From contig CAIYSL010000028.1 in NCBI GenBank assembly GCA_903928915.1, positions 1-52,562 on the forward strand: a stretch of 52,562 bases of DNA, given 5' to 3'. This stretch comes from an uncultured Syntrophobacterales bacterium (GTDB lineage Bacteria > Desulfobacterota > Syntrophia > Syntrophales > UBA5619). This document shows, in pieces, positions 1-52,562 of the stretch (position 1 is its first letter; every line of letters begins with the position of its first letter). The translations under genes and the position numbers were made by a program. The notes below the pieces were generated by a model, which was not told where the DNA came from, did not search any database, and saw only the letters and a program-made list of their open reading frames with translations.

Positions 1-684
1 GCGGCGCACCTGGGGTATCGCGCCCCGTTCATCCTGTCGGTTGGGCTGATCGCCCTGTGTCTGGCGTTGGTGCACATCACGGTCGCCGACCTCCCCCGCA
101 GAGCGGCCGAACGGGAACGGAAATCCCCTGTCAGTCGCGGCGTCCTGTGGGGCTGGGGGGTGAGTTGCATCGCCACGATCAACCTGACCTTCCTGCCGAG
201 CATCCTCCCCCATCTGATGGCCGGGTTTGATCTGGTGGGCGAACAGGCGCTCAAATCGGCGGGGTTCATCATGATGAGCTACACGCTGACGGCGATCGTC
301 GGGAGCTTCGCCATCAGCCGTCTGAGCACCCGGGTGGAGTTCAAGGGGGGCATCATGGCGCTGTGCCTGACCTCGGCGGCGCTGATGCTGGCCTTGTACT
401 TTGCCCGGGGGGTGATCGGGTTCGCGGCGATCAGGATGCTCCAGACCGGGATCATCGCCGCGGTCATCCCGCTGGTGATGGCCAATTTCGCGTCGCAGAT
501 GGGGGGCACGGGGATCGGGTTTCTCAATTCGGCGCGGTTCGCCGGAAACGGGTTCGGCCCCCTGCTGGCGACCATCGTCCTGGCGGGGTCGGGGCTGCTC
601 ACCCTCTACCTGCTCATCGCCGCCCTGACCGTCGGCGCCGTCCTTGCCTTCTGGCTGACCGGTGAGAAGCGGAAAAGCGCGTAA
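1..684 (+). CDS. MFS transporter, C-terminal part (5' end outside window)
   Basis: The frame is open from the first base and ends at TAA 682-684, so only the last 227 residues of a larger protein are present. It is strongly hydrophobic, with about seven membrane segments and short charged loops such as RLSTR near residue 105. This fits the second half of a 12-helix major facilitator permease. The tail GEKRKSA is cytoplasmic-like. The substrate cannot be told from this half. The gene ends about 90 bp before the mercury-methylation operon, which has its own promoter, so I see no operon link. An internal ATG at 67 is not the true start, because coding-type sequence continues upstream of it. Confidence 0.8.
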   Translation, partial: AAHLGYRAPFILSVGLIALCLALVHITVADLPRRAAERERKSPVSRGVLWGWGVSCIATINLTFLPSILPHLMAGFDLVGEQALKSAGFIMMSYTLTAIVGSFAISRLSTRVEFKGGIMALCLTSAALMLALYFARGVIGFAAIRMLQTGIIAAVIPLVMANFASQMGGTGIGFLNSARFAGNGFGPLLATIVLAGSGLLTLYLLIAALTVGAVLAFWLTGEKRKSA

Positions 685-757
685 GCAAACCCCCCTCCGC
701 GTCAGCCGCCTCACGGACAGGTTGCCGAAGGGGGAGCGGGTTGAAGAAATATTCTTG

Positions 758-785
758 TTGACAAGCGCAAATTTAGTTGTATCAT
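758..785 (+). promoter_or_regulatory. sigma-70-type promoter of the marR-hgcAB operon
   Basis: A perfect -35 TTGACA lies at 758-763. A -10 TATCAT (5 of 6) lies at 780-785, with a 16-bp spacer. Transcription would start near 792, which is the A of the regulator's ATG, so the mRNA would be leaderless or nearly so. The -10 element is inside the palindrome at 776-790. Confidence 0.65.
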
Positions 786-790
786 ACAAC
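776..790. promoter_or_regulatory. 15-bp palindromic operator over the -10 element
   Basis: GTTGTAT-C-ATACAAC is a perfect inverted repeat around one central base. It has the size and TTGTAT/ATACAA half-sites typical of MarR-family operators. It covers the -10 box and ends one base before the ATG of the MarR-type gene. This predicts that the regulator represses its own operon, including hgcAB. Binding is inferred. Confidence 0.6.
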
Positions 791-791
791 C

Positions 792-1289
792 ATGACTACG
801 AATCGCGACAGGAACTGCCGGGAGTTTTTTGAAATCATCATGACCCTCTCCCGGGAGATACGGTGCTGCAGCCGGGACGATACGATCTGCCAGGGTCTCA
901 CCTTTCAGCAGTTCATCATCCTCGATGCCGTCGTGCGGGAGGGCGAACTGGCCTTTACGGATCTTCACCGGCTGCTCTCCGTCGAGAAGAGCACGACTAC
1001 CCGGATGGTAAACCCGTTGATCAGGCGGGGCCTGCTCCGGCGCGAAACGGCGATGCACGATTCCCGCGCGGCGACGCTTACGGCGACCCCGCAGGGGAGG
1101 GAGGTCCACGGGGAGGCCTGGGACTGTCTGGAAGGGTTTTTCGACGGGATCGTGCAGGGAATCCCGCCGGGTCGGCGGAACGAAGTGTTGGCGGCGATCA
1201 GGGTATTTACCGAAGCCATGAAACGGGCGGCAGCGGCGTGCCGCTGCTGCGACGAGAGCATAAAGGAGAGTTCATGGAGCAGGGGATGA
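792..1289 (+). CDS. MarR-family regulator, cysteine-rich, of the hgcAB operon
   Basis: A 165-residue winged-helix protein. The recognition region runs about residues 50-95 (SVEKSTTTRMVNPLIRRGLL, then a wing with HDSRAATLT), and helical dimerisation ends flank it. Eight cysteines are visible, at 9, 25, 26, 33, 112, 150, 152 and 153. The vicinal CC near the N-terminus and CRCC near the C-terminus suggest thiol, metal or metalloid sensing, which is inference. I chose ATG 792 over an upstream TTG at 777 because the promoter and operator occupy that stretch. There is no Shine-Dalgarno sequence, in keeping with a leaderless start. The 3' end overlaps hgcA by 16 bp, so the two are co-transcribed. 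ArsR-type regulators are known beside some hgcA genes; a MarR-type one is less familiar to me. Confidence 0.88.
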   Translation: MTTNRDRNCREFFEIIMTLSREIRCCSRDDTICQGLTFQQFIILDAVVREGELAFTDLHRLLSVEKSTTTRMVNPLIRRGLLRRETAMHDSRAATLTATPQGREVHGEAWDCLEGFFDGIVQGIPPGRRNEVLAAIRVFTEAMKRAAAACRCCDESIKESSWSRG

Positions 1290-2449
1290 TGAATCGGCCG
1301 GATCCACAGGCGAACCGCGGGACCGGACCGGACATCCTTCCGCTCCTGCCCGGGGCTGTCTGCTGTCCGGCGGGGGAGGAGACGGGGCCGAAACTCCCCT
1401 CGCGGGAGCAGGCCTTCGTGACCGGTTCGGTCGAGACCCCGGCCGGCCGCCTGCCCCGCGTGTCATCGCGGCTGGAACGGCGGGACCGCTGGGGGGCGAT
1501 CAAGGCCCGCTGGGGGATCGGCCGGATGGGTTACACGCTCGACCCGGGGCTATACGCCCTGGGCGTCCCGGATGGGGAGTCGCCCGTGCTGGTCAGCGCC
1601 AATTACAAGCTGAGCTTCGATAGGCTGCGGAGCGCGCTGGCCGGCAGGGACGCCTGGATACTCGTCCTCGACACGAAGGGGATCAACGTCTGGTGCGCCG
1701 CGGGAAAGGGAACCTTCGGGACTGAAGAATTGGTCCGACGGATCGAGTCGATCGGCCTGAAAGAGGTGGTCGGCCACCGGTCGCTGATCCTGCCCCAACT
1801 GGGGGCGCCGGGTGTAGCCGCCCATACGGTGAAGAAGCTCTCCGGGTTCGGCGTCAAGTATGGGCCGGTCAGGGCCGATGACCTTCCGGCCTACCTCGAC
1901 GCCGGCTGCCGGGCCACCGAGGCGATGCGCCGGAAGGGCTTCACGCTCACCGAGCGGGCGGTCCTGATCCCGATAGAATTGATCGAGGCGGTCAAACCGA
2001 TGCTGATGATCTCCCTCGTCCTGTTCTTTCTCTCCGGCATCGGCGGCCCCGGGGGCTTCTGGGAGAACGCCGCGGCATACGGTACCTTTGCGGTAGTTGC
2101 CCTGCTGAGCGCCGTCGCGGCGGGGGCCGTGCTCAACCCCCTCCTGCTGCCCTATCTCCCCGGACGGGCATTCGCGACGAAGGGACTCTGGCTCGGTGCG
2201 GCCGTGGCGGTTACGGTGCTGGCGCTGAAAGGGTTCGACCCGTCGGTCTGGACGGGGCGGCTGGCCATTGCCGCGTGGCTGCTGGTCATCCCGGCCGTGA
2301 CGGCCTATCTCGCCATGAATTTTACCGGCTGCTCCACCTACACCTCCCTGTCGGGGGTGTACCGGGAGATGCGCTGGGCGCTTCCCCTGGAGATCGGCAT
2401 GGGGCTGACCGGCCTCGTCATCTGGGTGGTGTCGCGTGCGATCGCATAG
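1274..2449 (+). CDS. hgcA: HgcA, corrinoid protein of mercury methylation
   Basis: HgcA carries a corrinoid cofactor and transfers a methyl group to Hg(II), with HgcB re-reducing the cobalt. The signature cap-helix motif NVWCAAGKGTFGT is at residues 138-150, with the cobalt-ligating cysteine at 141. It lies in a conserved corrinoid-binding domain (about 45-235) that begins FVTGSVETPAG. Five membrane helices fill residues about 243-390. The protein has 391 residues, longer than the 338 I recall for the Desulfovibrio ND132 protein. The extra length includes a variable N-terminus with a CC pair at 30-31. ATG 1274 follows AAGGAGAG at 1263-1270 and lies inside the end of the marR gene. The domain alone would also fit the acetyl-CoA pathway CFeSP, but the cap helix and membrane part are specific to HgcA. 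Confidence 0.96.
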   Translation: MEQGMMNRPDPQANRGTGPDILPLLPGAVCCPAGEETGPKLPSREQAFVTGSVETPAGRLPRVSSRLERRDRWGAIKARWGIGRMGYTLDPGLYALGVPDGESPVLVSANYKLSFDRLRSALAGRDAWILVLDTKGINVWCAAGKGTFGTEELVRRIESIGLKEVVGHRSLILPQLGAPGVAAHTVKKLSGFGVKYGPVRADDLPAYLDAGCRATEAMRRKGFTLTERAVLIPIELIEAVKPMLMISLVLFFLSGIGGPGGFWENAAAYGTFAVVALLSAVAAGAVLNPLLLPYLPGRAFATKGLWLGAAVAVTVLALKGFDPSVWTGRLAIAAWLLVIPAVTAYLAMNFTGCSTYTSLSGVYREMRWALPLEIGMGLTGLVIWVVSRAIA

Positions 2450-2459
2450 GAGGACAGGG

Positions 2460-2786
2460 ATGGAGCGGCTGACGTACCTCAAGGACGTGGTTACCCTGAA
2501 GCTCGACGAAGCCAAGTGCACCGGCTGCGGCATGTGCCTGGAGGTCTGTCCTCATGCGGTGTTTCGGATGAACAGCCGGCACGTGGAAATCCGGGACCGC
2601 GACGCCTGCATGGAGTGCGGCGCCTGCAGCAGGAATTGTCCGGTCGGGGCCGTGTCCGTCAAGAGCGGCGTCGGCTGCGCGGCGGCGGTGATCAATGCCC
2701 TGCTGGGCAGAACCGACCAGCCCTGCTGCGGCCCCGGCGATTGCGGATGCTCATCTGCGGGCAACACAGGGGCGGCGTGCTGCTGA
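2460..2786 (+). CDS. hgcB: HgcB, 2[4Fe-4S] ferredoxin of mercury methylation
   Basis: A 108-residue ferredoxin, the electron donor that returns HgcA cobalt to Co(I). Two full CX2CX2CX3C motifs bind 4Fe-4S clusters: Cys 20/23/26/30 and Cys 50/53/56/60. The HgcB-typical segment after the second cluster is present, with a lone Cys73 in SGVGCAAA. The tail carries Cys 89-90, 95, 97 and 107-108. A C-terminal cysteine pair is known in HgcB and is thought to pass Hg(II) to HgcA; six tail cysteines look unusually many. ATG 2460 has AGGAGG at 2448-2453, 10 bp after the hgcA stop. Together with hgcA this is the diagnostic pair for methylmercury formation. Confidence 0.95.
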   Translation: MERLTYLKDVVTLKLDEAKCTGCGMCLEVCPHAVFRMNSRHVEIRDRDACMECGACSRNCPVGAVSVKSGVGCAAAVINALLGRTDQPCCGPGDCGCSSAGNTGAACC

Positions 2787-2809
2787 GGTGCGCGGCGCTG
2801 TCCTCGTCC

Positions 2810-2847
2810 ACGGCCCGGTCCGGCCGGTGGGGCTTGCGCCGGGCCGT
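2810..2847. terminator. GC-rich hairpin between convergent genes
   Basis: A perfect 9-bp inverted repeat, ACGGCCCGG (2810-2818) and CCGGGCCGT (2839-2847), lies between the hgcB stop and the stop of the sensor kinase on the other strand. It could act on both transcripts. No T-run follows on either side, so an intrinsic terminator is only a possibility. Confidence 0.35.
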
Positions 2848-4376
2848 CAGCGCCTGGCCAGCTCCTGCCGCACCGCCTGGCCGATCTTCTCCATCACGTA
2901 GGGCTTGCGCACGTACGGTCCGGCCCCCAGTGCCTGCGCCTGGTTGACGCGTTCCGTCTCCGAGAAGCCGCTGACGATGATCGCCTTCTGCCCGGGACTG
3001 ATTTCCAGTATCCTCCGGTAGGTGTCCAGACCGTCCATGGCCGGGTCCATGATCATGTCTAGGACGATAAGGTCGGCCTTCTGCGTCTGGAGGAAGGAAA
3101 CGGCCTCTTCGCCGCTCGCAACGGTCGCGACCCGATAGCCGAGCCGCGTCAGCATTTCCGTGGCGAGGTTTCGCTGTTCCTCCACGTCGTCCACGACGAG
3201 GAGAAATTCTCCCCGGCCCGTGTAGGAGCCGGGCGACGGCTGCTCCCGGCGGGCCTCGCGCTCTTCGCGCGTAGTGGGGAAGTACAGGGTGAACCGGCTC
3301 CCCTCGCCTTCGACGCTCCGGACATCGATGTACCCACTGTGGTCCTGTACCGTCCCCCAGACCACGGTAAGACCGAGACCCGTTCCACTGCTGCGCCCCA
3401 TCACCTTCTTCGTGTAGAAGGGCTCGAAGATCTTCTCGATGTCGACGGCGGAGATCCCCATGCCGGTGTCGGAAATCTGAAGCACCGCGTATTCTCCGGC
3501 CGCAACGTCGGTATACCCGCGCAGCGGCGCATCGAGGGTGCGGTTCTCCGTGCGGATGACCACCTCTCCCCGGCCGGTGATGGCCTCCAGCGCGTTGCCG
3601 ACGAGGTTCAGTACCGACTTGCCCAGATGAACCGGGGATCCCTTGCTGTTGAGCAGTTCCGGATCGAGCTCAACCCGGAAGACGACACCGGGATGATCGG
3701 CCTGGAGCTTCCGGAATTCCGGGGTCTGCATGCACTGGGAGACGATGGCGTTGAGGTTGACGACCTCCGCGACGGTGACCCCCCGCCTGCCGAGTGTCAA
3801 CAGGTCCTGGATGATCGCCGCTCCGCGCTTGCCCGCGTGATGGATGTTCGCGATCGATTCCCTCCAGGGGCTGTCGGAGGGGATCTCGAACAGCAGGAGT
3901 TCCGAATACCCCACGAGAACCCCGAGGACGTTGTTGAGGTCGTGCGCGACCCCCCCGGCAAGGACGCCCAGCGCCTCCATCTTCTCCGCCCGGCGGAGCA
4001 GCGCCTCCAGTTCGTTGCGTTCCTCCTCGGCCTTCTTCTGCTTCTTGATCACCTCGTGGAGCTGTTCGTTGCTCGCCCGGAGCTCCCGGGTCTGTTCGGC
4101 CACATTCCGTTCGAGTTCGGTGTGCGCCGTGAGGAGATTCTCCTCTGCCTCGTAAAGGGCCAGTGCCATCCGGAGGATGACGATCGTGCAGATCGGCGCG
4201 ATAACGGCGGGCGCGAGCAGGGAAACGGCGAGGCCGACCAGATTGAAGGCGCCGAAGATGTGCGTAACGAGCAGGTAGATGGAAAGGGAAACGACGATCG
4301 AGAACAGGGTGACGATCAAGGTGCCGGCCGTCATGCCCAGCCGGGATACGAGGGTGCGGATGATCTGTATTTTCAT
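2847..4376 (-). CDS. hybrid sensor histidine kinase with C-terminal receiver domain
   Basis: A 509-residue membrane kinase. Two hydrophobic helices (about 13-38 and 44-72) are followed by a coiled coil (75-130). The phospho-acceptor His145 sits in AGGVAHDLNN. The GHKL ATPase domain shows an N-box NALEAI, G1 DTGMGIS and G2 GTGLGL. A receiver domain starts near 391 with the acidic pair 396-397, phospho-Asp440 in LIVLD and Lys491 in VRKPY. No periplasmic sensor domain is visible, so the signal may be sensed in the membrane or cytoplasm. ATG 4376 precedes the first membrane helix directly; an ATG 147 bp upstream would add a polar stretch without coding character. No partner regulator is adjacent, and the target is unknown. 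Confidence 0.88.
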   Translation of the reverse strand: MKIQIIRTLVSRLGMTAGTLIVTLFSIVVSLSIYLLVTHIFGAFNLVGLAVSLLAPAVIAPICTIVILRMALALYEAEENLLTAHTELERNVAEQTRELRASNEQLHEVIKKQKKAEEERNELEALLRRAEKMEALGVLAGGVAHDLNNVLGVLVGYSELLLFEIPSDSPWRESIANIHHAGKRGAAIIQDLLTLGRRGVTVAEVVNLNAIVSQCMQTPEFRKLQADHPGVVFRVELDPELLNSKGSPVHLGKSVLNLVGNALEAITGRGEVVIRTENRTLDAPLRGYTDVAAGEYAVLQISDTGMGISAVDIEKIFEPFYTKKVMGRSSGTGLGLTVVWGTVQDHSGYIDVRSVEGEGSRFTLYFPTTREEREARREQPSPGSYTGRGEFLLVVDDVEEQRNLATEMLTRLGYRVATVASGEEAVSFLQTQKADLIVLDMIMDPAMDGLDTYRRILEISPGQKAIIVSGFSETERVNQAQALGAGPYVRKPYVMEKIGQAVRQELARR

Positions 4377-4642
4377 AAGCCCGCCAACGTTCTCAGCCTC
4401 GGGAACCTGAGGTGCAACAGCGCAATGTTCGACTCTGATCGCGAATCGGAGAACAGGATTACGGTGAGGAACAGGTGTATTTGGCGCTTTCCTTTTACCA
4501 GCATCGAGCCGTCCCGGCAACATTTTTACGGCCCGCTGCGTGGCCGCCCGCCCTGACGGCCCTGCTGCTCTTTATGCCGACGGTCCCCGCGTCCTATGCG
4601 GCCCCCCCTGCATTTGTTGTGGCAAACGGCTCCGCGACACGC

Positions 4643-4648
4643 TATGAT
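4643..4648 (+). promoter_or_regulatory. possible -10 element upstream of the QueG-like gene
   Basis: TATGAT at 4643-4648 would place the transcript start near 4655, just before the GGAGGTGA ribosome site at 4665-4672. No good -35 stands at the right distance (TTGTGG at 4617 leaves a 20-bp gap). The rest of 4377-4675, between the two divergent genes, shows nothing else I can name. Confidence 0.25.
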
Positions 4649-4675
4649 CGAGCCATCACTCCCCGGAGGTGAACC

Positions 4676-5557
4676 ATGGCTGACGAAGCGAGCGTGCCCG
4701 GCAACCCGGCGGCATGGATCGGCGATTGTATCCGCCGGTATGTGGCGTCCCGTGAAAATGACCTGCGGCTCGACGACGGTCCCGAGCCGGCGTGGGATGA
4801 GCCGCTCATCGGCTTTTCCCGCGGCAGCGACCCGCTGTACCGGCGGTTCAAGGAGGACATCGGCCCGTTCGTCTGGACTCCCGAGGAGATCTTCGCGGCC
4901 ACCTTCCCCGCCATTCCGGTTACCCCGGACGAGTTGACTGTGATTAGCTGGATTCTCCCGCAGACGGAGCTCTCCCGGCGCGACAACAGCCGGGAGGCTG
5001 CCTTCCCCGCCAGGCGGTGGGCCCATTCGCGCAAACAGGGGGAGGAGTTCAACGTGAGGCTCCGCGGCCATATCGTCGATTCTCTCCGCGCCGCCGGGGT
5101 CGAGGCGGTCGCGCCGATGGTATCGCCGCTCTGGAAGTGGGAAACATCCGCCCGCTACGGCTACGCCTCCTCCTGGTCGGAGCGGCATGCCGCCTACGCC
5201 GCAGGTCTGGGGACCTTCGGGCTCTGCGACGGCCTGATCACTCCCCGGGGGAAGGCGATGCGCTGCGGCTCCGTGGTCGCGCGAATCGCCGTTCTCCCGA
5301 CGGAGCGTCCCTATGACGACCACCACGCCTATTGCCTCTTCTATCACGACGGCAGCTGCGGCAAATGCATCAAACGCTGCCCGGCGGGCGCCATCACCGC
5401 CAAGGGGCACGACAAGGAAAAATGCAAACGGTACCTCCACGAGGTCCTCGCCCCGTACACCCGCGCCACCTTCGGCCTGGACAGCCATCCCTGCGGCCTC
5501 TGCCAGACCGGCGTCCCCTGTGAAGCAAAGAACCCCGTCCCCGGCCGGACGGGTTGA
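4676..5557 (+). CDS. epoxyqueuosine reductase-like [4Fe-4S] protein
   Basis: A 293-residue soluble protein resembling the core of QueG and reductive-dehalogenase-type corrinoid enzymes. Residues about 185-215 carry HAAYAAGLGTFGL and ITPRGKAMRCGS, the stretch that lines the cobalamin pocket in QueG. Cluster ligands follow in CGKCIKRCP with a later Cys in KEKC, and in CGLCQTGVPC near the C-terminus. It is shorter than QueG (usually about 350-380 residues with HEAT repeats). The HEAT part is absent, so true tRNA-queuosine function is doubtful. Many anaerobes carry such stand-alone paralogues of unknown role. ATG 4676 has a strong ribosome site GGAGGTGA. It appears monocistronic. Confidence 0.75.
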   Translation: MADEASVPGNPAAWIGDCIRRYVASRENDLRLDDGPEPAWDEPLIGFSRGSDPLYRRFKEDIGPFVWTPEEIFAATFPAIPVTPDELTVISWILPQTELSRRDNSREAAFPARRWAHSRKQGEEFNVRLRGHIVDSLRAAGVEAVAPMVSPLWKWETSARYGYASSWSERHAAYAAGLGTFGLCDGLITPRGKAMRCGSVVARIAVLPTERPYDDHHAYCLFYHDGSCGKCIKRCPAGAITAKGHDKEKCKRYLHEVLAPYTRATFGLDSHPCGLCQTGVPCEAKNPVPGRTG

Positions 5558-5895
5558 GCGGGCGCTCACCCTGCCGAGGCGGGAGCCGAAGAGGAGGGTG
5601 CAGCATGCGGTGCCCGCCCCGTTCATCCCCAGGGCGCTGACCCTAGTTGCCGTCCACCCGCATCGTCCCGTCGCGGCGGTGCAGGGGGGAGCTATCAGGG
5701 GTCACAAGATCATTCCCGAGGATAAATTCCTACCTTCTCTCCGGCCTCTGGAAAGGGGTTTAGCGGCGGGCGGGTGTATCGTTTGACCCTGCCGAACGGC
5801 CGGGGGAGTGGGGGCGGCGGGTTGGTAGCTCCGCAGTGGCACGCAGACCGTCCGTGAGGCCCCATGCAGCGGCTCTGCCGCTGCGGAGGGAAGAG
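5558..5895. other. intergenic stretch without recognised gene
   Basis: About 340 bp between the QueG-like gene (ending at 5557) and the hairpin behind tctC on the other strand. No frame here has a ribosome site or recognisable protein. I see no repeat or RNA motif. Confidence 0.4.
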
Positions 5896-5933
5896 GCGGG
5901 CCGGCTGCCCCGCCGAGGGGGCGGCCGGCCCGC
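5896..5933 (-). terminator. strong hairpin just after tctC
   Basis: Arms 5896-5911 and 5918-5933 pair over 16 bp with a single T:G position and a 6-base loop. The hairpin begins 7 bp beyond the tctC stop, at the end of the TTT operon. The bases beyond it on the minus strand are pyrimidine-rich (CTCTTCCCTCC) rather than a pure T-run, so it is either a weak intrinsic terminator or a 3' stabilising hairpin. Confidence 0.55.
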
Positions 5934-5939
5934 GAGGCG

Positions 5940-6914
5940 CTACTGCTGCGGAATGTTGCCTTCTCTGACGATCCTCTGGTACGTGGTGATCTCCGTGCGC
6001 ACGAACTTGGCGAACTCCTCGGGTGACATCGTCACCGGATCGATCCCGAGCGTGGCATACTGCGTCTTCACTTCGGGGAGCTTGAGGACGCGGTTCACCT
6101 CGGCGTTGAGCTTCTTGATGATCGGCTGCGGTACCTTCGCCGGCGCCCACATGCCAAACCACAGACCGATGCTGAAGCTGGGATAGCCCTGCTCGGCGAT
6201 CGTCGGGACATCGGGCAGCGAGGCGTCGCGCTTGGCCGAGGTGACGCCCAGCGGTTTGACCTTTCCGTCCTTGATCAGGCCGATTGCCGTGTTGATCGGC
6301 GCCATGTAGTAGGAGGTGATCCCGACCGAGGAATCCCGGATCGCCTCGGGCGAACCCTTGTAGGGGATGTGGAGCATCTTGATGCCGGCGGTCTGGGTGA
6401 AGTACTCGGCCGCCAGATGCGTCGAGCTGCCCACGCCGGCCGAGGCGAAGGGGATCTTCGCCGGCGCCGCCTTGGCCGCATCCACGAGCGCCTTGAGAGA
6501 CGGGTACGGCCCTTTGGGGTTCGTTACCATGACGTAGGGAGTCATGCCGAGGATCGCCACGTCCACGAGGTCCTTGAGCGGGTCGTACTGCAGGGACTTG
6601 TAGATCGCCGAATTAGCCGCGTGCGACGCCGACTGGACCATCAGGGTGTAGCCGTCCGCATCCGACTTGATCACCGCCATCGTGCCGATCTGGCCGCCCG
6701 CTCCGGGGCGGTTCTCCACGACGACGGGCTGGCCGAGACCCGCGGTCATGTACTTGGTGACGATGCGTCCGGCGATGTCGGCCCCCGAGCCCGGCGTCAG
6801 CGGGACGATGACCTTGAGCGAGTGCGTCGGATAGTCCTGCGCCCAGACCGCGGCACTTGCGCCCAGCGCAAGGCAGACGGCCACCGCAACCAGCAACCAT
6901 GTCTTTTTCATCAT
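5940..6914 (-). CDS. tctC: TctC-type solute-binding protein of a tripartite tricarboxylate transporter
   Basis: A 324-residue periplasmic binding protein. The signal peptide is MMKKTWLLVAVAVCLALG followed by an Ala-X-Ala cleavage site near 26. The family block with NRPGAGG (about residues 66-72) and the ligand region PYKGSPEA are present. The TctC/Bug family binds carboxylates and hands them to the TctA/TctB membrane pair, which lies two genes upstream. The start has GGAGGAG close before two consecutive ATGs (6914 and 6911); either works. An alpha/beta hydrolase gene sits between tctA and tctC. The ligand is probably a di- or tricarboxylate or an aromatic-acid-derived compound, but cannot be fixed from sequence. 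Confidence 0.9.
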   Translation of the reverse strand: MMKKTWLLVAVAVCLALGASAAVWAQDYPTHSLKVIVPLTPGSGADIAGRIVTKYMTAGLGQPVVVENRPGAGGQIGTMAVIKSDADGYTLMVQSASHAANSAIYKSLQYDPLKDLVDVAILGMTPYVMVTNPKGPYPSLKALVDAAKAAPAKIPFASAGVGSSTHLAAEYFTQTAGIKMLHIPYKGSPEAIRDSSVGITSYYMAPINTAIGLIKDGKVKPLGVTSAKRDASLPDVPTIAEQGYPSFSIGLWFGMWAPAKVPQPIIKKLNAEVNRVLKLPEVKTQYATLGIDPVTMSPEEFAKFVRTEITTYQRIVREGNIPQQ

Positions 6915-7026
6915 CTTCTCCTCCGTGGGTGAATCTGTTTCCGGGGAACCGGTCGGAAAACCATCTACCGGTTCCCTCCCGATCGTCTCTGCGGATTCGC
7001 TCCGCCGTTCGGCAGCGCCGCTGTGC

Positions 7027-7863
7027 TCAGGCCAGGGCGGTCTCCACGCGGTCGAGGAAGGCCCTGAGCGCCGCGTTGAAGGCCTGTGGCTGTTCGATAT
7101 TGGAAAGGTGGGCCGCCTCCTCCAGGACGACCAGCTCGGAGCGGTCGATCATCCGGTGGAGCACCGTCGCCTGCTCGACCGTGCAGGCAGGATCCTGCCG
7201 CCCCACGAGGACGAGCGTCGGAGCCTTGACCCTGAGAAGCATCGTGGTCTGGGCCATGTCGCGCACCGCGCTCGCGCAGGCGATGTACCCCTCCGTACCC
7301 GTCGACAGGATCATCCGGCGCACCCGTTCGATCGCCGCCGGATCGCGGGCGATGAAGGGTGCCGTGAACCAGCGCTGGATCGTCGAATCGACCAGGCCGG
7401 CCGTTCCCCGGCTGGACGCGATCGCGAAGCGCTCTTCCCAGAGCGAGCGGGGTGGCATCTCGCTTGCCGTGTCGCACAGGCCGAGCGACAGGACCCGCTC
7501 GGGGAACCGGGCGCCGAGCTGCTGGGCGATCATCCCCCCCATCGACAGGCCCACGACGTGCGCCTGCCGGATCTCCAGGGCGTCGATCAGGGCCAGGGCG
7601 TCGTCGGCGAGCAGGGCTATGGAATAGGGGCCGGGCGTCGTCTCCGAACGGCCGTGGCCCCGCGTGTCGTAGCGGAGCACCCGGTAGCGGTCGGCCAGCG
7701 CCGGGACGGTGATGTCCCACATGGTGTGGTCCGACATCAGGGAGTTGCTCATCAGGACGACCCTGCCTCCTTCCGGGCCGTCGAAGCGGTAGGCGATTGC
7801 GGCGCCGTTTACCCGGACCTTCTTGATTTCCCCTTCTGTCTTTGTCATCTTCTCCACTCCCAT
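7027..7863 (-). CDS. alpha/beta hydrolase, 3-oxoadipate enol-lactonase-like
   Basis: A 278-residue cytoplasmic hydrolase. The nucleophile serine is in GLSMGG (near residue 108), the acid in GRQDPA and the histidine in AAHLSN near the C-terminus. The oxyanion region and DTRGHGRS match the PcaD/enol-lactonase group. In this family the enzyme opens a lactone or cleaves an ester. Its place between tctA and tctC suggests it acts on the imported compound. ATG 7863 has GAGGGA upstream; a second ATG at 7848 has GGAGTGGAG and could be the real start. It could equally be a general carboxylesterase, since no other ring-degradation gene is nearby. Confidence 0.82.
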   Translation of the reverse strand: MGVEKMTKTEGEIKKVRVNGAAIAYRFDGPEGGRVVLMSNSLMSDHTMWDITVPALADRYRVLRYDTRGHGRSETTPGPYSIALLADDALALIDALEIRQAHVVGLSMGGMIAQQLGARFPERVLSLGLCDTASEMPPRSLWEERFAIASSRGTAGLVDSTIQRWFTAPFIARDPAAIERVRRMILSTGTEGYIACASAVRDMAQTTMLLRVKAPTLVLVGRQDPACTVEQATVLHRMIDRSELVVLEEAAHLSNIEQPQAFNAALRAFLDRVETALA

Positions 7864-7954
7864 TCTTCATTCCCTCACGGCGGCGGCATGCGTGCTGAGA
7901 AAGCGTATCCCGGCGGGATCAGCGTTCGAAGCTCTGCGCACCGGGTGCCGTTCC

Positions 7955-9460
7955 TCAGTCTTCTTCGACAAAAACCGTCTCGCGCTTCCTGCTGATCGCC
8001 GGCAGCGTCACGGCCACTACCAGGGCCGCGGCCAGCACCAGCAGGACCGCCGACAGCGGCCGCGTGAAAAAGATCGACGGGTCCCCCATCGACAGAAGCA
8101 GGGTGCGGCGCAGGTTCTCCTCCATCATCGGTCCGAGGATGAATCCCAGCATCAGCGGCGCCGGCTCGCACCCGAGCTTCAGGAAGACATACCCCAGGAT
8201 GCCCAGCGGTATCGTCAGCAGCACGTCGATCGTGTTGTTCTGCACCGAGTAGACGCCGATCGCGCAGAACATCAGGATCGCCGGGTACAGCAGGCGGTAG
8301 GGGACCAAGAGCAGCTTGATCCAGATCTGGATCAAGGGCAGGTTCAGGATCAGGAGCATCACGTTACCGATATACATCGAGGCGACCAGCCCCCAGAACA
8401 GCTCCGGGTTGCGGGTCATCACCTGCGGCCCCGGCTGGATGTTGTGGATGGTCATCGCCCCGACCATCAGCGCCATGACGGCGTTGGGCGGGATCCCCAG
8501 GGTCAGCATCGGGATGAAGGAGGTCATCGCCCCGGCGTTGTTGGCCGACTCCGGCCCCGCCACTCCGGCGATCGCGCCGCGGCCGAATCGTTCCGGCGTC
8601 CGCGATAGCTTTTTTTCGACCGTGTAGGCCGCGAACGAGCCCAGGACCGCGCCGCCGCCGGGCAGTAGACCAAGCCCCGAGCCGAGGAGCGTGCCGCGCA
8701 CGATCGCCGGCGCGGCCTCCCTGACCTCCTGTCGGCTCAGCCAGAACCCCGAGACCTTGCTCGTGAACACCTCGCGCTTCGCGCCGTGCTCGAGGTTGGC
8801 AAGGATTTCGGAAAAGGCGAACAGTCCCATCGCCAGCGGAACGAGGTTGATCCCGTCGTACAGTTCCGTGATGCCGAAGGCGAAGCGGGCGACGCCGGAG
8901 TTCACGTCCATGCCGACCATCCCCAACAGCAGCCCCAGGACGATCATCCCGACCGCCTTGATCAGCGAACCGTGCGCCAGAACTACCGCGCTGATCAACC
9001 CGAGGACCATCAGCGAGAAGTACTCGGCGGGACCGAAGGTCATCGCCAGCTCCGTCAGCGGCGGGGCAAACCCCGCCACGATCATCGTGGCGATGGTGCC
9101 GGCGAAGAAGGAGCCGATTGCGCAGACGGCCAGCGCCGCGCCGGCACGGCCGTTGCGGGCCATCTGGTAGCCGTCGAGGCAGGTGACGATGGACGACGAC
9201 TCGCCCGGCAGGTTGACCAGGATCGAGGTAGTCGACCCCCCGTACTGCGCGCCGTAGTAAATGCCGGCGAGCATGATCAGCGCCGATACGGGGGTCAGCG
9301 CATAGGTGATCGGCAGGAGCATCGCGATCGTCGGGACCGCCCCGAGGCCCGGCAGAACCCCGATCAACGTTCCCAGCAACACACCGGTGAAGCAATACAG
9401 GAGGTTCTGCAGCGTCAGGGCGGTTTGGAACCCGAGCGTCAGATTGTCAATCAACTCCAT
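7955..9460 (-). CDS. tctA: TctA, large permease subunit of TTT transporter
   Basis: A 501-residue integral membrane protein with about 10-12 helices. It shows the two glycine-rich family signatures: GVLPGLGAVPTIAMLLP at about 34-50, and GLLPGGGAVLGSFAAY with GVAGPESANNA in the middle. Length is typical (about 500). With TctB it forms the secondary, gradient-driven carboxylate uptake channel fed by TctC. It starts 20 bp after tctB, with GGAG upstream of ATG 9460. Confidence 0.95.
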   Translation of the reverse strand: MELIDNLTLGFQTALTLQNLLYCFTGVLLGTLIGVLPGLGAVPTIAMLLPITYALTPVSALIMLAGIYYGAQYGGSTTSILVNLPGESSSIVTCLDGYQMARNGRAGAALAVCAIGSFFAGTIATMIVAGFAPPLTELAMTFGPAEYFSLMVLGLISAVVLAHGSLIKAVGMIVLGLLLGMVGMDVNSGVARFAFGITELYDGINLVPLAMGLFAFSEILANLEHGAKREVFTSKVSGFWLSRQEVREAAPAIVRGTLLGSGLGLLPGGGAVLGSFAAYTVEKKLSRTPERFGRGAIAGVAGPESANNAGAMTSFIPMLTLGIPPNAVMALMVGAMTIHNIQPGPQVMTRNPELFWGLVASMYIGNVMLLILNLPLIQIWIKLLLVPYRLLYPAILMFCAIGVYSVQNNTIDVLLTIPLGILGYVFLKLGCEPAPLMLGFILGPMMEENLRRTLLLSMGDPSIFFTRPLSAVLLVLAAALVVAVTLPAISRKRETVFVEED

Positions 9461-9480
9461 CTAGCCAGGGGTCTCCTCTC

Positions 9481-9942
9481 TCAGCGCCGGATGAAGAAGG
9501 GCCAGACCGGTATCTGCAGGTTCAGGGCATACACGAAGAGGAGGACACTGGCCGTGCACAGCACAACCGCGCTGATCAGCGTCTCCTTCAGGCGCGACTC
9601 GCGGCTGGCCAGGCTGGAGATCAGGATGATCGCCAGGATCGATACGACGAGGCCGGCTCCTCGCAGCAGCACGGCGAAAGCGGCGATTGCCCCGAACATC
9701 ATCACCATGGGCACGATCGCGATCCGTCCGATGGCGCTGTCCGGCGCGCCGATCACCAGGCTGCGGAGAAACACCACGACCCCCAGCAAGGACAGGATCC
9801 CGCCGAGGATCAGCGGAAAGTATCCGGCCCCCATTCTCGCTGCCGTTCCCAGATCGTACCGGAGGGCCCCCCACATAAATCCCCCCCCGCACAGCATGAA
9901 CAGGAGGCCGGTGTAGAAGTCCTTGAGATTCTTTATGCTCAA
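9481..9942 (-). CDS. tctB: TctB, small membrane subunit of TTT transporter
   Basis: A 153-residue protein with four membrane helices, the DUF1468/TctB size and pattern (GGGFMWGALRYDLGTAARMGAGYFP near the start of the second helix). It has no ATG at its head. The frame is closed by a stop 30 bp upstream, so the start is most likely TTG 9942, reached one base after the CBS gene stop (TGAATTG). Such spacing suggests translation by re-initiation from the CBS gene. The next in-frame ATG would remove the first part of helix 1. Confidence 0.9.
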   Translation of the reverse strand: MSIKNLKDFYTGLLFMLCGGGFMWGALRYDLGTAARMGAGYFPLILGGILSLLGVVVFLRSLVIGAPDSAIGRIAIVPMVMMFGAIAAFAVLLRGAGLVVSILAIILISSLASRESRLKETLISAVVLCTASVLLFVYALNLQIPVWPFFIRR

Positions 9943-9943
9943 T

Positions 9944-10387
9944 TCAATAGGTCCCGCTGATGTAGTTGCTCAAGTGTTCGATCAGCAGATCTTTCGAGGA
10001 GATGGTCGATTTCACCACGTCGCCGATGGAGATGAGGCCGACGTATTTTTCCCCCTCGAAGACGGGGACGTGCCGGATCCGCTTACCCGTCATCAGGACC
10101 ATGCAGTCCTCCACCGGGGTTTCCGGTTTTACCGAGTACATCTTGTCGGCGGGGGTCATGATCTCTTTGACGAGGGCTTTGCTCGACGTCTTCCCCTTGA
10201 GGATAATCTTCCGCGCATAGTCGCGCTCCGTGATGATGCCGAGAACTTTTCCCTTCTTGTCCATGACCATCAGGGCACCGATTTCCTTCTCCGCCATGAG
10301 CTTGAGGGCTTCGAAGACCGTGGCCGTCGGAGCGATGGACCACACCTGCTTGGCCTTGCCTTTGAGAAGATCCCGTGTAGTCTGCAT
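9944..10387 (-). CDS. tandem CBS-domain protein heading the TTT operon
   Basis: A 147-residue cytoplasmic protein made of two CBS domains (about 15-70 and 80-140) with the usual GIITERDYARKI and VPVFEGEKYVGLISIGDVV strand-helix ends. CBS pairs bind adenine nucleotides (AMP, ATP, SAM) and gate partner enzymes or channels. Here it is the first gene of an operon for a TTT transporter and ends one base before tctB. It may therefore tune transport to energy state, which is inference; I know of no canonical CBS subunit in TctABC systems. GGGAGG precedes ATG 10387. Confidence 0.9.
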   Translation of the reverse strand: MQTTRDLLKGKAKQVWSIAPTATVFEALKLMAEKEIGALMVMDKKGKVLGIITERDYARKIILKGKTSSKALVKEIMTPADKMYSVKPETPVEDCMVLMTGKRIRHVPVFEGEKYVGLISIGDVVKSTISSKDLLIEHLSNYISGTY

Positions 10388-10416
10388 TGTCGTCTTCCTC
10401 CCTTCGAGTAGTGGTT

Positions 10417-10434
10417 CCGGTGCAGCTGCACCGG
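10417..10434. promoter_or_regulatory. perfect 18-bp palindrome in the leader of the CBS-tctBA operon
   Basis: CCGGTGCAGCTGCACCGG reads the same on both strands. It lies about 30 bp upstream of the CBS start and downstream of the putative -10 at 10462, so a protein bound here would block elongation. As RNA it would form a 7-8 bp hairpin next to the ribosome site. No regulator gene lies in the operon. Confidence 0.5.
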
Positions 10435-10461
10435 CTCAGGTCCCTCCTGAAATCTAAAAAA

Positions 10462-10490
10462 ACTTTACACCCTTCGCCGTGGCTTGTCAA
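10462..10490 (-). promoter_or_regulatory. sigma-70-type promoter of the CBS-tctBA-hydrolase-tctC operon
   Basis: On the minus strand, -35 TTGACA (10490-10485) and -10 TAAAGT (10467-10462, 4 of 6) are separated by 17 bp. The transcript would start near 10455, giving a leader of about 68 nt that contains the palindrome. Confidence 0.5.
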
Positions 10491-10524
10491 ATAGGGGAAG
10501 GGCGGAAAATGTGGGTACGGAGCC

Positions 10525-10553
10525 TTGACAGCGGAGGCCGATTCCGCGATACT
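10525..10553 (+). promoter_or_regulatory. sigma-70-type promoter of the MFS gene
   Basis: TTGACA at 10525-10530 and GATACT at 10548-10553 are 17 bp apart. The predicted start, near 10560, gives a 70-nt leader to the ATG at 10631. It is divergent from the CBS operon promoter. Confidence 0.5.
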
Positions 10554-10630
10554 GCCCGTGCCCATGCGCATTCCCGGGAGCCTCCGGCGGATCCGCTGAA
10601 ACCGTCGTACGGGAATTAAGGATACCGGTT

Positions 10631-11815
10631 ATGAGTCCTCTCCTGCTGCTGTTCATTTTGACCTTCCTGGTGTCGGTCGATGTCAGAATCCTGGCGCCGG
10701 TGCTGCCGTCCATCTCGCAGTCGCTCGGATCTTCGCCCGGCACGGTCGGTCTCGCCATGACGACCTACTCACTCGCCTACGGCGCCGGACAGCTCTTCTA
10801 CGGGCCGCTTTCGGACCGCCTGGGCCGGATCGCCGTGGTGCGGGCGGCAGGCGTCGGGTTCAGCATCTGCACGATCCTTTCCGCACTGTCGGTCACGCCG
10901 TGGCAGTTCATCCTGCTCCGCCTGCTGGCCGGCGCCCTGGCGGGGGCGGTCATTCCGCTGACCCTCGTGTACATCGGCGACACCGTCGAGTACGACCGGC
11001 GGCAGGTGATGCTCGGCCGCTTCGCGGTGATCACCTCCACCGCCCTGGCCTTCTCCGCCTCGATCGGCGGGATGATCTCCCACTTCATTTCCTGGCGGTG
11101 GATGCTCCTGGGGTATGCCGTAGTGGCGTTTCTCCCGCTCGGGTTCATGTGGCGGCTCGAGGTGAAGCGCGCGGGCGCGGGCGAAGCGTGCGCCGACCGC
11201 TTCGGGGATCTGCTCCGCAACCCCTATGCCCTGTTTGTCTACGGGGGGGTGTTTCTCGAGGGGTTCCTGCAGTGGGGGGGATTGACCTATCTCGGCGCCT
11301 TTGCGACCCAGCGGTTCGGCCTCGATCAGTTCATGGTCGGTCTGCTGATCGCCCTGTTCGGCATCGGGATGATGGCGGGCGGCCTCTTGATGGACCGGCT
11401 CCGCAGGCTGTTTTCTGAAAACCTGCTGGCGCTTGCGGGAGGAATCCTGATGGGTGCCTCCTTCCTGGTGCTGATCCTGCGGTTGCCGCCGCCGGTATTC
11501 GCCGTGGCGATGTTCGTGATGGGGCTGGGGTATGTCTGCCTGCACACGACGCTCCAACTGCGGGGGACGGACATCAGCGCGACGGCCCGCGGAAAGGCCT
11601 TCTCGTTGTTCGCCTTCAGCCTCTTTTTGGGGCTTTCGACGGGCAGCGCGGCGTTCGGGCAATTGGTGGATGCGGGACGCTACGATGCGCTGTTTGTCAT
11701 CGCAGGCGCCGGCCTCGCCGCGGTCGGCCTGGCGACGGCCTTTGCGCCGCAGCACGGGTCATCCCGGCGGCGGATGCGCGCGGACGACGGGACCTGTATC
11801 ATCCAGCAGTCCTGA
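10631..11815 (+). CDS. MFS transporter, Bcr/CflA drug-exporter-like
   Basis: A 394-residue permease with 12 predicted membrane helices. The first loop carries GQLFYGPLSDRLGRIAVVRA, the MFS motif A (GXXXDRXGR). VSVDVRILAPVLPSISQSLG in helix 1 resembles the Asp-containing helix of Bcr-type proton/drug antiporters. The tail after residue 370 is polar. AAGGA lies upstream of ATG 10631. It is probably an exporter of small organic compounds. Its divergence from the TTT operon allows shared control through the 240-bp intergenic region, but no regulator is encoded here. Confidence 0.88.
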   Translation: MSPLLLLFILTFLVSVDVRILAPVLPSISQSLGSSPGTVGLAMTTYSLAYGAGQLFYGPLSDRLGRIAVVRAAGVGFSICTILSALSVTPWQFILLRLLAGALAGAVIPLTLVYIGDTVEYDRRQVMLGRFAVITSTALAFSASIGGMISHFISWRWMLLGYAVVAFLPLGFMWRLEVKRAGAGEACADRFGDLLRNPYALFVYGGVFLEGFLQWGGLTYLGAFATQRFGLDQFMVGLLIALFGIGMMAGGLLMDRLRRLFSENLLALAGGILMGASFLVLILRLPPPVFAVAMFVMGLGYVCLHTTLQLRGTDISATARGKAFSLFAFSLFLGLSTGSAAFGQLVDAGRYDALFVIAGAGLAAVGLATAFAPQHGSSRRRMRADDGTCIIQQS

Positions 11816-11927
11816 CGACCGGCGGCGGCCGGATGCAAACCTCCGCGGGCTTCGCAGCCGGGGCGGAGGCGGGATGTGAAGGCGGCCCTCGGGAGGTGCC
11901 GCGCCGAATCAACGAGGTGATCCGACT

Positions 11928-12113
11928 ATGGCGACGATGCTGCCGGAAGGCGAAGATATCAGACGGGCGATCAAATGGATCTCGCTACGCCGGGAAGAGA
12001 CTCCGGGTGCGCCGCTGGCAAAGCTGATCGAAGAAGCGGCCTTTACGTTCGACCTGTCGCCCCTGGACCAGGAGTTCCTGGCGGGATTCTTCCGGCCGAA
12101 AAAGAACCCCTGA
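11928..12113 (+). CDS. small conserved-type protein of unknown function
   Basis: A 61-residue acidic/basic mixed protein with two predicted helices (about 8-20 and 26-38, the second KLIEEAAFTFDLSP) and a basic tail FFRPKKNP. GAGGTGAT lies 7-8 bp before ATG 11928, and the codon pattern matches its neighbours. It has no signal peptide, cysteines or membrane segment. It follows the MFS gene by 112 bp. I do not recognise the family. The size and ribosome site favour a real gene, but this rests on limited evidence. Confidence 0.5.
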   Translation: MATMLPEGEDIRRAIKWISLRREETPGAPLAKLIEEAAFTFDLSPLDQEFLAGFFRPKKNP

Positions 12114-12203
12114 GCGGCGCTTCGCCTGGTGCTGCCGCGCTGCCCGGCGGTTGTCGGCGGGACCTGCCGCTTCCGGGGACGGAGATTGACGAAAGCACCC
12201 CGG

Positions 12204-12707
12204 TTACCGGCAGTCGTCCGCCCTGAGCTGGCAGGCCTTTTCCTGCCGTTTTTCCGCAAGCCGCGTCTCCCGGCGGGCCTTTGCCTCCCGGTTCCGCCGC
12301 CCCTCCTCCTCCGTCTCCAGGACCAACGGGGGGACCGGCAGAGGCCGGCCATTCCGGTCCAGGGCGACGTAGGTGAGGTAGGCCGATCCCGTGTGGCGCC
12401 GTTGGCCGGAGATCAGGTTTTCCGTCTCCACCCGGACCCCCACCTCCATCGAGGTCTTCCCGACGAAATTCAGGCTGGCCCTGAGCGTCAGCAGGTCGCC
12501 CACGAACGTGGGATGGTGGAAGTCGAGCCGGTCGATCGATGCGGTGACCACGTTGGACCGCGCATGCCGGATGGCAACGACCCCCGCAGCGGTATCGATC
12601 AGTTTCATGATGACCCCGCCGTGGACGTTTCCGGCGACGTTCGCGTCCTGGGGGCTCATCATTTGGGACATGACCACGCGGCTGTCGTTGACCCTCTTCC
12701 CTTCCAT
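12204..12707 (-). CDS. hotdog-fold acyl-CoA thioesterase (YciA/BFIT type)
   Basis: A 167-residue thioesterase. Residues 10-125 form one hotdog domain. The catalytic-type segment NVHGGVIMKLID (27-38) carries the family Asp, and DRLDFHHPTFVGD follows near 58-70. The family hydrolyses acyl-CoA to free acid and CoA in the cytoplasm. The last 40 residues are a charged helix rich in Arg/Glu. AGGAGGAACC precedes ATG 12707. It has no operon partner and converges with the small gene at 11928. The chain-length preference is unknown. Confidence 0.88.
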   Translation of the reverse strand: MEGKRVNDSRVVMSQMMSPQDANVAGNVHGGVIMKLIDTAAGVVAIRHARSNVVTASIDRLDFHHPTFVGDLLTLRASLNFVGKTSMEVGVRVETENLISGQRRHTGSAYLTYVALDRNGRPLPVPPLVLETEEEGRRNREAKARRETRLAEKRQEKACQLRADDCR

Positions 12708-12818
12708 GGTTCCTCCTCATGCCATTCGGGTTTCGCAAATCGCATATCTCCGCTTGCCAAACGACGGACAAGGGGCGTCTCGGTGAGGATACCACAGGGG
12801 TCGGCGGAGGCCAAGGCG

Positions 12819-12856
12819 AATAAGAACGGCCGGCCTCCCCGGGGGGAGGCCGGCCG
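12819..12856 (-). terminator. rho-independent terminator of the hydrogenase operon
   Basis: A perfect 14-bp inverted repeat (12827-12840 with 12843-12856, GC-only centre) begins 20 bp after the hydA stop on the minus strand. It is followed by TTCTTATTCG. This is the best intrinsic terminator in the window and marks the end of the hydrogenase operon. Confidence 0.8.
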
Positions 12857-12876
12857 CGGGATGGACCGGCACACTC

Positions 12877-14619
12877 TTAGACGGCGCGTTTCGTGTACTT
12901 GGTGTGGAGCAGATGATGGGATCTCTCGCCCAGCGGCTCCGTGAGGAACTCGGCGTATATCTTGTCGATGAAGGGGTTCTCGTGGGATTTACGCTTCGGC
13001 AGGCGTTTGTCCTCTTCGTAGATCGCCTCGGCGCGTTTCTTCCTGATCTCCCAGGTGGTGGGGATCGGCTGTCCGCCGCCGCCGATGCAGCCGCCCGGGC
13101 AGCACATGATCTCGATGAAATGGTAGGGGCTCTTGCCGCCTTTGATCTCTTCCATGATCTTCGCCGCGTTGGCGAGACCGTGGGCGATCGCGACCTTCAC
13201 GTCGAGGTCGCCCACCGTGACGGTTGCGGCCCGGATGCCCTCCATGCCGCGGACCTGCTGGAAGTCGAGGGAGGGCAGGGTGCTCTTCGTGACCACTTCG
13301 TACACGGTGCGGAGCGCCGCCTCCATGACGCCGCCGGTGTTGGCGAAAATCGTGGCGGCGCCGGTGGATTCGCCCAGCGGATCGTCGAACTCACCGTCCG
13401 GAAGGACCATGATATTGACGCCGGCGGTCTTGATCATTCGCGCCAGTTCGCGCGTGGTGAGGACCACGTCCACGTCCGGGTAACCGCTGTCGCACATCTC
13501 CGGCCGGTTGCACTCGTATTTCTTCGCCGTGCAGGGCATGATCGAAACGGAAAAGATCTTCTCGGGAGCGACGCCGGCCTTCTCAGCCAGGTAGGTCTTT
13601 GCCAGCGCGCCGAACATCTGCTGCGGCGATTTGCAGGTCGACAGATGGGCGAGAAGTTCCGGATAGAAATGTTCGATGAACTTGATCCACCCGGGGCTGC
13701 AGGAGGTGATCATCGGCAGGGCGACCGTTTCCCCCGCGAGCGCCTTGCCGACCCGTTTGAGCAGTTCGTTCCCCTCCTCGATGATGGTGAGGTCGGCCGT
13801 GAACTGGGTGTCGAACACCCGGTCGAACCCGAGGGTGCGCAGACCCGCAACCATCTTGCCGGTGACGGCGCTGCCGGGTGCGAGGCCGAACTCTTCGCCG
13901 ATGGCGGCGCGAACCGCGGGCGCCGTCTGCACTACGACGAACTTGTTGGGGTCCGCCAGGGCGTCCCAGACTTTCTGCGTATCGTCCTTCTCCACGATCG
14001 CGCCCACCGGGCAGACGCTGGCGCACTGTCCGCAGTTGACGCAGGCCACCTCCGCCAGGGGCGAGTTGAAGGCGGGGGCCACGGTGGTCGCAAACCCGCG
14101 CTTGTTCGGGAACAGGATGCCGACCTTCTGGATCTCCTGGCAGACGGCGACGCACCGGCGGCAGAGGATGCATTTCGCCGAGTCGCGGCGCAGCGACGGC
14201 GACGAGTCATCCACGAGCGCGGCGGACTTGGCGCCCTGGAACGGGATGTCGCGGATGCCGAGCTGGTTCGCCAGGGCCTGCAGCTCGCAGTTGAGGTTGC
14301 GGGCGCAGATGGGGCAGTTCATTTCGTGGTCGGACAGCAGCAGTTCCACGACCATCTTCCGGGCTTCGCGGGCGAGCGGGGAGTTGGTCTGCACGACGAG
14401 ACCCTCCGCCACCGGGAACACGCAGGATGCCACGAGGGTGCGCTGTCCCTTTACCTCTACGCAGCAAACGCGGCACGCGCCGATCGCCTGCACGTCTTTC
14501 AGGTAGCACAGGGTCGGGATGTGGATGTTCGCTTTCTGCGCGGCCTGGAGGACGGTCATCCCTTTTTCCGCCGTCACGTCCCTGCCGTCGATGTTGAGTG
14601 TTACCGTGTTTTCTGCCAT
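12877..14619 (-). CDS. hydA: HydA/HndD, catalytic subunit of trimeric [FeFe] hydrogenase
   Basis: A 580-residue enzyme that makes or oxidises H2 at the H-cluster. Domains in order are: 2Fe-2S (Cys 38, 49, 52, 66); His98-Cys102/105/111 [4Fe-4S]; two [4Fe-4S] sites (Cys 150/153/156/160 and 193/196/199/203); and the H-cluster domain. H-cluster motifs are TSCSPGW (305-311), MPCTAKKYE (361-369) and MCCPGGC (505-511), followed by a small-subunit-like tail. L1 has Ser308 where monomeric clostridial and algal enzymes have the proton-relay Cys (TSCCPxW). I recall TSCSPGW from other multimeric hydrogenases, so this need not mean inactivity. GAGGTGA precedes ATG 14619. With HydB and HydC it should couple NAD(P)H plus ferredoxin to H2. 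Confidence 0.95.
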   Translation of the reverse strand: MAENTVTLNIDGRDVTAEKGMTVLQAAQKANIHIPTLCYLKDVQAIGACRVCCVEVKGQRTLVASCVFPVAEGLVVQTNSPLAREARKMVVELLLSDHEMNCPICARNLNCELQALANQLGIRDIPFQGAKSAALVDDSSPSLRRDSAKCILCRRCVAVCQEIQKVGILFPNKRGFATTVAPAFNSPLAEVACVNCGQCASVCPVGAIVEKDDTQKVWDALADPNKFVVVQTAPAVRAAIGEEFGLAPGSAVTGKMVAGLRTLGFDRVFDTQFTADLTIIEEGNELLKRVGKALAGETVALPMITSCSPGWIKFIEHFYPELLAHLSTCKSPQQMFGALAKTYLAEKAGVAPEKIFSVSIMPCTAKKYECNRPEMCDSGYPDVDVVLTTRELARMIKTAGVNIMVLPDGEFDDPLGESTGAATIFANTGGVMEAALRTVYEVVTKSTLPSLDFQQVRGMEGIRAATVTVGDLDVKVAIAHGLANAAKIMEEIKGGKSPYHFIEIMCCPGGCIGGGGQPIPTTWEIRKKRAEAIYEEDKRLPKRKSHENPFIDKIYAEFLTEPLGERSHHLLHTKYTKRAV

Positions 14620-14641
14620 TTGTTCACCTCGCCAATGTAGT

Positions 14642-14660
14642 CCGGGCGGGCAACGCCCGG
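14642..14660 (-). other. short intercistronic hairpin before hydA
   Basis: CCGGGCG (14642-14648) and CGCCCGG (14654-14660) form a 7-bp stem in the 48-bp gap between the ATPase stop and the hydA start. It may affect mRNA stability or coupling. There is no T-run. Confidence 0.3.
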
Positions 14661-14667
14661 CGCTCTG

Positions 14668-15162
14668 TTAGACGGTGTTGTCCGGGACGCCGCCGTTGCC
14701 CTGCGGATCGTCGCGTGTCGTGAAGGTTTCGGTTTCCCCGTCGACGGTGTAGGTGACGTCGAACAGGACACCCGGGTTGGTCCTGATGGCGATCCGCAGC
14801 GCCTGGTTGATATCGCCCAGGGGCGGCCGGTCGATATGGTCCAGGGTCATCCGGACGCGGACCTCGGTCCCCTTCCGGGGCGCGGAGGATACGGCCAGGA
14901 ACCCTCCCGCCTGTTCGGCGGTCTCTTTCAGCAGCGGCAACCCGAGGCCGACGGTGCGCCGCTCGCGCTTCGTGGTGTAGAAGGGGTCGAGGGCGCGGTT
15001 CAGTTCCGCGGCAGTCATCCCCTTCCCGTCGTCGCTGACGGTAATCGACATGCTGTTGCGTGCATGGTCCTCTACGATCTCCAGGGAGATGTGTTTTGCC
15101 TCAGCTCGGGTGGAGTTTTCCATGATGTCGAGGATATGCATGGCCAGATCGGGCATGGTCAT
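14668..15162 (-). CDS. GHKL-type ATP-binding protein (kinase-like, no phospho-acceptor)
   Basis: A 164-residue protein with the histidine-kinase ATPase fold only. It shows N-box IMENSTRAEAK (13-23), G1 DDGKGM and G2 VGLGLPLL. There is no dimerisation/phospho-acceptor domain and no membrane segment. After the ATPase core, a C-terminal strand-rich part (about 105-164) reads like a small extra domain. ATG 15162 overlaps the PHP stop as ATGA, so the two are translationally coupled. Similar ATPases sit in the hydABC clusters of other anaerobes as I recall. It may phosphorylate or bind a partner in a switch controlling the hydrogenase; the role is inferred only from place. Confidence 0.85.
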   Translation of the reverse strand: MTMPDLAMHILDIMENSTRAEAKHISLEIVEDHARNSMSITVSDDGKGMTAAELNRALDPFYTTKRERRTVGLGLPLLKETAEQAGGFLAVSSAPRKGTEVRVRMTLDHIDRPPLGDINQALRIAIRTNPGVLFDVTYTVDGETETFTTRDDPQGNGGVPDNTV

Positions 15163-15908
15163 TGGATCAGGTACTCCCTCTCGTTTCGTCCCCGGAAGGC
15201 CATGCCGATGTCCTCCAGGTCCATCTTTTCGAGCAGGAACAGCGTCGGGCTGCCGCCGATTTCCTCCGGGCGGTGCGCGTCCGAGGCGGTGATGATCGGC
15301 AGCCCCCCGAGGGAGGGGAACCGGACTGCGGCCTCGTCCCGGGCGAGCGCCGCGGAGATCTCGGCCGCATCGAAGCCTGCATCCGGCGGCACCAGTCCCA
15401 GGTTGGCGATCACGCTGAAGGCGGGTCTGTCGACGTGCGCCGCGATCGCCAATCCCCCCAGCCGGTGCACCTCGGCGATGATCCTGTCGAGCGGCAAGTC
15501 CGTGGCCGCCATCAGCAGGCGCACACATTCCCCCGTCACGGCGCCCGCGGAATCCATCACGAGCTGCCTGCCGAAGTGGTCCGGCCGGTTGGACATCGGC
15601 GGAAGGGCGGCGTAGACGATCGCCTGCAGGTCCAGCGCACGCTCGACGGTCTCCAGCAGGCAGACCAGGTGCACCTCTTCGCGCGAGGCGACCTCCATCC
15701 CCGGGATCACCTTCAGGCCGTGGAGCTTGCCGCATTTCACGACCGCCGCCACGTTTTCCGCCGAGTTATGGTCGGTCACCGCGATCATCTGCATCCCCTT
15801 CTCGATCGCCGCTGCAACAATGTTGGGCGGAGTCGCCGAATCGCCGGCGCAGGGAGACAGCGCCGTGTGCACGTGCAGGTCAGCGAAGAATTTGTACAGC
15901 TCCCCCAT
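15159..15908 (-). CDS. PHP-domain phosphoesterase-like protein in hydrogenase operon
   Basis: A 249-residue protein with all metal-binding PHP motifs: DLHVHT (10-15), TDHN (45-48), PGMEV (near 70), AAHVDR (middle) and SDAH near residue 210. This supports a tri- or binuclear metal site and phosphoester hydrolysis of a small molecule or nucleic acid. GGAG lies upstream of ATG 15908. PHP genes are found beside hydABC in Thermotoga-type clusters, from memory. The substrate is unknown; a link to flavin/nucleotide repair or a signalling nucleotide is speculation. Confidence 0.88.
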   Translation of the reverse strand: MGELYKFFADLHVHTALSPCAGDSATPPNIVAAAIEKGMQMIAVTDHNSAENVAAVVKCGKLHGLKVIPGMEVASREEVHLVCLLETVERALDLQAIVYAALPPMSNRPDHFGRQLVMDSAGAVTGECVRLLMAATDLPLDRIIAEVHRLGGLAIAAHVDRPAFSVIANLGLVPPDAGFDAAEISAALARDEAAVRFPSLGGLPIITASDAHRPEEIGGSPTLFLLEKMDLEDIGMAFRGRNEREYLIQ

Positions 15909-15961
15909 CCCTTGTCTCCGGACGCTCTGCCCATGATCACTCGTAATTTCCGAAATACCCT

Positions 15962-15996
15962 CCGCGCCGGCCGGCCGTACCCGCCGGCCGGCGCGG
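15962..15996 (-). other. 13-bp intercistronic hairpin between hydB and the PHP gene
   Basis: CCGCGCCGGCCGG (15962-15974) and CCGGCCGGCGCGG (15984-15996) pair perfectly, with a 9-base loop. It lies 11 bp after the hydB stop. No T-run follows, so read-through is expected. Such hairpins can attenuate or protect the upstream message and would set a different dose for hydCB and for PHP-ATPase-hydA. Confidence 0.45.
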
Positions 15997-16006
15997 AATC
16001 GTCACG

Positions 16007-19000
16007 TCACGATGCGTACTTTCCGTAATCGCAGTGCAGGCAGCGGTTCGCCTCTGCGACTGCGACCCTGCGGGTGAACCCGAGTTCGGTTTCGTTGAAG
16101 CTGCCCTTCCGGCGCTCGTAGGCGAGCATGCCCTGCTCCCCGCGGGGTTCAACGGGGATCTCGTCGGGCGTATCGACCGGGATCGACGAGATCCCGGAAT
16201 CGCGGCGGACCGTTTCGATCATCACGCCGTCCCCGCCGAGGTACCGGTCGATCTCCATCGCAGCCCTGGCGCCGGTCCGCATGGCCCACACCACCGTGGC
16301 CTCGTCGCCGATGGCGTCGCCGCCGGCGAACACGCCGGGCCGGTCGGTGGCCATGGTCGATTTGTTGACCTTGATGGCGCCGCGTTCGGCTTTGACGCCC
16401 GTGGAGTCATCGGCGATGCCCGCAAGCTCCGCCGCCTGGCCGATCGCCGGGACGACGAAGTCGACCTTCAGGGAAAACTCGGTACCGTCGACCGGAACGG
16501 GGCGTCGTCGCCCGCTCCGGTCGAACTCTCCCAGCGAACAGCGGTTGCAGACGAGCTTTTCCACCTTCCCGTCGCCGGTGATCGCCTGCGGTGCGCAGAG
16601 GAAGTAGGGAACGACCCCCTCCTTGAAGGCCTCGTCGATCTCCTCCGGGTTCGCCGGCATCTCTTCGCGGGTCCGGCGATAGACCAGAGCCACCTCCTTG
16701 GCGCCCATCCTGAGCAGCGTGCGGGCCGCGTCGATCGCCGTATTGCCGCCGCCGATCACGGCGACGCGCTTCCCCTTGTAGGCGCTCTCGGTGAGGGCGC
16801 CCAGGTTGAGGTCGCGGAGGAACTCCAGCCCCGGCAGCACGCCCGGAAGGGTCTCCCCGTCGATACCGAGGGTGGTGCTCTTCTGGGTTCCGATGGCGAT
16901 GAACAGGGCCTTGAATCCCTGCTGGAACAGCTCGTCGACGGTGATGTCCCTGCCGATCTCCACGCCGCATTTGATCTCCACGCCGCGGGCCTTGATGTCC
17001 TCGACCTCCTGCGCGATGATCTCCCGCGGGAGGCGGTAGGCGGGGATGCCGTAGGAGAGCATCCCGCCCGGCACGGGCAGCTTCTCGTATATCGTCACCG
17101 GGTGGCCCTTGAGGGCGAGGAAATAGGCGGCGGTGAGCCCCGCCGGGCCGGCGCCGGCGACTGCGACAGGCTCTCCCTTGAGGAGCGGCTGGGCCGCCGC
17201 CTTCTTCGTCCGGCCGCCGTTTCCCCGGTAGTCGGTGATGAACCGTTTGATCGTCCGGATCGAGATCGGCTCGTCGATCTGCTCACGGCGGCACTTCGCT
17301 TCGCAGGGGTGCGTGCAGACGCGGCCGCAGATCCCCGGGAGCGGATTCTTCTCCATGATCAGTTCGTACGCCTCGTCGAACCGGCCCTGGCCGGCGAGGG
17401 TGACGTACCCGGGCACGTCGATGCCGACCGGGCAGGTGTGGGCGCAAGGGGCCTTGAACATCTGCCCGCAGACCGCCGCCGGGCAGCGCTTCTCCCGGAT
17501 GTGCGCTTCGTACTCGTGGCGGAAGTGGCGGATCGTGCTGAGCACGGGGTTCGGCGCGGTCTGACCGAGGCCGCACAGCGCGCTCCGCTTGATCACGTTG
17601 CCGAGACGCTCCAACTCTTCAATGTCGCCCTCCTTGCCGAGGCCGGCGGTGATCCGCTCGAGGATCTCGAGCATGCGCTTGGTGCCGATCCGGCAGGGGG
17701 GGCACTTGCCGCAGCTCTCCTCCTGCGTGAATTCGAGGAAGAAGCGGGCGGTGTCGACCATGCAGGTGTTCTCATCCATGACGACGAGCCCGCCGGAGCC
17801 CATGATGGCGCCGAGGTCCGTGAGCGCTTCGTAGTCGATCGGGACGTTGAGGTGCGCCTTCGGGATGCAGCCGCCGGAGGGTCCGCCGCACTGCACCGAC
17901 TTGAACTCCCTTCCGCCCGGAATGCCGCCGCCGATGTCGTAGATGATCTTGCCCATGGAGGTGCCCATGTCGACCTCCACCAGGCCGTTGTTGACGATCT
18001 TGCCGGTCAGGGAGAAGATCTTGGTGCCCTTGCTCTTCTCGGTTCCCATCGAGGCATACCAGGCCCCGCCCTTGCGGATGATCACCGGGATGGTGGCGAG
18101 GGTCTCGACGTTGTTCAGGACGGTGGGTTTTTCCCAGACGCCGGCGATCGCCGGGAAGGGGGGCCGTGGCCGCGGTTCGCCGCGCTTGCCTTCCACGGAG
18201 CGCATCAGGGCGGTCTCTTCGCCGCAGACGAAGGCGCCGGCGCCCATCATGATCTCGATGGTGAAGTTGAACCCGGTGCCGAGGATGTCCGTGCCGAGGA
18301 GGCCGTATGCGGTGGCCTGGTCGATGGCTTGGCTGACGCGTTCGATGGCGAGCGGATACTCGGCGCGGCAGTAGATGATCCCCTTGTCGGCGCCGATGGC
18401 CCGGGCGCCGATCGCCATGCCTTCGATGACGCTCTGCGGATCGCCTTCCAGCTGTGAGCGGTCCATGAACGCGCCCGGGTCGCCTTCGTCGGCGTTGCAC
18501 ATGATGTACTTCTGCTCGCCGGGAGCGGCCTTGCAGAACTGCCATTTGAGGCCGGTGGGGAAGCCCGCGCCGCCCCGGCCGCGGATGCCCGATTTCTTGA
18601 CCTCCTCGATGATCTGATCGGGGGTCATCTCGGTGAGCGCCTTGGCAAGGGCGGCCCAGCCGTCCATGGCGATGTACTCGTCGATGCTCTCGGGGTTGAT
18701 GATCCCGCAGTTTCCCCGGGTCACCTTGTGCTGGTGGCGGAAGAAGTCGATCTCGCTGAATACCGGCACCTGGCCCGCCACCGAGGGACGCTCGTACAGG
18801 TACTCCTGGGCGATGCGGCCTTTGAGCAGGTGCTCTTCGGTGATGCGGGCGACGGCTTTTTCCTCCAGGCGGCGGTAGAAGACGCCGCCGGGATATACGA
18901 CGACGACCGGCCCCTGGTCGCAGATGCCGTTGCACCCCGTGAGGACGACATTGACCTCGTCCTGGAGGTTGTGCTTGCGGATTTCCGCGAGGAACAGGTC

Positions 19001-19075
19001 GTGGATTTTGAGCGAGCCGGCGGCCACGCAGCCTGTGCCGCCGCAGATGAGAATCGTTGATCGGTAACGCTTCAT
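16007..19075 (-). CDS. hydB: HydB/HndC NADH-binding hydrogenase subunit fused to GltD/NfnB-like flavoprotein
   Basis: A 1022-residue fusion. Residues 1-100 form a thioredoxin-like 2Fe-2S domain (Cys 11/16 and 48/52). Residues about 120-450 form the NuoF-type FMN/NADH domain (RGRGGAGFPTGLKW at 166-178). The [4Fe-4S] site is CGKCPPC at 455-461 plus Cys501. Residues 530-615 form a GltD-type double cluster region (Cys 531/536/544/548 and 583/587/591/595). The FAD fold has GAGPAG at 641-646 and the NAD(P)H fold has GGGNTA at 775-780. A closing CLHC sits at 1012-1015. Plain HydB is about 600 residues and ends in a ferredoxin domain, replaced here by the flavoprotein. This offers FMN plus FAD in one chain and a second pyridine-nucleotide site, probably NADPH. 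GAGGAGG lies upstream of ATG 19075. Confidence 0.94.
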   Translation of the reverse strand: MKRYRSTILICGGTGCVAAGSLKIHDLFLAEIRKHNLQDEVNVVLTGCNGICDQGPVVVVYPGGVFYRRLEEKAVARITEEHLLKGRIAQEYLYERPSVAGQVPVFSEIDFFRHQHKVTRGNCGIINPESIDEYIAMDGWAALAKALTEMTPDQIIEEVKKSGIRGRGGAGFPTGLKWQFCKAAPGEQKYIMCNADEGDPGAFMDRSQLEGDPQSVIEGMAIGARAIGADKGIIYCRAEYPLAIERVSQAIDQATAYGLLGTDILGTGFNFTIEIMMGAGAFVCGEETALMRSVEGKRGEPRPRPPFPAIAGVWEKPTVLNNVETLATIPVIIRKGGAWYASMGTEKSKGTKIFSLTGKIVNNGLVEVDMGTSMGKIIYDIGGGIPGGREFKSVQCGGPSGGCIPKAHLNVPIDYEALTDLGAIMGSGGLVVMDENTCMVDTARFFLEFTQEESCGKCPPCRIGTKRMLEILERITAGLGKEGDIEELERLGNVIKRSALCGLGQTAPNPVLSTIRHFRHEYEAHIREKRCPAAVCGQMFKAPCAHTCPVGIDVPGYVTLAGQGRFDEAYELIMEKNPLPGICGRVCTHPCEAKCRREQIDEPISIRTIKRFITDYRGNGGRTKKAAAQPLLKGEPVAVAGAGPAGLTAAYFLALKGHPVTIYEKLPVPGGMLSYGIPAYRLPREIIAQEVEDIKARGVEIKCGVEIGRDITVDELFQQGFKALFIAIGTQKSTTLGIDGETLPGVLPGLEFLRDLNLGALTESAYKGKRVAVIGGGNTAIDAARTLLRMGAKEVALVYRRTREEMPANPEEIDEAFKEGVVPYFLCAPQAITGDGKVEKLVCNRCSLGEFDRSGRRRPVPVDGTEFSLKVDFVVPAIGQAAELAGIADDSTGVKAERGAIKVNKSTMATDRPGVFAGGDAIGDEATVVWAMRTGARAAMEIDRYLGGDGVMIETVRRDSGISSIPVDTPDEIPVEPRGEQGMLAYERRKGSFNETELGFTRRVAVAEANRCLHCDYGKYAS

Positions 19076-19102
19076 GATGAAGACCTCCTCGGGTGAGTCT
19101 GA

Positions 19103-19480
19103 CTATGCCTTGGGCGCATCGGCCAGCATGTATTTTTCGACGACGACGCCGCCGATCACGTGAGAATCGACGATCTCGTTCATGACCTCCGCCGTCACTT
19201 TCCCGTAGCGCACCTGGGGTTCGTCCTTGCGGATGACGGTGACGATCGGCTCGCGGTCACAGATGCCGATGCAGCCGCTCTGCCCGATTTCGATGTCGAG
19301 GTTCTTCTCCTCCGCCGCCTTCATCAGGGCTGCCATGGCGTTGCGGGCCCCCGAGGCGATGCCGCAGGTACCCATATGAACGATTACCTTGACATCCTTG
19401 TCGATGTCGGCGCGCATCGCCGTGGTCACCTTGACCTGCTCCTTTATCCTCTTGAGGTCTTCGATTTTCAGTTTGCCCAT
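19103..19480 (-). CDS. hndB: HndB-type 2Fe-2S thioredoxin-like ferredoxin
   Basis: A 125-residue protein. A basic helix (KIEDLKRIKEQVK) is followed by a thioredoxin-like 2Fe-2S fold with HMGTCGIASGARNA and GQSGCIGICDREP, giving Cys ligands in C…C and C-X3-C pairs. It matches HndB of NADP-reducing hydrogenases and TM-type small ferredoxins. It passes electrons between subunits in the cytoplasm. Its ATG overlaps the hydC stop (TAATG), with GGAGGTG upstream, so stoichiometric synthesis is likely. Confidence 0.92.
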   Translation of the reverse strand: MGKLKIEDLKRIKEQVKVTTAMRADIDKDVKVIVHMGTCGIASGARNAMAALMKAAEEKNLDIEIGQSGCIGICDREPIVTVIRKDEPQVRYGKVTAEVMNEIVDSHVIGGVVVEKYMLADAPKA

Positions 19481-20007
19481 TATTCAGCACCTCCGGCAAA
19501 TTTTTGCGAGTAGTTGCCCAGGATCTCCTTCACCTTCTTGGGGGTCACCTGGCGATGGACGTCGTCGTCGATCCGGACCACCGGGGCGAGGGCGCAGGCG
19601 CCCATGCAGCGGATCGAGCTCAGGGAGAATTCCCTGTCCGCGGTCGTGCCGCCGACTTCGATGTTCAGCTCCTTCTTGAGATCGTCCAGGACCTGCTGCC
19701 CTCCGCGCACGTAACAGGCGGTACCCATGCATGCGCATACCGAATGCCTTCCCTTCGGCACGACGGTGAAGAAGGAGTAGAACGTGACGATGCCGTACAC
19801 CTCACTCAGCGGCCGGTCGAGCCCCTTCGCCACCCGGTCCTGCACTTCCCGGGGCAGGTATCCGAAGATCTCCTGGGCCTTGTTGAGGGCGCGGATGACC
19901 GAACCGGTTTTCCCTTTGTACGCGGCAATCCACTTGTCGAGTTCGGCGAACTGCTCGGGGGTGAACTCGTCCGTGGTACCTGACGGAATTTGCTGCACCT
20001 TATCCAT
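19480..20007 (-). CDS. hydC: HydC/HndA, NuoE-type 2Fe-2S subunit
   Basis: A 175-residue subunit of the bifurcating/NAD(P)-linked hydrogenase. An N-terminal helical bundle (KTGSVIRALNKAQEIFGYLP) leads to the 2Fe-2S thioredoxin-like domain, with CACMGTAC near 95 and CMGAC near 137 as ligands. The length is typical of NuoE/HndA. I chose ATG 20007, since AGGAGG stands 10 bp before it but only 1 bp before the alternative ATG 20016. It overlaps hndB by one base. With HydB it forms the NAD(P)H-oxidising arm. Confidence 0.93.
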   Translation of the reverse strand: MDKVQQIPSGTTDEFTPEQFAELDKWIAAYKGKTGSVIRALNKAQEIFGYLPREVQDRVAKGLDRPLSEVYGIVTFYSFFTVVPKGRHSVCACMGTACYVRGGQQVLDDLKKELNIEVGGTTADREFSLSSIRCMGACALAPVVRIDDDVHRQVTPKKVKEILGNYSQKFAGGAE

Positions 20008-20072
20008 TCCTTCCATTCCTCCTTGTCCTCTGTATGAGAGTGGGGCTTCTGGTCGCGTCGCCCGGTTGTTGA

Positions 20073-20420
20073 TCAGCCTTCCGCCGCCTTGATGCCGGCG
20101 GCGTACAGTTTTCCGCAGATCTCGAAGGCGGGCATCCCCGTGCCGAGCAGGCAGATCCCCTTCTGTCTCGCCGTCGCGATCGTTTCGTCGGCGGGTTTGT
20201 GATCGGAAACGATCACGATGGCCCCGACGTCCTTCAGCGATGCCACGGCGAGGATGTTCGTATGGGTCTGCATGGTTACCCAGACGCAGTCCTTGCCGGC
20301 GTTGGCGATCACATCGCTGAGCAGGTCCGAGGCATAGCCGAAGGCAGCCTCCACCGTCCCGTCGGCGGGCGGGGCGAACACCGTCAGACCGTATGCGTCG
20401 ATCATTTCGCTAAGGTTCAT
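20073..20420 (-). CDS. DRTGG-domain protein (second of two in the operon)
   Basis: A 115-residue single-domain alpha/beta protein. GYASDLLSDVIANAG, NILAVASLKDV and ADETIATARQKGI match the DRTGG fold found in HPr kinase, phosphotransacetylase and hydrogenase clusters. It has clear similarity to the protein at 22189-22572. There are no catalytic motifs, and the family's function is unknown. GGAGGGAGCG precedes ATG 20420, and the gene overlaps the end of the preceding Fe-S protein by 11 bp. Its place just before hydCB suggests a regulatory or ligand-sensing role for the hydrogenase. Confidence 0.82.
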   Translation of the reverse strand: MNLSEMIDAYGLTVFAPPADGTVEAAFGYASDLLSDVIANAGKDCVWVTMQTHTNILAVASLKDVGAIVIVSDHKPADETIATARQKGICLLGTGMPAFEICGKLYAAGIKAAEG

Positions 20421-21750
20421 CGCTCCCTCCCTTATTCTGCATGACGTTTGGCAGTTTCTTGGCGAGAGAAAAGATTTCTCCGGCCAGACAGCGCACCCGC
20501 TCGCGCAGGTCGAACAGGCAGTCCATCCGCATCATGTGGCCCGCGACGACGTCCTCGGCAAAGGCGCGGCAGGTGGGGCAGCCGCAGGAGCCGCAGTCTA
20601 TTCCCGGCAGTTCGGCGCGGATCTTTTCGATCTCCTGGAAGGTCTTCATCGCTTCCCGCACATCCGATGCGAGCGAGATGACCGGACGGGCCTGAATTTT
20701 CTCGGGAAGGAAATAGTGCTCCTGGGGAATTGCGGCCTGGGCCCTGGCGAACTGTTCGCGGTTTCCTTCCCCGCTCGCTTCGGAGACGATGTCCAGTTTG
20801 AGTTTGGCGATGAAGGGATTCTCCGCGGTGAGCACCCCGCCGACGCACCCGCAGACGCAGGCCTGCGCCTCCAGGAAGTGGATGTTCTGAAATCCGCCGT
20901 TTTCGATTTTCTCCAGCACCCGCGATACCTGGTGGATGCCGTCGACGGCGAGACGGTTTACGATCTTCAGGGCGTCGATCTCCCCCTCGCGCCGGCCCCA
21001 GCCGAGTCCGTACCGCGACGCCGACTGGAGGGTGGTCATCCCCGGGGGGATCTTGTCGAAGTTCGTCTTGATGTGGTTGACCATGTCGCGGATGGCGATC
21101 ACTCCGTTGACGGAGGAATGGGCGGCGCCGATCGGCTGTTTGACGACGGTCACCTTCGCGGGGCAGGGGGCGATGAAGAAGACCCCGATCTCTTCGGGCG
21201 GTATCCCCAGTTCACGCGTCGTCGCCTCCCTGACGTACCGGGCGGTAATCTCCATCGGCGACTGCAGCGGAATGATGTTCCCGACGAGCCCGGGAAAGCG
21301 AACCTGGATCAGGCGGATGACCGCCGGGCACGCCGAGGAGATGGCGGGCCGGGGCATGCGGCCGCCGGAGGAATTGAAATAATCGGTTATTGCCTGCGAG
21401 ACGAGGTCCGCGCCGAAACCGACTTCGAGGACCCGGTCGAACCCCAGAAACAGAAACCCGGCGAGGACCTTCTCGATGGTGTACCGCCGCGAGAACTGGC
21501 TTGCGAAAGAGGGGGCGGGGAGGGCGATCTTGTATTTGAATTTGTCGAGTTCGCTGAGCTCTTCGGTTACGGCGATCTTGGCGTTGTTGGGGCAGGTGCG
21601 GATACATTCGCCGCAGTCGATGCAGCGTTCGCTGATGATCGTGGCCTTGCCGTCACGGACCCGGATCGCTTCGGTCGGGCAGGTACGGATGCAATGGGTG
21701 CACCCCTTGCATTCCTTGTCGAGCAGCCTGACCGAGTGGAAGTAGTTCAT
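20410..21750 (-). CDS. [FeFe]-hydrogenase-like Fe-S protein with degenerate H-cluster motifs
   Basis: A 446-residue soluble protein. An N-terminal 2[4Fe-4S] ferredoxin has Cys 14/17/20/24 and 43/46/49/53. The hydrogenase large-subunit fold follows with altered motifs: SSACPAV for L1, APCPAK for L2 and EAQACVCGCVGG for L3. A C-terminal [4Fe-4S] module CGSCGCPTC is near residue 395. This is the architecture of putative sensory or group-D homologues of TM1421 type. H2 turnover is doubtful; sensing of H2 or redox state is a reasonable inference. The start at ATG 21750 has no clear ribosome site and lies 4 bp after the ATPase gene, so coupling is likely. Confidence 0.88.
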   Translation of the reverse strand: MNYFHSVRLLDKECKGCTHCIRTCPTEAIRVRDGKATIISERCIDCGECIRTCPNNAKIAVTEELSELDKFKYKIALPAPSFASQFSRRYTIEKVLAGFLFLGFDRVLEVGFGADLVSQAITDYFNSSGGRMPRPAISSACPAVIRLIQVRFPGLVGNIIPLQSPMEITARYVREATTRELGIPPEEIGVFFIAPCPAKVTVVKQPIGAAHSSVNGVIAIRDMVNHIKTNFDKIPPGMTTLQSASRYGLGWGRREGEIDALKIVNRLAVDGIHQVSRVLEKIENGGFQNIHFLEAQACVCGCVGGVLTAENPFIAKLKLDIVSEASGEGNREQFARAQAAIPQEHYFLPEKIQARPVISLASDVREAMKTFQEIEKIRAELPGIDCGSCGCPTCRAFAEDVVAGHMMRMDCLFDLRERVRCLAGEIFSLAKKLPNVMQNKGGSDEP

Positions 21751-21754
21751 CGTG

Positions 21755-22192
21755 TCATGTAAGCCTGAATTTCATCTTCACCGTGGTGCCTATGCCGACG
21801 GTCGATTCGACGACCATTTCATCGGCGGCCTTTTTCATGTTCGGGAGCCCCAGTCCTGCGCCGAACCCCATCTCGCGGATGAGGGGAGTGGCGGTCGAGA
21901 AGCCCTCCTGGAGGGCCTGTTCGATGTCCGGGATGCCGGGTCCGATATCGACGGCGGTGATGCTGATCTCGCCGGGTACGATGTCTACCAGCAGTTTTCC
22001 CGTTGCCGCGTAGGCAACGATGTTCATCTCGGATTCGTAGCTGGCAATCGCTATCCGTTTTATCGTCTCGTACTCGATGCCGAGCCGCTTCAACACATTC
22101 TTTATCCGGCTCGAGGCGCCTCCCGCACTGCTGAAGTCCCCCCCCTGAACGGGGTACTCGAGGTGCATCTGCGTGCCGTTGGTATCGTTCAA
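21755..22192 (-). CDS. anti-sigma-factor-like GHKL ATPase
   Basis: A 145-residue protein of the RsbW/SpoIIAB fold. It has N-box SYESEMNIVAYA, G1 DIGPGIPD and a G-rich lid MGFGAGLGLPNMK. There is no kinase dimer domain or membrane part. The frame opens with TTG 22192 overlapping the stop of the upstream DRTGG gene (TTGA); a later ATG at 22168 lacks a ribosome site. RsbW-type proteins bind and phosphorylate small partners. The DRTGG proteins or the Fe-S protein could be such partners, but no anti-anti-sigma (STAS) gene is present. Confidence 0.85.
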   Translation of the reverse strand: MNDTNGTQMHLEYPVQGGDFSSAGGASSRIKNVLKRLGIEYETIKRIAIASYESEMNIVAYAATGKLLVDIVPGEISITAVDIGPGIPDIEQALQEGFSTATPLIREMGFGAGLGLPNMKKAADEMVVESTVGIGTTVKMKFRLT

Positions 22193-22572
22193 CCGGGCGC
22201 GTTCTCCCCTTGGACGTCGTTGAGCTTCAGGTCATGCAGGATGCCGCAGCACTTGTACATCGTATGCGGCGTGCTCATGATCGTGATGCCGCATTTTCGA
22301 GCAAGCTCCACCGTGTCGGGTGTCGGCTTCTTGTCGCGCAGGAAAACGATCAGGCGGATATCGACGAGTTCGGATGTACGGATTACCTGGGGATTGGCCA
22401 GTCCCGTGAGGAGGATGATCCCGCGGTTACGCTGGCAGGAGTGGTTCATCATGGCGAGCAGCTCGCTCATCATGTCGCAGGCGCATACCGTGTCGTAACC
22501 GGTATCCGGCTCTGCACCGCCATCGTATATCGTTGCTGCGGAAAGCTTTTTCTGGAGCTGGCTTTTGGTCAT
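22189..22572 (-). CDS. DRTGG-like protein, first gene of hydrogenase operon
   Basis: A 127-residue protein paralogous to the one at 20073-20420. It shares the pattern (A/C)CDMMSELL, NPQVIRTSELVDI, KPTPDTVELARKCGI and a final helix. Five cysteines are present (two in TVCACD, one in HSC, two in YKCC), more than in its paralogue. ATG 22572 begins the conserved part; upstream extension in frame looks non-coding. The ribosome site is weak (CCAGAG). The gene stop is overlapped by the TTG of the ATPase. Function unknown; it probably senses a ligand or forms a protein switch with the adjacent ATPase. Confidence 0.78.
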   Translation of the reverse strand: MTKSQLQKKLSAATIYDGGAEPDTGYDTVCACDMMSELLAMMNHSCQRNRGIILLTGLANPQVIRTSELVDIRLIVFLRDKKPTPDTVELARKCGITIMSTPHTMYKCCGILHDLKLNDVQGENAPG

Positions 22573-22822
22573 CTCTGGACATGCACAAGAATGCGACGAG
22601 ATAGGGGCCCTTGACCTTGCAAGCGGCGTCAAGGCCCGTCGCCCCCGAGGATCTGATCGAGAGTGCCGGCTTGCCGAATGAAGTATCACGTATTCGGGCG
22701 ACACGGGCCCTATCTTTCGTATTCACTGCCCTTACACACTCCGACCATGAAGCTCGGCTTCGCTGGTTCAGGCCGGCGGTATGCTCAAGCCCCTGCGGGC
22801 TTTACGGTGCCAATGATTCTAC
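22573..22822 (-). other. hairpin-rich leader of the hydrogenase operon
   Basis: About 250 nt separate the predicted sigma-54 start (near 22822) from the first gene. Visible stems are 22605-22615 with 22628-22637 (10 bp and one bulge), 22674-22679 with 22692-22697 (CCGAAT/ATTCGG), and 22787-22792 with 22797-22802 (AAGCCC/GGGCTT). No protein frame here has a ribosome site. It may be a structured regulatory RNA leader; I cannot match it to a known riboswitch. Confidence 0.4.
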
Positions 22823-22832
22823 GGGAGAGAGA

Positions 22833-22847
22833 GCAAGGAAGATGCCA
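22833..22847 (-). promoter_or_regulatory. sigma-54 (RpoN) promoter of the hydrogenase operon
   Basis: On the minus strand, TGGCAT-N5-TTGC (22847-22842 and 22836-22833) fits the -24/-12 consensus TGGCAC-N5-TTGC at all but one base, with the essential GG and GC ten bases apart. Just upstream lie CCCCTG/CAGGGG (22850-22874), GGACCGGTCC (22860-22869) and ATGAC-N5-GTCAT (22880-22894), possible activator sites. Confidence 0.65.
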
Positions 22848-22894
22848 ACCCCCTGAATCGGACCGGTCCAGGGGCTGATATGACCGCCAGTCAT

Positions 22895-23438
22895 GGTTGT
22901 ATCCTCAGTCTAAGCATACAATAACGAATAGTTGCATGAGATGACTGACCAGGTGGAAAGTTGTTGAATGGATTGGTCTATGCATTGCTCAGGGCAGAGG
23001 GAGGCCGGGAAGAGATAAAAGAGTGCTGTTGGCGCACGGATATTCGAGGTGAGAGGATTAATTAAGCTAAACTTTCAAGTGACTCAGCCTTTTCGTGCGG
23101 ATGATGAACATGGTGTGCAATATTGGCACTTGTGTTAAATAAAGAAACACCTCTCGGCTCGTCGCTGTATAAAAGGTGATCAGTTAAGCACATTCTTATC
23201 GATTTGTTATCGGCTGTTAATTAACCATCCCCGGGCGAGGTATGGCGACAAACAAGCCTGCGGTCGGCGCGCTCATTGATCGTAGCCTCGGGTATCACCG
23301 ATTCTGTCGCATGAACCGTACCGCGGCGAAGTCCGTCGCGGTACAGGGGGATGTGAAAATAAGTAGACATACCGATTCAATTGTATTATGCGACAAAAAA
23401 AAATTGTATCCATCACTGGGGTTTATGACGAGGGGGCA
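22895..23438. other. AT-rich spacer between hydrogenase operon and aminotransferase
   Basis: About 540 bp without a convincing gene. Bases 23041-23220 contain 71 G/C of 180 (39 percent), against clearly GC-rich flanks. It holds GTTAATTAAC (23216-23225), GTGTT-N9-AACAC (23132-23150) and an 8-bp stem GTACCGCG/CGCGGTAC (23318-23344). A frame at 23242-23442 looks random. It could be a promoter/regulatory region for the gene at 23439 or remains of foreign DNA. Confidence 0.4.
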
Positions 23439-24743
23439 ATGAGATTCGATATCGCAAAGAGCGGCAGCGGGCTGGTGTACGAAATCAGAAACATCGTGAG
23501 CGTGGCCGACAGGCTGAAGCGCTCGGGGATCGAGGTGATCTGGGAGAATATCGGCGATCCGGTCCAGAAGGGGGAGAAGGTTCCCGACTGGATGCGGGAG
23601 GTGCTGATCGACCTCCTGCGCGAGGATCGCACCTACGGCTATTCACCGACGAAGGGGATGGATGTGACGCGCCAATTCCTCGCGGACATGGTTAATAAGC
23701 GGGGCAAGGTGCAGATCGGCCCCGACGACATCATCTTCTTCAACGGGCTGGGCGATGCGATCGCCCGGGCCTACGGCGCCATCCGCGTGGACGCGCGGAT
23801 CATCATGCCCGAACCGACCTACTCCACCCATCTGCTGGCGGAGGTGCTCCACGCCTCGTTTCCGCCGAACACCTACCGGATGAATCCCTACTGCGACTGG
23901 TCCCCGGACATCAACGAACTGGAGCGGAAGGTGAAGAGCCACAAGGCCATCGTCGGGATCCTGGTCATCAACCCCGACAACCCCACCGGGTTCGTGTATC
24001 CCGAGGAGATGCTCCGGCGGATCGTCGAGATCGCCCGGACCTACGACCTGTTCATCATCTTCGATGAAACCTATCACCATATCGTTTTCAACGGCAAGAC
24101 GACCGTGCCGCTCTCCGATATCATCGGGGACGTGCCGGGGATCTGCATGAAGGGGATCTCCAAGGAGTTCCCCTGGCCTGGTTCCCGCTGCGGCTGGATG
24201 GAGATCTACAACGCCGACAAGGACGAGACCTTCGCCCGGTACATCGACGCCATCCTGACCCAAAAGATGTCCGAGGTCTGTTCGACGACGCTCCCCCAGA
24301 TGGCGATCCCGCGGATCATGGCCCACCCCAAGTACCAGGGGTATCTCGAGGAGCGGGTCCGTCACTACGAGAAGCTCTCCAACATCGCCTACCGGGTCCT
24401 CAAGGACCTCCCCTACGTGATGGTGAACAAGACCTGCGGCGCCTTCTACATGACGGTGGTGTTCAACGATGCGGTGCTCAACAACCGCCAGTGCCTCCCG
24501 ATCGACCAGGAGGACGTCCGGCAGTACATCCAGAAGCTGGTCTCGCAACCCGTCGAGCCCGACAAGCGCTTCGTCTACTACCTCCTGGGCGCCACCGGCA
24601 TCTGCGTGATCCCGCTGACCTCCTTCTTCACCGACCTCCCCGGCTTCCGGATGACGCTGTTGGACCGGGACGAGGCGAAGTTCGAACAGGTGGTCCGGAC
24701 GCTCGCCGAGAAGATCGTCGCCTACGTCGAATCGGCCCGGTAA
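23439..24743 (+). CDS. pyridoxal-phosphate aminotransferase, class I/II
   Basis: A 434-residue aminotransferase. It has NPDNPTG (about residues 182-188, substrate-carboxylate loop), FDETYHH with the PLP-ring Asp, the Schiff-base lysine in KGISKEFPWPGSRCGW, and the Arg of the same motif for phosphate. It probably works on alanine, aspartate or an aromatic amino acid; the AlaT-like group is closest by feel. I chose ATG 23439, preceded by GAGGGGG, because MRFDIAKSG is the usual head of this family. An in-frame ATG at 23388 would add 17 residues. It is monocistronic, downstream of the AT-rich spacer. Confidence 0.9.
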   Translation: MRFDIAKSGSGLVYEIRNIVSVADRLKRSGIEVIWENIGDPVQKGEKVPDWMREVLIDLLREDRTYGYSPTKGMDVTRQFLADMVNKRGKVQIGPDDIIFFNGLGDAIARAYGAIRVDARIIMPEPTYSTHLLAEVLHASFPPNTYRMNPYCDWSPDINELERKVKSHKAIVGILVINPDNPTGFVYPEEMLRRIVEIARTYDLFIIFDETYHHIVFNGKTTVPLSDIIGDVPGICMKGISKEFPWPGSRCGWMEIYNADKDETFARYIDAILTQKMSEVCSTTLPQMAIPRIMAHPKYQGYLEERVRHYEKLSNIAYRVLKDLPYVMVNKTCGAFYMTVVFNDAVLNNRQCLPIDQEDVRQYIQKLVSQPVEPDKRFVYYLLGATGICVIPLTSFFTDLPGFRMTLLDRDEAKFEQVVRTLAEKIVAYVESAR

Positions 24744-24833
24744 CAGAGCCGCGATTCCCCCGACCCGGGAGCTCGTCACGGCCCGGTTCGGGTGTGCGGC
24801 GGCACGGGGAGGTTTTCGAGGCGTGGCTGTCGG

Positions 24834-25706
24834 TCAGTACGTGGCGTGGGCATGGGGGTGCCCGTATACCCCGGGGCCCGTGATGTGCAGGGCCTGCAGG
24901 AACGACCCGGCCGTCTCATAACCCGCACCGATCAGGTTTCTTCCCTGGGAAAAATCGTACGTCGGAACCGACAGCGGACACGGTGACGGAAGGTACAGTA
25001 CGGTGATGTCCTGCGCCAGGGCCGCAAGCGAGCCCGTCTGCTGCCGGTGCAGGAGGATCGAAAAAACGTGCAGGGTCCGCTCCAGCGGGCTGCGCGGCAA
25101 TTCGAGAAGCTTACAGGGGTATCCCACGTCGAACACGACGAGCGTTCGGGCCCCGAGCTTGACGGCGGGCAGCAGCGGGACATGGGCGGTGACCGAGCCG
25201 TCCACCAGGTAGCGTCCCCCGAGCACGACCGGGGGGAAGACAAAGGGGATGGCGCTGCTGGCGAGGAGATTGCCCCGCAGGTCGCCTCCGGAGAGGATCA
25301 CGGTCTCTCCCGACAGATAGTCCGTGGCAGTGGCATGGACGGGGATCTCCAGGTGCTCACCGGAAACCGGGATGTGCGAGGCGATGAACCGCTGGAGGGT
25401 CTCGGGGGACGCCAGTGTCATGCCCCGGGAGAGGAGGCGGGCGATCCTCCCGAGGCCGAAGTTTCCGAACACGTCGCTCCGGGTGAGGTTGCGCCAGATT
25501 TCGGCAAGCCCTTCGATCCGGGGTTCGGTGAAGCCCTGTCCCAAAAACGCGGCGTTGAGCGCGCCGACGGAACTGCCGATCAGAAGGTCGGGCCGGATTC
25601 CCGCCTCCGCTGCGGCCCGTATCATCCCCACCTGGATGGCTCCGAGCGCCACGCCGCCGGACAGGACAAAGGCCAGCGGTTTCGGCAGATCGCCAAGACG
25701 ATGCAT
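24834..25706 (-). CDS. patatin-like phospholipase (RssA/NTE type)
   Basis: A 290-residue patatin-domain hydrolase. Seen are the oxyanion-hole LSGGVALGA (15-23), the nucleophile elbow IGSSVGALNA with Ser46, and the catalytic Asp in LVDGSVTAHVP near residue 168. The Ser-Asp dyad is complete. Such proteins cleave acyl esters of phospholipids or glycerides in the cytoplasm or at the membrane. There is no signal peptide. GAGGAG lies 7 bp before ATG 25706. It converges with the aminotransferase and is divergent from the CDGSH gene. Confidence 0.9.
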   Translation of the reverse strand: MHRLGDLPKPLAFVLSGGVALGAIQVGMIRAAAEAGIRPDLLIGSSVGALNAAFLGQGFTEPRIEGLAEIWRNLTRSDVFGNFGLGRIARLLSRGMTLASPETLQRFIASHIPVSGEHLEIPVHATATDYLSGETVILSGGDLRGNLLASSAIPFVFPPVVLGGRYLVDGSVTAHVPLLPAVKLGARTLVVFDVGYPCKLLELPRSPLERTLHVFSILLHRQQTGSLAALAQDITVLYLPSPCPLSVPTYDFSQGRNLIGAGYETAGSFLQALHITGPGVYGHPHAHATY

Positions 25707-25864
25707 CTCTCACTCCTCAACGCTCGGGATATGTCCCGCTTTCTCCAGGGGCCACCCCTTATTTAACTTACGGACGATCGCAGCCATGTCAAGACGGGTT
25801 GACGGTTCCCTGGCACCCCGCGGGCCGCGGGGGCGCGGACCGTGTCTCCGTTTCCGCCTGTCCC

Positions 25865-25893
25865 TTGACGGAAGGGGGAAAACCTTCTATACT
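25865..25893 (+). promoter_or_regulatory. sigma-70-type promoter of the CDGSH gene
   Basis: TTGACG (25865-25870) and TATACT (25888-25893) are spaced by 17 bp, each with one mismatch to consensus. The predicted start, near 25900, gives a leader of about 50 nt. Confidence 0.65.
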
Positions 25894-25948
25894 TCCTCCG
25901 TCGAACAGGAGATTTGTGACTCATCACTTCGCTGCGAGGAGAGGGATT

Positions 25949-26191
25949 ATGGAACCGAAGATTGCCAAGAAGGGGCCGTACGTGATGGATATGCAGCCGG
26001 GGACGTATCACTGGTGCAGCTGTGGCTACACGGAGAAACAGCCCTTCTGCGACGGCGCCCATGAACGCCTCAATACCGGCATGACCCCCGTGGAGATGGA
26101 GATCAAATACCCCAAGACGGTCGCCTGGTGCGGCTGCAGAAAGACCGCCAAGCCCCCTCTCTGCGACGGCGCCCACAACAAGCTCCCCTGA
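25949..26191 (+). CDS. CDGSH-type 2Fe-2S protein with two motifs
   Basis: An 80-residue protein carrying two tandem CDGSH-like sites: CSCG…FCDGAH in the first half and CGCR…LCDGAH in the second. Each gives the 3Cys-1His ligands of a 2Fe-2S cluster of mitoNEET type. Double-motif forms are common in bacteria; their role is probably redox or Fe-S exchange, not settled. ATG 25949 follows GAGGAGAGGG and lies about 50 bp from a good promoter. It is probably a single-gene unit, as the next gene has its own ribosome site after a 154-bp gap. Confidence 0.93.
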   Translation: MEPKIAKKGPYVMDMQPGTYHWCSCGYTEKQPFCDGAHERLNTGMTPVEMEIKYPKTVAWCGCRKTAKPPLCDGAHNKLP

Positions 26192-26345
26192 CAGGGCGCG
26201 AGCGCGCCTGCACTGCACCTCCCGCTGAGCCGGAGGACCCCGGAAGCGGACGCGGCCGGCCGGCTTCCCTCCGGCACCGGCGGAAGCATGATCGCCGGAG
26301 CGCGGAATCGCGGCTTTCCTCCGACAACCGCGGTGGGAGAATCCT

Positions 26346-26897
26346 ATGGTTTGCCCCTGGTGGCTCTGCTACAGCTTCGACAATCCCCTGCGCCGTTTTT
26401 TCCACCCTCCGGCGCCCCTCCTTGCCCCCTTCCTGAAGCCCGGGATGATCGCGGTCGACATCGGCTGCGGGATGGGATACTTCACGATCGCCCTGGCGCG
26501 GCTGGTCGGCCCCGGCGGCAGGGTCATCGCCGTCGACCTTCAGCAGCGGATGCTCGACGCCCTCATGCGGCGCGCCGTCCATGCCGGTGTGGCCGACCGG
26601 ATCACCCCGCACCGCTGCGGCAAGGAGAGCCTGGGCTTCGCGGGGCCGGTCGATTTCGCCCTTGCCTTCTGGATGGCCCATGAAGTGCCGGACAAACCCC
26701 GCTTCTTCGGCGAGATTTTCGCCCTGCTGGGGCCGGCGGGCCGTCTCCTGCTCGTCGAACCGAAATACCACGTGTCGGCCGGGGCCTTCTGCCGGACGGT
26801 GGAGATGTGCCGGGAGCAGGGGTTCTCCCCGACGGACGAGCCGGCCGCCGCACTGAGCCGCGCAGTCCTGATGGGGAAAGGGGAGTCGCGGCGATGA
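26346..26897 (+). CDS. class I SAM-dependent methyltransferase
   Basis: A 183-residue Rossmann methyltransferase. Motif I VDIGCGMGYFTIALA (38-52), acidic loop VIAVDLQ (61-67) and post-motif KPRFFGEIFALLGPAGRLLLVEPK are all clear. The nearest known group is the UbiE/arsenite-methyltransferase-like small methyltransferases, but it lacks the conserved Cys set of ArsM. GGGAGAATCCT precedes ATG 26346. Its stop overlaps the start of the MOT1 permease as ATGA, so they are made together. The substrate is unknown. Confidence 0.85.
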   Translation: MVCPWWLCYSFDNPLRRFFHPPAPLLAPFLKPGMIAVDIGCGMGYFTIALARLVGPGGRVIAVDLQQRMLDALMRRAVHAGVADRITPHRCGKESLGFAGPVDFALAFWMAHEVPDKPRFFGEIFALLGPAGRLLLVEPKYHVSAGAFCRTVEMCREQGFSPTDEPAAALSRAVLMGKGESRR

Positions 26898-28006
26898 AGA
26901 TCGGGTCGTTCGCGTTCAACCTCCGGGAGCTGGCGGGCTCGATGGGGGACTTCGGGACGCTCTTCCCGCTGGCCATCGGCTACATCGCCGTCTGCGGCCT
27001 CGACCCGGCGGGGTTCCTGGTGATGATGGGGGTGGCCAACGTCGCCACCGGCCTGATCTACAAACTGCCGATGCCCATCGAACCGATGAAGGTCCTGGCC
27101 GTGGTCGCCATCGCCCAGCACTGGCAGCCGTCCCTGATCTACGCCTCGGGGTTCGCGATGGGGATCGTCTGGCTGCTCTTGGCCGCCACGGGGATCATCG
27201 ACCGGCTTGCGCGGATCACGCCGAATAGCGTCGTCCGGGGGATCCAGGCGACCCTCGGGATACTCCTGGCCGTCGAGGCGCTGAAGATGCTCTCCACCGG
27301 TTGGCTCCTGGGGGGCATCGCGATTGCGGTAGTCCTCCTGTTGCGGGAGAGCCGCTACGCCCCGGCCGCCGTGGTCCTGATGTTGCTGGGGATCGCCATC
27401 GTCGCCTTCGAGGGCCGGCTTCCTCCGGCCGAAACGATCCGGTTCACGCCGCCGCCGCTTACCGGGTTTCGCATGCACGAGGTCTGGGATTCCCTCGTCC
27501 TGGCCGGGTTCGCGCAGATCCCGCTCACGATCACGAACGCCACGATCGCCACCGCGGCGCTGATCGCCAGCTACTGGCCGGACCGGCCGGTCAGCGTGGG
27601 AAAGCTCTCCTGGAACCAGGGGGTGATGAACCTCGTCGCCCCCTTCTTCGGGGGGATGCCCATGTGCCACGGCTGCGGCGGGCTGGCGGGCCAGTACTAC
27701 TTCGGGGCGCGGACCGGGGGGACGAACCTGATTGAGGGGGCGATCGAGATCGTGCTCGGCCTCTTTTTCGCCGCGGCGATCGCGGGCCTCTTTTCCGTGT
27801 TCCCCCAGGCGATCATCGGGGCGATGATGCTCCTGGTGGGGATCGAGCTGACCAAGTTCGCCCGGGACATCCGGTGGGGCCGCGACCTGGCGCCTCTGGC
27901 GTCGACGGTTGCCGCCGGGCTTCTCGCCAACATGGCCGTGGGCTTCCTGGCGGGGCTTGCCGTCCACTACGGCCTGGTGCGGCGAAGAGAAAACGGTAGG
28001 ACATGA
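26894..28006 (+). CDS. MOT1/SulP-related molybdate or sulfate permease
   Basis: A 370-residue membrane protein with about 10 helices. The head RELAGSMGDFGTLFPLAIGY and the repeat PFFGGMPMCHGCGGLAGQYYFGARTGG are hallmarks of the MOT1 family (PF16983, related to SulP) that carries molybdate. SulP relatives carry sulfate, so both remain possible. There is no STAS domain. ATG 26894 overlaps the methyltransferase stop; longer in-frame starts upstream lie inside that gene and lack a ribosome site. Molybdate supply would serve Mo/W enzymes of an anaerobe. Confidence 0.88.
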   Translation: MKIGSFAFNLRELAGSMGDFGTLFPLAIGYIAVCGLDPAGFLVMMGVANVATGLIYKLPMPIEPMKVLAVVAIAQHWQPSLIYASGFAMGIVWLLLAATGIIDRLARITPNSVVRGIQATLGILLAVEALKMLSTGWLLGGIAIAVVLLLRESRYAPAAVVLMLLGIAIVAFEGRLPPAETIRFTPPPLTGFRMHEVWDSLVLAGFAQIPLTITNATIATAALIASYWPDRPVSVGKLSWNQGVMNLVAPFFGGMPMCHGCGGLAGQYYFGARTGGTNLIEGAIEIVLGLFFAAAIAGLFSVFPQAIIGAMMLLVGIELTKFARDIRWGRDLAPLASTVAAGLLANMAVGFLAGLAVHYGLVRRRENGRT

Positions 28007-28033
28007 TACTCCAGGGAGGGAAGGAGGCGGAAT

Positions 28034-28399
28034 ATGAAGGTATTCAGGGGTGACAAGTTCGCGCGGATGGAGAACCCGACGCCGGGAAAGACCTACAAGA
28101 AGGACATCCTCAAGGAGCTGGGCAGCCGCGGGCTCCACGGGGTGTTCGGATTGGTCGTCCCGCACAGCCAGGGAGGGGAGTACCACCACCACGAGTTGGG
28201 GGAGCACATCATCGTGATCATCAGCGGCGAGGGGCTGGAGGTCGTCGAAGGCGGCGAAATCCCCGTCAAGGCGGGCGATGTGCTGTACATCCCGGCCGGG
28301 GAAAAGCACACCATCGTGAATCGGTCGCAGGGAGAGCTGCGGTATCTCGCCTTCATGACCCAGGCCCCGGGAAAGACGGACCGGGTCGAGCAGAAATAG
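28034..28399 (+). CDS. single-domain cupin protein
   Basis: A 121-residue cupin. The metal-binding motif G-X5-HHHELGEH lies at about 48-58 and motif 2 GDVLYIPAGEKHTIVN at about 80-95, giving a His/Glu metal site. AGGAGG lies 8 bp before ATG 28034, 27 bp after the permease stop, so it may belong to the same transcript. Small cupins of this kind act as metal-ligand binding or isomerase proteins; the role here is unknown. A link to the oxyanion permease is inference from spacing. Confidence 0.85.
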   Translation: MKVFRGDKFARMENPTPGKTYKKDILKELGSRGLHGVFGLVVPHSQGGEYHHHELGEHIIVIISGEGLEVVEGGEIPVKAGDVLYIPAGEKHTIVNRSQGELRYLAFMTQAPGKTDRVEQK

Positions 28400-28460
28400 A
28401 CGATGCCCGCGGATTGGCACCTGGCGGCTGGCATTGCCCTGTGCCGGAAAGGAGAGCGCG

Positions 28461-29510
28461 ATGGACAGAAGAGCGTTAGGGGGCGATGGCGCGATGAGCC
28501 GCCGGGCAAAGGGTATCCTCGGTTCCGGGACTGCGGAGAGGATCACGGCGGCGGCCTGTGCGCTCGCGGTCGCGGCGCTGGTCCTCCTTCCGGGGGGCGT
28601 ACTGTCGGCGGAGCAGTACCCGGCGAAGCCGATCCGTCTCATCCTCCCCTTTCAGCCCGGCGGGACGACCGACATCATCGGCCGGATCATCGGCCAGAAG
28701 TACGCCGAGCGGTTCGGCCAGCCGGTGGTGCCCGAGAACCGCCCCGGCGCAGGGAGCAACCTCGGTATCGAAATGGCGGCGAAGGCGCGGCCCGACGGTT
28801 ATACCGTGGTCCTCACCTCGCCTGCGCTCACCCTCAGCCCCGGCCTGTACAAGAAGCTCAACTACGACCCGGTCAAGGACCTTGCGCCGATCTCGATGGT
28901 CGTGCAGGGGCACTACGTCCTGGTCATCCGTCCGGCCCTGCCGATCAAGAGCCTCAGGGAGCTCGTCGAGTACGCAAAGGCCAACCCCGGGAAGCTGAAT
29001 TACGGCTCGGGCGGCATCGGGACGGCGCCCCATCTGGCCGGCGAACTCTTCAAGAGCCTCGCCAGGATCAACATCGTCCACGTGCCATACAAGGGGGCGA
29101 ACCTGGCGATGACCGGGATGATGGGCGGCGAGGTGGACATGGTGGTGATCGGCATCACCAACGCGGTGGCGCAGATCAAGGCCGGGAAGGTGCGGGGGCT
29201 CGCAGTGCTCGGCACCGCGCGGGTGTCGTCCTTACCCGACGTACCGACGGCGCGGGAGGCGGGCGTCGAGGGGTTCGAGGTGACTTCGTGGTACGGCCTG
29301 CTCGCCCCGGCCGGGACGCCGCGCGACATCATCGGCCGGCTGAACGCCGAATGGGTCAGGATCGCTGCCGATGCCGATACGAAGGAGAAGATGCAGACCG
29401 CCGGGTTCGAGACCGTCGCGACTCCCCCTGAGCAGTTCGCCGCGTTCATCAGGAACGACATCGCCCGCTGGGGCAGGATCATCAAGGAGGCGAACCTGAG
29501 CGTCGAGTAG
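28461..29510 (+). CDS. tctC: orphan TctC-type solute-binding protein
   Basis: A 349-residue periplasmic binding protein of the Bug/TctC family, with an N-terminal signal helix at about 25-45 (a long, Arg-rich n-region) cleaved before EQYPAKPI. It has the family blocks LPFQPGGTTDIIGR, ENRPGAGSN and PYKGANLA. No tctA/tctB is next to it, so it must feed a permease elsewhere, perhaps the one at 7955-9942. AAAGGAG precedes ATG 28461; ATG 28494 would give a more ordinary signal peptide. Bug-type orphans are common in beta- and some deltaproteobacteria. Confidence 0.88.
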   Translation: MDRRALGGDGAMSRRAKGILGSGTAERITAAACALAVAALVLLPGGVLSAEQYPAKPIRLILPFQPGGTTDIIGRIIGQKYAERFGQPVVPENRPGAGSNLGIEMAAKARPDGYTVVLTSPALTLSPGLYKKLNYDPVKDLAPISMVVQGHYVLVIRPALPIKSLRELVEYAKANPGKLNYGSGGIGTAPHLAGELFKSLARINIVHVPYKGANLAMTGMMGGEVDMVVIGITNAVAQIKAGKVRGLAVLGTARVSSLPDVPTAREAGVEGFEVTSWYGLLAPAGTPRDIIGRLNAEWVRIAADADTKEKMQTAGFETVATPPEQFAAFIRNDIARWGRIIKEANLSVE

Positions 29511-29615
29511 GGGCGCACAGGCAGAAAGACGCTTCCGCAATGAATGCGCCTGTCCGGCGGTCGCCCCTCCGCAGCGCCGTTCCATCGGGAGCCATGATCG
29601 GGAAAGCGAGGCAGA

Positions 29616-30092
29616 ATGACCAAGGAACACCTGGCAATGATGGTGGAATGGCTGCGGCCGGCCGGCAGCGGGCTCGCCATTTTTTCCGCCTATTATCTGG
29701 GACAAGATGCGGTAGCGCGGTTTCATATCATGGGGCCGTTCGTCGTCATGGTCATGTCCGGCACGGTGGCCTTTGAATCGCTGTTCCTGGGTGAAGCGGC
29801 CTCGGGGAAGATCGGTTATCGACCCGATCGCGCCTATCAGGTTCAATCGGGTCTTGCCAATGCGGCCACGGCCGTCACCGCCCTGCTGGTGTACGCGCTC
29901 GATTGGGGGCGGTATGCCGATGCCACCGTCGTTACGGCGATGCTCTTGTTCTTTACGTTCTCGGCGGCAAATCACCTCGCCACCGCCGTCAGGGAAGGGA
30001 ACAGGAAGCCGGTCAATCTGCTGCGGCCGGTCATGGCGCTCGTGCTGATCGGCTTCCTTCTCCCCCCCATGATCAAGGCGCTCAACCATTAA
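29616..30092 (+). CDS. small membrane protein of unknown function
   Basis: A 158-residue protein with four predicted membrane helices (about 18-34, 40-58, 80-118 and 132-150). Between them are polar turns with GEAASGKIGYRPDRAYQVQSG and REGNRKPVN. Overall it looks like a DUF6790-type membrane protein, but I am not certain. There is no signal peptide or catalytic motif. GCGAGG precedes ATG 29616. It ends 10 bp before the alpha/beta hydrolase gene and is probably co-expressed with it. Confidence 0.75.
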   Translation: MTKEHLAMMVEWLRPAGSGLAIFSAYYLGQDAVARFHIMGPFVVMVMSGTVAFESLFLGEAASGKIGYRPDRAYQVQSGLANAATAVTALLVYALDWGRYADATVVTAMLLFFTFSAANHLATAVREGNRKPVNLLRPVMALVLIGFLLPPMIKALNH

Positions 30093-30101
30093 TGCCTCAG
30101 C

Positions 30102-31016
30102 GTGCTTTTCGGTGTCGGGATCTATTTCCTCTTTCCGAGGATGGTATTCAGCATGATCGAGATGGGTGAACGGCACATTGCGGGGTTGGTCAAGAAGGAG
30201 GTCCAGGTCGACGATCATCGAATCGTGTACCTGGAGGGCGGCAAGGGGGAGGCGATCCTGCTTCTGCACGGGTTCGGCGGCGACAAGTACCTCTGGATGC
30301 GCTTCGCCCGGTACTTGACCGACCTCTACCGGGTGGCGATCCCCGACCTGCCCGGGTTCGGCGAGAGCTCGCAAATCCCGACGGCAACCTATGACGCCGA
30401 TTCGCAGGTGAAGCGGATCGACCGGTTCGTCCGGGCGCTGGACATCGAGCGATTCCACCTGGCCGGCAACTCCATGGGCGGGCTGCTCGCGGCGCTGTAC
30501 GCTGCGGCCTACCCCGAGAAAGTCATAACGCTCAGCCTGCTGGCGCCCGCCGGCGTCGAATCGCCGCGGCCGAGCGAACTGGTCCTGCTGCTCCGGAAGG
30601 GGATCAACCCCCTGATTGCGGGGAGCCCTGCGGAGTACGACCGGCTGCTCGGCCTCTGCTTCGTGAAGCCGCCCTTCGTCCCGGCGGAGTTCAAAAAAAT
30701 GCTCGCCGCCGATGCGGTCAGCCACCGGGGATTCAACGAGAAGATCTGGAACGACATGCGATTGCACCGCGGGCGGGACGGTTCGTTCTCACCGGAGTCG
30801 CACCTGGAGCCCTACCTGCCGAAGCTCCTAGCCCCGGTGCTGGTCCTCTGGGGCGACAGCGACCGGGTCCTCGACGCGGGCGGCGCGGCAGTCCTGGAGA
30901 AGAAGTTGCGCACGGCCCGGGTCGTGGTGATGAAAGAGACCGGGCACATGCCCATGCTCGAGAAGCCGCGGGAAACCGCGGCCGCCGTGGTGGCCTTCCT
31001 CGGAGAGAACCGGTGA
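30102..31016 (+). CDS. alpha/beta hydrolase with N-terminal membrane anchor
   Basis: A 304-residue hydrolase. Nucleophile Ser lies in GNSMGG (about residue 130), Asp in WGDSDRV and His in TGHMPM. The HGFGGDKYLW oxyanion loop resembles lipase/meta-cleavage hydrolases. The first 17 residues (LFGVGIYFLFPRMVF) are hydrophobic and could hold it in the membrane. The frame has no ATG before this part, so GTG 30102 is taken; ATG 30141 or 30153 would drop the anchor. There is no strong ribosome site, and translation may continue from the preceding gene. Substrate unknown; lipase-like. Confidence 0.83.
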   Translation: MLFGVGIYFLFPRMVFSMIEMGERHIAGLVKKEVQVDDHRIVYLEGGKGEAILLLHGFGGDKYLWMRFARYLTDLYRVAIPDLPGFGESSQIPTATYDADSQVKRIDRFVRALDIERFHLAGNSMGGLLAALYAAAYPEKVITLSLLAPAGVESPRPSELVLLLRKGINPLIAGSPAEYDRLLGLCFVKPPFVPAEFKKMLAADAVSHRGFNEKIWNDMRLHRGRDGSFSPESHLEPYLPKLLAPVLVLWGDSDRVLDAGGAAVLEKKLRTARVVVMKETGHMPMLEKPRETAAAVVAFLGENR

Positions 31017-31091
31017 GCCTCCGACAGGCCGCCCCTCATCGGGTTGCCGGTCCGACTACCTCGGGACCCGTTGAAAAGGGCTTGTCCGCAT

Positions 31092-33491
31092 CTACTTCTT
31101 CTTTCCGAATACCGCTGCAAAGGGGTTGTTGAAGGGGACCTTTTCCTCGCGCGGTTTTCCCTGCCGCGGCCGGTCCTTCACGGACTTCCCGCGCGGCCGG
31201 TCCGCGGGCTTTCCCTCTTTGCGGTTCTCCCCGCCCCGCCGTCCCTGCTCCGGCGCGGCCGTTCCCGTGCCGTCTGCGGGCGTACGGTCGCGGCCTTCCC
31301 CTCCGGCCGGGTTTTTCCGCATCGTGAGCGAGATCCGGTTGCGCTCCCGGTCCACGGCCAGGACCGTCACCTCGACGACCTGCCGGACCTTCAGCACCTC
31401 GCCGGCGTCCTTGACGTACCGGTCGGCGATCTGGCTGAGATGGACGAGGCCGTCCTGGTGGACCCCGATGTCCACGAAGGCGCCGAAGGCGGTGATGTTC
31501 GTCACGATCCCCGGGAGCTTCATCCCGGGCGCGAGGTCATCGACCTTCTCGACCCCCTCGGCGAACCGGAAGGCCTCGAACCGCTCGCGGGGGTCCCGTC
31601 CCGGCTTGGCGAGCTCGGCGAGGATGTCGTTCAGGGTCGGCAGGCCGACCTCGGCGGTCACGTACCGGGAAAGATCGATCCGGCTGCGGAGCCCGGCGTC
31701 GGCCATCAGGTCGATGACGGAGCAGTTCAGGTCTGCCGCCATCCGATCGACGATGGCGTAGCTTTCGGGATGGACGGCGGAGGCGTCGAGGGGGTTTTCC
31801 CCGCCGCGGACCCTGAGGAACCCCGCGGCCTGGACAAAGGCCTTCGCCCCCAGCCGGGGCACCTCCTTGAGCGCTTCGCGCGACGGGAAGGGGCCGTGAT
31901 CGTTGCGCCAGGCCACGATGTTGGCCGCCAGGGCCGGTCCGAGGCCGGAGACGTAGGTCAGAAGCGCGGCGCTGGCCGTATTCAGCTCGACCCCGACGGC
32001 GTTCACGCAGCTCATCACCACGTCCTCCAGGCTCTGCTTGAGCGCCGCCTGATCCACGTCGTGCTGGTACTGCCCCACGCCGATCGCCTTCGGGTCGATC
32101 TTCACCAGCTCGGCCAGGGGGTCCATCAGACGCCGGCCGATCGAGACCGCGCCGCGGACCGTCACGTCGTGATCGGGAAACTCGTCGCGGGCGATCTTCG
32201 AGGCCGAGTAGACCGAGGCGCCGCTCTCGTTGACCATGATCACCTGGATCGCCGCCGGAAGGTCCAGGCCCCTGAGGAATGTCTCCGTCTCCCGGCCGGC
32301 CGTGCCGTTTCCGACGGCGATCGCCTCGATCCTGCACTCCGCCGCCAGGGTGCGGATGCGCTCCGCGGCCTGCTCGCGGGCCTTGTCCGACAGGTGGGGA
32401 AAGATCGTCTCGTTGTGGAAGAGCTTGCCCTGGGCGTCGAGGCAGACGGCCTTGCAGCCTGTCCGGAACCCGGGGTCGATCCCCAGGATGCGCTTCTGGC
32501 CGAGCGGCGGGGCAAGCAGGAGCTGGCGGAGATTGTCGGCGAACACGCGGATCGCCTCGGCGTCGGCCCGTTCTTTGGTGGCAAGGCGGATCTCCGTCTC
32601 CATGGAGTTCGCCAGGAGCCGGCGGTAGGAGTCCTCCACGGCCAGCCGGACCTGCTCGGCAACGGCCCCCTCCGCCGTGACGAACAGCGGGGTGATGAGG
32701 GCGATCGCCTCGACCTCGGACGGGCAGACGCGCAGCGTGAGGAACTCCTCCTTCTCCCCTCGGCGCATGGCGAGGATCCGGTGGGAGGGGGCCTTGGCCG
32801 CCGGCTCCTCCCAGGCGAAGTAGTCCCGGTAGCGGCTCCCCTCGGCCTCCTTGCCGGTGATGACCTTCGCCTGGAACGTCGCCTTTTCCGTGAAGAAGGC
32901 GCGCATCCGGGCCCGGGCCCGTTCGTCTTCGTTGACCAGCTCGGCGATGATGTCCCGGGCCCCGGCAAGGGCCTCCTCGGCGGTGGCGACCCCCTTCTCG
33001 GGGTCGACGAAGGCAGCGGCTGCGCTGAGCGGGTCGAAGGGCTCTGCCTGGGCGAACAGGCGCTGCGCGAGGGGCTCCAGCCCCTTTTCCCGCGCCACGG
33101 TCGCCCGGGTGCGGCGCTTGGGTCGGAAGGGGAGGTAGATGTCCTCCAGGACCGCCAGGGTCTGGGCCGCGTCGATCTTGCCCTGCAATTCCTCCGTGAG
33201 GAGTTCCCGCTCGGCGAGCGACTTGAGGATCGCCTCGCGGCGTTTGTCCAGCTCCGCAAGCTGGGCAAGGCGGTCGCGGATCGCGGTAATCGCGACCTCG
33301 TCGAGGGAGCCGGTGGCCTCCTTCCGGTAACGGGAGATGAAGGGGACCGTTCCCCCCTCCCCGAGGAGCCGTGCCGTGGCCGCGACCTGGGCTGCGCCGA
33401 TCGCCAGTTCAGCGGCGATCTGGGCGATGTGGCGTTCCGAGTTCGCCTCTGCGTGCTTTGCGGGGGTTTCGGTGGTCCGCTGTTCCGTCAT
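31092..33491 (-). CDS. tex: Tex, RNA-binding transcription accessory protein
   Basis: A 799-residue protein with the full Tex layout: N-terminal helical domain, YqgF/RNase H-like domain (ILGIDPGFRTGCKAV near the middle), helix-hairpin-helix pair (SASKIAR…, VGVELNTASAALLTYVSGLG) and a C-terminal S1 RNA-binding domain (LPGIVTNITAFGAFVDIGVHQ). A low-complexity Arg/Gly/Lys tail follows (last ~80 residues, ending FGKKK), longer than usual. GAGGAG stands just before ATG 33491; a TTG 9 bp upstream is less likely. Tex influences transcription and RNA stability and is found in nearly all bacteria. It is a single gene here. Confidence 0.95.
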   Translation of the reverse strand: MTEQRTTETPAKHAEANSERHIAQIAAELAIGAAQVAATARLLGEGGTVPFISRYRKEATGSLDEVAITAIRDRLAQLAELDKRREAILKSLAERELLTEELQGKIDAAQTLAVLEDIYLPFRPKRRTRATVAREKGLEPLAQRLFAQAEPFDPLSAAAAFVDPEKGVATAEEALAGARDIIAELVNEDERARARMRAFFTEKATFQAKVITGKEAEGSRYRDYFAWEEPAAKAPSHRILAMRRGEKEEFLTLRVCPSEVEAIALITPLFVTAEGAVAEQVRLAVEDSYRRLLANSMETEIRLATKERADAEAIRVFADNLRQLLLAPPLGQKRILGIDPGFRTGCKAVCLDAQGKLFHNETIFPHLSDKAREQAAERIRTLAAECRIEAIAVGNGTAGRETETFLRGLDLPAAIQVIMVNESGASVYSASKIARDEFPDHDVTVRGAVSIGRRLMDPLAELVKIDPKAIGVGQYQHDVDQAALKQSLEDVVMSCVNAVGVELNTASAALLTYVSGLGPALAANIVAWRNDHGPFPSREALKEVPRLGAKAFVQAAGFLRVRGGENPLDASAVHPESYAIVDRMAADLNCSVIDLMADAGLRSRIDLSRYVTAEVGLPTLNDILAELAKPGRDPRERFEAFRFAEGVEKVDDLAPGMKLPGIVTNITAFGAFVDIGVHQDGLVHLSQIADRYVKDAGEVLKVRQVVEVTVLAVDRERNRISLTMRKNPAGGEGRDRTPADGTGTAAPEQGRRGGENRKEGKPADRPRGKSVKDRPRQGKPREEKVPFNNPFAAVFGKKK

Positions 33492-33616
33492 GCTCCTCAA
33501 GCTCCCTCCTGCGTAAATGTGGGACCCTCCATACCACAGGCGGGGCCGCTTGAGAAAAGGAAATTACCGGGGGGAGGGCGGAATCGGGGGGAAGAGGCGT
33601 TCTTCCCGGCAGATAG

Positions 33617-33745
33617 CGGATAAGCGCTCCGGGGGTGAAGCGCCGGGCTTCACCCCCGAAAGCGGATAACGCCGGCAGGCGGCGGTGTCGTCTGCCGGCC
33701 TGTGCACTGCCAAAGCGCGGGCGGACCGGGAGCGGCCCGCCCGCG
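33617..33745 (-). repeat. cluster of three hairpins with flanking direct repeat, after glnK1
   Basis: Stems are CGGGGGTGAAGC/GCTTCACCCCCG (33631-33642 with 33648-33659, 12 bp perfect), GCCGGCAG/CTGCCGGC (33671-33678 with 33692-33699), and CGCGGGCGG/CCGCCCGCG (33716-33724 with 33737-33745). The 12-bp hairpin is framed by AGCGGATAA at 33617-33625 and 33661-33669. They lie within 155 bp of the glnK stop and may end or stabilise that transcript. No T-run is present. Confidence 0.45.
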
Positions 33746-33771
33746 GAGTGTTCCCCGCCCGCGGGGGCGGC

Positions 33772-34113
33772 TCAGCCGACGGCCTTGGGGCCTGTCTCGC
33801 CGGTCCGGACCTGGATGCACTCCTCCAGCGGGACGACGAAGATCTTGCCGTCGCCGATCTTTCCCGTCCGGGCCCCCTTGATGATCGCCTCGACAGTCGG
33901 CTTGACGAACTCGTCGTTGACGGCGATCTCGAAGCGGACCTTGTCCAGGAGGTTGACCTCGGTGGAGGCGCCGCGGTAGGACTCGGTATACCCGCCCTGG
34001 GCCCCGCAGCCGATGACGTTGGAGACGGTCATCTTGCCCACATTTGCCTTGACCAGGGCCTGTTTGACGTCGGTCAATTTTTCAGGCTTCACGATTGCGA
34101 TGATCAATTTCAT
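33772..34113 (-). CDS. glnK: PII nitrogen regulatory protein, GlnK type, without Tyr51
   Basis: A 113-residue PII protein, partner of the ammonium transporter encoded just upstream. The fold and nucleotide motifs are intact: Gln39, Lys58, and the B-loop [13 protein letters not shown] (81-93). The T-loop reads [13 protein letters not shown], so Thr stands at position 51 where GlnB/GlnK have the uridylylated Tyr. Regulation by GlnD uridylylation is therefore not expected, leaving ATP/ADP/2-oxoglutarate binding. AAGGAG precedes ATG 34113, and the gene follows amt by 42 bp. Confidence 0.93.
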
Positions 34114-34155
34114 GTTCTGTTCTCCTTTCGGTGCAATGGACCCTGTACGGCGGGA

Positions 34156-35643
34156 TCACTTTGTCAGGAACCCCTGGAAGTCGGGATAGGCCTTTGCGCC
34201 GTGTTCGCCGATGTCCAGCCCGGTGATCTCCTCTTCCGCCGACACCCTGAGCCCCATCAGGGCCTTTATCAGGGACCAGGCAACGATAGCCACGACGAAG
34301 GTAAAGATGCCGACCGCCGCGACGCCCGCCGCCTGGGCGGCGAGCAGCTTCAGCCCCCCGCCGAAGAAGAGGCCGCTGCCGGTTGCCGTACCGGTGATCT
34401 TGTCCTGGGCGAACAATCCCACGGCCAGGGTTCCGAACACGCCGTTGACCAGGTGGACCGAGAGTGCGCCCACGGGATCGTCGATCCGCAGCCGGTCGAA
34501 CATCAGGACTGCCAGGACCACCAGCACGCCGGCGATCAGGCCGATGAGGGCCGCCGACCCGACGCTGACGAAGGCGCAGGGCGCTGTGATCGCCACGAGC
34601 CCCGCGAGCGCGCCGTTGATGATCATCGAGAGGTCGGGTTTCTTCTGGATCAGCCACGACATCACGGTCGAGCTGAGGATGGCCATGGCTGCCGCGGTGT
34701 TGGTGGTCACGGCGATGTGCGCGATGGCGCTCCCGTCGCCCACGGCCATGGTGGAGCCGGGGTTGAACCCGAACCACCCGAACCACAGCACGAGCCCGCC
34801 CAAGGTCACCAGCGACATGTTGTGTCCGAAAATCGGGTTGACGGACCCGTCGGGCCGGAACTTGCCGGTGCGGGAACCGAGCAGGAGGACTCCGGCCAGC
34901 GCGGCCCAGCCGCCCACCGAGTGGACGACCGTGGAACCGGCGAAGTCGAACATGCCCAGCGAGGCGAGCCATCCGCCGCCCCAGATCCAGTGGCCCGTGA
35001 TCGGGTACATGATCCCCACGAGGACGAACGAAAAGATGATGAAGGAGTGGAACTTGATCCGTTCCGCCACGGCGCCCGAAACGATCGTGGCGGCCGTCCC
35101 GGCGAACACGAGCTGGAAGAAGAACTTCGCCCAGAGCGGTACGCCGGTCCAGTTGAGCGCCGCGTACGCCCCCTTGTACGCCTCACCCATGGCCGGGCTG
35201 TTGTCCGCCCCGCTGGCGAAGAAGAGGCCCTCCAGCCCGAAGAATGGGTTGCCGTTCCCGAACATCAGCCCCCAGCCGATGAACCAGAACGATGCCGAGG
35301 CGATGGCGAAGACGATGAAGTTCTTCGCCAGGATGTTGACCGTATTCTTCGCCCGGCAGAGCCCCGACTCCACCATGGCGAACCCCAGGTTCATGAAGAA
35401 GACGAGGAAGGCGGCGATCAACACCCAGAGGGTATCGATCCCCACCATCAGCGAGCTCTTCAGGTCGTCGAGTGTCTTTTGGGTGACCGGCGCAGGGGGC
35501 GCCGCCGCCGGAGCGACAGCAGGCGCTGCGGCGGCAGCCGCCATGGCAGCCGGCTGAGGTTGCACTGGCGCGTCCGCGGCAGAGGCCGGCGCCGCGGCGA
35601 GCAGACAGAGCATCATGATCATAAAGACGATAGAGCGTTTCAT
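34156..35643 (-). CDS. amt: ammonium transporter Amt with signal peptide and Ala/Pro linker
   Basis: A 495-residue Amt/Rh channel. Residues 1-22 are a cleavable signal peptide (AAAPASA-A). An Ala/Pro-rich linker runs to about 52. Eleven helices follow, with the family signature FAGSTVVHSVGGWAAL (first pore His) and DDPVGALSVHLVNGVFGTLAVGLF (second pore His). The C-tail EEEITGLDIGEHGAKAYPDF carries the PII-contact region. It is longer than E. coli AmtB (428) because of the N-terminal linker. It lies between the outer-membrane protein and glnK genes in a sigma-54 operon, so expression under nitrogen limitation is likely. Confidence 0.95.
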   Translation of the reverse strand: MKRSIVFMIMMLCLLAAAPASAADAPVQPQPAAMAAAAAAPAVAPAAAPPAPVTQKTLDDLKSSLMVGIDTLWVLIAAFLVFFMNLGFAMVESGLCRAKNTVNILAKNFIVFAIASASFWFIGWGLMFGNGNPFFGLEGLFFASGADNSPAMGEAYKGAYAALNWTGVPLWAKFFFQLVFAGTAATIVSGAVAERIKFHSFIIFSFVLVGIMYPITGHWIWGGGWLASLGMFDFAGSTVVHSVGGWAALAGVLLLGSRTGKFRPDGSVNPIFGHNMSLVTLGGLVLWFGWFGFNPGSTMAVGDGSAIAHIAVTTNTAAAMAILSSTVMSWLIQKKPDLSMIINGALAGLVAITAPCAFVSVGSAALIGLIAGVLVVLAVLMFDRLRIDDPVGALSVHLVNGVFGTLAVGLFAQDKITGTATGSGLFFGGGLKLLAAQAAGVAAVGIFTFVVAIVAWSLIKALMGLRVSAEEEITGLDIGEHGAKAYPDFQGFLTK

Positions 35644-35718
35644 TTCAATTACCTCCTCTGCTGCCGCCGCCCCGGCCGGGGCGGCGGCAGGAATGGTTCA
35701 GGTGCAGTATCGCACCGG

Positions 35719-36570
35719 TTAGAAACTGAAGCTTGCCAGAATGCCCCCGGTCAAGAACGAGCTGTCGCGATCGGACGGCAGGGCGGAACCCTTCAGGCCG
35801 AACCCCTTCATCTCATCCTTCGCATCGCCCGTGAGCGGGAAGATGTAGGAGAGCGTCGGCGTGATCGTGATCCGGTCGGTCACCTTGATCGGCAGGCTGG
35901 CCGACACTGTACCGTCGTGGAAGTTGCTGAACTTGTCGGTCGTTGCCGCGGCGCTTCCGTCGAACTTCGGATAGCTCGCCGCGTCAGTGCTCAGCAGGTA
36001 GCTGGCCGTTGCCGCCAGTTTCAGCGAGACCGCCTTGTGGAGTTCGAAGACATGGGAGATCCCCAAGAGGAAATACCAGTTTCGGTAGTGGTCGATCTCC
36101 TTGTACACGGTCAGGGTCGGCGCCAGCAGGGTGTCGAGGCCCACCGTGACGAACAGCTCCTGCGAGTCGTTCCGGTCCGCTGCGTCCCGGTTCAGGGAAC
36201 CGAGGCTGTAGTAGATGTACCCGCCCCCCACGGTGACCGGCCCCAGGGACTTGCTGTAGGAGAGCGTCAGGTCTGTTTCGTTCCAGGCGCTCGCGTAGGG
36301 CGTGTCGGTCGTGGCGTAGGGCTTGGTGTCCAGGTTGCCCCACAGGTTGGCGGAGAAGCCCTTGTAGCCCACGGTCATCGACGGTTGGATGACGACGCTG
36401 TTCCGGCTCAGCTCGTAGCCCCGCCAGACGTACTTGCTCAGGACCGCGGTCGTGAAATCGCCGGTGGGTTTTTCCTCCTCGGCCCCGAGCGCTGCGCCCG
36501 GGATCATCAGCAGGGTGAGTGCGAGCACACCGTACACGAACATTTTTCCGCTAAGTGAATTCTTCTTCAT
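35719..36570 (-). CDS. outer-membrane beta-barrel protein (TorF/TIGR02001-like) heading amt operon
   Basis: A 283-residue exported protein. A signal peptide of about 29 residues ends in ALGAEE. The rest shows alternating amphipathic strands with aromatic girdles (SKYVWRGYELS near the start, typical of TIGR02001) and a terminal Phe (ASFSF), the mark of an outer-membrane barrel. Its place as first gene of an amt-glnK operon suggests a pore for ammonium, amines or another nitrogen source during starvation; this is inference. AGGAAGGATT precedes ATG 36570, about 80 bp downstream of the sigma-54 promoter. Confidence 0.85.
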   Translation of the reverse strand: MKKNSLSGKMFVYGVLALTLLMIPGAALGAEEEKPTGDFTTAVLSKYVWRGYELSRNSVVIQPSMTVGYKGFSANLWGNLDTKPYATTDTPYASAWNETDLTLSYSKSLGPVTVGGGYIYYSLGSLNRDAADRNDSQELFVTVGLDTLLAPTLTVYKEIDHYRNWYFLLGISHVFELHKAVSLKLAATASYLLSTDAASYPKFDGSAAATTDKFSNFHDGTVSASLPIKVTDRITITPTLSYIFPLTGDAKDEMKGFGLKGSALPSDRDSSFLTGGILASFSF

Positions 36571-36660
36571 AATCCTTCCTCCTGGTTTCGTAGTAGAAGT
36601 TCTGTCTGCCGATGAGAGGAGACGCGGCCTCCACCGTCAAACGCGTTCGATCCCTTTAGC

Positions 36661-36675
36661 GCAACAACGGTGCCA
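36661..36675 (-). promoter_or_regulatory. sigma-54 promoter of the barrel-amt-glnK operon
   Basis: On the minus strand, TGGCAC-N5-TTGC (36675-36670 and 36664-36661) matches the -24/-12 consensus at every key base and is preceded by T. The start near 36650 gives an 80-nt leader. Confidence 0.8.
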
Positions 36676-36797
36676 ACCGGGCGAAGCAGTTTCATCTATG
36701 CGGAGTAACGACGAAATAGAGCGATGCTGCGGATCGAGCGACACACCGGAGAGTGAAACAAATATGTGCCGTTGCCTGGTGAGTATGACGAAAACGT

Positions 36798-36835
36798 GGG
36801 ATTGCGCCCCGTCGAATCACGGGCAGGGCAATCCC
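36798..36835. promoter_or_regulatory. 38-bp interrupted inverted repeat upstream of the sigma-54 promoter
   Basis: GGGATTGC (36798-36805) and GCAATCCC (36828-36835) are perfect arms. CCCGT/ACGGG pair within them around CGAATC. The element lies 120-160 bp upstream of the -24 box, the usual distance for an enhancer-binding-protein site, and 90 bp before the divergent permease gene. The function is inferred. Confidence 0.4.
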
Positions 36836-36923
36836 GCCGCCGCCCGCCGAGCGAGCCCACGCCCCTCCTGTCGCTTGCAATCCGGCTCCCTCCGTGGCAT
36901 AAGCTGCCGGCGGAGAAGGTGCC

Positions 36924-37463
36924 ATGATAAGAAGGCTGTTGACCGACAAATCGCTGTGGGGTTTTACGCTGCTCGCATTTCTGCTGGGCGGCGCCTGTTA
37001 TCTCAAAGGCGGAGGCGAGGCAGTCCGGAAGGGGCTCGGGGACGCCTGGGGCATGATCGTGCAGGTCGGACCGAGGCTGCTGGCTGCCTTCGTGATGGCC
37101 GGGTTCCTCCAGGTGCTCCTGCCCCGGGACCTGATCATGAAATGGGTGGGCGACAAATCGGGGCTGCGGGGGATCCTCATCGCCTCAGCGGTGGGGGTGA
37201 TTACCCCGGGCGGTCCCCTGCTCGCCTTCCCCCTGCTGGCGATGCTGTTCAAGCTGGGGGCGGGCTACGGTCCGCTCGTGGCCTATCTGACCTCCTGGGA
37301 GATCCTGAGCCTGTACCGCGCCGCAGTCTGGGATATCCCCTTCATGGGGGTCCGGTTCACGGCCCTGCGGTATGCGGTGTCGTTCTTTCTTCCCCTCTTG
37401 GCCGGCGTGACTGCCCAGAAGATTGCCGATGGCTGGCTGGTCGGCAGGGACGGGAGGGGGTAG
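36924..37463 (+). CDS. half-size permease, member 1 of a pair
   Basis: A 179-residue membrane protein with four to five helices, resembling one half of the DUF318/ArsP-type permeases. Its core MAGFLQVLLPRDLIMKWVGD, then ITPGGPLLAFPLLAML, is repeated closely in the next gene. The TPGGP loop is probably re-entrant and substrate-contacting. It is about half the length of PF03773 permeases, so two halves likely assemble. It ends one base before the second gene's start (TAGCATG). The substrate is unknown; related proteins export organoarsenicals or act in metal/metalloid handling. Confidence 0.8.
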   Translation: MIRRLLTDKSLWGFTLLAFLLGGACYLKGGGEAVRKGLGDAWGMIVQVGPRLLAAFVMAGFLQVLLPRDLIMKWVGDKSGLRGILIASAVGVITPGGPLLAFPLLAMLFKLGAGYGPLVAYLTSWEILSLYRAAVWDIPFMGVRFTALRYAVSFFLPLLAGVTAQKIADGWLVGRDGRG

Positions 37464-37464
37464 C

Positions 37465-37974
37465 ATGGACGGGATCTCGATCGGGCTCTGGCTCGCTGCC
37501 GCGATCATCGGCTGGATCGCCTTCGCGCGTCCGGAAAAGCTCCATCGGCAGGGGCTGAAACTTGCCTGGGAAAACATCGCCCTGATGGGTCCGCGGATTA
37601 CGATGGCCATCGTCATGGCCGGGTTCTTTGCCGTGATCCTGCCCACCGAGCTGGTGGCGAAATGGCTGGGCAGCGACTCCGGAATGACGGGAATCGTGGT
37701 CGGTTCCGTGACCGGCGGGCTCACCCCCGGGGGGCCGATGCTCGCCTTTCCGATCGTGGTCATCCTTTCCAACGCCGGGGCCGGGGCCGGGCCGCTGATC
37801 GCCTACGTGACTGCCTGGTCGGTGTTTGCGATCCACCGCCTGTTCGCCTTCGAGCTTCCCCTGATGGGGGGGCGCTTTGCCCTGCTGCGCCTGGTCTCCT
37901 CGCTCGTCCTCCCCTTCCTGGCCGGCATCCTGGCCATGCTGCTGGACGGGGCGTTCAGAGGGATGCTGCCCTAG
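37465..37974 (+). CDS. half-size permease, member 2 of a pair
   Basis: A 169-residue membrane protein homologous to the preceding one: MAGFFAVILPTELVAKWLGS, LTPGGPMLAFPIVVIL, AYVTAWSVFAIHRL. The two probably arose by duplication and form a heterodimer equal to one full permease. GGGAGGGGG lies just before ATG 37465; an earlier in-frame ATG at 37423 lies inside the first gene. It ends 29 bp before the stop of the convergent Fis-type gene. Confidence 0.82.
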   Translation: MDGISIGLWLAAAIIGWIAFARPEKLHRQGLKLAWENIALMGPRITMAIVMAGFFAVILPTELVAKWLGSDSGMTGIVVGSVTGGLTPGGPMLAFPIVVILSNAGAGAGPLIAYVTAWSVFAIHRLFAFELPLMGGRFALLRLVSSLVLPFLAGILAMLLDGAFRGMLP

Positions 37975-38002
37975 CGGGCTTCATGGCCGTCAGTGCCCCT
38001 CA

Positions 38003-38224
38003 TCAGTCTTTCTCTCCGTCGTCCCGCTTGCCGAACCGTTCCAGGTCGATCCCGTATTTCCGCACGCGGTAGGCGAGGATCCGTTTCGTCGTCCCGAGCC
38101 TCTTGGCCGCCTTGCTCTGGTTGCCGCCGGTCTGCTCCAGGGCGGATAGGATGATGTGCCGTTCGAAATCGGCGAGCGTCGTCTTGAGGAGATCGTCGTC
38201 GGCCGATGATCTGTCGTGGTTCAT
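38003..38224 (-). CDS. orphan Fis-type helix-turn-helix protein, NifA-like DNA-binding domain
   Basis: A 73-residue protein that is only the C-terminal DNA-binding domain of sigma-54 activators. It has an acidic head, the helix LADFERHIILSALEQTGG, then the HTH QSKAAKRLGTTKRILAYRV and RKYGIDLERF. The KRILAYRVRKYGI end is closest to NifA/AnfA-type domains. No receiver or AAA+ domain is encoded nearby, and no frame upstream continues it, so it is not a simple 3' fragment. GAGGT precedes ATG 38224. As third gene of the second amt-glnK operon it may compete with, or assist, a full-length activator. Remnant or regulator cannot be told from sequence alone. Confidence 0.8.
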   Translation of the reverse strand: MNHDRSSADDDLLKTTLADFERHIILSALEQTGGNQSKAAKRLGTTKRILAYRVRKYGIDLERFGKRDDGEKD

Positions 38225-38280
38225 GGCATGACCTCTGTAATGCGGAGAGAGCGGGACGGCACCGTCAGCCGACGACGGTC

Positions 38281-38308
38281 CCGCCCCGCCGGGAAAATGC
38301 CGGGGCGG
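38281..38308 (-). terminator. hairpin between glnK2 and the orphan Fis gene
   Basis: CCGCCCCG (38281-38288) and CGGGGCGG (38301-38308) form an 8-bp stem just after the glnK2 stop. There is no T-run after it. It may partly end transcription so that the Fis gene is made at lower level. Confidence 0.4.
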
Positions 38309-38314
38309 CAGCCG

Positions 38315-38662
38315 TCAGCCGATGGCGCTCCCGCCCCGCTCACCGGAGCTGATCCGGACGCAGTCGGCCAGGTCCAGGACAAAGATCTTGCCGTCGCCCA
38401 CCTTGCCGTCGCCGGTCCGCGCCCCCTTGTTGATGGCGGCAATCGTCGGTTCGACGAAATCCTCGTTCACGGCGATGTCGAGGCGGACCTTCCTGAGGAG
38501 CCCGCCGACCTCTTTCGCGCCGCGGTAGATCTCGGTATACCCCTTCTGCCTCCCCTGCCCGAGGACGTTGGTGACGGTCATCAGGTTGACGTCCACCGCT
38601 TCGAGTGCCTGTTTGACTTCCTCCAGCTTATGCGGCTGGATGATCGCAACGATGTATTTCAT
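38315..38662 (-). CDS. glnK: second PII protein, Glu at position 51 and enlarged B-loop
   Basis: A 115-residue PII protein. GRQKG with Gln39 and Lys58 are conserved. The T-loop is [13 protein letters not shown], with Glu at position 51 rather than Tyr, so no uridylylation site. The B-loop reads [15 protein letters not shown], two residues longer than the usual [13 protein letters not shown]; this is where ATP phosphates bind. Cys101 lies near the C-loop. GGAGGGAGCG precedes ATG 38662, 12 bp after amt. The partner should be the Amt encoded just upstream. Confidence 0.93.
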
Positions 38663-38674
38663 GATCGCTCCCTC

Positions 38675-39910
38675 CTATTCCACTACCGTGTAGGCCGATT
38701 CGCTCTGCTGGGTCAGGTCGAGTCCGACGATCTCGTCGTTCTTCTCCACCCGCATCCCCACGAGGGCGTCCACGGCCCGGAAGATGATCCAGGTCATCGC
38801 CGCCGCAAACAGCGGGACCACGACGACGAGCAAGAGCTGGACCAGGAACAGCTTTGCGTTGCCGAACAACAGCCCGTCCGCCCCGGCGGCATTGACCGCC
38901 TTTTCCGCGAACAGCCCCGTGGCCAGGGTTCCCCAGATCCCGCCCACGCCATGGACCCCGAAGGCGTCGAGCGAGTCGTCGTAGCCGAGCCAGGATTTGA
39001 TCAGGACCACGGCGATGTAGCAAAGCAGGGCAACCAGGATCCCGATGAACACGGCGTTCATGGGGTTGACGAACCCGCAGGCCGGGGTGATGGCGACCAG
39101 ACCGGCGACGGCGCCCGTCGCCGCGCCGAGGATCGTCGGCGCCCCGTGGTGCCACCATTCGATCAGCGCCCAGGCGAGCCCTGCGGCCGCTGCGGCGATG
39201 TGCGTGGTGACGAAGGCGTTGGCGGCCAGTTCGTTCGCCCCCAGGGCGCTGCCCCCGTTGAACCCGAACCACCCGAACCAGAGGAGCGCCGCCCCGAGGA
39301 CGGTGAAGGGGAGGTTGTGCGGCCGGAAGGGCTGTTGGGCGTACCCGCAGCGCTTCCCCAGCAGGAGCGCCAGGGTCAGGGCCGATACCCCCGAGCTGAC
39401 GTGGACGACGATCCCGCCGGCGAAGTCCAGGGCGCCGAGCTCGCGGAGCCAGCCCCCGGTTCCCCAGACCCAATGCGCCAGGGGATCGTAGACCAGGGTA
39501 GCCCACAGGACGGTAAAGATCAGGAAGGCGGAGAATTTCATCCGTTCGGCGAAGGCGCCGATGATCAGGGCCGGCGTGATGATGGCGAACATCGCCTGAA
39601 AGATCATGAACACCTGATGGGGGATCGTCGCCGCGTAATCGGCGTTCGGCTGTCCGCCGACGAAGTTGAGGCCGGCCCACTTCAGGCTACCGATGATCCC
39701 GAGCCCCGTATCCGGGCCGAAGGCCAGCGAGTAGCCGAACAGGACCCACTGGAGGGTTATGACGCAGGCGATGATGAAGCACTGCATCAGGATGGAAAGG
39801 ACATTCTTCCTGCGCACCAGGCCGCCGTAGAAAAAGGCGAGGCCCGGGATGGTCATGCCCAGGACCAGGGCCGACGAGATCAGAACCCACGCCGTATCTC
39901 CCGTGTTCAT
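38675..39910 (-). CDS. amt: ammonium transporter Amt (second copy)
   Basis: A 411-residue Amt channel with 11 helices and no signal peptide, beginning MNTGDTAWVLISSALVLGMT. Pore histidines lie in FAGGIVVHVSSGVSAL and LDAFGVHGVGGIWGTLATGLF. The C-tail MRVEKNDEIVGLDLTQQSESAY is the GlnK docking end. It differs clearly from the first copy (no linker, shorter), so the two are separate paralogues rather than a recent duplication. GGGAGG precedes ATG 39910. It is first gene of a sigma-54 operon with glnK and the Fis-type gene. Confidence 0.95.
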   Translation of the reverse strand: MNTGDTAWVLISSALVLGMTIPGLAFFYGGLVRRKNVLSILMQCFIIACVITLQWVLFGYSLAFGPDTGLGIIGSLKWAGLNFVGGQPNADYAATIPHQVFMIFQAMFAIITPALIIGAFAERMKFSAFLIFTVLWATLVYDPLAHWVWGTGGWLRELGALDFAGGIVVHVSSGVSALTLALLLGKRCGYAQQPFRPHNLPFTVLGAALLWFGWFGFNGGSALGANELAANAFVTTHIAAAAAGLAWALIEWWHHGAPTILGAATGAVAGLVAITPACGFVNPMNAVFIGILVALLCYIAVVLIKSWLGYDDSLDAFGVHGVGGIWGTLATGLFAEKAVNAAGADGLLFGNAKLFLVQLLLVVVVPLFAAAMTWIIFRAVDALVGMRVEKNDEIVGLDLTQQSESAYTVVE

Positions 39911-40025
39911 GCTGTTTCCTCCCGTAGAGATGTGATTGCGGGATCGATCCGGGGATGTCGGTCAAGCGCCGGCGAGGGGCCGGGGCGACACCGCCCGGTG
40001 GCGATCCCGTCTGCACATACCTGGA

Positions 40026-40040
40026 GCAAGGGAGATGCCA
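40026..40040 (-). promoter_or_regulatory. sigma-54 promoter of the amt2-glnK2-Fis operon
   Basis: On the minus strand, TGGCAT-N5-TTGC (40040-40035 and 40029-40026) fits -24/-12 except for the last base of the -24 box. The predicted start near 40015 leaves a leader of about 105 nt. Confidence 0.72.
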
Positions 40041-40119
40041 ATCCCGCTCCTGCTCTGTATCAAGCTGAATTAATTCGCATATCGATGCCGGCGTGCTCGC
40101 CCGGCCGTGACGCTGTTCT

Positions 40120-40140
40120 GGAACAAAATTGTAATGTTCC
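40120..40140. promoter_or_regulatory. inverted repeat upstream of the amt2 promoter
   Basis: GGAACA-N9-TGTTCC with an AT-rich centre lies about 80-100 bp upstream of the -24 box, in the position of an enhancer site. A second palindrome, GAATTAATTC, is at 40067-40076. The sequence is not the classical NtrC or NifA site. The rest of 40041-40286, before gspF, shows nothing else. Confidence 0.4.
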
Positions 40141-40286
40141 GGTGATAATCCAACAAATTTGCGTAGCAACCGAGTGCCTGCCGGCAGTGAGGGGGGGGCC
40201 GCCGCCCGGGCACGTGGGGCGGTAGCCTTGAAATCGCCACCGTTGTATGGTAGAGGGAAAGCGGAGTGAAGAAAGTTGTATGAATC

Positions 40287-41516
40287 ATGCCGGTTTATGA
40301 ATACATAGCCCTGGATGTCGGCGGTCGCAGACGGAAAGGGATCATCGATGCGGGAAGCATCACCGCCGCGCGTCAGAAGCTCCGGGAGACGGACGTCTTC
40401 CCGGTGGAAATCGTCGAGACCGCCGACCGGAAACGGGAGGAGGAGGCCGGCCGGGGCGGGGCGATCCGCCTGTTCCGGCGGGTGGGGCTCCGGGAACTGG
40501 CCCTGATGACTCGGCAGCTCGCCACCCTGATCGGGGCGGGGCTTCCGCTGGTCCCCTCGCTCGCAGCGCTCGTCGCCCAGATTCGGCATCCCGTGCTCAG
40601 GACCACGCTCGCCCAGATCAAGGACGAGGTCAACGAGGGGATGAGCCTGACCCAGAGCATGTCCCATTTTCCCGAGGTATTTCCCCCCTTCTACATCAAC
40701 ATGGTCCGGGCCGGGGAGGCGTCGGGGACGATCAACCTCGTCCTGGACCGTCTGGCCGATTTCAACGAGACCCAGCAGGCCCTGCGGACCAAGATCCGTT
40801 CGGCCTTGGCCTATCCGCTGTTCATGTTCTTCATCGGCAGCGGCGTGCTGTTCTTCCTGGTCACCTTCGTCGTGCCGAACATCACGAAGATCTTCCGGGA
40901 GATGCACCAGACGCTGCCGGCGATCACGGTGTTTCTGCTCGTGGTGAGCGGTTTTCTCAGGGACTTCTGGTGGGTGATCGCGATTGCACTGGTCGCGGCC
41001 GTGGTCGGGGTGCGCTCCGCGGTCCGGAAGACGGAACAGGGCAGATACCTATGGGACCGCCTGAAGATCACGGCGCCGCTGATCGGCCCCCTGAACCGGA
41101 AGATCGCCGTGGCGCGCTTCAGCCGGACCCTGGGCACCCTTCTGCAGAGCGGCGTCCCGCTCCTGACCGCGCTGGAAATCGCGAAGAATGTGGTGAACAA
41201 CCTCGTCGTCGCCGAGCAACTCCGCGCGGCGGCCAAGGACGTGGAGGAGGGGCAGAGCCTCTCCGCCCCCCTCTCCCGGAACGATTTCTTCCCCCCGATC
41301 GCCGTGGAGATGATCGCCGTGGGGGAACAGAGCGGCAACATGGAGGCGATGCTGTTCCGGATCGCCGATTCCTACGAGAAGGAGGTGGAGGCGAACGTCC
41401 TGATGGTGACGTCGCTTCTGGAGCCGGCCATGATCCTGGTGATGGGGGCCGTGGTCGGGTTCATCGTCGTGTCGGTGCTCTTGCCCATCTTCGAGATGAA
41501 CCAACTGGTGAGATGA
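40287..41516 (+). CDS. gspF: GspF, inner-membrane platform protein of type II secretion
   Basis: A 409-residue protein with two homologous T2SSF cytoplasmic domains (about 75-195 and 275-395) and three membrane helices. It opens [20 protein letters not shown] as usual, and the signatures [17 protein letters not shown] and [20 protein letters not shown] are in place. Length is normal. It starts the gsp cluster in this window. The ribosome site is weak (GGAGTGAAG, far). It forms the platform that the GspE ATPase works on. Confidence 0.95.
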
Positions 41517-41566
41517 TACCGGAGCCCCCCCCCGGAGAATGCGGGGGCAGAATGAGGGAGAAGCAT

Positions 41567-42007
41567 ATGCAGAGAAGAAACAGCGAGCGTGGGTTCACGC
41601 TGATCGAGCTGATGGTGGTCATCGTCATCCTGGGAATCCTCGCCGGGCTGATCGTTCCGCGGATCATGGGACGGCCGGACGAGGCGCGGCGGGCGAAGGC
41701 GCGGATACAGATGGAGAGCATCGAAACGGCCCTGAAACTGTACAAACTGGACAACGGAAACTACCCGACCACGGAGCAGGGGCTTCAGGCCCTGGTGGAA
41801 GCCCCCGCGGCGGGAAACCTGGCAAAGAACTGGCGCCAGGGCGGCTACCTCGAAAAGGGGAAGGTGCCCAAGGACCCCTGGGACAACGATTTCGTCTACA
41901 TCTCTCCCGGCGCGCACGGCGATTATGACCTGATCTCCCGCGGCGCCGACGGCGAACCCGATGGCGAGGGAAAGAACAAGGATATCAACAGCTGGGATAG
42001 TGAATAA
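41567..42007 (+). CDS. gspG: GspG, major pseudopilin
   Basis: A 146-residue pseudopilin. A short leader MQRRNSERG is cut before the methylated Phe in [19 protein letters not shown] (Glu at +5). The C-terminal calcium-loop region and family tail [38 protein letters not shown] are typical. AGGGAG is well spaced for ATG 41567; ATG 41552 is a weaker choice. It makes the body of the secretion pseudopilus. Confidence 0.96.
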
Positions 42008-42521
42008 CCGGGGTTACACGCTGATCGAACTGTCCGTGGTGGTCCTGCTGATCGGGCTGATGCTCCTGATCGCCGTGCCGCGTGTGCGGGATACCCTGTT
42101 CGACGACGACCTCAAGGCCTCCGCACGCCGTTTCATCAGCTCCGCCCGGGAACTGCGCAACGAATCGGTCCGGGAGCAGACCGACTACATCCTCCACGTC
42201 GACCTTGCCAATCCCGCCTTCTGGGTCTACCCGGCGGACACGACGGCCGAGAAGCGGTCGGAACTCCGGAAGGCTGCGTTCCGCTTTCCCGGGGGGGTCC
42301 GGATCGCCGGCATACGGCAGGCGGACGGGGAGCGCAGGACCGAGGGCGAGGCGCTCATCCATTTCTTCCGGCGGGGGTACGTCGAGCCCACCGTCGTCCA
42401 TCTTGCCGCGGGCGAGCGGGTGTTCACCCTGGTCCTCAACCCCTTTCTGCCGGCGATGACCGTGTACGAGAACTATGTGGATTTTACCTTTACCCGGGAG
42501 GGGCATGCCGCCGGTCTCTGA
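42000..42521 (+). CDS. gspH: GspH, minor pseudopilin
   Basis: A 173-residue pseudopilin, with leader MNNRG then [18 protein letters not shown]; Tyr replaces the usual Phe at +1. GTG 42000 overlaps the gspG end by 8 bp and gives a normal short leader. An ATG at 41961 would put a long polar stretch ahead and lies inside gspG. The C-terminal domain is beta-rich, as in GspH. It acts at the pseudopilus with GspI/J/K. Confidence 0.85.
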
Positions 42522-42936
42522 GCCCAGATATGGCGTACGGCCGCGCTGCCGCCTCCACCGCCGGACCCTTCGCGGCCGCTGCGGGTTCACCCTCCTCGAG
42601 GTGATGATCGCGATGGCGATTCTCGCCATCACGCTGGTGACCGTCTACCAGTCCCAATCCCAGAGCATCTCGATGGCGGCAAATTCCCGGTTTCTGACCA
42701 CGGCCTCGCTTTTGGCCCAGGCCCGGCTGGCCCAGATCGATGCGGCGGACCCCCGGAGCGTGGCTTCCGGAAACGGCGATTTCGGCGAGGACTTCCCCGG
42801 CTACACCTGGCGGGTGGAGGTAGGCGCCGTGGAGGAGCTCCCCCTCCTGAAGCGGATTACCCTCACGGTGACCCAGGGGCGGCTGGCGACGCGCAACACC
42901 TACCGGCTGATCCTGTACAAGGCGGTCGCCTCATGA
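42505..42936 (+). CDS. gspI: GspI, minor pseudopilin with long leader
   Basis: A 143-residue pseudopilin. The prepilin cleavage site is in GRCG-FTLLEVMIAMAILAITLV. The leader from ATG 42505 is 27 residues, Arg/Pro-rich and longer than the usual 6-10. GGGAGG precedes it, and no nearer start codon exists. It overlaps gspH by 17 bp. It forms the tip complex with GspJ and GspK. Confidence 0.88.
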   Translation: MPPVSEPRYGVRPRCRLHRRTLRGRCGFTLLEVMIAMAILAITLVTVYQSQSQSISMAANSRFLTTASLLAQARLAQIDAADPRSVASGNGDFGEDFPGYTWRVEVGAVEELPLLKRITLTVTQGRLATRNTYRLILYKAVAS

Positions 42937-43592
42937 GAGATGCTGATAAAGGGTTCACCCTGGTCGAGATCCTGATCGCCGTCTTCATCCTCGGGATCGT
43001 CCTTTCCACCATCTACGCCTCGTACACCGGGACGTTCCGGATCATCCGGGAGACCCAGGACGATGCCGAGGGCTACGGCATGGCCCGCAGCGCCCTCGAC
43101 CGGATGACCCGCGACCTGCAGTCGATGGCCCCCTGGCGGGGTGCCTTCACGTTCCTGACGAAGGCCGACACCCTGGGCGGCAGCGAGTTTCAGCGTCTTA
43201 CCTTCCGCGCCGCGGCCCACGTCGCCTTCAACGAGCGGGAGGTCCCGGGGGGGATCGCCGTCATCGAGTACCGCCTGGAGGAGGGGAGCGAGAACGCCGG
43301 GCTTGTCCTCATCAGGAGCGACAGCCTCACCCGTGATCCGGGAAAGGAAGACCCCCTTGCCGGCGGGTACGCGTTGGCCGACCGGGTGGCGGGGGTGACG
43401 TACCGGTTCACCGACGAAGCGGGAAAAGAGTACGAAACCTGGGATTCCGGCGGCCAGGTCGAGGCACAGCGCAACCGGGCGCCGGCCGGCATCCTGATCC
43501 GCCTGAGCCTGGTCAACCCCGCCGACAAGGAGAGGCCCTACCGGTTCATGACCATGGTCCGCATCCCCTTCAACCGCCCGGAGGCGCCATGA
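42933..43592 (+). CDS. gspJ: GspJ, minor pseudopilin
   Basis: A 219-residue pseudopilin, with leader MRDADKG then FTLVEILIAVFILGIVLSTIY. The C-terminal domain (about 60-215) has the GspJ pattern, with a late IRLSLVNPADKERPYRFMTMV. It overlaps gspI as ATGA and gspK likewise. A tip component. Confidence 0.92.
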   Translation: MRDADKGFTLVEILIAVFILGIVLSTIYASYTGTFRIIRETQDDAEGYGMARSALDRMTRDLQSMAPWRGAFTFLTKADTLGGSEFQRLTFRAAAHVAFNEREVPGGIAVIEYRLEEGSENAGLVLIRSDSLTRDPGKEDPLAGGYALADRVAGVTYRFTDEAGKEYETWDSGGQVEAQRNRAPAGILIRLSLVNPADKERPYRFMTMVRIPFNRPEAP

Positions 43593-44563
43593 AACAGGCG
43601 GGAGCCGACAGCCGGGGCGTGGCCCTGATCGTCGTTCTGCTGATGGTCAGCATCATCAGCGCCTTGACGATCCAGTTCAGCAGGGACACCCGCTCCGATA
43701 TCACCGCGGCGGCGAACCTGAGCGACGGGATCCGGCTGCGCACCATCGCCACCTCGGGGTTTGCCGTGGGCGAGGCGCTGCTCTTAGCCGACAAGACAAA
43801 CTTCGACGCCTTGACGGAGCTGTGGGCGAACACCGAAATGATCTCGCTCCGGTCGGAGGCGTACTTCGACAACGGCTCCTTCAAGCTTGCGATCCAGGAC
43901 GAGGAGGGAAAGATCGCCGTCAACCGTCTCGTAAACGGCAGCGCCTACAACGCCGCGGTTCGCGATTTCCTCCTCCGGCTGCTGACCGGGCCCTCCTTCC
44001 GCCTCGAACAGCGCAGGGCCGAGGAGATCGTCGACGCGATCAAGGACTGGATCGATCCCGACGACGAGGTGACCGGCGCCGGCGCGGAGGGGGCATACTA
44101 CGCGGGACTGCCGCGGCCCTACGCAGCCAAGAACGCACCTATCGATTGCATTGAGGAATTATTGATGATAAAAGGCGTTTCTCGTGAACTTTTTTACGGA
44201 ACAGGCGAATCTCCGGGGCTGGTGCAGTGCCTGAGCGTCTACGGCGACGCCAGGATCAACATCAACACGGCGCCGAAGCCGGTGCTCAGGGCGCTGACCG
44301 CGGAGATCACGGACGATGACGTGGCGCTGCTCGAAAAGTACCGCCGGGAGGTGCAGAACAACCTGGCCGACCCCGCCTGGTATCAAAAGATCCCCCGCGC
44401 CACCCCGCTGGCGGTCCCCGCGGGGCTGATCAAGATCAAGAGCGAGACCTTCCGGATTACGGCGGTCGGCCTCCAAGAGCGGATGTTCGAGCGGGTCACG
44501 GGTGTGGTGAAACGGGGTACGGGCCAAGGGAAGGCGAGACTGTTGTCCTGGAAGGTGGAATGA
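43589..44563 (+). CDS. gspK: GspK, tip minor pseudopilin
   Basis: A 324-residue pseudopilin without Glu+5: MKQAGADSRG-VALIVVLLMVSIISALTIQF. The large domain contains DAIKDWIDPDDEVTGAGAE, the calcium-rich insert, then PIDCIEELLMIKGVS and the helix-hairpin-like ININTAPKPVLRALTAE. Length is normal. A stretch at 44141-44210 is AT-rich (26 G/C of 70), unlike the rest of the gene. It overlaps gspJ and gspL at ATGA junctions. Confidence 0.93.
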   Translation: MKQAGADSRGVALIVVLLMVSIISALTIQFSRDTRSDITAAANLSDGIRLRTIATSGFAVGEALLLADKTNFDALTELWANTEMISLRSEAYFDNGSFKLAIQDEEGKIAVNRLVNGSAYNAAVRDFLLRLLTGPSFRLEQRRAEEIVDAIKDWIDPDDEVTGAGAEGAYYAGLPRPYAAKNAPIDCIEELLMIKGVSRELFYGTGESPGLVQCLSVYGDARININTAPKPVLRALTAEITDDDVALLEKYRREVQNNLADPAWYQKIPRATPLAVPAGLIKIKSETFRITAVGLQERMFERVTGVVKRGTGQGKARLLSWKVE

Positions 44564-46041
44564 TGCCCGAACGAATTCTGGGCCTCGATATCGGCGCGAG
44601 TTCCGTCAAAGCGGTGCTCCTCTCCCGGGGGCTGCGGGGCGGATACCGCCTCCTCGCCTTTCGCCTGGTCGATCTCGCCGCGGCCGGCGGCCTGCCGGAG
44701 GCCCTGGAGCAGCTGTTTGCCGATCAGACCTTCCGCGGCTCCGTCTGCGTGACGACGCTCCCCTCGGGCGCCCTTTCATTCCGGAACGTCAAGCTCCCCT
44801 TCCGGGACAGCCGGAAGATCCGGCAGACCCTCCCCTTCGCCGTCGAGCCGCTGATCCCGGCGCCCCTCGACGATGTGTTCATCGATTACACGCTGGTCGG
44901 CCGGGCGGAACAGCCGGAGATCTTCGCGGCGGTCGCCCCCCGCTCGCTCGTCGGCGAGCGCACGGCGCTCCTGGCCCCCTATGTCCGGGAAACGGCGGTG
45001 ATCGATATCGACGCCGTTCCCCTTGCCGTTCGCCTGATCGAAAAACCGGGCTTTCCGGAGGCCGCGCTGATTCTCGCCGTGGGCAGCGGGGAGACGACCG
45101 CGGTGTTCACCGCCGGCGGCCGGATCGTGCATGTCCGCAGTTACCCCTTCGGCGGAGAGACGGTGAAGGAACCCGGTGCGATCGCCCCGGAGGTTGCGGA
45201 GCCCCGCGGAGAGCCCTGCGATCGTTTTCTGACCGAACTCAGGAACACCCAGGAATCCCTGCTCTGGCAGGGGGGCCTCGCCCAGCCGCCCGGCCGAATC
45301 ATCCTGACCGGCGGCGGTTCGCGGGCGCCCGGCCTTGCGGAGGGGCTGGCGGCGCTGTTCTCCGTTCCCATCGAACCGACGAACCTTGCCGAGCGGGAGG
45401 GGATCGAGATCGACGCGGCGCTCGGGCAGTCCTGGGATCCCGCGGTGATGGACCAGGCGCTCGCCATGGCGGCGAGACCCATGGCCAAACGGGAAGGGTT
45501 CAATTTCCGGCAGCGGGCGTCCGAGGCCCGTGCAGGCTATGGGGAACTCCGGGATCGCCTGAAGAAGGCCGCCGTGGCGGCACTGGTCGTTCTGGCGCTG
45601 GCGGGGATCGAGATCGGCCTCGGCGATTATACCGACCGTCTCCGGCTGGCGGCGCTGAAGCGGGACATCGCGGCGGAATTCAAGAAGAGCTATCCCGAGG
45701 CGACACGGATCGTCGATCCGCTCACGCAGCTCCGGGGGAAGATCGCCGAGGCCCGGAAGCTCTCCGCCGGCACGGGCGACGCCGCCTCGTCGCCGACGGT
45801 GCTGGATCTGCTGAAGGAACTCGCGGGACTCGCCCCCCCGGGTCTGCTGCTCACTTCGCTGAACCTCGACGGGGACGTGATCGCGATCAAGGGGGAGGTG
45901 CGTGATTTCGACGCGGTGGACACGATCAAGAAGGAACTTGCGAATTCGAACCGTTTCAAGGCGGTGACCGTCGGGTCGACCGCCATGACCAAGCAGGGCG
46001 GCGCGGTGGAGTTCGACTTGAAGATAACGGTGAAGAAATGA
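44560..46041 (+). CDS. gspL: GspL, actin-fold cytoplasmic/PilN-like inner membrane protein
   Basis: A 493-residue protein. The cytoplasmic actin-like domain (about 1-330) opens ILGLDIGASSVKAVLLSR and has GRIILTGGGSRAPGLAEGL, as in PilM/GspL. One membrane helix sits near 343-362, followed by a periplasmic ferredoxin-like/PilN part to the end. It binds GspE and GspM and links the ATPase to the membrane. ATG 44560 overlaps the gspK stop. Confidence 0.88.
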   Translation: MMPERILGLDIGASSVKAVLLSRGLRGGYRLLAFRLVDLAAAGGLPEALEQLFADQTFRGSVCVTTLPSGALSFRNVKLPFRDSRKIRQTLPFAVEPLIPAPLDDVFIDYTLVGRAEQPEIFAAVAPRSLVGERTALLAPYVRETAVIDIDAVPLAVRLIEKPGFPEAALILAVGSGETTAVFTAGGRIVHVRSYPFGGETVKEPGAIAPEVAEPRGEPCDRFLTELRNTQESLLWQGGLAQPPGRIILTGGGSRAPGLAEGLAALFSVPIEPTNLAEREGIEIDAALGQSWDPAVMDQALAMAARPMAKREGFNFRQRASEARAGYGELRDRLKKAAVAALVVLALAGIEIGLGDYTDRLRLAALKRDIAAEFKKSYPEATRIVDPLTQLRGKIAEARKLSAGTGDAASSPTVLDLLKELAGLAPPGLLLTSLNLDGDVIAIKGEVRDFDAVDTIKKELANSNRFKAVTVGSTAMTKQGGAVEFDLKITVKK

Positions 46042-46080
46042 CGGCCGCCGGAGTGGTGCGGCGATGGTGATTGTGGGCAC

Positions 46081-46632
46081 ATGAGACAATTCTGGGATCA
46101 GCTGACGAACAATCAGAAATTGACGGTGACCGCCGGTCTTGTCTTCGTCGGGGCGGCGCTGTTCGTCCAGTTTGCCGTCGTTCCGTACCTCGACGCCCGG
46201 CAGAACGTCCGCCGGGCCATCATCGCGAGCGAAAAGGTGCTGCGCGACCTGGCGGTCCTGGGGGCGGAGTACGGGGTGCTGCGCCAGCGCTCGGAAGAGA
46301 TCCGGCAGTTAATCGAACGGCGGCCGCCGGGGTTCGCCCTGCTTTCGTACCTGGAGAAACGGGCCTCCGACGCCGGCGTGAAGGGGAGCATCCGCTCGAT
46401 GAACCTTCTGCCGACGGTTTCGTCCGGGGCCTACGAGGAGACCACCGTGGAGATGAAACTGGACAAGCTGACGATGAAACAGCTGACCGACTTTCTCTAC
46501 CAAGTGGAGTTGCCCGAGGAGATGATCCGGGTCCGGAGGATCTCCGTCGTCAAGATGAAGGAGAGCCCGGAATATCTGAGCGCCTCGGTCCAGGTGTTCA
46601 CCTATCAGGCGCTCTCTCCGAGGAGCCGTTGA
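46081..46632 (+). CDS. gspM: GspM/PilO-like inner membrane protein
   Basis: A 183-residue bitopic protein: a short cytoplasmic head, a membrane helix at about 15-33, a coiled coil (36-80), and a periplasmic ferredoxin-like domain with LDKLTMKQLTDFLYQVE. It matches GspM/PilO in size and place and is partner of GspL. The 39-bp gap after gspL contains no clear ribosome site apart from GGTGATTG. Confidence 0.88.
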   Translation: MRQFWDQLTNNQKLTVTAGLVFVGAALFVQFAVVPYLDARQNVRRAIIASEKVLRDLAVLGAEYGVLRQRSEEIRQLIERRPPGFALLSYLEKRASDAGVKGSIRSMNLLPTVSSGAYEETTVEMKLDKLTMKQLTDFLYQVELPEEMIRVRRISVVKMKESPEYLSASVQVFTYQALSPRSR

Positions 46633-46633
46633 G

Positions 46634-47467
46634 ATGAGGTTCAAGATAAATCGGGCCATCGTGGGGTATCCCCTTGCCGGCATCGCGATGCTGCTGGCCT
46701 TTCTGTATCTCCGGTTTCCCGGGGAGGCGGTGACGGAGTACCTCAAGGCGGCCGTCGCCGCGCGGTATACCGGGGCCGTGCTCTCCATCGACACGCTCCG
46801 CCCTTCCTTTCCGCCGGGGGTCGCGCTTGCGGACATCACCGTCGGCATGCGGGACCGCACCGATGCGCTCCTCCGGCTGGACAGCCTGACCGTCCGGCCC
46901 GGGGGGCTGGCTTTGCTCCGGGGGCGGTTGGCGATCCACGCGGCAGCGGCGGGCTACGGGGGCGAGGTGCGGGGGAAGGTGGAGTTCGCGCGCCTCCTCT
47001 CCCTCGGGGGGCCGCTCACCGCGGCGGTTGAGGTCCGGAATGTGCGCGTCGACCGCTGGGCCTGGCTCCGGGAACTGTTCGTCCGCCAGGTCACGGGAAC
47101 GTTGAAGGGGGCCATCGAGTTCAGCGGGACGGCGGAAGCGCTGAAAAACGGGACGGGGACCGTCGACTTCACGCTGACGAACGGAATCTATCCGCTCCAG
47201 GAGCCGTTTTTGGGAATGGATAAGATCGAGTACAGCCGTGTGGAGGGGAAGGCCAGTTTCCGGAACGGGGCGCTGAAGGTGACCCAGTTGACGCTCACGG
47301 GGGAGAAGATCCGTTGCTCCCTGAAGGGGAATATCCTGATTGCCGATGATTTTTCCGCCAGTAAGCTCGACCTGAACGGAACGATCGAGCTTCCGCTGCT
47401 GGGCAACAAACGGGTCACGCTGACGATCGACGGGACCGTCGGCAACCCGCGCTCGCGGGTGATGTGA
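46634..47467 (+). CDS. gspN: GspN
   Basis: A 277-residue protein with an N-terminal membrane anchor (about 10-26, GYPLAGIAMLLAFLYL) and a periplasmic beta-rich domain with GIYPLQEPFLGMDKIEYSRVEG and TLTIDGTVGNPRSRVM at the end. This matches the deltaproteobacterial type II GspN family (AsmA-like strands). It is not universal in T2SS. It starts 1 bp after the gspM stop. It is followed by a 165-bp gap with no recognised element. Confidence 0.85.
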   Translation: MRFKINRAIVGYPLAGIAMLLAFLYLRFPGEAVTEYLKAAVAARYTGAVLSIDTLRPSFPPGVALADITVGMRDRTDALLRLDSLTVRPGGLALLRGRLAIHAAAAGYGGEVRGKVEFARLLSLGGPLTAAVEVRNVRVDRWAWLRELFVRQVTGTLKGAIEFSGTAEALKNGTGTVDFTLTNGIYPLQEPFLGMDKIEYSRVEGKASFRNGALKVTQLTLTGEKIRCSLKGNILIADDFSASKLDLNGTIELPLLGNKRVTLTIDGTVGNPRSRVM

Positions 47468-47632
47468 GGAGGGGGAGAAGCCCTACCAGGGGATTTCATC
47501 GGGCTCAGGATCGTTTTCCCGGCGGGCGCTCCGCTGCGGTGGCATGGTGCCCGGAAAAATCTCCCCATCGCCCCTCACGAAATCCCACGGTACGGTGGCG
47601 GAGTAAGGAGTTTCTTCGAGGATGAGTAATTG

Positions 47633-48529
47633 ATGGACTGGTCGCGCTTTACCCATCTGTCGTTTTCCGATTTGTCGGGTCTCCTCTCCCGGCGGACGAT
47701 GATCCTCGTCCTGATGGCTGTCTTCCTCTACCAGGCAACGGGGATCGGCTACAAGGTGCTGGCGCTCCAACTCGCCCGGATGCGGCCCGAACCGGCGGCG
47801 GCGGGCAAGGCGCAGACGGCGGCCATTGCCGCCCGCGAACCCGCGGACTCCTACCGGATCGTCACCGAGAGGAACCTCTTCGGGACGACGACCAAAGCGG
47901 TCACGGATAAGCAGGTGGCGACGGTCCCGGCGGCGCAGGACGCGGCGCTGCTGGTCGAACTCAAGGGAACCGTGGCGGGCGGGGCGAAGTTCGGGTTTGC
48001 GGTCGTCGAGGAGAAGGCGACGCGGAAACAGCGCCTCGTGAAGGTTGGGGACCTGATCGGCGGGGCAAAGGTGGCCCGGATCGAACGCAACGCCATCGCC
48101 GTGCTCTTCAACGACCAGGAGCGGATCCTGAAGATCGTGGAGACGCACGAGGGCCCGATAGTCCCGCGGCCGCCCGCAGCCCCGGCCCCGGCAGCACCGG
48201 CGCCGCCGCCAGGGGCGACCGTCCTCAGCCGGGCCGAGATCGATGCGGGGCTCCAGGATATGGGGAGCCTGCTTAGGCAGGCGCAGATCCGGCCCTATTT
48301 CGAGGGAGGGGTTCCCGACGGCTTCCTGATCAGCAACATCAGGCTGGGGAGCATCTACCAGAAGATGGGGGCCCAGGAGGGCGACATCATCCAGGAGGTG
48401 AACGGCCAGAAGATCCGGACGGCGGACGATGTGATGGGCCTGCTGAATACCATCAAGGGGGGTACGAGCATGTCGCTGACCATCAAGCGCCGGGGAAAAC
48501 AGGAGACGCTGAATTACACGATTCAGTAG
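47633..48529 (+). CDS. gspC: GspC with PDZ domain
   Basis: A 298-residue protein. A membrane helix (about 24-44) is followed by the homology region (ITERNLFG … LVELKGTV … VKVGDLIGGAKVARIERNAI, about 75-170), a Pro/Ala linker near 180-198 and a C-terminal PDZ domain (215-298, VPDGFLISNIRLGSIYQKMGAQEGDII). GspC connects the inner platform to the secretin and helps choose substrates. ATG 47633 follows GAGGATGAG; TTG 47630 is an alternative. Confidence 0.93.
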   Translation: MDWSRFTHLSFSDLSGLLSRRTMILVLMAVFLYQATGIGYKVLALQLARMRPEPAAAGKAQTAAIAAREPADSYRIVTERNLFGTTTKAVTDKQVATVPAAQDAALLVELKGTVAGGAKFGFAVVEEKATRKQRLVKVGDLIGGAKVARIERNAIAVLFNDQERILKIVETHEGPIVPRPPAAPAPAAPAPPPGATVLSRAEIDAGLQDMGSLLRQAQIRPYFEGGVPDGFLISNIRLGSIYQKMGAQEGDIIQEVNGQKIRTADDVMGLLNTIKGGTSMSLTIKRRGKQETLNYTIQ

Positions 48530-48544
48530 CGGTGGGTTGACGGC

Positions 48545-49465
48545 ATGTATGAGGCGTACTTCGGGCTGAAGGAAAATCCGTTCTCGCTTTCCCCGGACCC
48601 GGAGTATCTCTACCTGAGCCCGCAGCACCGGGAGGCGCTCAACTGCCTGATTTACGGGATCGGCGAGCGGAAGGGGTTCATGGTGGTCACCGGCGGGATC
48701 GGCACCGGCAAGACGACCCTCTGCCGCGCCCTCCTCGCCGGCCTCGACGAAACCACGGCCAGTGCACTGATATTCAATCCCGCACTCTCCGAGATCGAAC
48801 TGCTCAAGACGATCAACGAGGAATTCGGGATCAAACTGGTGGGCCGCGGGACGAAGAAGCGGTATCTCGACGGTCTCAACGCCTTCCTGATGAAGAACTT
48901 CGCCGCCGGGAGGAACGCCGTCCTGCTGATCGACGAGGCGCAGAACCTCTCGCACGGCGTGCTGGAACAGATCCGGATGCTTTCGAACCTCGAGACGGTC
49001 CGGGAAAAACTGATCCAGATTATCCTCCTGGGCCAGCCTGAGTTCCGAAGCATGCTGGCGCTGCCGTCGCTTCGTCAGCTGAACGAGCGGATTACGGTCC
49101 GGTATGAGTTGAGGCCCCTTGCCCGTGAGGATGTCCGACGGTACATCGAACACCGCCTGGTCACGGCGGGCGGAGACCGGCTCGGTGATTCCTTCACCGC
49201 GGGGGGGTGCGAGCTGATCTACCGCATGTCGCGGGGCGTCCCGCGGAGGATCAACGCGATCTGCGACCGGGCACTGCTGGTCGCTTACGGCAAGGACACC
49301 CGGATGATCGACCGCCGTCTGATCCGGACTGCCATCCGGGACATCGGGGCGGGATATCTTGCGGAGACCGGCCCCCAGCGGCCCGCTGTCCGCTTTGCCC
49401 TGGCAGCGCTCCTTGCAGCCGCGCTTGCGGCCGCGGGGTATGCGCTCGTCAGGGTGCTTCACTGA
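48545..49465 (+). CDS. gspA: ExeA/GspA-type AAA+ ATPase
   Basis: A 306-residue ATPase. The head MYEAYFGLKENPFSLSPDPEYLYLS is typical of ExeA. Walker A is GGIGTGKTT (50-58), Walker B is AVLLIDEAQNL (120-130), and the sensor region is ILLGQPEFRSML. A membrane helix at the C-terminus (about 284-303) is present, but the periplasmic peptidoglycan-binding part of full ExeA is missing. ExeA with ExeB helps the secretin pass the cell wall. The shortened form with the GspB-like gene behind it suggests a reduced AB pair. Confidence 0.92.
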   Translation: MYEAYFGLKENPFSLSPDPEYLYLSPQHREALNCLIYGIGERKGFMVVTGGIGTGKTTLCRALLAGLDETTASALIFNPALSEIELLKTINEEFGIKLVGRGTKKRYLDGLNAFLMKNFAAGRNAVLLIDEAQNLSHGVLEQIRMLSNLETVREKLIQIILLGQPEFRSMLALPSLRQLNERITVRYELRPLAREDVRRYIEHRLVTAGGDRLGDSFTAGGCELIYRMSRGVPRRINAICDRALLVAYGKDTRMIDRRLIRTAIRDIGAGYLAETGPQRPAVRFALAALLAAALAAAGYALVRVLH

Positions 49466-49471
49466 GCGAGA

Positions 49472-50293
49472 ATGAGTTATATCGACGATGCATTGAGAAA
49501 GGCCCAGCGGGAGCGGGACGGCCGCTATGAGCGGTTCGGCGGAATCATCGCCTCCGGACCGGCAACCCCGCGGAGGCCTCGGAAACGGCTGGCCGCGGGC
49601 GCGGTCCTCGTGGCCCTGGGTCTTGGGGGGGCGCTCCTTGCCGTCTCGCTCCAGCGGCCCTCCCCGGCCACGAGCGATTTCCCCCGGCCGGTCGCGGCGA
49701 GCGACCCCGCAGCGGCGGTTCCGGCTCCGCCCCCGCCCGCGGCGGGGAGTGCTGCCCCGGATCCTGGTACGGCGGGGACGACGCCCGCGGGGGGGGGGCG
49801 TGAGCATGCGGCAGTCCAGGGGAAAGGGTCCCCGGCGGCGGGGCGGCCGGGCGATAAGACTGCCGCAATCGCCGCCCCGGTCGGCGCGTCTGCGGCAGAG
49901 GTCGGCGAATGGTTTCGGGATGCCCTGGCCGCCCAGCGGCGGGGGGAACTCCGGAGGGCGGAGGACCTCTACCAGAGGGTCCTGGCGCGAGACCCCGGGA
50001 ACGTCGAGTCCTTGAACAACGTCGGCGTTATTTACCTGGGGCAGAAGAAGCGCGATAAGGCGATCGCGGTATTCGGCCGGGCTATCATCCTGAAGAAGGA
50101 CTATGTGGACCCCTATTACAACCTGGCATGCCTCTACGCCCAGACGAACGAGGTCGAGGAGAGTCTCTGGTATCTGAAGGTTGCCATGGCCATCAACCGC
50201 GACGTCAAGGGGTGGGCGGAACAGGATGCCGATTTGAGGAATGTCGTCGCATCCCGCGCCTTCAAGAAGATCACGGAGGGACAGCAAAACTGA
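49472..50293 (+). CDS. GspB-like membrane protein with TPR repeats
   Basis: A 273-residue protein. The head MSYIDDALRKAQRERDG is the mark of GspB/ExeB partners. A membrane helix (about 41-59) and an Ala/Pro/Gly-rich periplasmic linker (65-140) follow. Two to three TPR units then run from about 145-255 (RRAEDLYQRVLARDPGNVES, KRDKAIAVFGRAIILKKDY, VEESLWYLKVAMAINRD). Classical GspB has a different C-terminal domain, so the TPR end is a variant. It probably recruits or assembles GspD multimers, with ExeA. Its stop overlaps gspD (TGATG). Confidence 0.85.
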   Translation: MSYIDDALRKAQRERDGRYERFGGIIASGPATPRRPRKRLAAGAVLVALGLGGALLAVSLQRPSPATSDFPRPVAASDPAAAVPAPPPPAAGSAAPDPGTAGTTPAGGGREHAAVQGKGSPAAGRPGDKTAAIAAPVGASAAEVGEWFRDALAAQRRGELRRAEDLYQRVLARDPGNVESLNNVGVIYLGQKKRDKAIAVFGRAIILKKDYVDPYYNLACLYAQTNEVEESLWYLKVAMAINRDVKGWAEQDADLRNVVASRAFKKITEGQQN

Positions 50294-52562
50294 TGCCGTT
50301 TGGACGAACAACAACCAAGGTCGGACAGTGCACCGCCGCGATGCTCGCCGGCTGCGCGCTGATCCTGTTTCTGCTGCCGGCGACGGGATGGACTGCGCGG
50401 CTCGCGGGGGAGGGACAGCCGGTAACGGCCGCGCCTCCGCAGAGCGCCGAGCGGAAAGAGGCTCCGGGAAAGACCGTTTCGGTGCAACCCGCCGCAGGCC
50501 AGGCCCCTGCGGCCCGACCCGCCGGTGCGGTGAACGCCCCCCCGCCCTCGCCGCCGCTCCGCGCGGAAGTACTCCCCCCCTCCCCGGCCCCGGCCGCCGC
50601 CGGGACGGCCGCGGCGCAAACTGCGACCGCGACCCTGCCGTCCGGGCTGCAGCAGCAGCAATCCCAACCGGCGCTGCCTCCCCAGCCCCCGCAGCCGCGG
50701 CAGTCCGCGTCGCAGGCGGGTCGGTTCGTGACGATCGATTTCGACAACGTCGACGTCCGGACCTTCATCAAGTTCGTGAGCGAGCTGACGGGGCGCAACT
50801 TTTTGATCGATGAGAAGGTGCGCGGGAAGGTGACGGTTGTTTCGCCGAAGCGGATCGCGGTGGAGGAGGTGTACCGGGTATTCGAGTCGGTGCTGGAGAT
50901 CTACGGGTTCGCGACGGTGACGGCCGGCGAGGTGACGAAGGTGGTCCCGGCGGTTGACGCGCGGGGGAAGAGCCTGGAGGTGCGTCTGCCGCGGGACGCG
51001 GCTCTGCCGGACGACCGGGTGGTGACTCAGATCCTGTCGTTGCAGCACGCAAGCCCCGACGAGATGAAGAAGATCCTGGACCCGTTGATTTCTAAGACGA
51101 GCATCGTTCTGTCGTACGCGCCGACGGGGATGCTGATCATCACGGACGTTCAGTCGAACATCAAGCGGCTGCAGGAGATCGTGACGGCTCTGGACGTGGA
51201 GGGGACGGGCGACGAGGTGTCGTACATTCCGATTCACGCGGCGTCTGCGGGGGATATCGTGAAGGCGCTGACGGCGGTGTTTGCGCCGCTGCGTCCGGGG
51301 GCCGGGGCGCAGCTGCGGGTGGTGGCGGACGAGCGGACGAACTCGGTGATCGTGCTGTCGCGGCAGCAGATGACGGGTCACGTGAAGAAGCTGATCGCGT
51401 TGATGGACAAGGACATTCCGCGGGTGGGGAACCTGCTGCACGTGTACCGGCTGCAGAACGGGAACGCCGAGGAGATGGTGAAGGTTCTGATGAACCTGCC
51501 GAAGGAGACGACGGCGGCGCGTCCGGCGCAGGCGGGTCAGCCGGCAGCGGCGGCGAAGACGCCTGTGCTGTCGAAGGACATGAACGTGGTGGCGGACAAG
51601 GCGACGAACACGCTGATCATCACGGCGGACCGGAACGACTACCGGATCCTGGAGTCGGTGATCCAGAAGCTGGACGTACCGCGTCCGATGGTGTACATTG
51701 AGGCGCTGATCATGGAGGTGTCGGTCACCAAGAACTTCAACATCGGGGTTGAGTGGCGCGGTCTGCGGGACATCGGCAACGCGGAGCTGAAGGGATTGGG
51801 TTCGAACGCGACGGCGCTGGGGATGGCGGGTTTCACGGGTCAGTCGCTGATTCCGCAGGTCAACGCGAGCACGGGCGCGGTGTCGATGCCGGCGGGGTTC
51901 TCGATGGGGGTTATCGGTGCGGGGATCCAGATCGGGAATGTGGTATTTCCGAACATCGGTGCGGTATTGCAAGCGTACCGGAAGGATTCGGACGTTTCGA
52001 TATTGTCGACGCCGCAGCTGCTGACGCTGAACAACGAGGATGCGGAGATCAACGTGGGGAAGAACGTTCCGTACATTACGCGCACGGACACGTCGGCGGT
52101 GATACCGGGTCAGACCTTCGGCAGCAGCTACGAATACAAGGACGTGGGGGTGATCCTGAAGATCACGCCGAACATCAACGAGGAGCAGTTCGTGCGTCTG
52201 AAGATCGACCAGCAGGTGACGGCGATTTCTGGTGAGCAGACGCAGACGCCGACGACGTTCAAGCGGACGGCGAAGACGACGGTGGTGGTGAAGGACAATG
52301 AGACGGTGGTGATCGGGGGGATGATCGACGATTCGACGAACGTCGAGACGGCGCAGGTCCCCTGCCTGGGGGAGATTCCGCTGGTAGGCTGGCTGTTCAA
52401 GACGATGGCCCGGGGGCGGTCGAAGACGAACTTGTTCGTGTTCATCACCCCGCACATCATCCGGAACCAGAATGAGGCCGCGGCGATCTACCAGAAGAAG
52501 CTCGACGATGTGGGCAACGTCGAGGAGGGGATCATCAAGATGAACGAGGCGCGGACCTTTCA
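50293..52562 (+). CDS. gspD: GspD secretin (3' end outside window)
   Basis: 756 codons visible, no stop. A signal peptide of about 35 residues leads to a very Pro/Ala/Gln-rich stretch (to about residue 150). Then come the N0 domain (VTIDFDNVDVRTFIKFVSEL), N1-N3 (ISLAND-type repeats with DVQSNIKRLQEIV, DERTNSVIVLSR, DKATNTLIITADR) and the secretin barrel (IEALIMEVSVTKNFNIGVEW, VSILSTPQLLTLNNEDAEI, VPCLGEIPLVGWLFK). The proline-rich segment between signal and N0 is unusual. From about 50790 to 52350 nearly all Thr, Ala, Ser and Leu codons end in G, unlike the neighbouring genes. It forms the outer-membrane channel. Confidence 0.95.
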   Translation, partial: MPFGRTTTKVGQCTAAMLAGCALILFLLPATGWTARLAGEGQPVTAAPPQSAERKEAPGKTVSVQPAAGQAPAARPAGAVNAPPPSPPLRAEVLPPSPAPAAAGTAAAQTATATLPSGLQQQQSQPALPPQPPQPRQSASQAGRFVTIDFDNVDVRTFIKFVSELTGRNFLIDEKVRGKVTVVSPKRIAVEEVYRVFESVLEIYGFATVTAGEVTKVVPAVDARGKSLEVRLPRDAALPDDRVVTQILSLQHASPDEMKKILDPLISKTSIVLSYAPTGMLIITDVQSNIKRLQEIVTALDVEGTGDEVSYIPIHAASAGDIVKALTAVFAPLRPGAGAQLRVVADERTNSVIVLSRQQMTGHVKKLIALMDKDIPRVGNLLHVYRLQNGNAEEMVKVLMNLPKETTAARPAQAGQPAAAAKTPVLSKDMNVVADKATNTLIITADRNDYRILESVIQKLDVPRPMVYIEALIMEVSVTKNFNIGVEWRGLRDIGNAELKGLGSNATALGMAGFTGQSLIPQVNASTGAVSMPAGFSMGVIGAGIQIGNVVFPNIGAVLQAYRKDSDVSILSTPQLLTLNNEDAEINVGKNVPYITRTDTSAVIPGQTFGSSYEYKDVGVILKITPNINEEQFVRLKIDQQVTAISGEQTQTPTTFKRTAKTTVVVKDNETVVIGGMIDDSTNVETAQVPCLGEIPLVGWLFKTMARGRSKTNLFVFITPHIIRNQNEAAAIYQKKLDDVGNVEEGIIKMNEARTF

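Follow-up and report, generated by a model that had tools for sequence, protein, structure and literature searches.

Dedicated transcriptional control of hgcAB, the gene pair of mercury methylation, is a known kind of regulation, and in the locus described here it would be exerted by a cysteine-bearing repressor of the MarR type. What switches hgcAB on would be a direct clue to the native purpose for which anaerobes keep the genes. In Pseudodesulfovibrio mercurii ND132, an ArsR-like regulator encoded upstream of hgcAB and co-transcribed with it is reported to control hgcAB and to respond to arsenic (Gionfriddo 2023, as summarized in PMC10349881). A putative regulator immediately upstream of hgcAB in 112 genomes is reported to be conserved, with transcripts seen together with those of hgcAB (McDaniel 2020, PMC7438021); the main text of that article does not give its family, and it could belong to the MarR family described here, to HgcC or to another. 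HgcC (NF040962, AbrB/MazE-like HgcAB-associated protein) is a small DNA-binding protein with conserved cysteines, also encoded upstream of hgcA. MarR genes directly upstream of hgcA are mentioned in one sentence for Dethiobacter alkaliphilus and Geobacter daltonii (2023, PMC10349881). Within the MarR family itself, MexR and OhrR combine cysteine-based sensing of oxidant signals with repression of a linked operon, and the zinc repressors AdcR/ZitR bind metal through a cysteine and residues near positions 107-112.

The window, i.e., the whole stretch of 52,562 nucleotides analyzed here, is contig CAIYSL010000028.1 of a 4.34-Mb Syntrophales draft genome, for which Syntrophales relatives were found by searches. 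On its plus strand, a promoter, an operator, marR, hgcA and hgcB form a single unit at 758-2786, as judged from the sequence. The marR-type gene (792..1289) encodes a protein of 165 amino acids with MarR domain matches in Pfam (MarR_2, 42.8 bits, 5.7e-11, cut-off 27; MarR, 32.5 bits, cut-off 24.6) and eight cysteines, at positions 9, 25, 26, 33, 112, 150, 152 and 153, which include a CC and a CRCC group. The hgcA gene (1274..2449) encodes the corrinoid protein of mercury methylation (NCBIfam NF040863, 471 bits, cut-off 275), whose cap helix NVWCAAGK, encoded at 1685-1708, fits the pattern NVWC(A/S)(A/G)GK. The hgcB gene (2460..2786) encodes a ferredoxin (NF040864, 121 bits, cut-off 99) with two [4Fe-4S] motifs of the form CX2CX2CX3CP, a VGC, and a C-terminal cysteine tail ending in CC. 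The 3' end of marR and the 5' end of hgcA share 16 bp (1274-1289); a Shine-Dalgarno sequence for hgcA, AGGAG (1264..1268), lies within marR, 5 nt 5' of the ATG at 1274, and that of hgcB, AGGAGG (2448..2453), lies 6 nt 5' of the ATG at 2460. An earlier annotation by a model that saw the sequence without database searches (the sequence-only reading) had described this unit as a MarR-type regulator gene overlapping a complete hgcAB pair. Every one of its coordinates was reproduced, the eight cysteines with their CC and CRCC groups, the 16-bp overlap, the cap helix and the HgcB motifs with the tail cysteines were all found as it gave them, and both HgcA and HgcB score above the NCBI curated equivalog cut-offs. 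Formation of methylmercury by the organism is predicted from the hgcAB genes of this draft genome.

The regulator resembles that of ND132 in having a winged helix and in being encoded upstream of hgcAB, but the ND132 protein, as far as the citing summary describes it, belongs to the ArsR family (PF01022), whereas a Pfam search at 0.001 gave no PF01022 match for the protein in the window. To our knowledge, the two share no operator. HgcC differs by its swapped-hairpin fold, which is unrelated to MarR, and NF040962 is not among the NCBIfam matches of the regulator; it matches the protein at locus L076 instead. AdcR/ZitR have the MarR fold but use a mixed His/Glu/Cys site for co-repression by Zn(II), whereas in the window protein cysteines predominate and release is predicted; its score against NF038251 (AdcR/ZitR) is 17 bits, far below the cut-off of 175. 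MexR and OhrR share the fold and differ in their cysteine positions, their oxidant signals and the lack of hgcAB, and the score against NF052638 (OhrR) is 22.6 bits (cut-off 200). No NCBIfam model names the family of the regulator; the best match scores 41 bits where the cut-off is 200.

The promoter consists of a -35 box TTGACA (758..763) and, after 16 nt, a -10 box TATCAT (780..785), which together match 11 of 12 consensus positions; shuffled sequences led us to expect 0.1 such promoter-like sites by chance in the region. Overlapping the -10 box is the palindrome GTTGTATCATACAAC (776..790), a perfect 7+1+7 repeat of the form GTTGTAT-N-ATACAAC that ends one base 5' of the marR ATG, and by pattern search it is the sole perfect copy in its own 4.34-Mb genome. 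Two weaker palindromes there (L121 and L122) were dropped, as they stand at the same level as the reversed control pattern. The layout recurs in the relatives. TTGAC stands at identical spacing in nearly all orthologous loci, the operator core is conserved as TATnAT, and each of the 44 orthologous loci whose upstream DNA can be read, the window's among them, carries the operator exactly or in a near form. A script matched 39 of these; at 29 of the 39, 12 bases separate TTGACA from the operator, and likewise at 29 the ATG lies one base 3' of it. The remaining five, close kin of the window, carry GTTGTATnnCACAAC and were checked by eye. Among 155 genomes the perfect palindrome occurs in 32 copies in 30 genomes, against one copy of the reversed control pattern, and 29 of the 32 lie at the marR-hgcA locus, adjacency being judged by comparison with the regulator search. 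With the layout present in 44 of 44 loci and 32 perfect copies against one control, it is far beyond chance, and the visible operator at 776-790 of the sequence-only reading has thus become a conserved site nearly exclusive to the marR-hgcA locus.

No Shine-Dalgarno sequence precedes marR, and the A of its ATG lies 7 nt past the -10 box, at the expected transcription start. Because the ATG falls where transcription would begin, the marR-hgcAB mRNA is predicted to be leaderless, and the overlap of the operator with the -10 box, one base before the marR ATG, further predicts that it is autorepressed. A TTG at 777 was rejected as the marR start, since it lies inside the operator while the ATG at 792 is conserved. 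At one locus (L097), two tandem operator-like sites, GTTGTACCTTACAAC and then TGTTGTAGGATACAAT, are found before marR-hgcA, upstream of position 1731.

MarR genes are common and their neighbors are often unrelated, so that a general MarR with other targets might stand beside hgcA by chance. We searched HgcA in the order and in GTDB contigs, and the regulator with profile A1; the order and class sets are the same 155 genomes, and nearly all genomes compared are draft metagenome assemblies with gene starts assigned by rule. Of 56 strong regulator matches in these genomes, 53 directly adjoin hgcA on its 5' side, less than 1 kb away and in the same orientation. The three exceptions are G045, a piece at a contig edge; G138, whose frame contains a stop; and G059, a fragment of 68 residues. 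Conversely, the class has 77 hgcA matches, with the regulator present at 53 and absent at 24. The comparison of hgcA neighborhoods that the sequence-only reading had proposed thus upholds the linkage, and together with the overlapping genes and an operator nearly exclusive to the locus it refutes a chance neighborhood, which we regard as barely credible.

Outside the class, strong regulator matches directly precede hgcA at L134, L136 and L137, and three more MarR sequence groups do so at L139/L140/L141/L143, at L189/L195/L196/L201/L207 and at L199/L202. A MarR gene before hgcA hence occurs in several families of the phylum and in several sequence groups. The first of these three (L139-L143) may be of the kind seen in D. 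alkaliphilus and G. daltonii. The tree of the hgcA-linked MarR groups shows three changes, and a single origin is compatible with its starred branches, trees of 150-residue proteins resolving deep branches poorly. The sequence-only reading had taken a cysteine-rich MarR neighbor with a visible operator to be little described; this stands for the operator and the cysteines, whereas MarR beside hgcA was already noted for the two isolates, in a report that, although it concerns the same family in the same place, gives no operator, cysteine or linkage analysis (PMC10349881). In the literature on hgcA regulation, in which few subscription papers were covered, we found no description of the operator, the family-wide linkage or the cysteine site. 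At L201, a reading frame weakly like arsM (455-1288; 46.7 bits, phmmer) precedes the marR-hgcAB unit.

Three cysteines of the regulator are conserved almost without exception among 46 orthologues: Cys33 (codon 888-890) in 46, Cys112 (1125-1127) in 45 and Cys152 (1245-1247) in 45. Cys26 is kept in 41, Cys153 in 38 and Cys25 in 35, and the other conserved columns lie mostly in the winged helix. The cysteines to which the sequence-only reading had drawn attention therefore include the conserved ones. In a wider set, a cysteine at the Cys33 position is found in 55 of 55 hgcA-linked MarRs and in 2 of 10 relatives in other contexts, and at least two tail cysteines in 52 of 55 against 0 of 10, a contrast that is if anything understated because the ten relatives were picked for their similarity to a profile that itself has cysteines. 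In the same set, Cys112 is absent from the more distant hgcA-linked groups, and the L137 and L207 MarRs have no tail cysteines. An AlphaFold2 monomer model of the regulator (pLDDT 82; below 50 for residues 156-165) has helices at 4-27, 38-50, 55-62, 66-78, 100-122 and 126-149 and a two-strand wing, and its top structural match is MexR (Z 15.3 over 136 residues). The protein is thus modeled with a MarR fold, including the alpha1, alpha5 and alpha6 helices of the dimer domain. In the model, the end of alpha1 carries Cys25 and Cys26, the loop between alpha1 and alpha2 carries Cys33 and the middle of alpha5 carries Cys112; Cys152 comes just past alpha6, in a tail of low confidence.

Such cysteines might be structural, holding Zn(II) or an Fe-S cluster, while the effector is an ordinary small molecule in the MarR pocket. 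The Zn(II) ligands of AdcR/ZitR, Cys30 and residues at about 107-112 (PMC6372160), roughly match the places of Cys33 and Cys112, a hint from a short profile alignment. Yet the hgcA-linked groups differ in how many cysteines they have and where, whereas the loop cysteine is kept throughout, a pattern that a soft-metal sensor fits better than a fixed structural site, and we consider the structural reading improbable. Alternatively, the same repressor could respond to reactive sulfur or redox state, with disulfide or polysulfide links tying hgcAB to the redox conditions of the habitat. Cysteine-based sensing of sulfane sulfur is reported for MexR, OhrR, MgrA and E. coli MarR (PMC11211675), several of the regulator's cysteines are paired, and MexR is its best structural match; but Cys33 and the tail pair lie off the redox positions of MexR (Cys30 on alpha1 and Cys62 in the alpha3-alpha4 loop). 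By hand alignment, they presumably also lie elsewhere than the redox Cys15 of Bacillus subtilis OhrR. A reactive sulfur or redox signal is possible and, in our opinion, somewhat doubtful.

The reading that we favor, and hold to be probable, is a dedicated, autoregulated repressor-operator-hgcAB operon that senses thiophiles and is released by a soft one, most likely a trivalent arsenical. A MarR-fold dimer would bind GTTGTAT-N-ATACAAC across the -10 box and the start point and silence its own gene and hgcAB, carried on one leaderless mRNA. A soft thiol-seeking species would then bind or modify a cysteine site composed of Cys33 with Cys112 and/or the Cys152-Cys153 tail, and the loaded dimer would leave the operator, so that marR-hgcAB is transcribed. 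We infer repression and release from the position of the operator and from the general behavior of the MarR family. As(III) or methylated As(III) would be the likeliest signal, reactive sulfur or redox the second and mercury the third. The sequence-only reading had likewise seen a thiol-reactive metal, arsenic or redox signal as a possible direct control of hgcAB, and its interpretation is supported by the linkage, the conserved palindrome and the conserved cysteines.

The choice of a trivalent arsenical rests in part on the nearest MarR relatives that are not beside hgcA, which keep the loop cysteine pair and adjoin arsM-like and ArsP-type permease genes at five loci in all. The L142 MarR adjoins a truncated open frame for an arsM-like methyltransferase (248 bits, NCBIfam cut-off 263), and those at L144, L148 and L149 adjoin permease genes of the family PF03773 (ArsP_1), L187 likewise by likeness. 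Among NCBIfam names, SaoE and the SO_0444 Cu/Zn exporter come nearest to the permeases beside L144, L148 and L149, but neither match reaches its cut-off, so that an arsenic role is suggested by Pfam family PF03773. These neighbors are genes of arsenic type rather than sulfur or peroxide genes, which speaks against a sulfur or redox signal. The other two grounds for the arsenical are the ArsR regulators that replace MarR at the same place and the reported arsenic-responsive case in ND132 (as summarized in PMC10349881). Against the favored reading speak the absence of any arsM above cut-off from the window's own genome, the 24 hgcA loci of the class without the regulator, and the lack of Cys112 or of tail cysteines in some hgcA-linked MarRs. 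The MarRs at L144, L148, L149 and L187 form a sister group with a CC in the alpha1-alpha2 loop and a CC in the wing, possibly an undescribed metalloid sensor.

Another proposal is that mercury, as Hg(II) or methylmercury, is the specific signal that releases the same repressor, which would make hgcAB mercury-induced. As in MerR, a site of three thiols would in principle be able to bind Hg(II), and HgcA at MarR loci also bears an N-terminal cysteine pair. We think this unlikely, as the relatives stand with genes of arsenic type, no mer gene was noticed on reading the loci by eye, and the hgcAB regulator of ND132 is reported, in the summary available, as ArsR-like and arsenic-responsive (PMC10349881).

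Other regulators occupy the place of the MarR gene before hgcA, i.e., ArsR-type genes with an invariant CC at L034, L060, L098 and L106, and HgcC (AbrB-type, with conserved cysteine pairs) at L076 and six other hgcA loci. ArsR is scattered over four distinct branches of the hgcA tree. A Smithella locus (L060) has an ArsR gene with a CC (4567-4956) directly before hgcA, where its close kin carry marR, and is nested within a clade of MarR-bearing loci; L034 falls into a small clade with L030, where marR survives as a short stump. Such exchange suggests that the swapped regulators share one job. More broadly, we put forward tentatively that hgcAB across anaerobes is placed under dedicated thiol sensors drawn from no fewer than three families (MarR, ArsR and AbrB-type HgcC), swapped on one operon and all reading one soft-metalloid signal, e.g., As(III). 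If so, the native job of HgcAB would belong to the handling of arsenic or of thiophiles in general, and mercury methylation would be a side reaction. At L030, about 45 codons are left of the decayed marR (1194-1340); they follow an operator-like start (LFHTTM) and immediately precede an intact hgcA, and hgcAB there may be constitutive. In a Dehalococcoidia genome (L118), an arsM-type gene (4032-4907; 368 bits, cut-off 263) stands directly before hgcA.

The family offers a defined repressor, an operator of 15 bp and specific cysteines that recur in dozens of genomes from syntrophic candidate methylators, so that the signal could be read with purified protein or with a reporter in a laboratory strain, without growing a methylator. 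The regulator genes can also serve as markers that distinguish methylators by their mode of regulation. The HgcA of the window has an extra N-terminal stretch with a CC at residues 30-31. HgcA at MarR-bearing loci in general has about 45-60 extra N-terminal residues (window 1274-1450), in which a CC or CxC pair is usual; among related loci with rule-assigned starts, at least two cysteines precede the HgcA core at 39 of 45 MarR-bearing loci versus 10 of 45 without the regulator. This N-terminal cysteine pair could be a thiol site for metal delivery.
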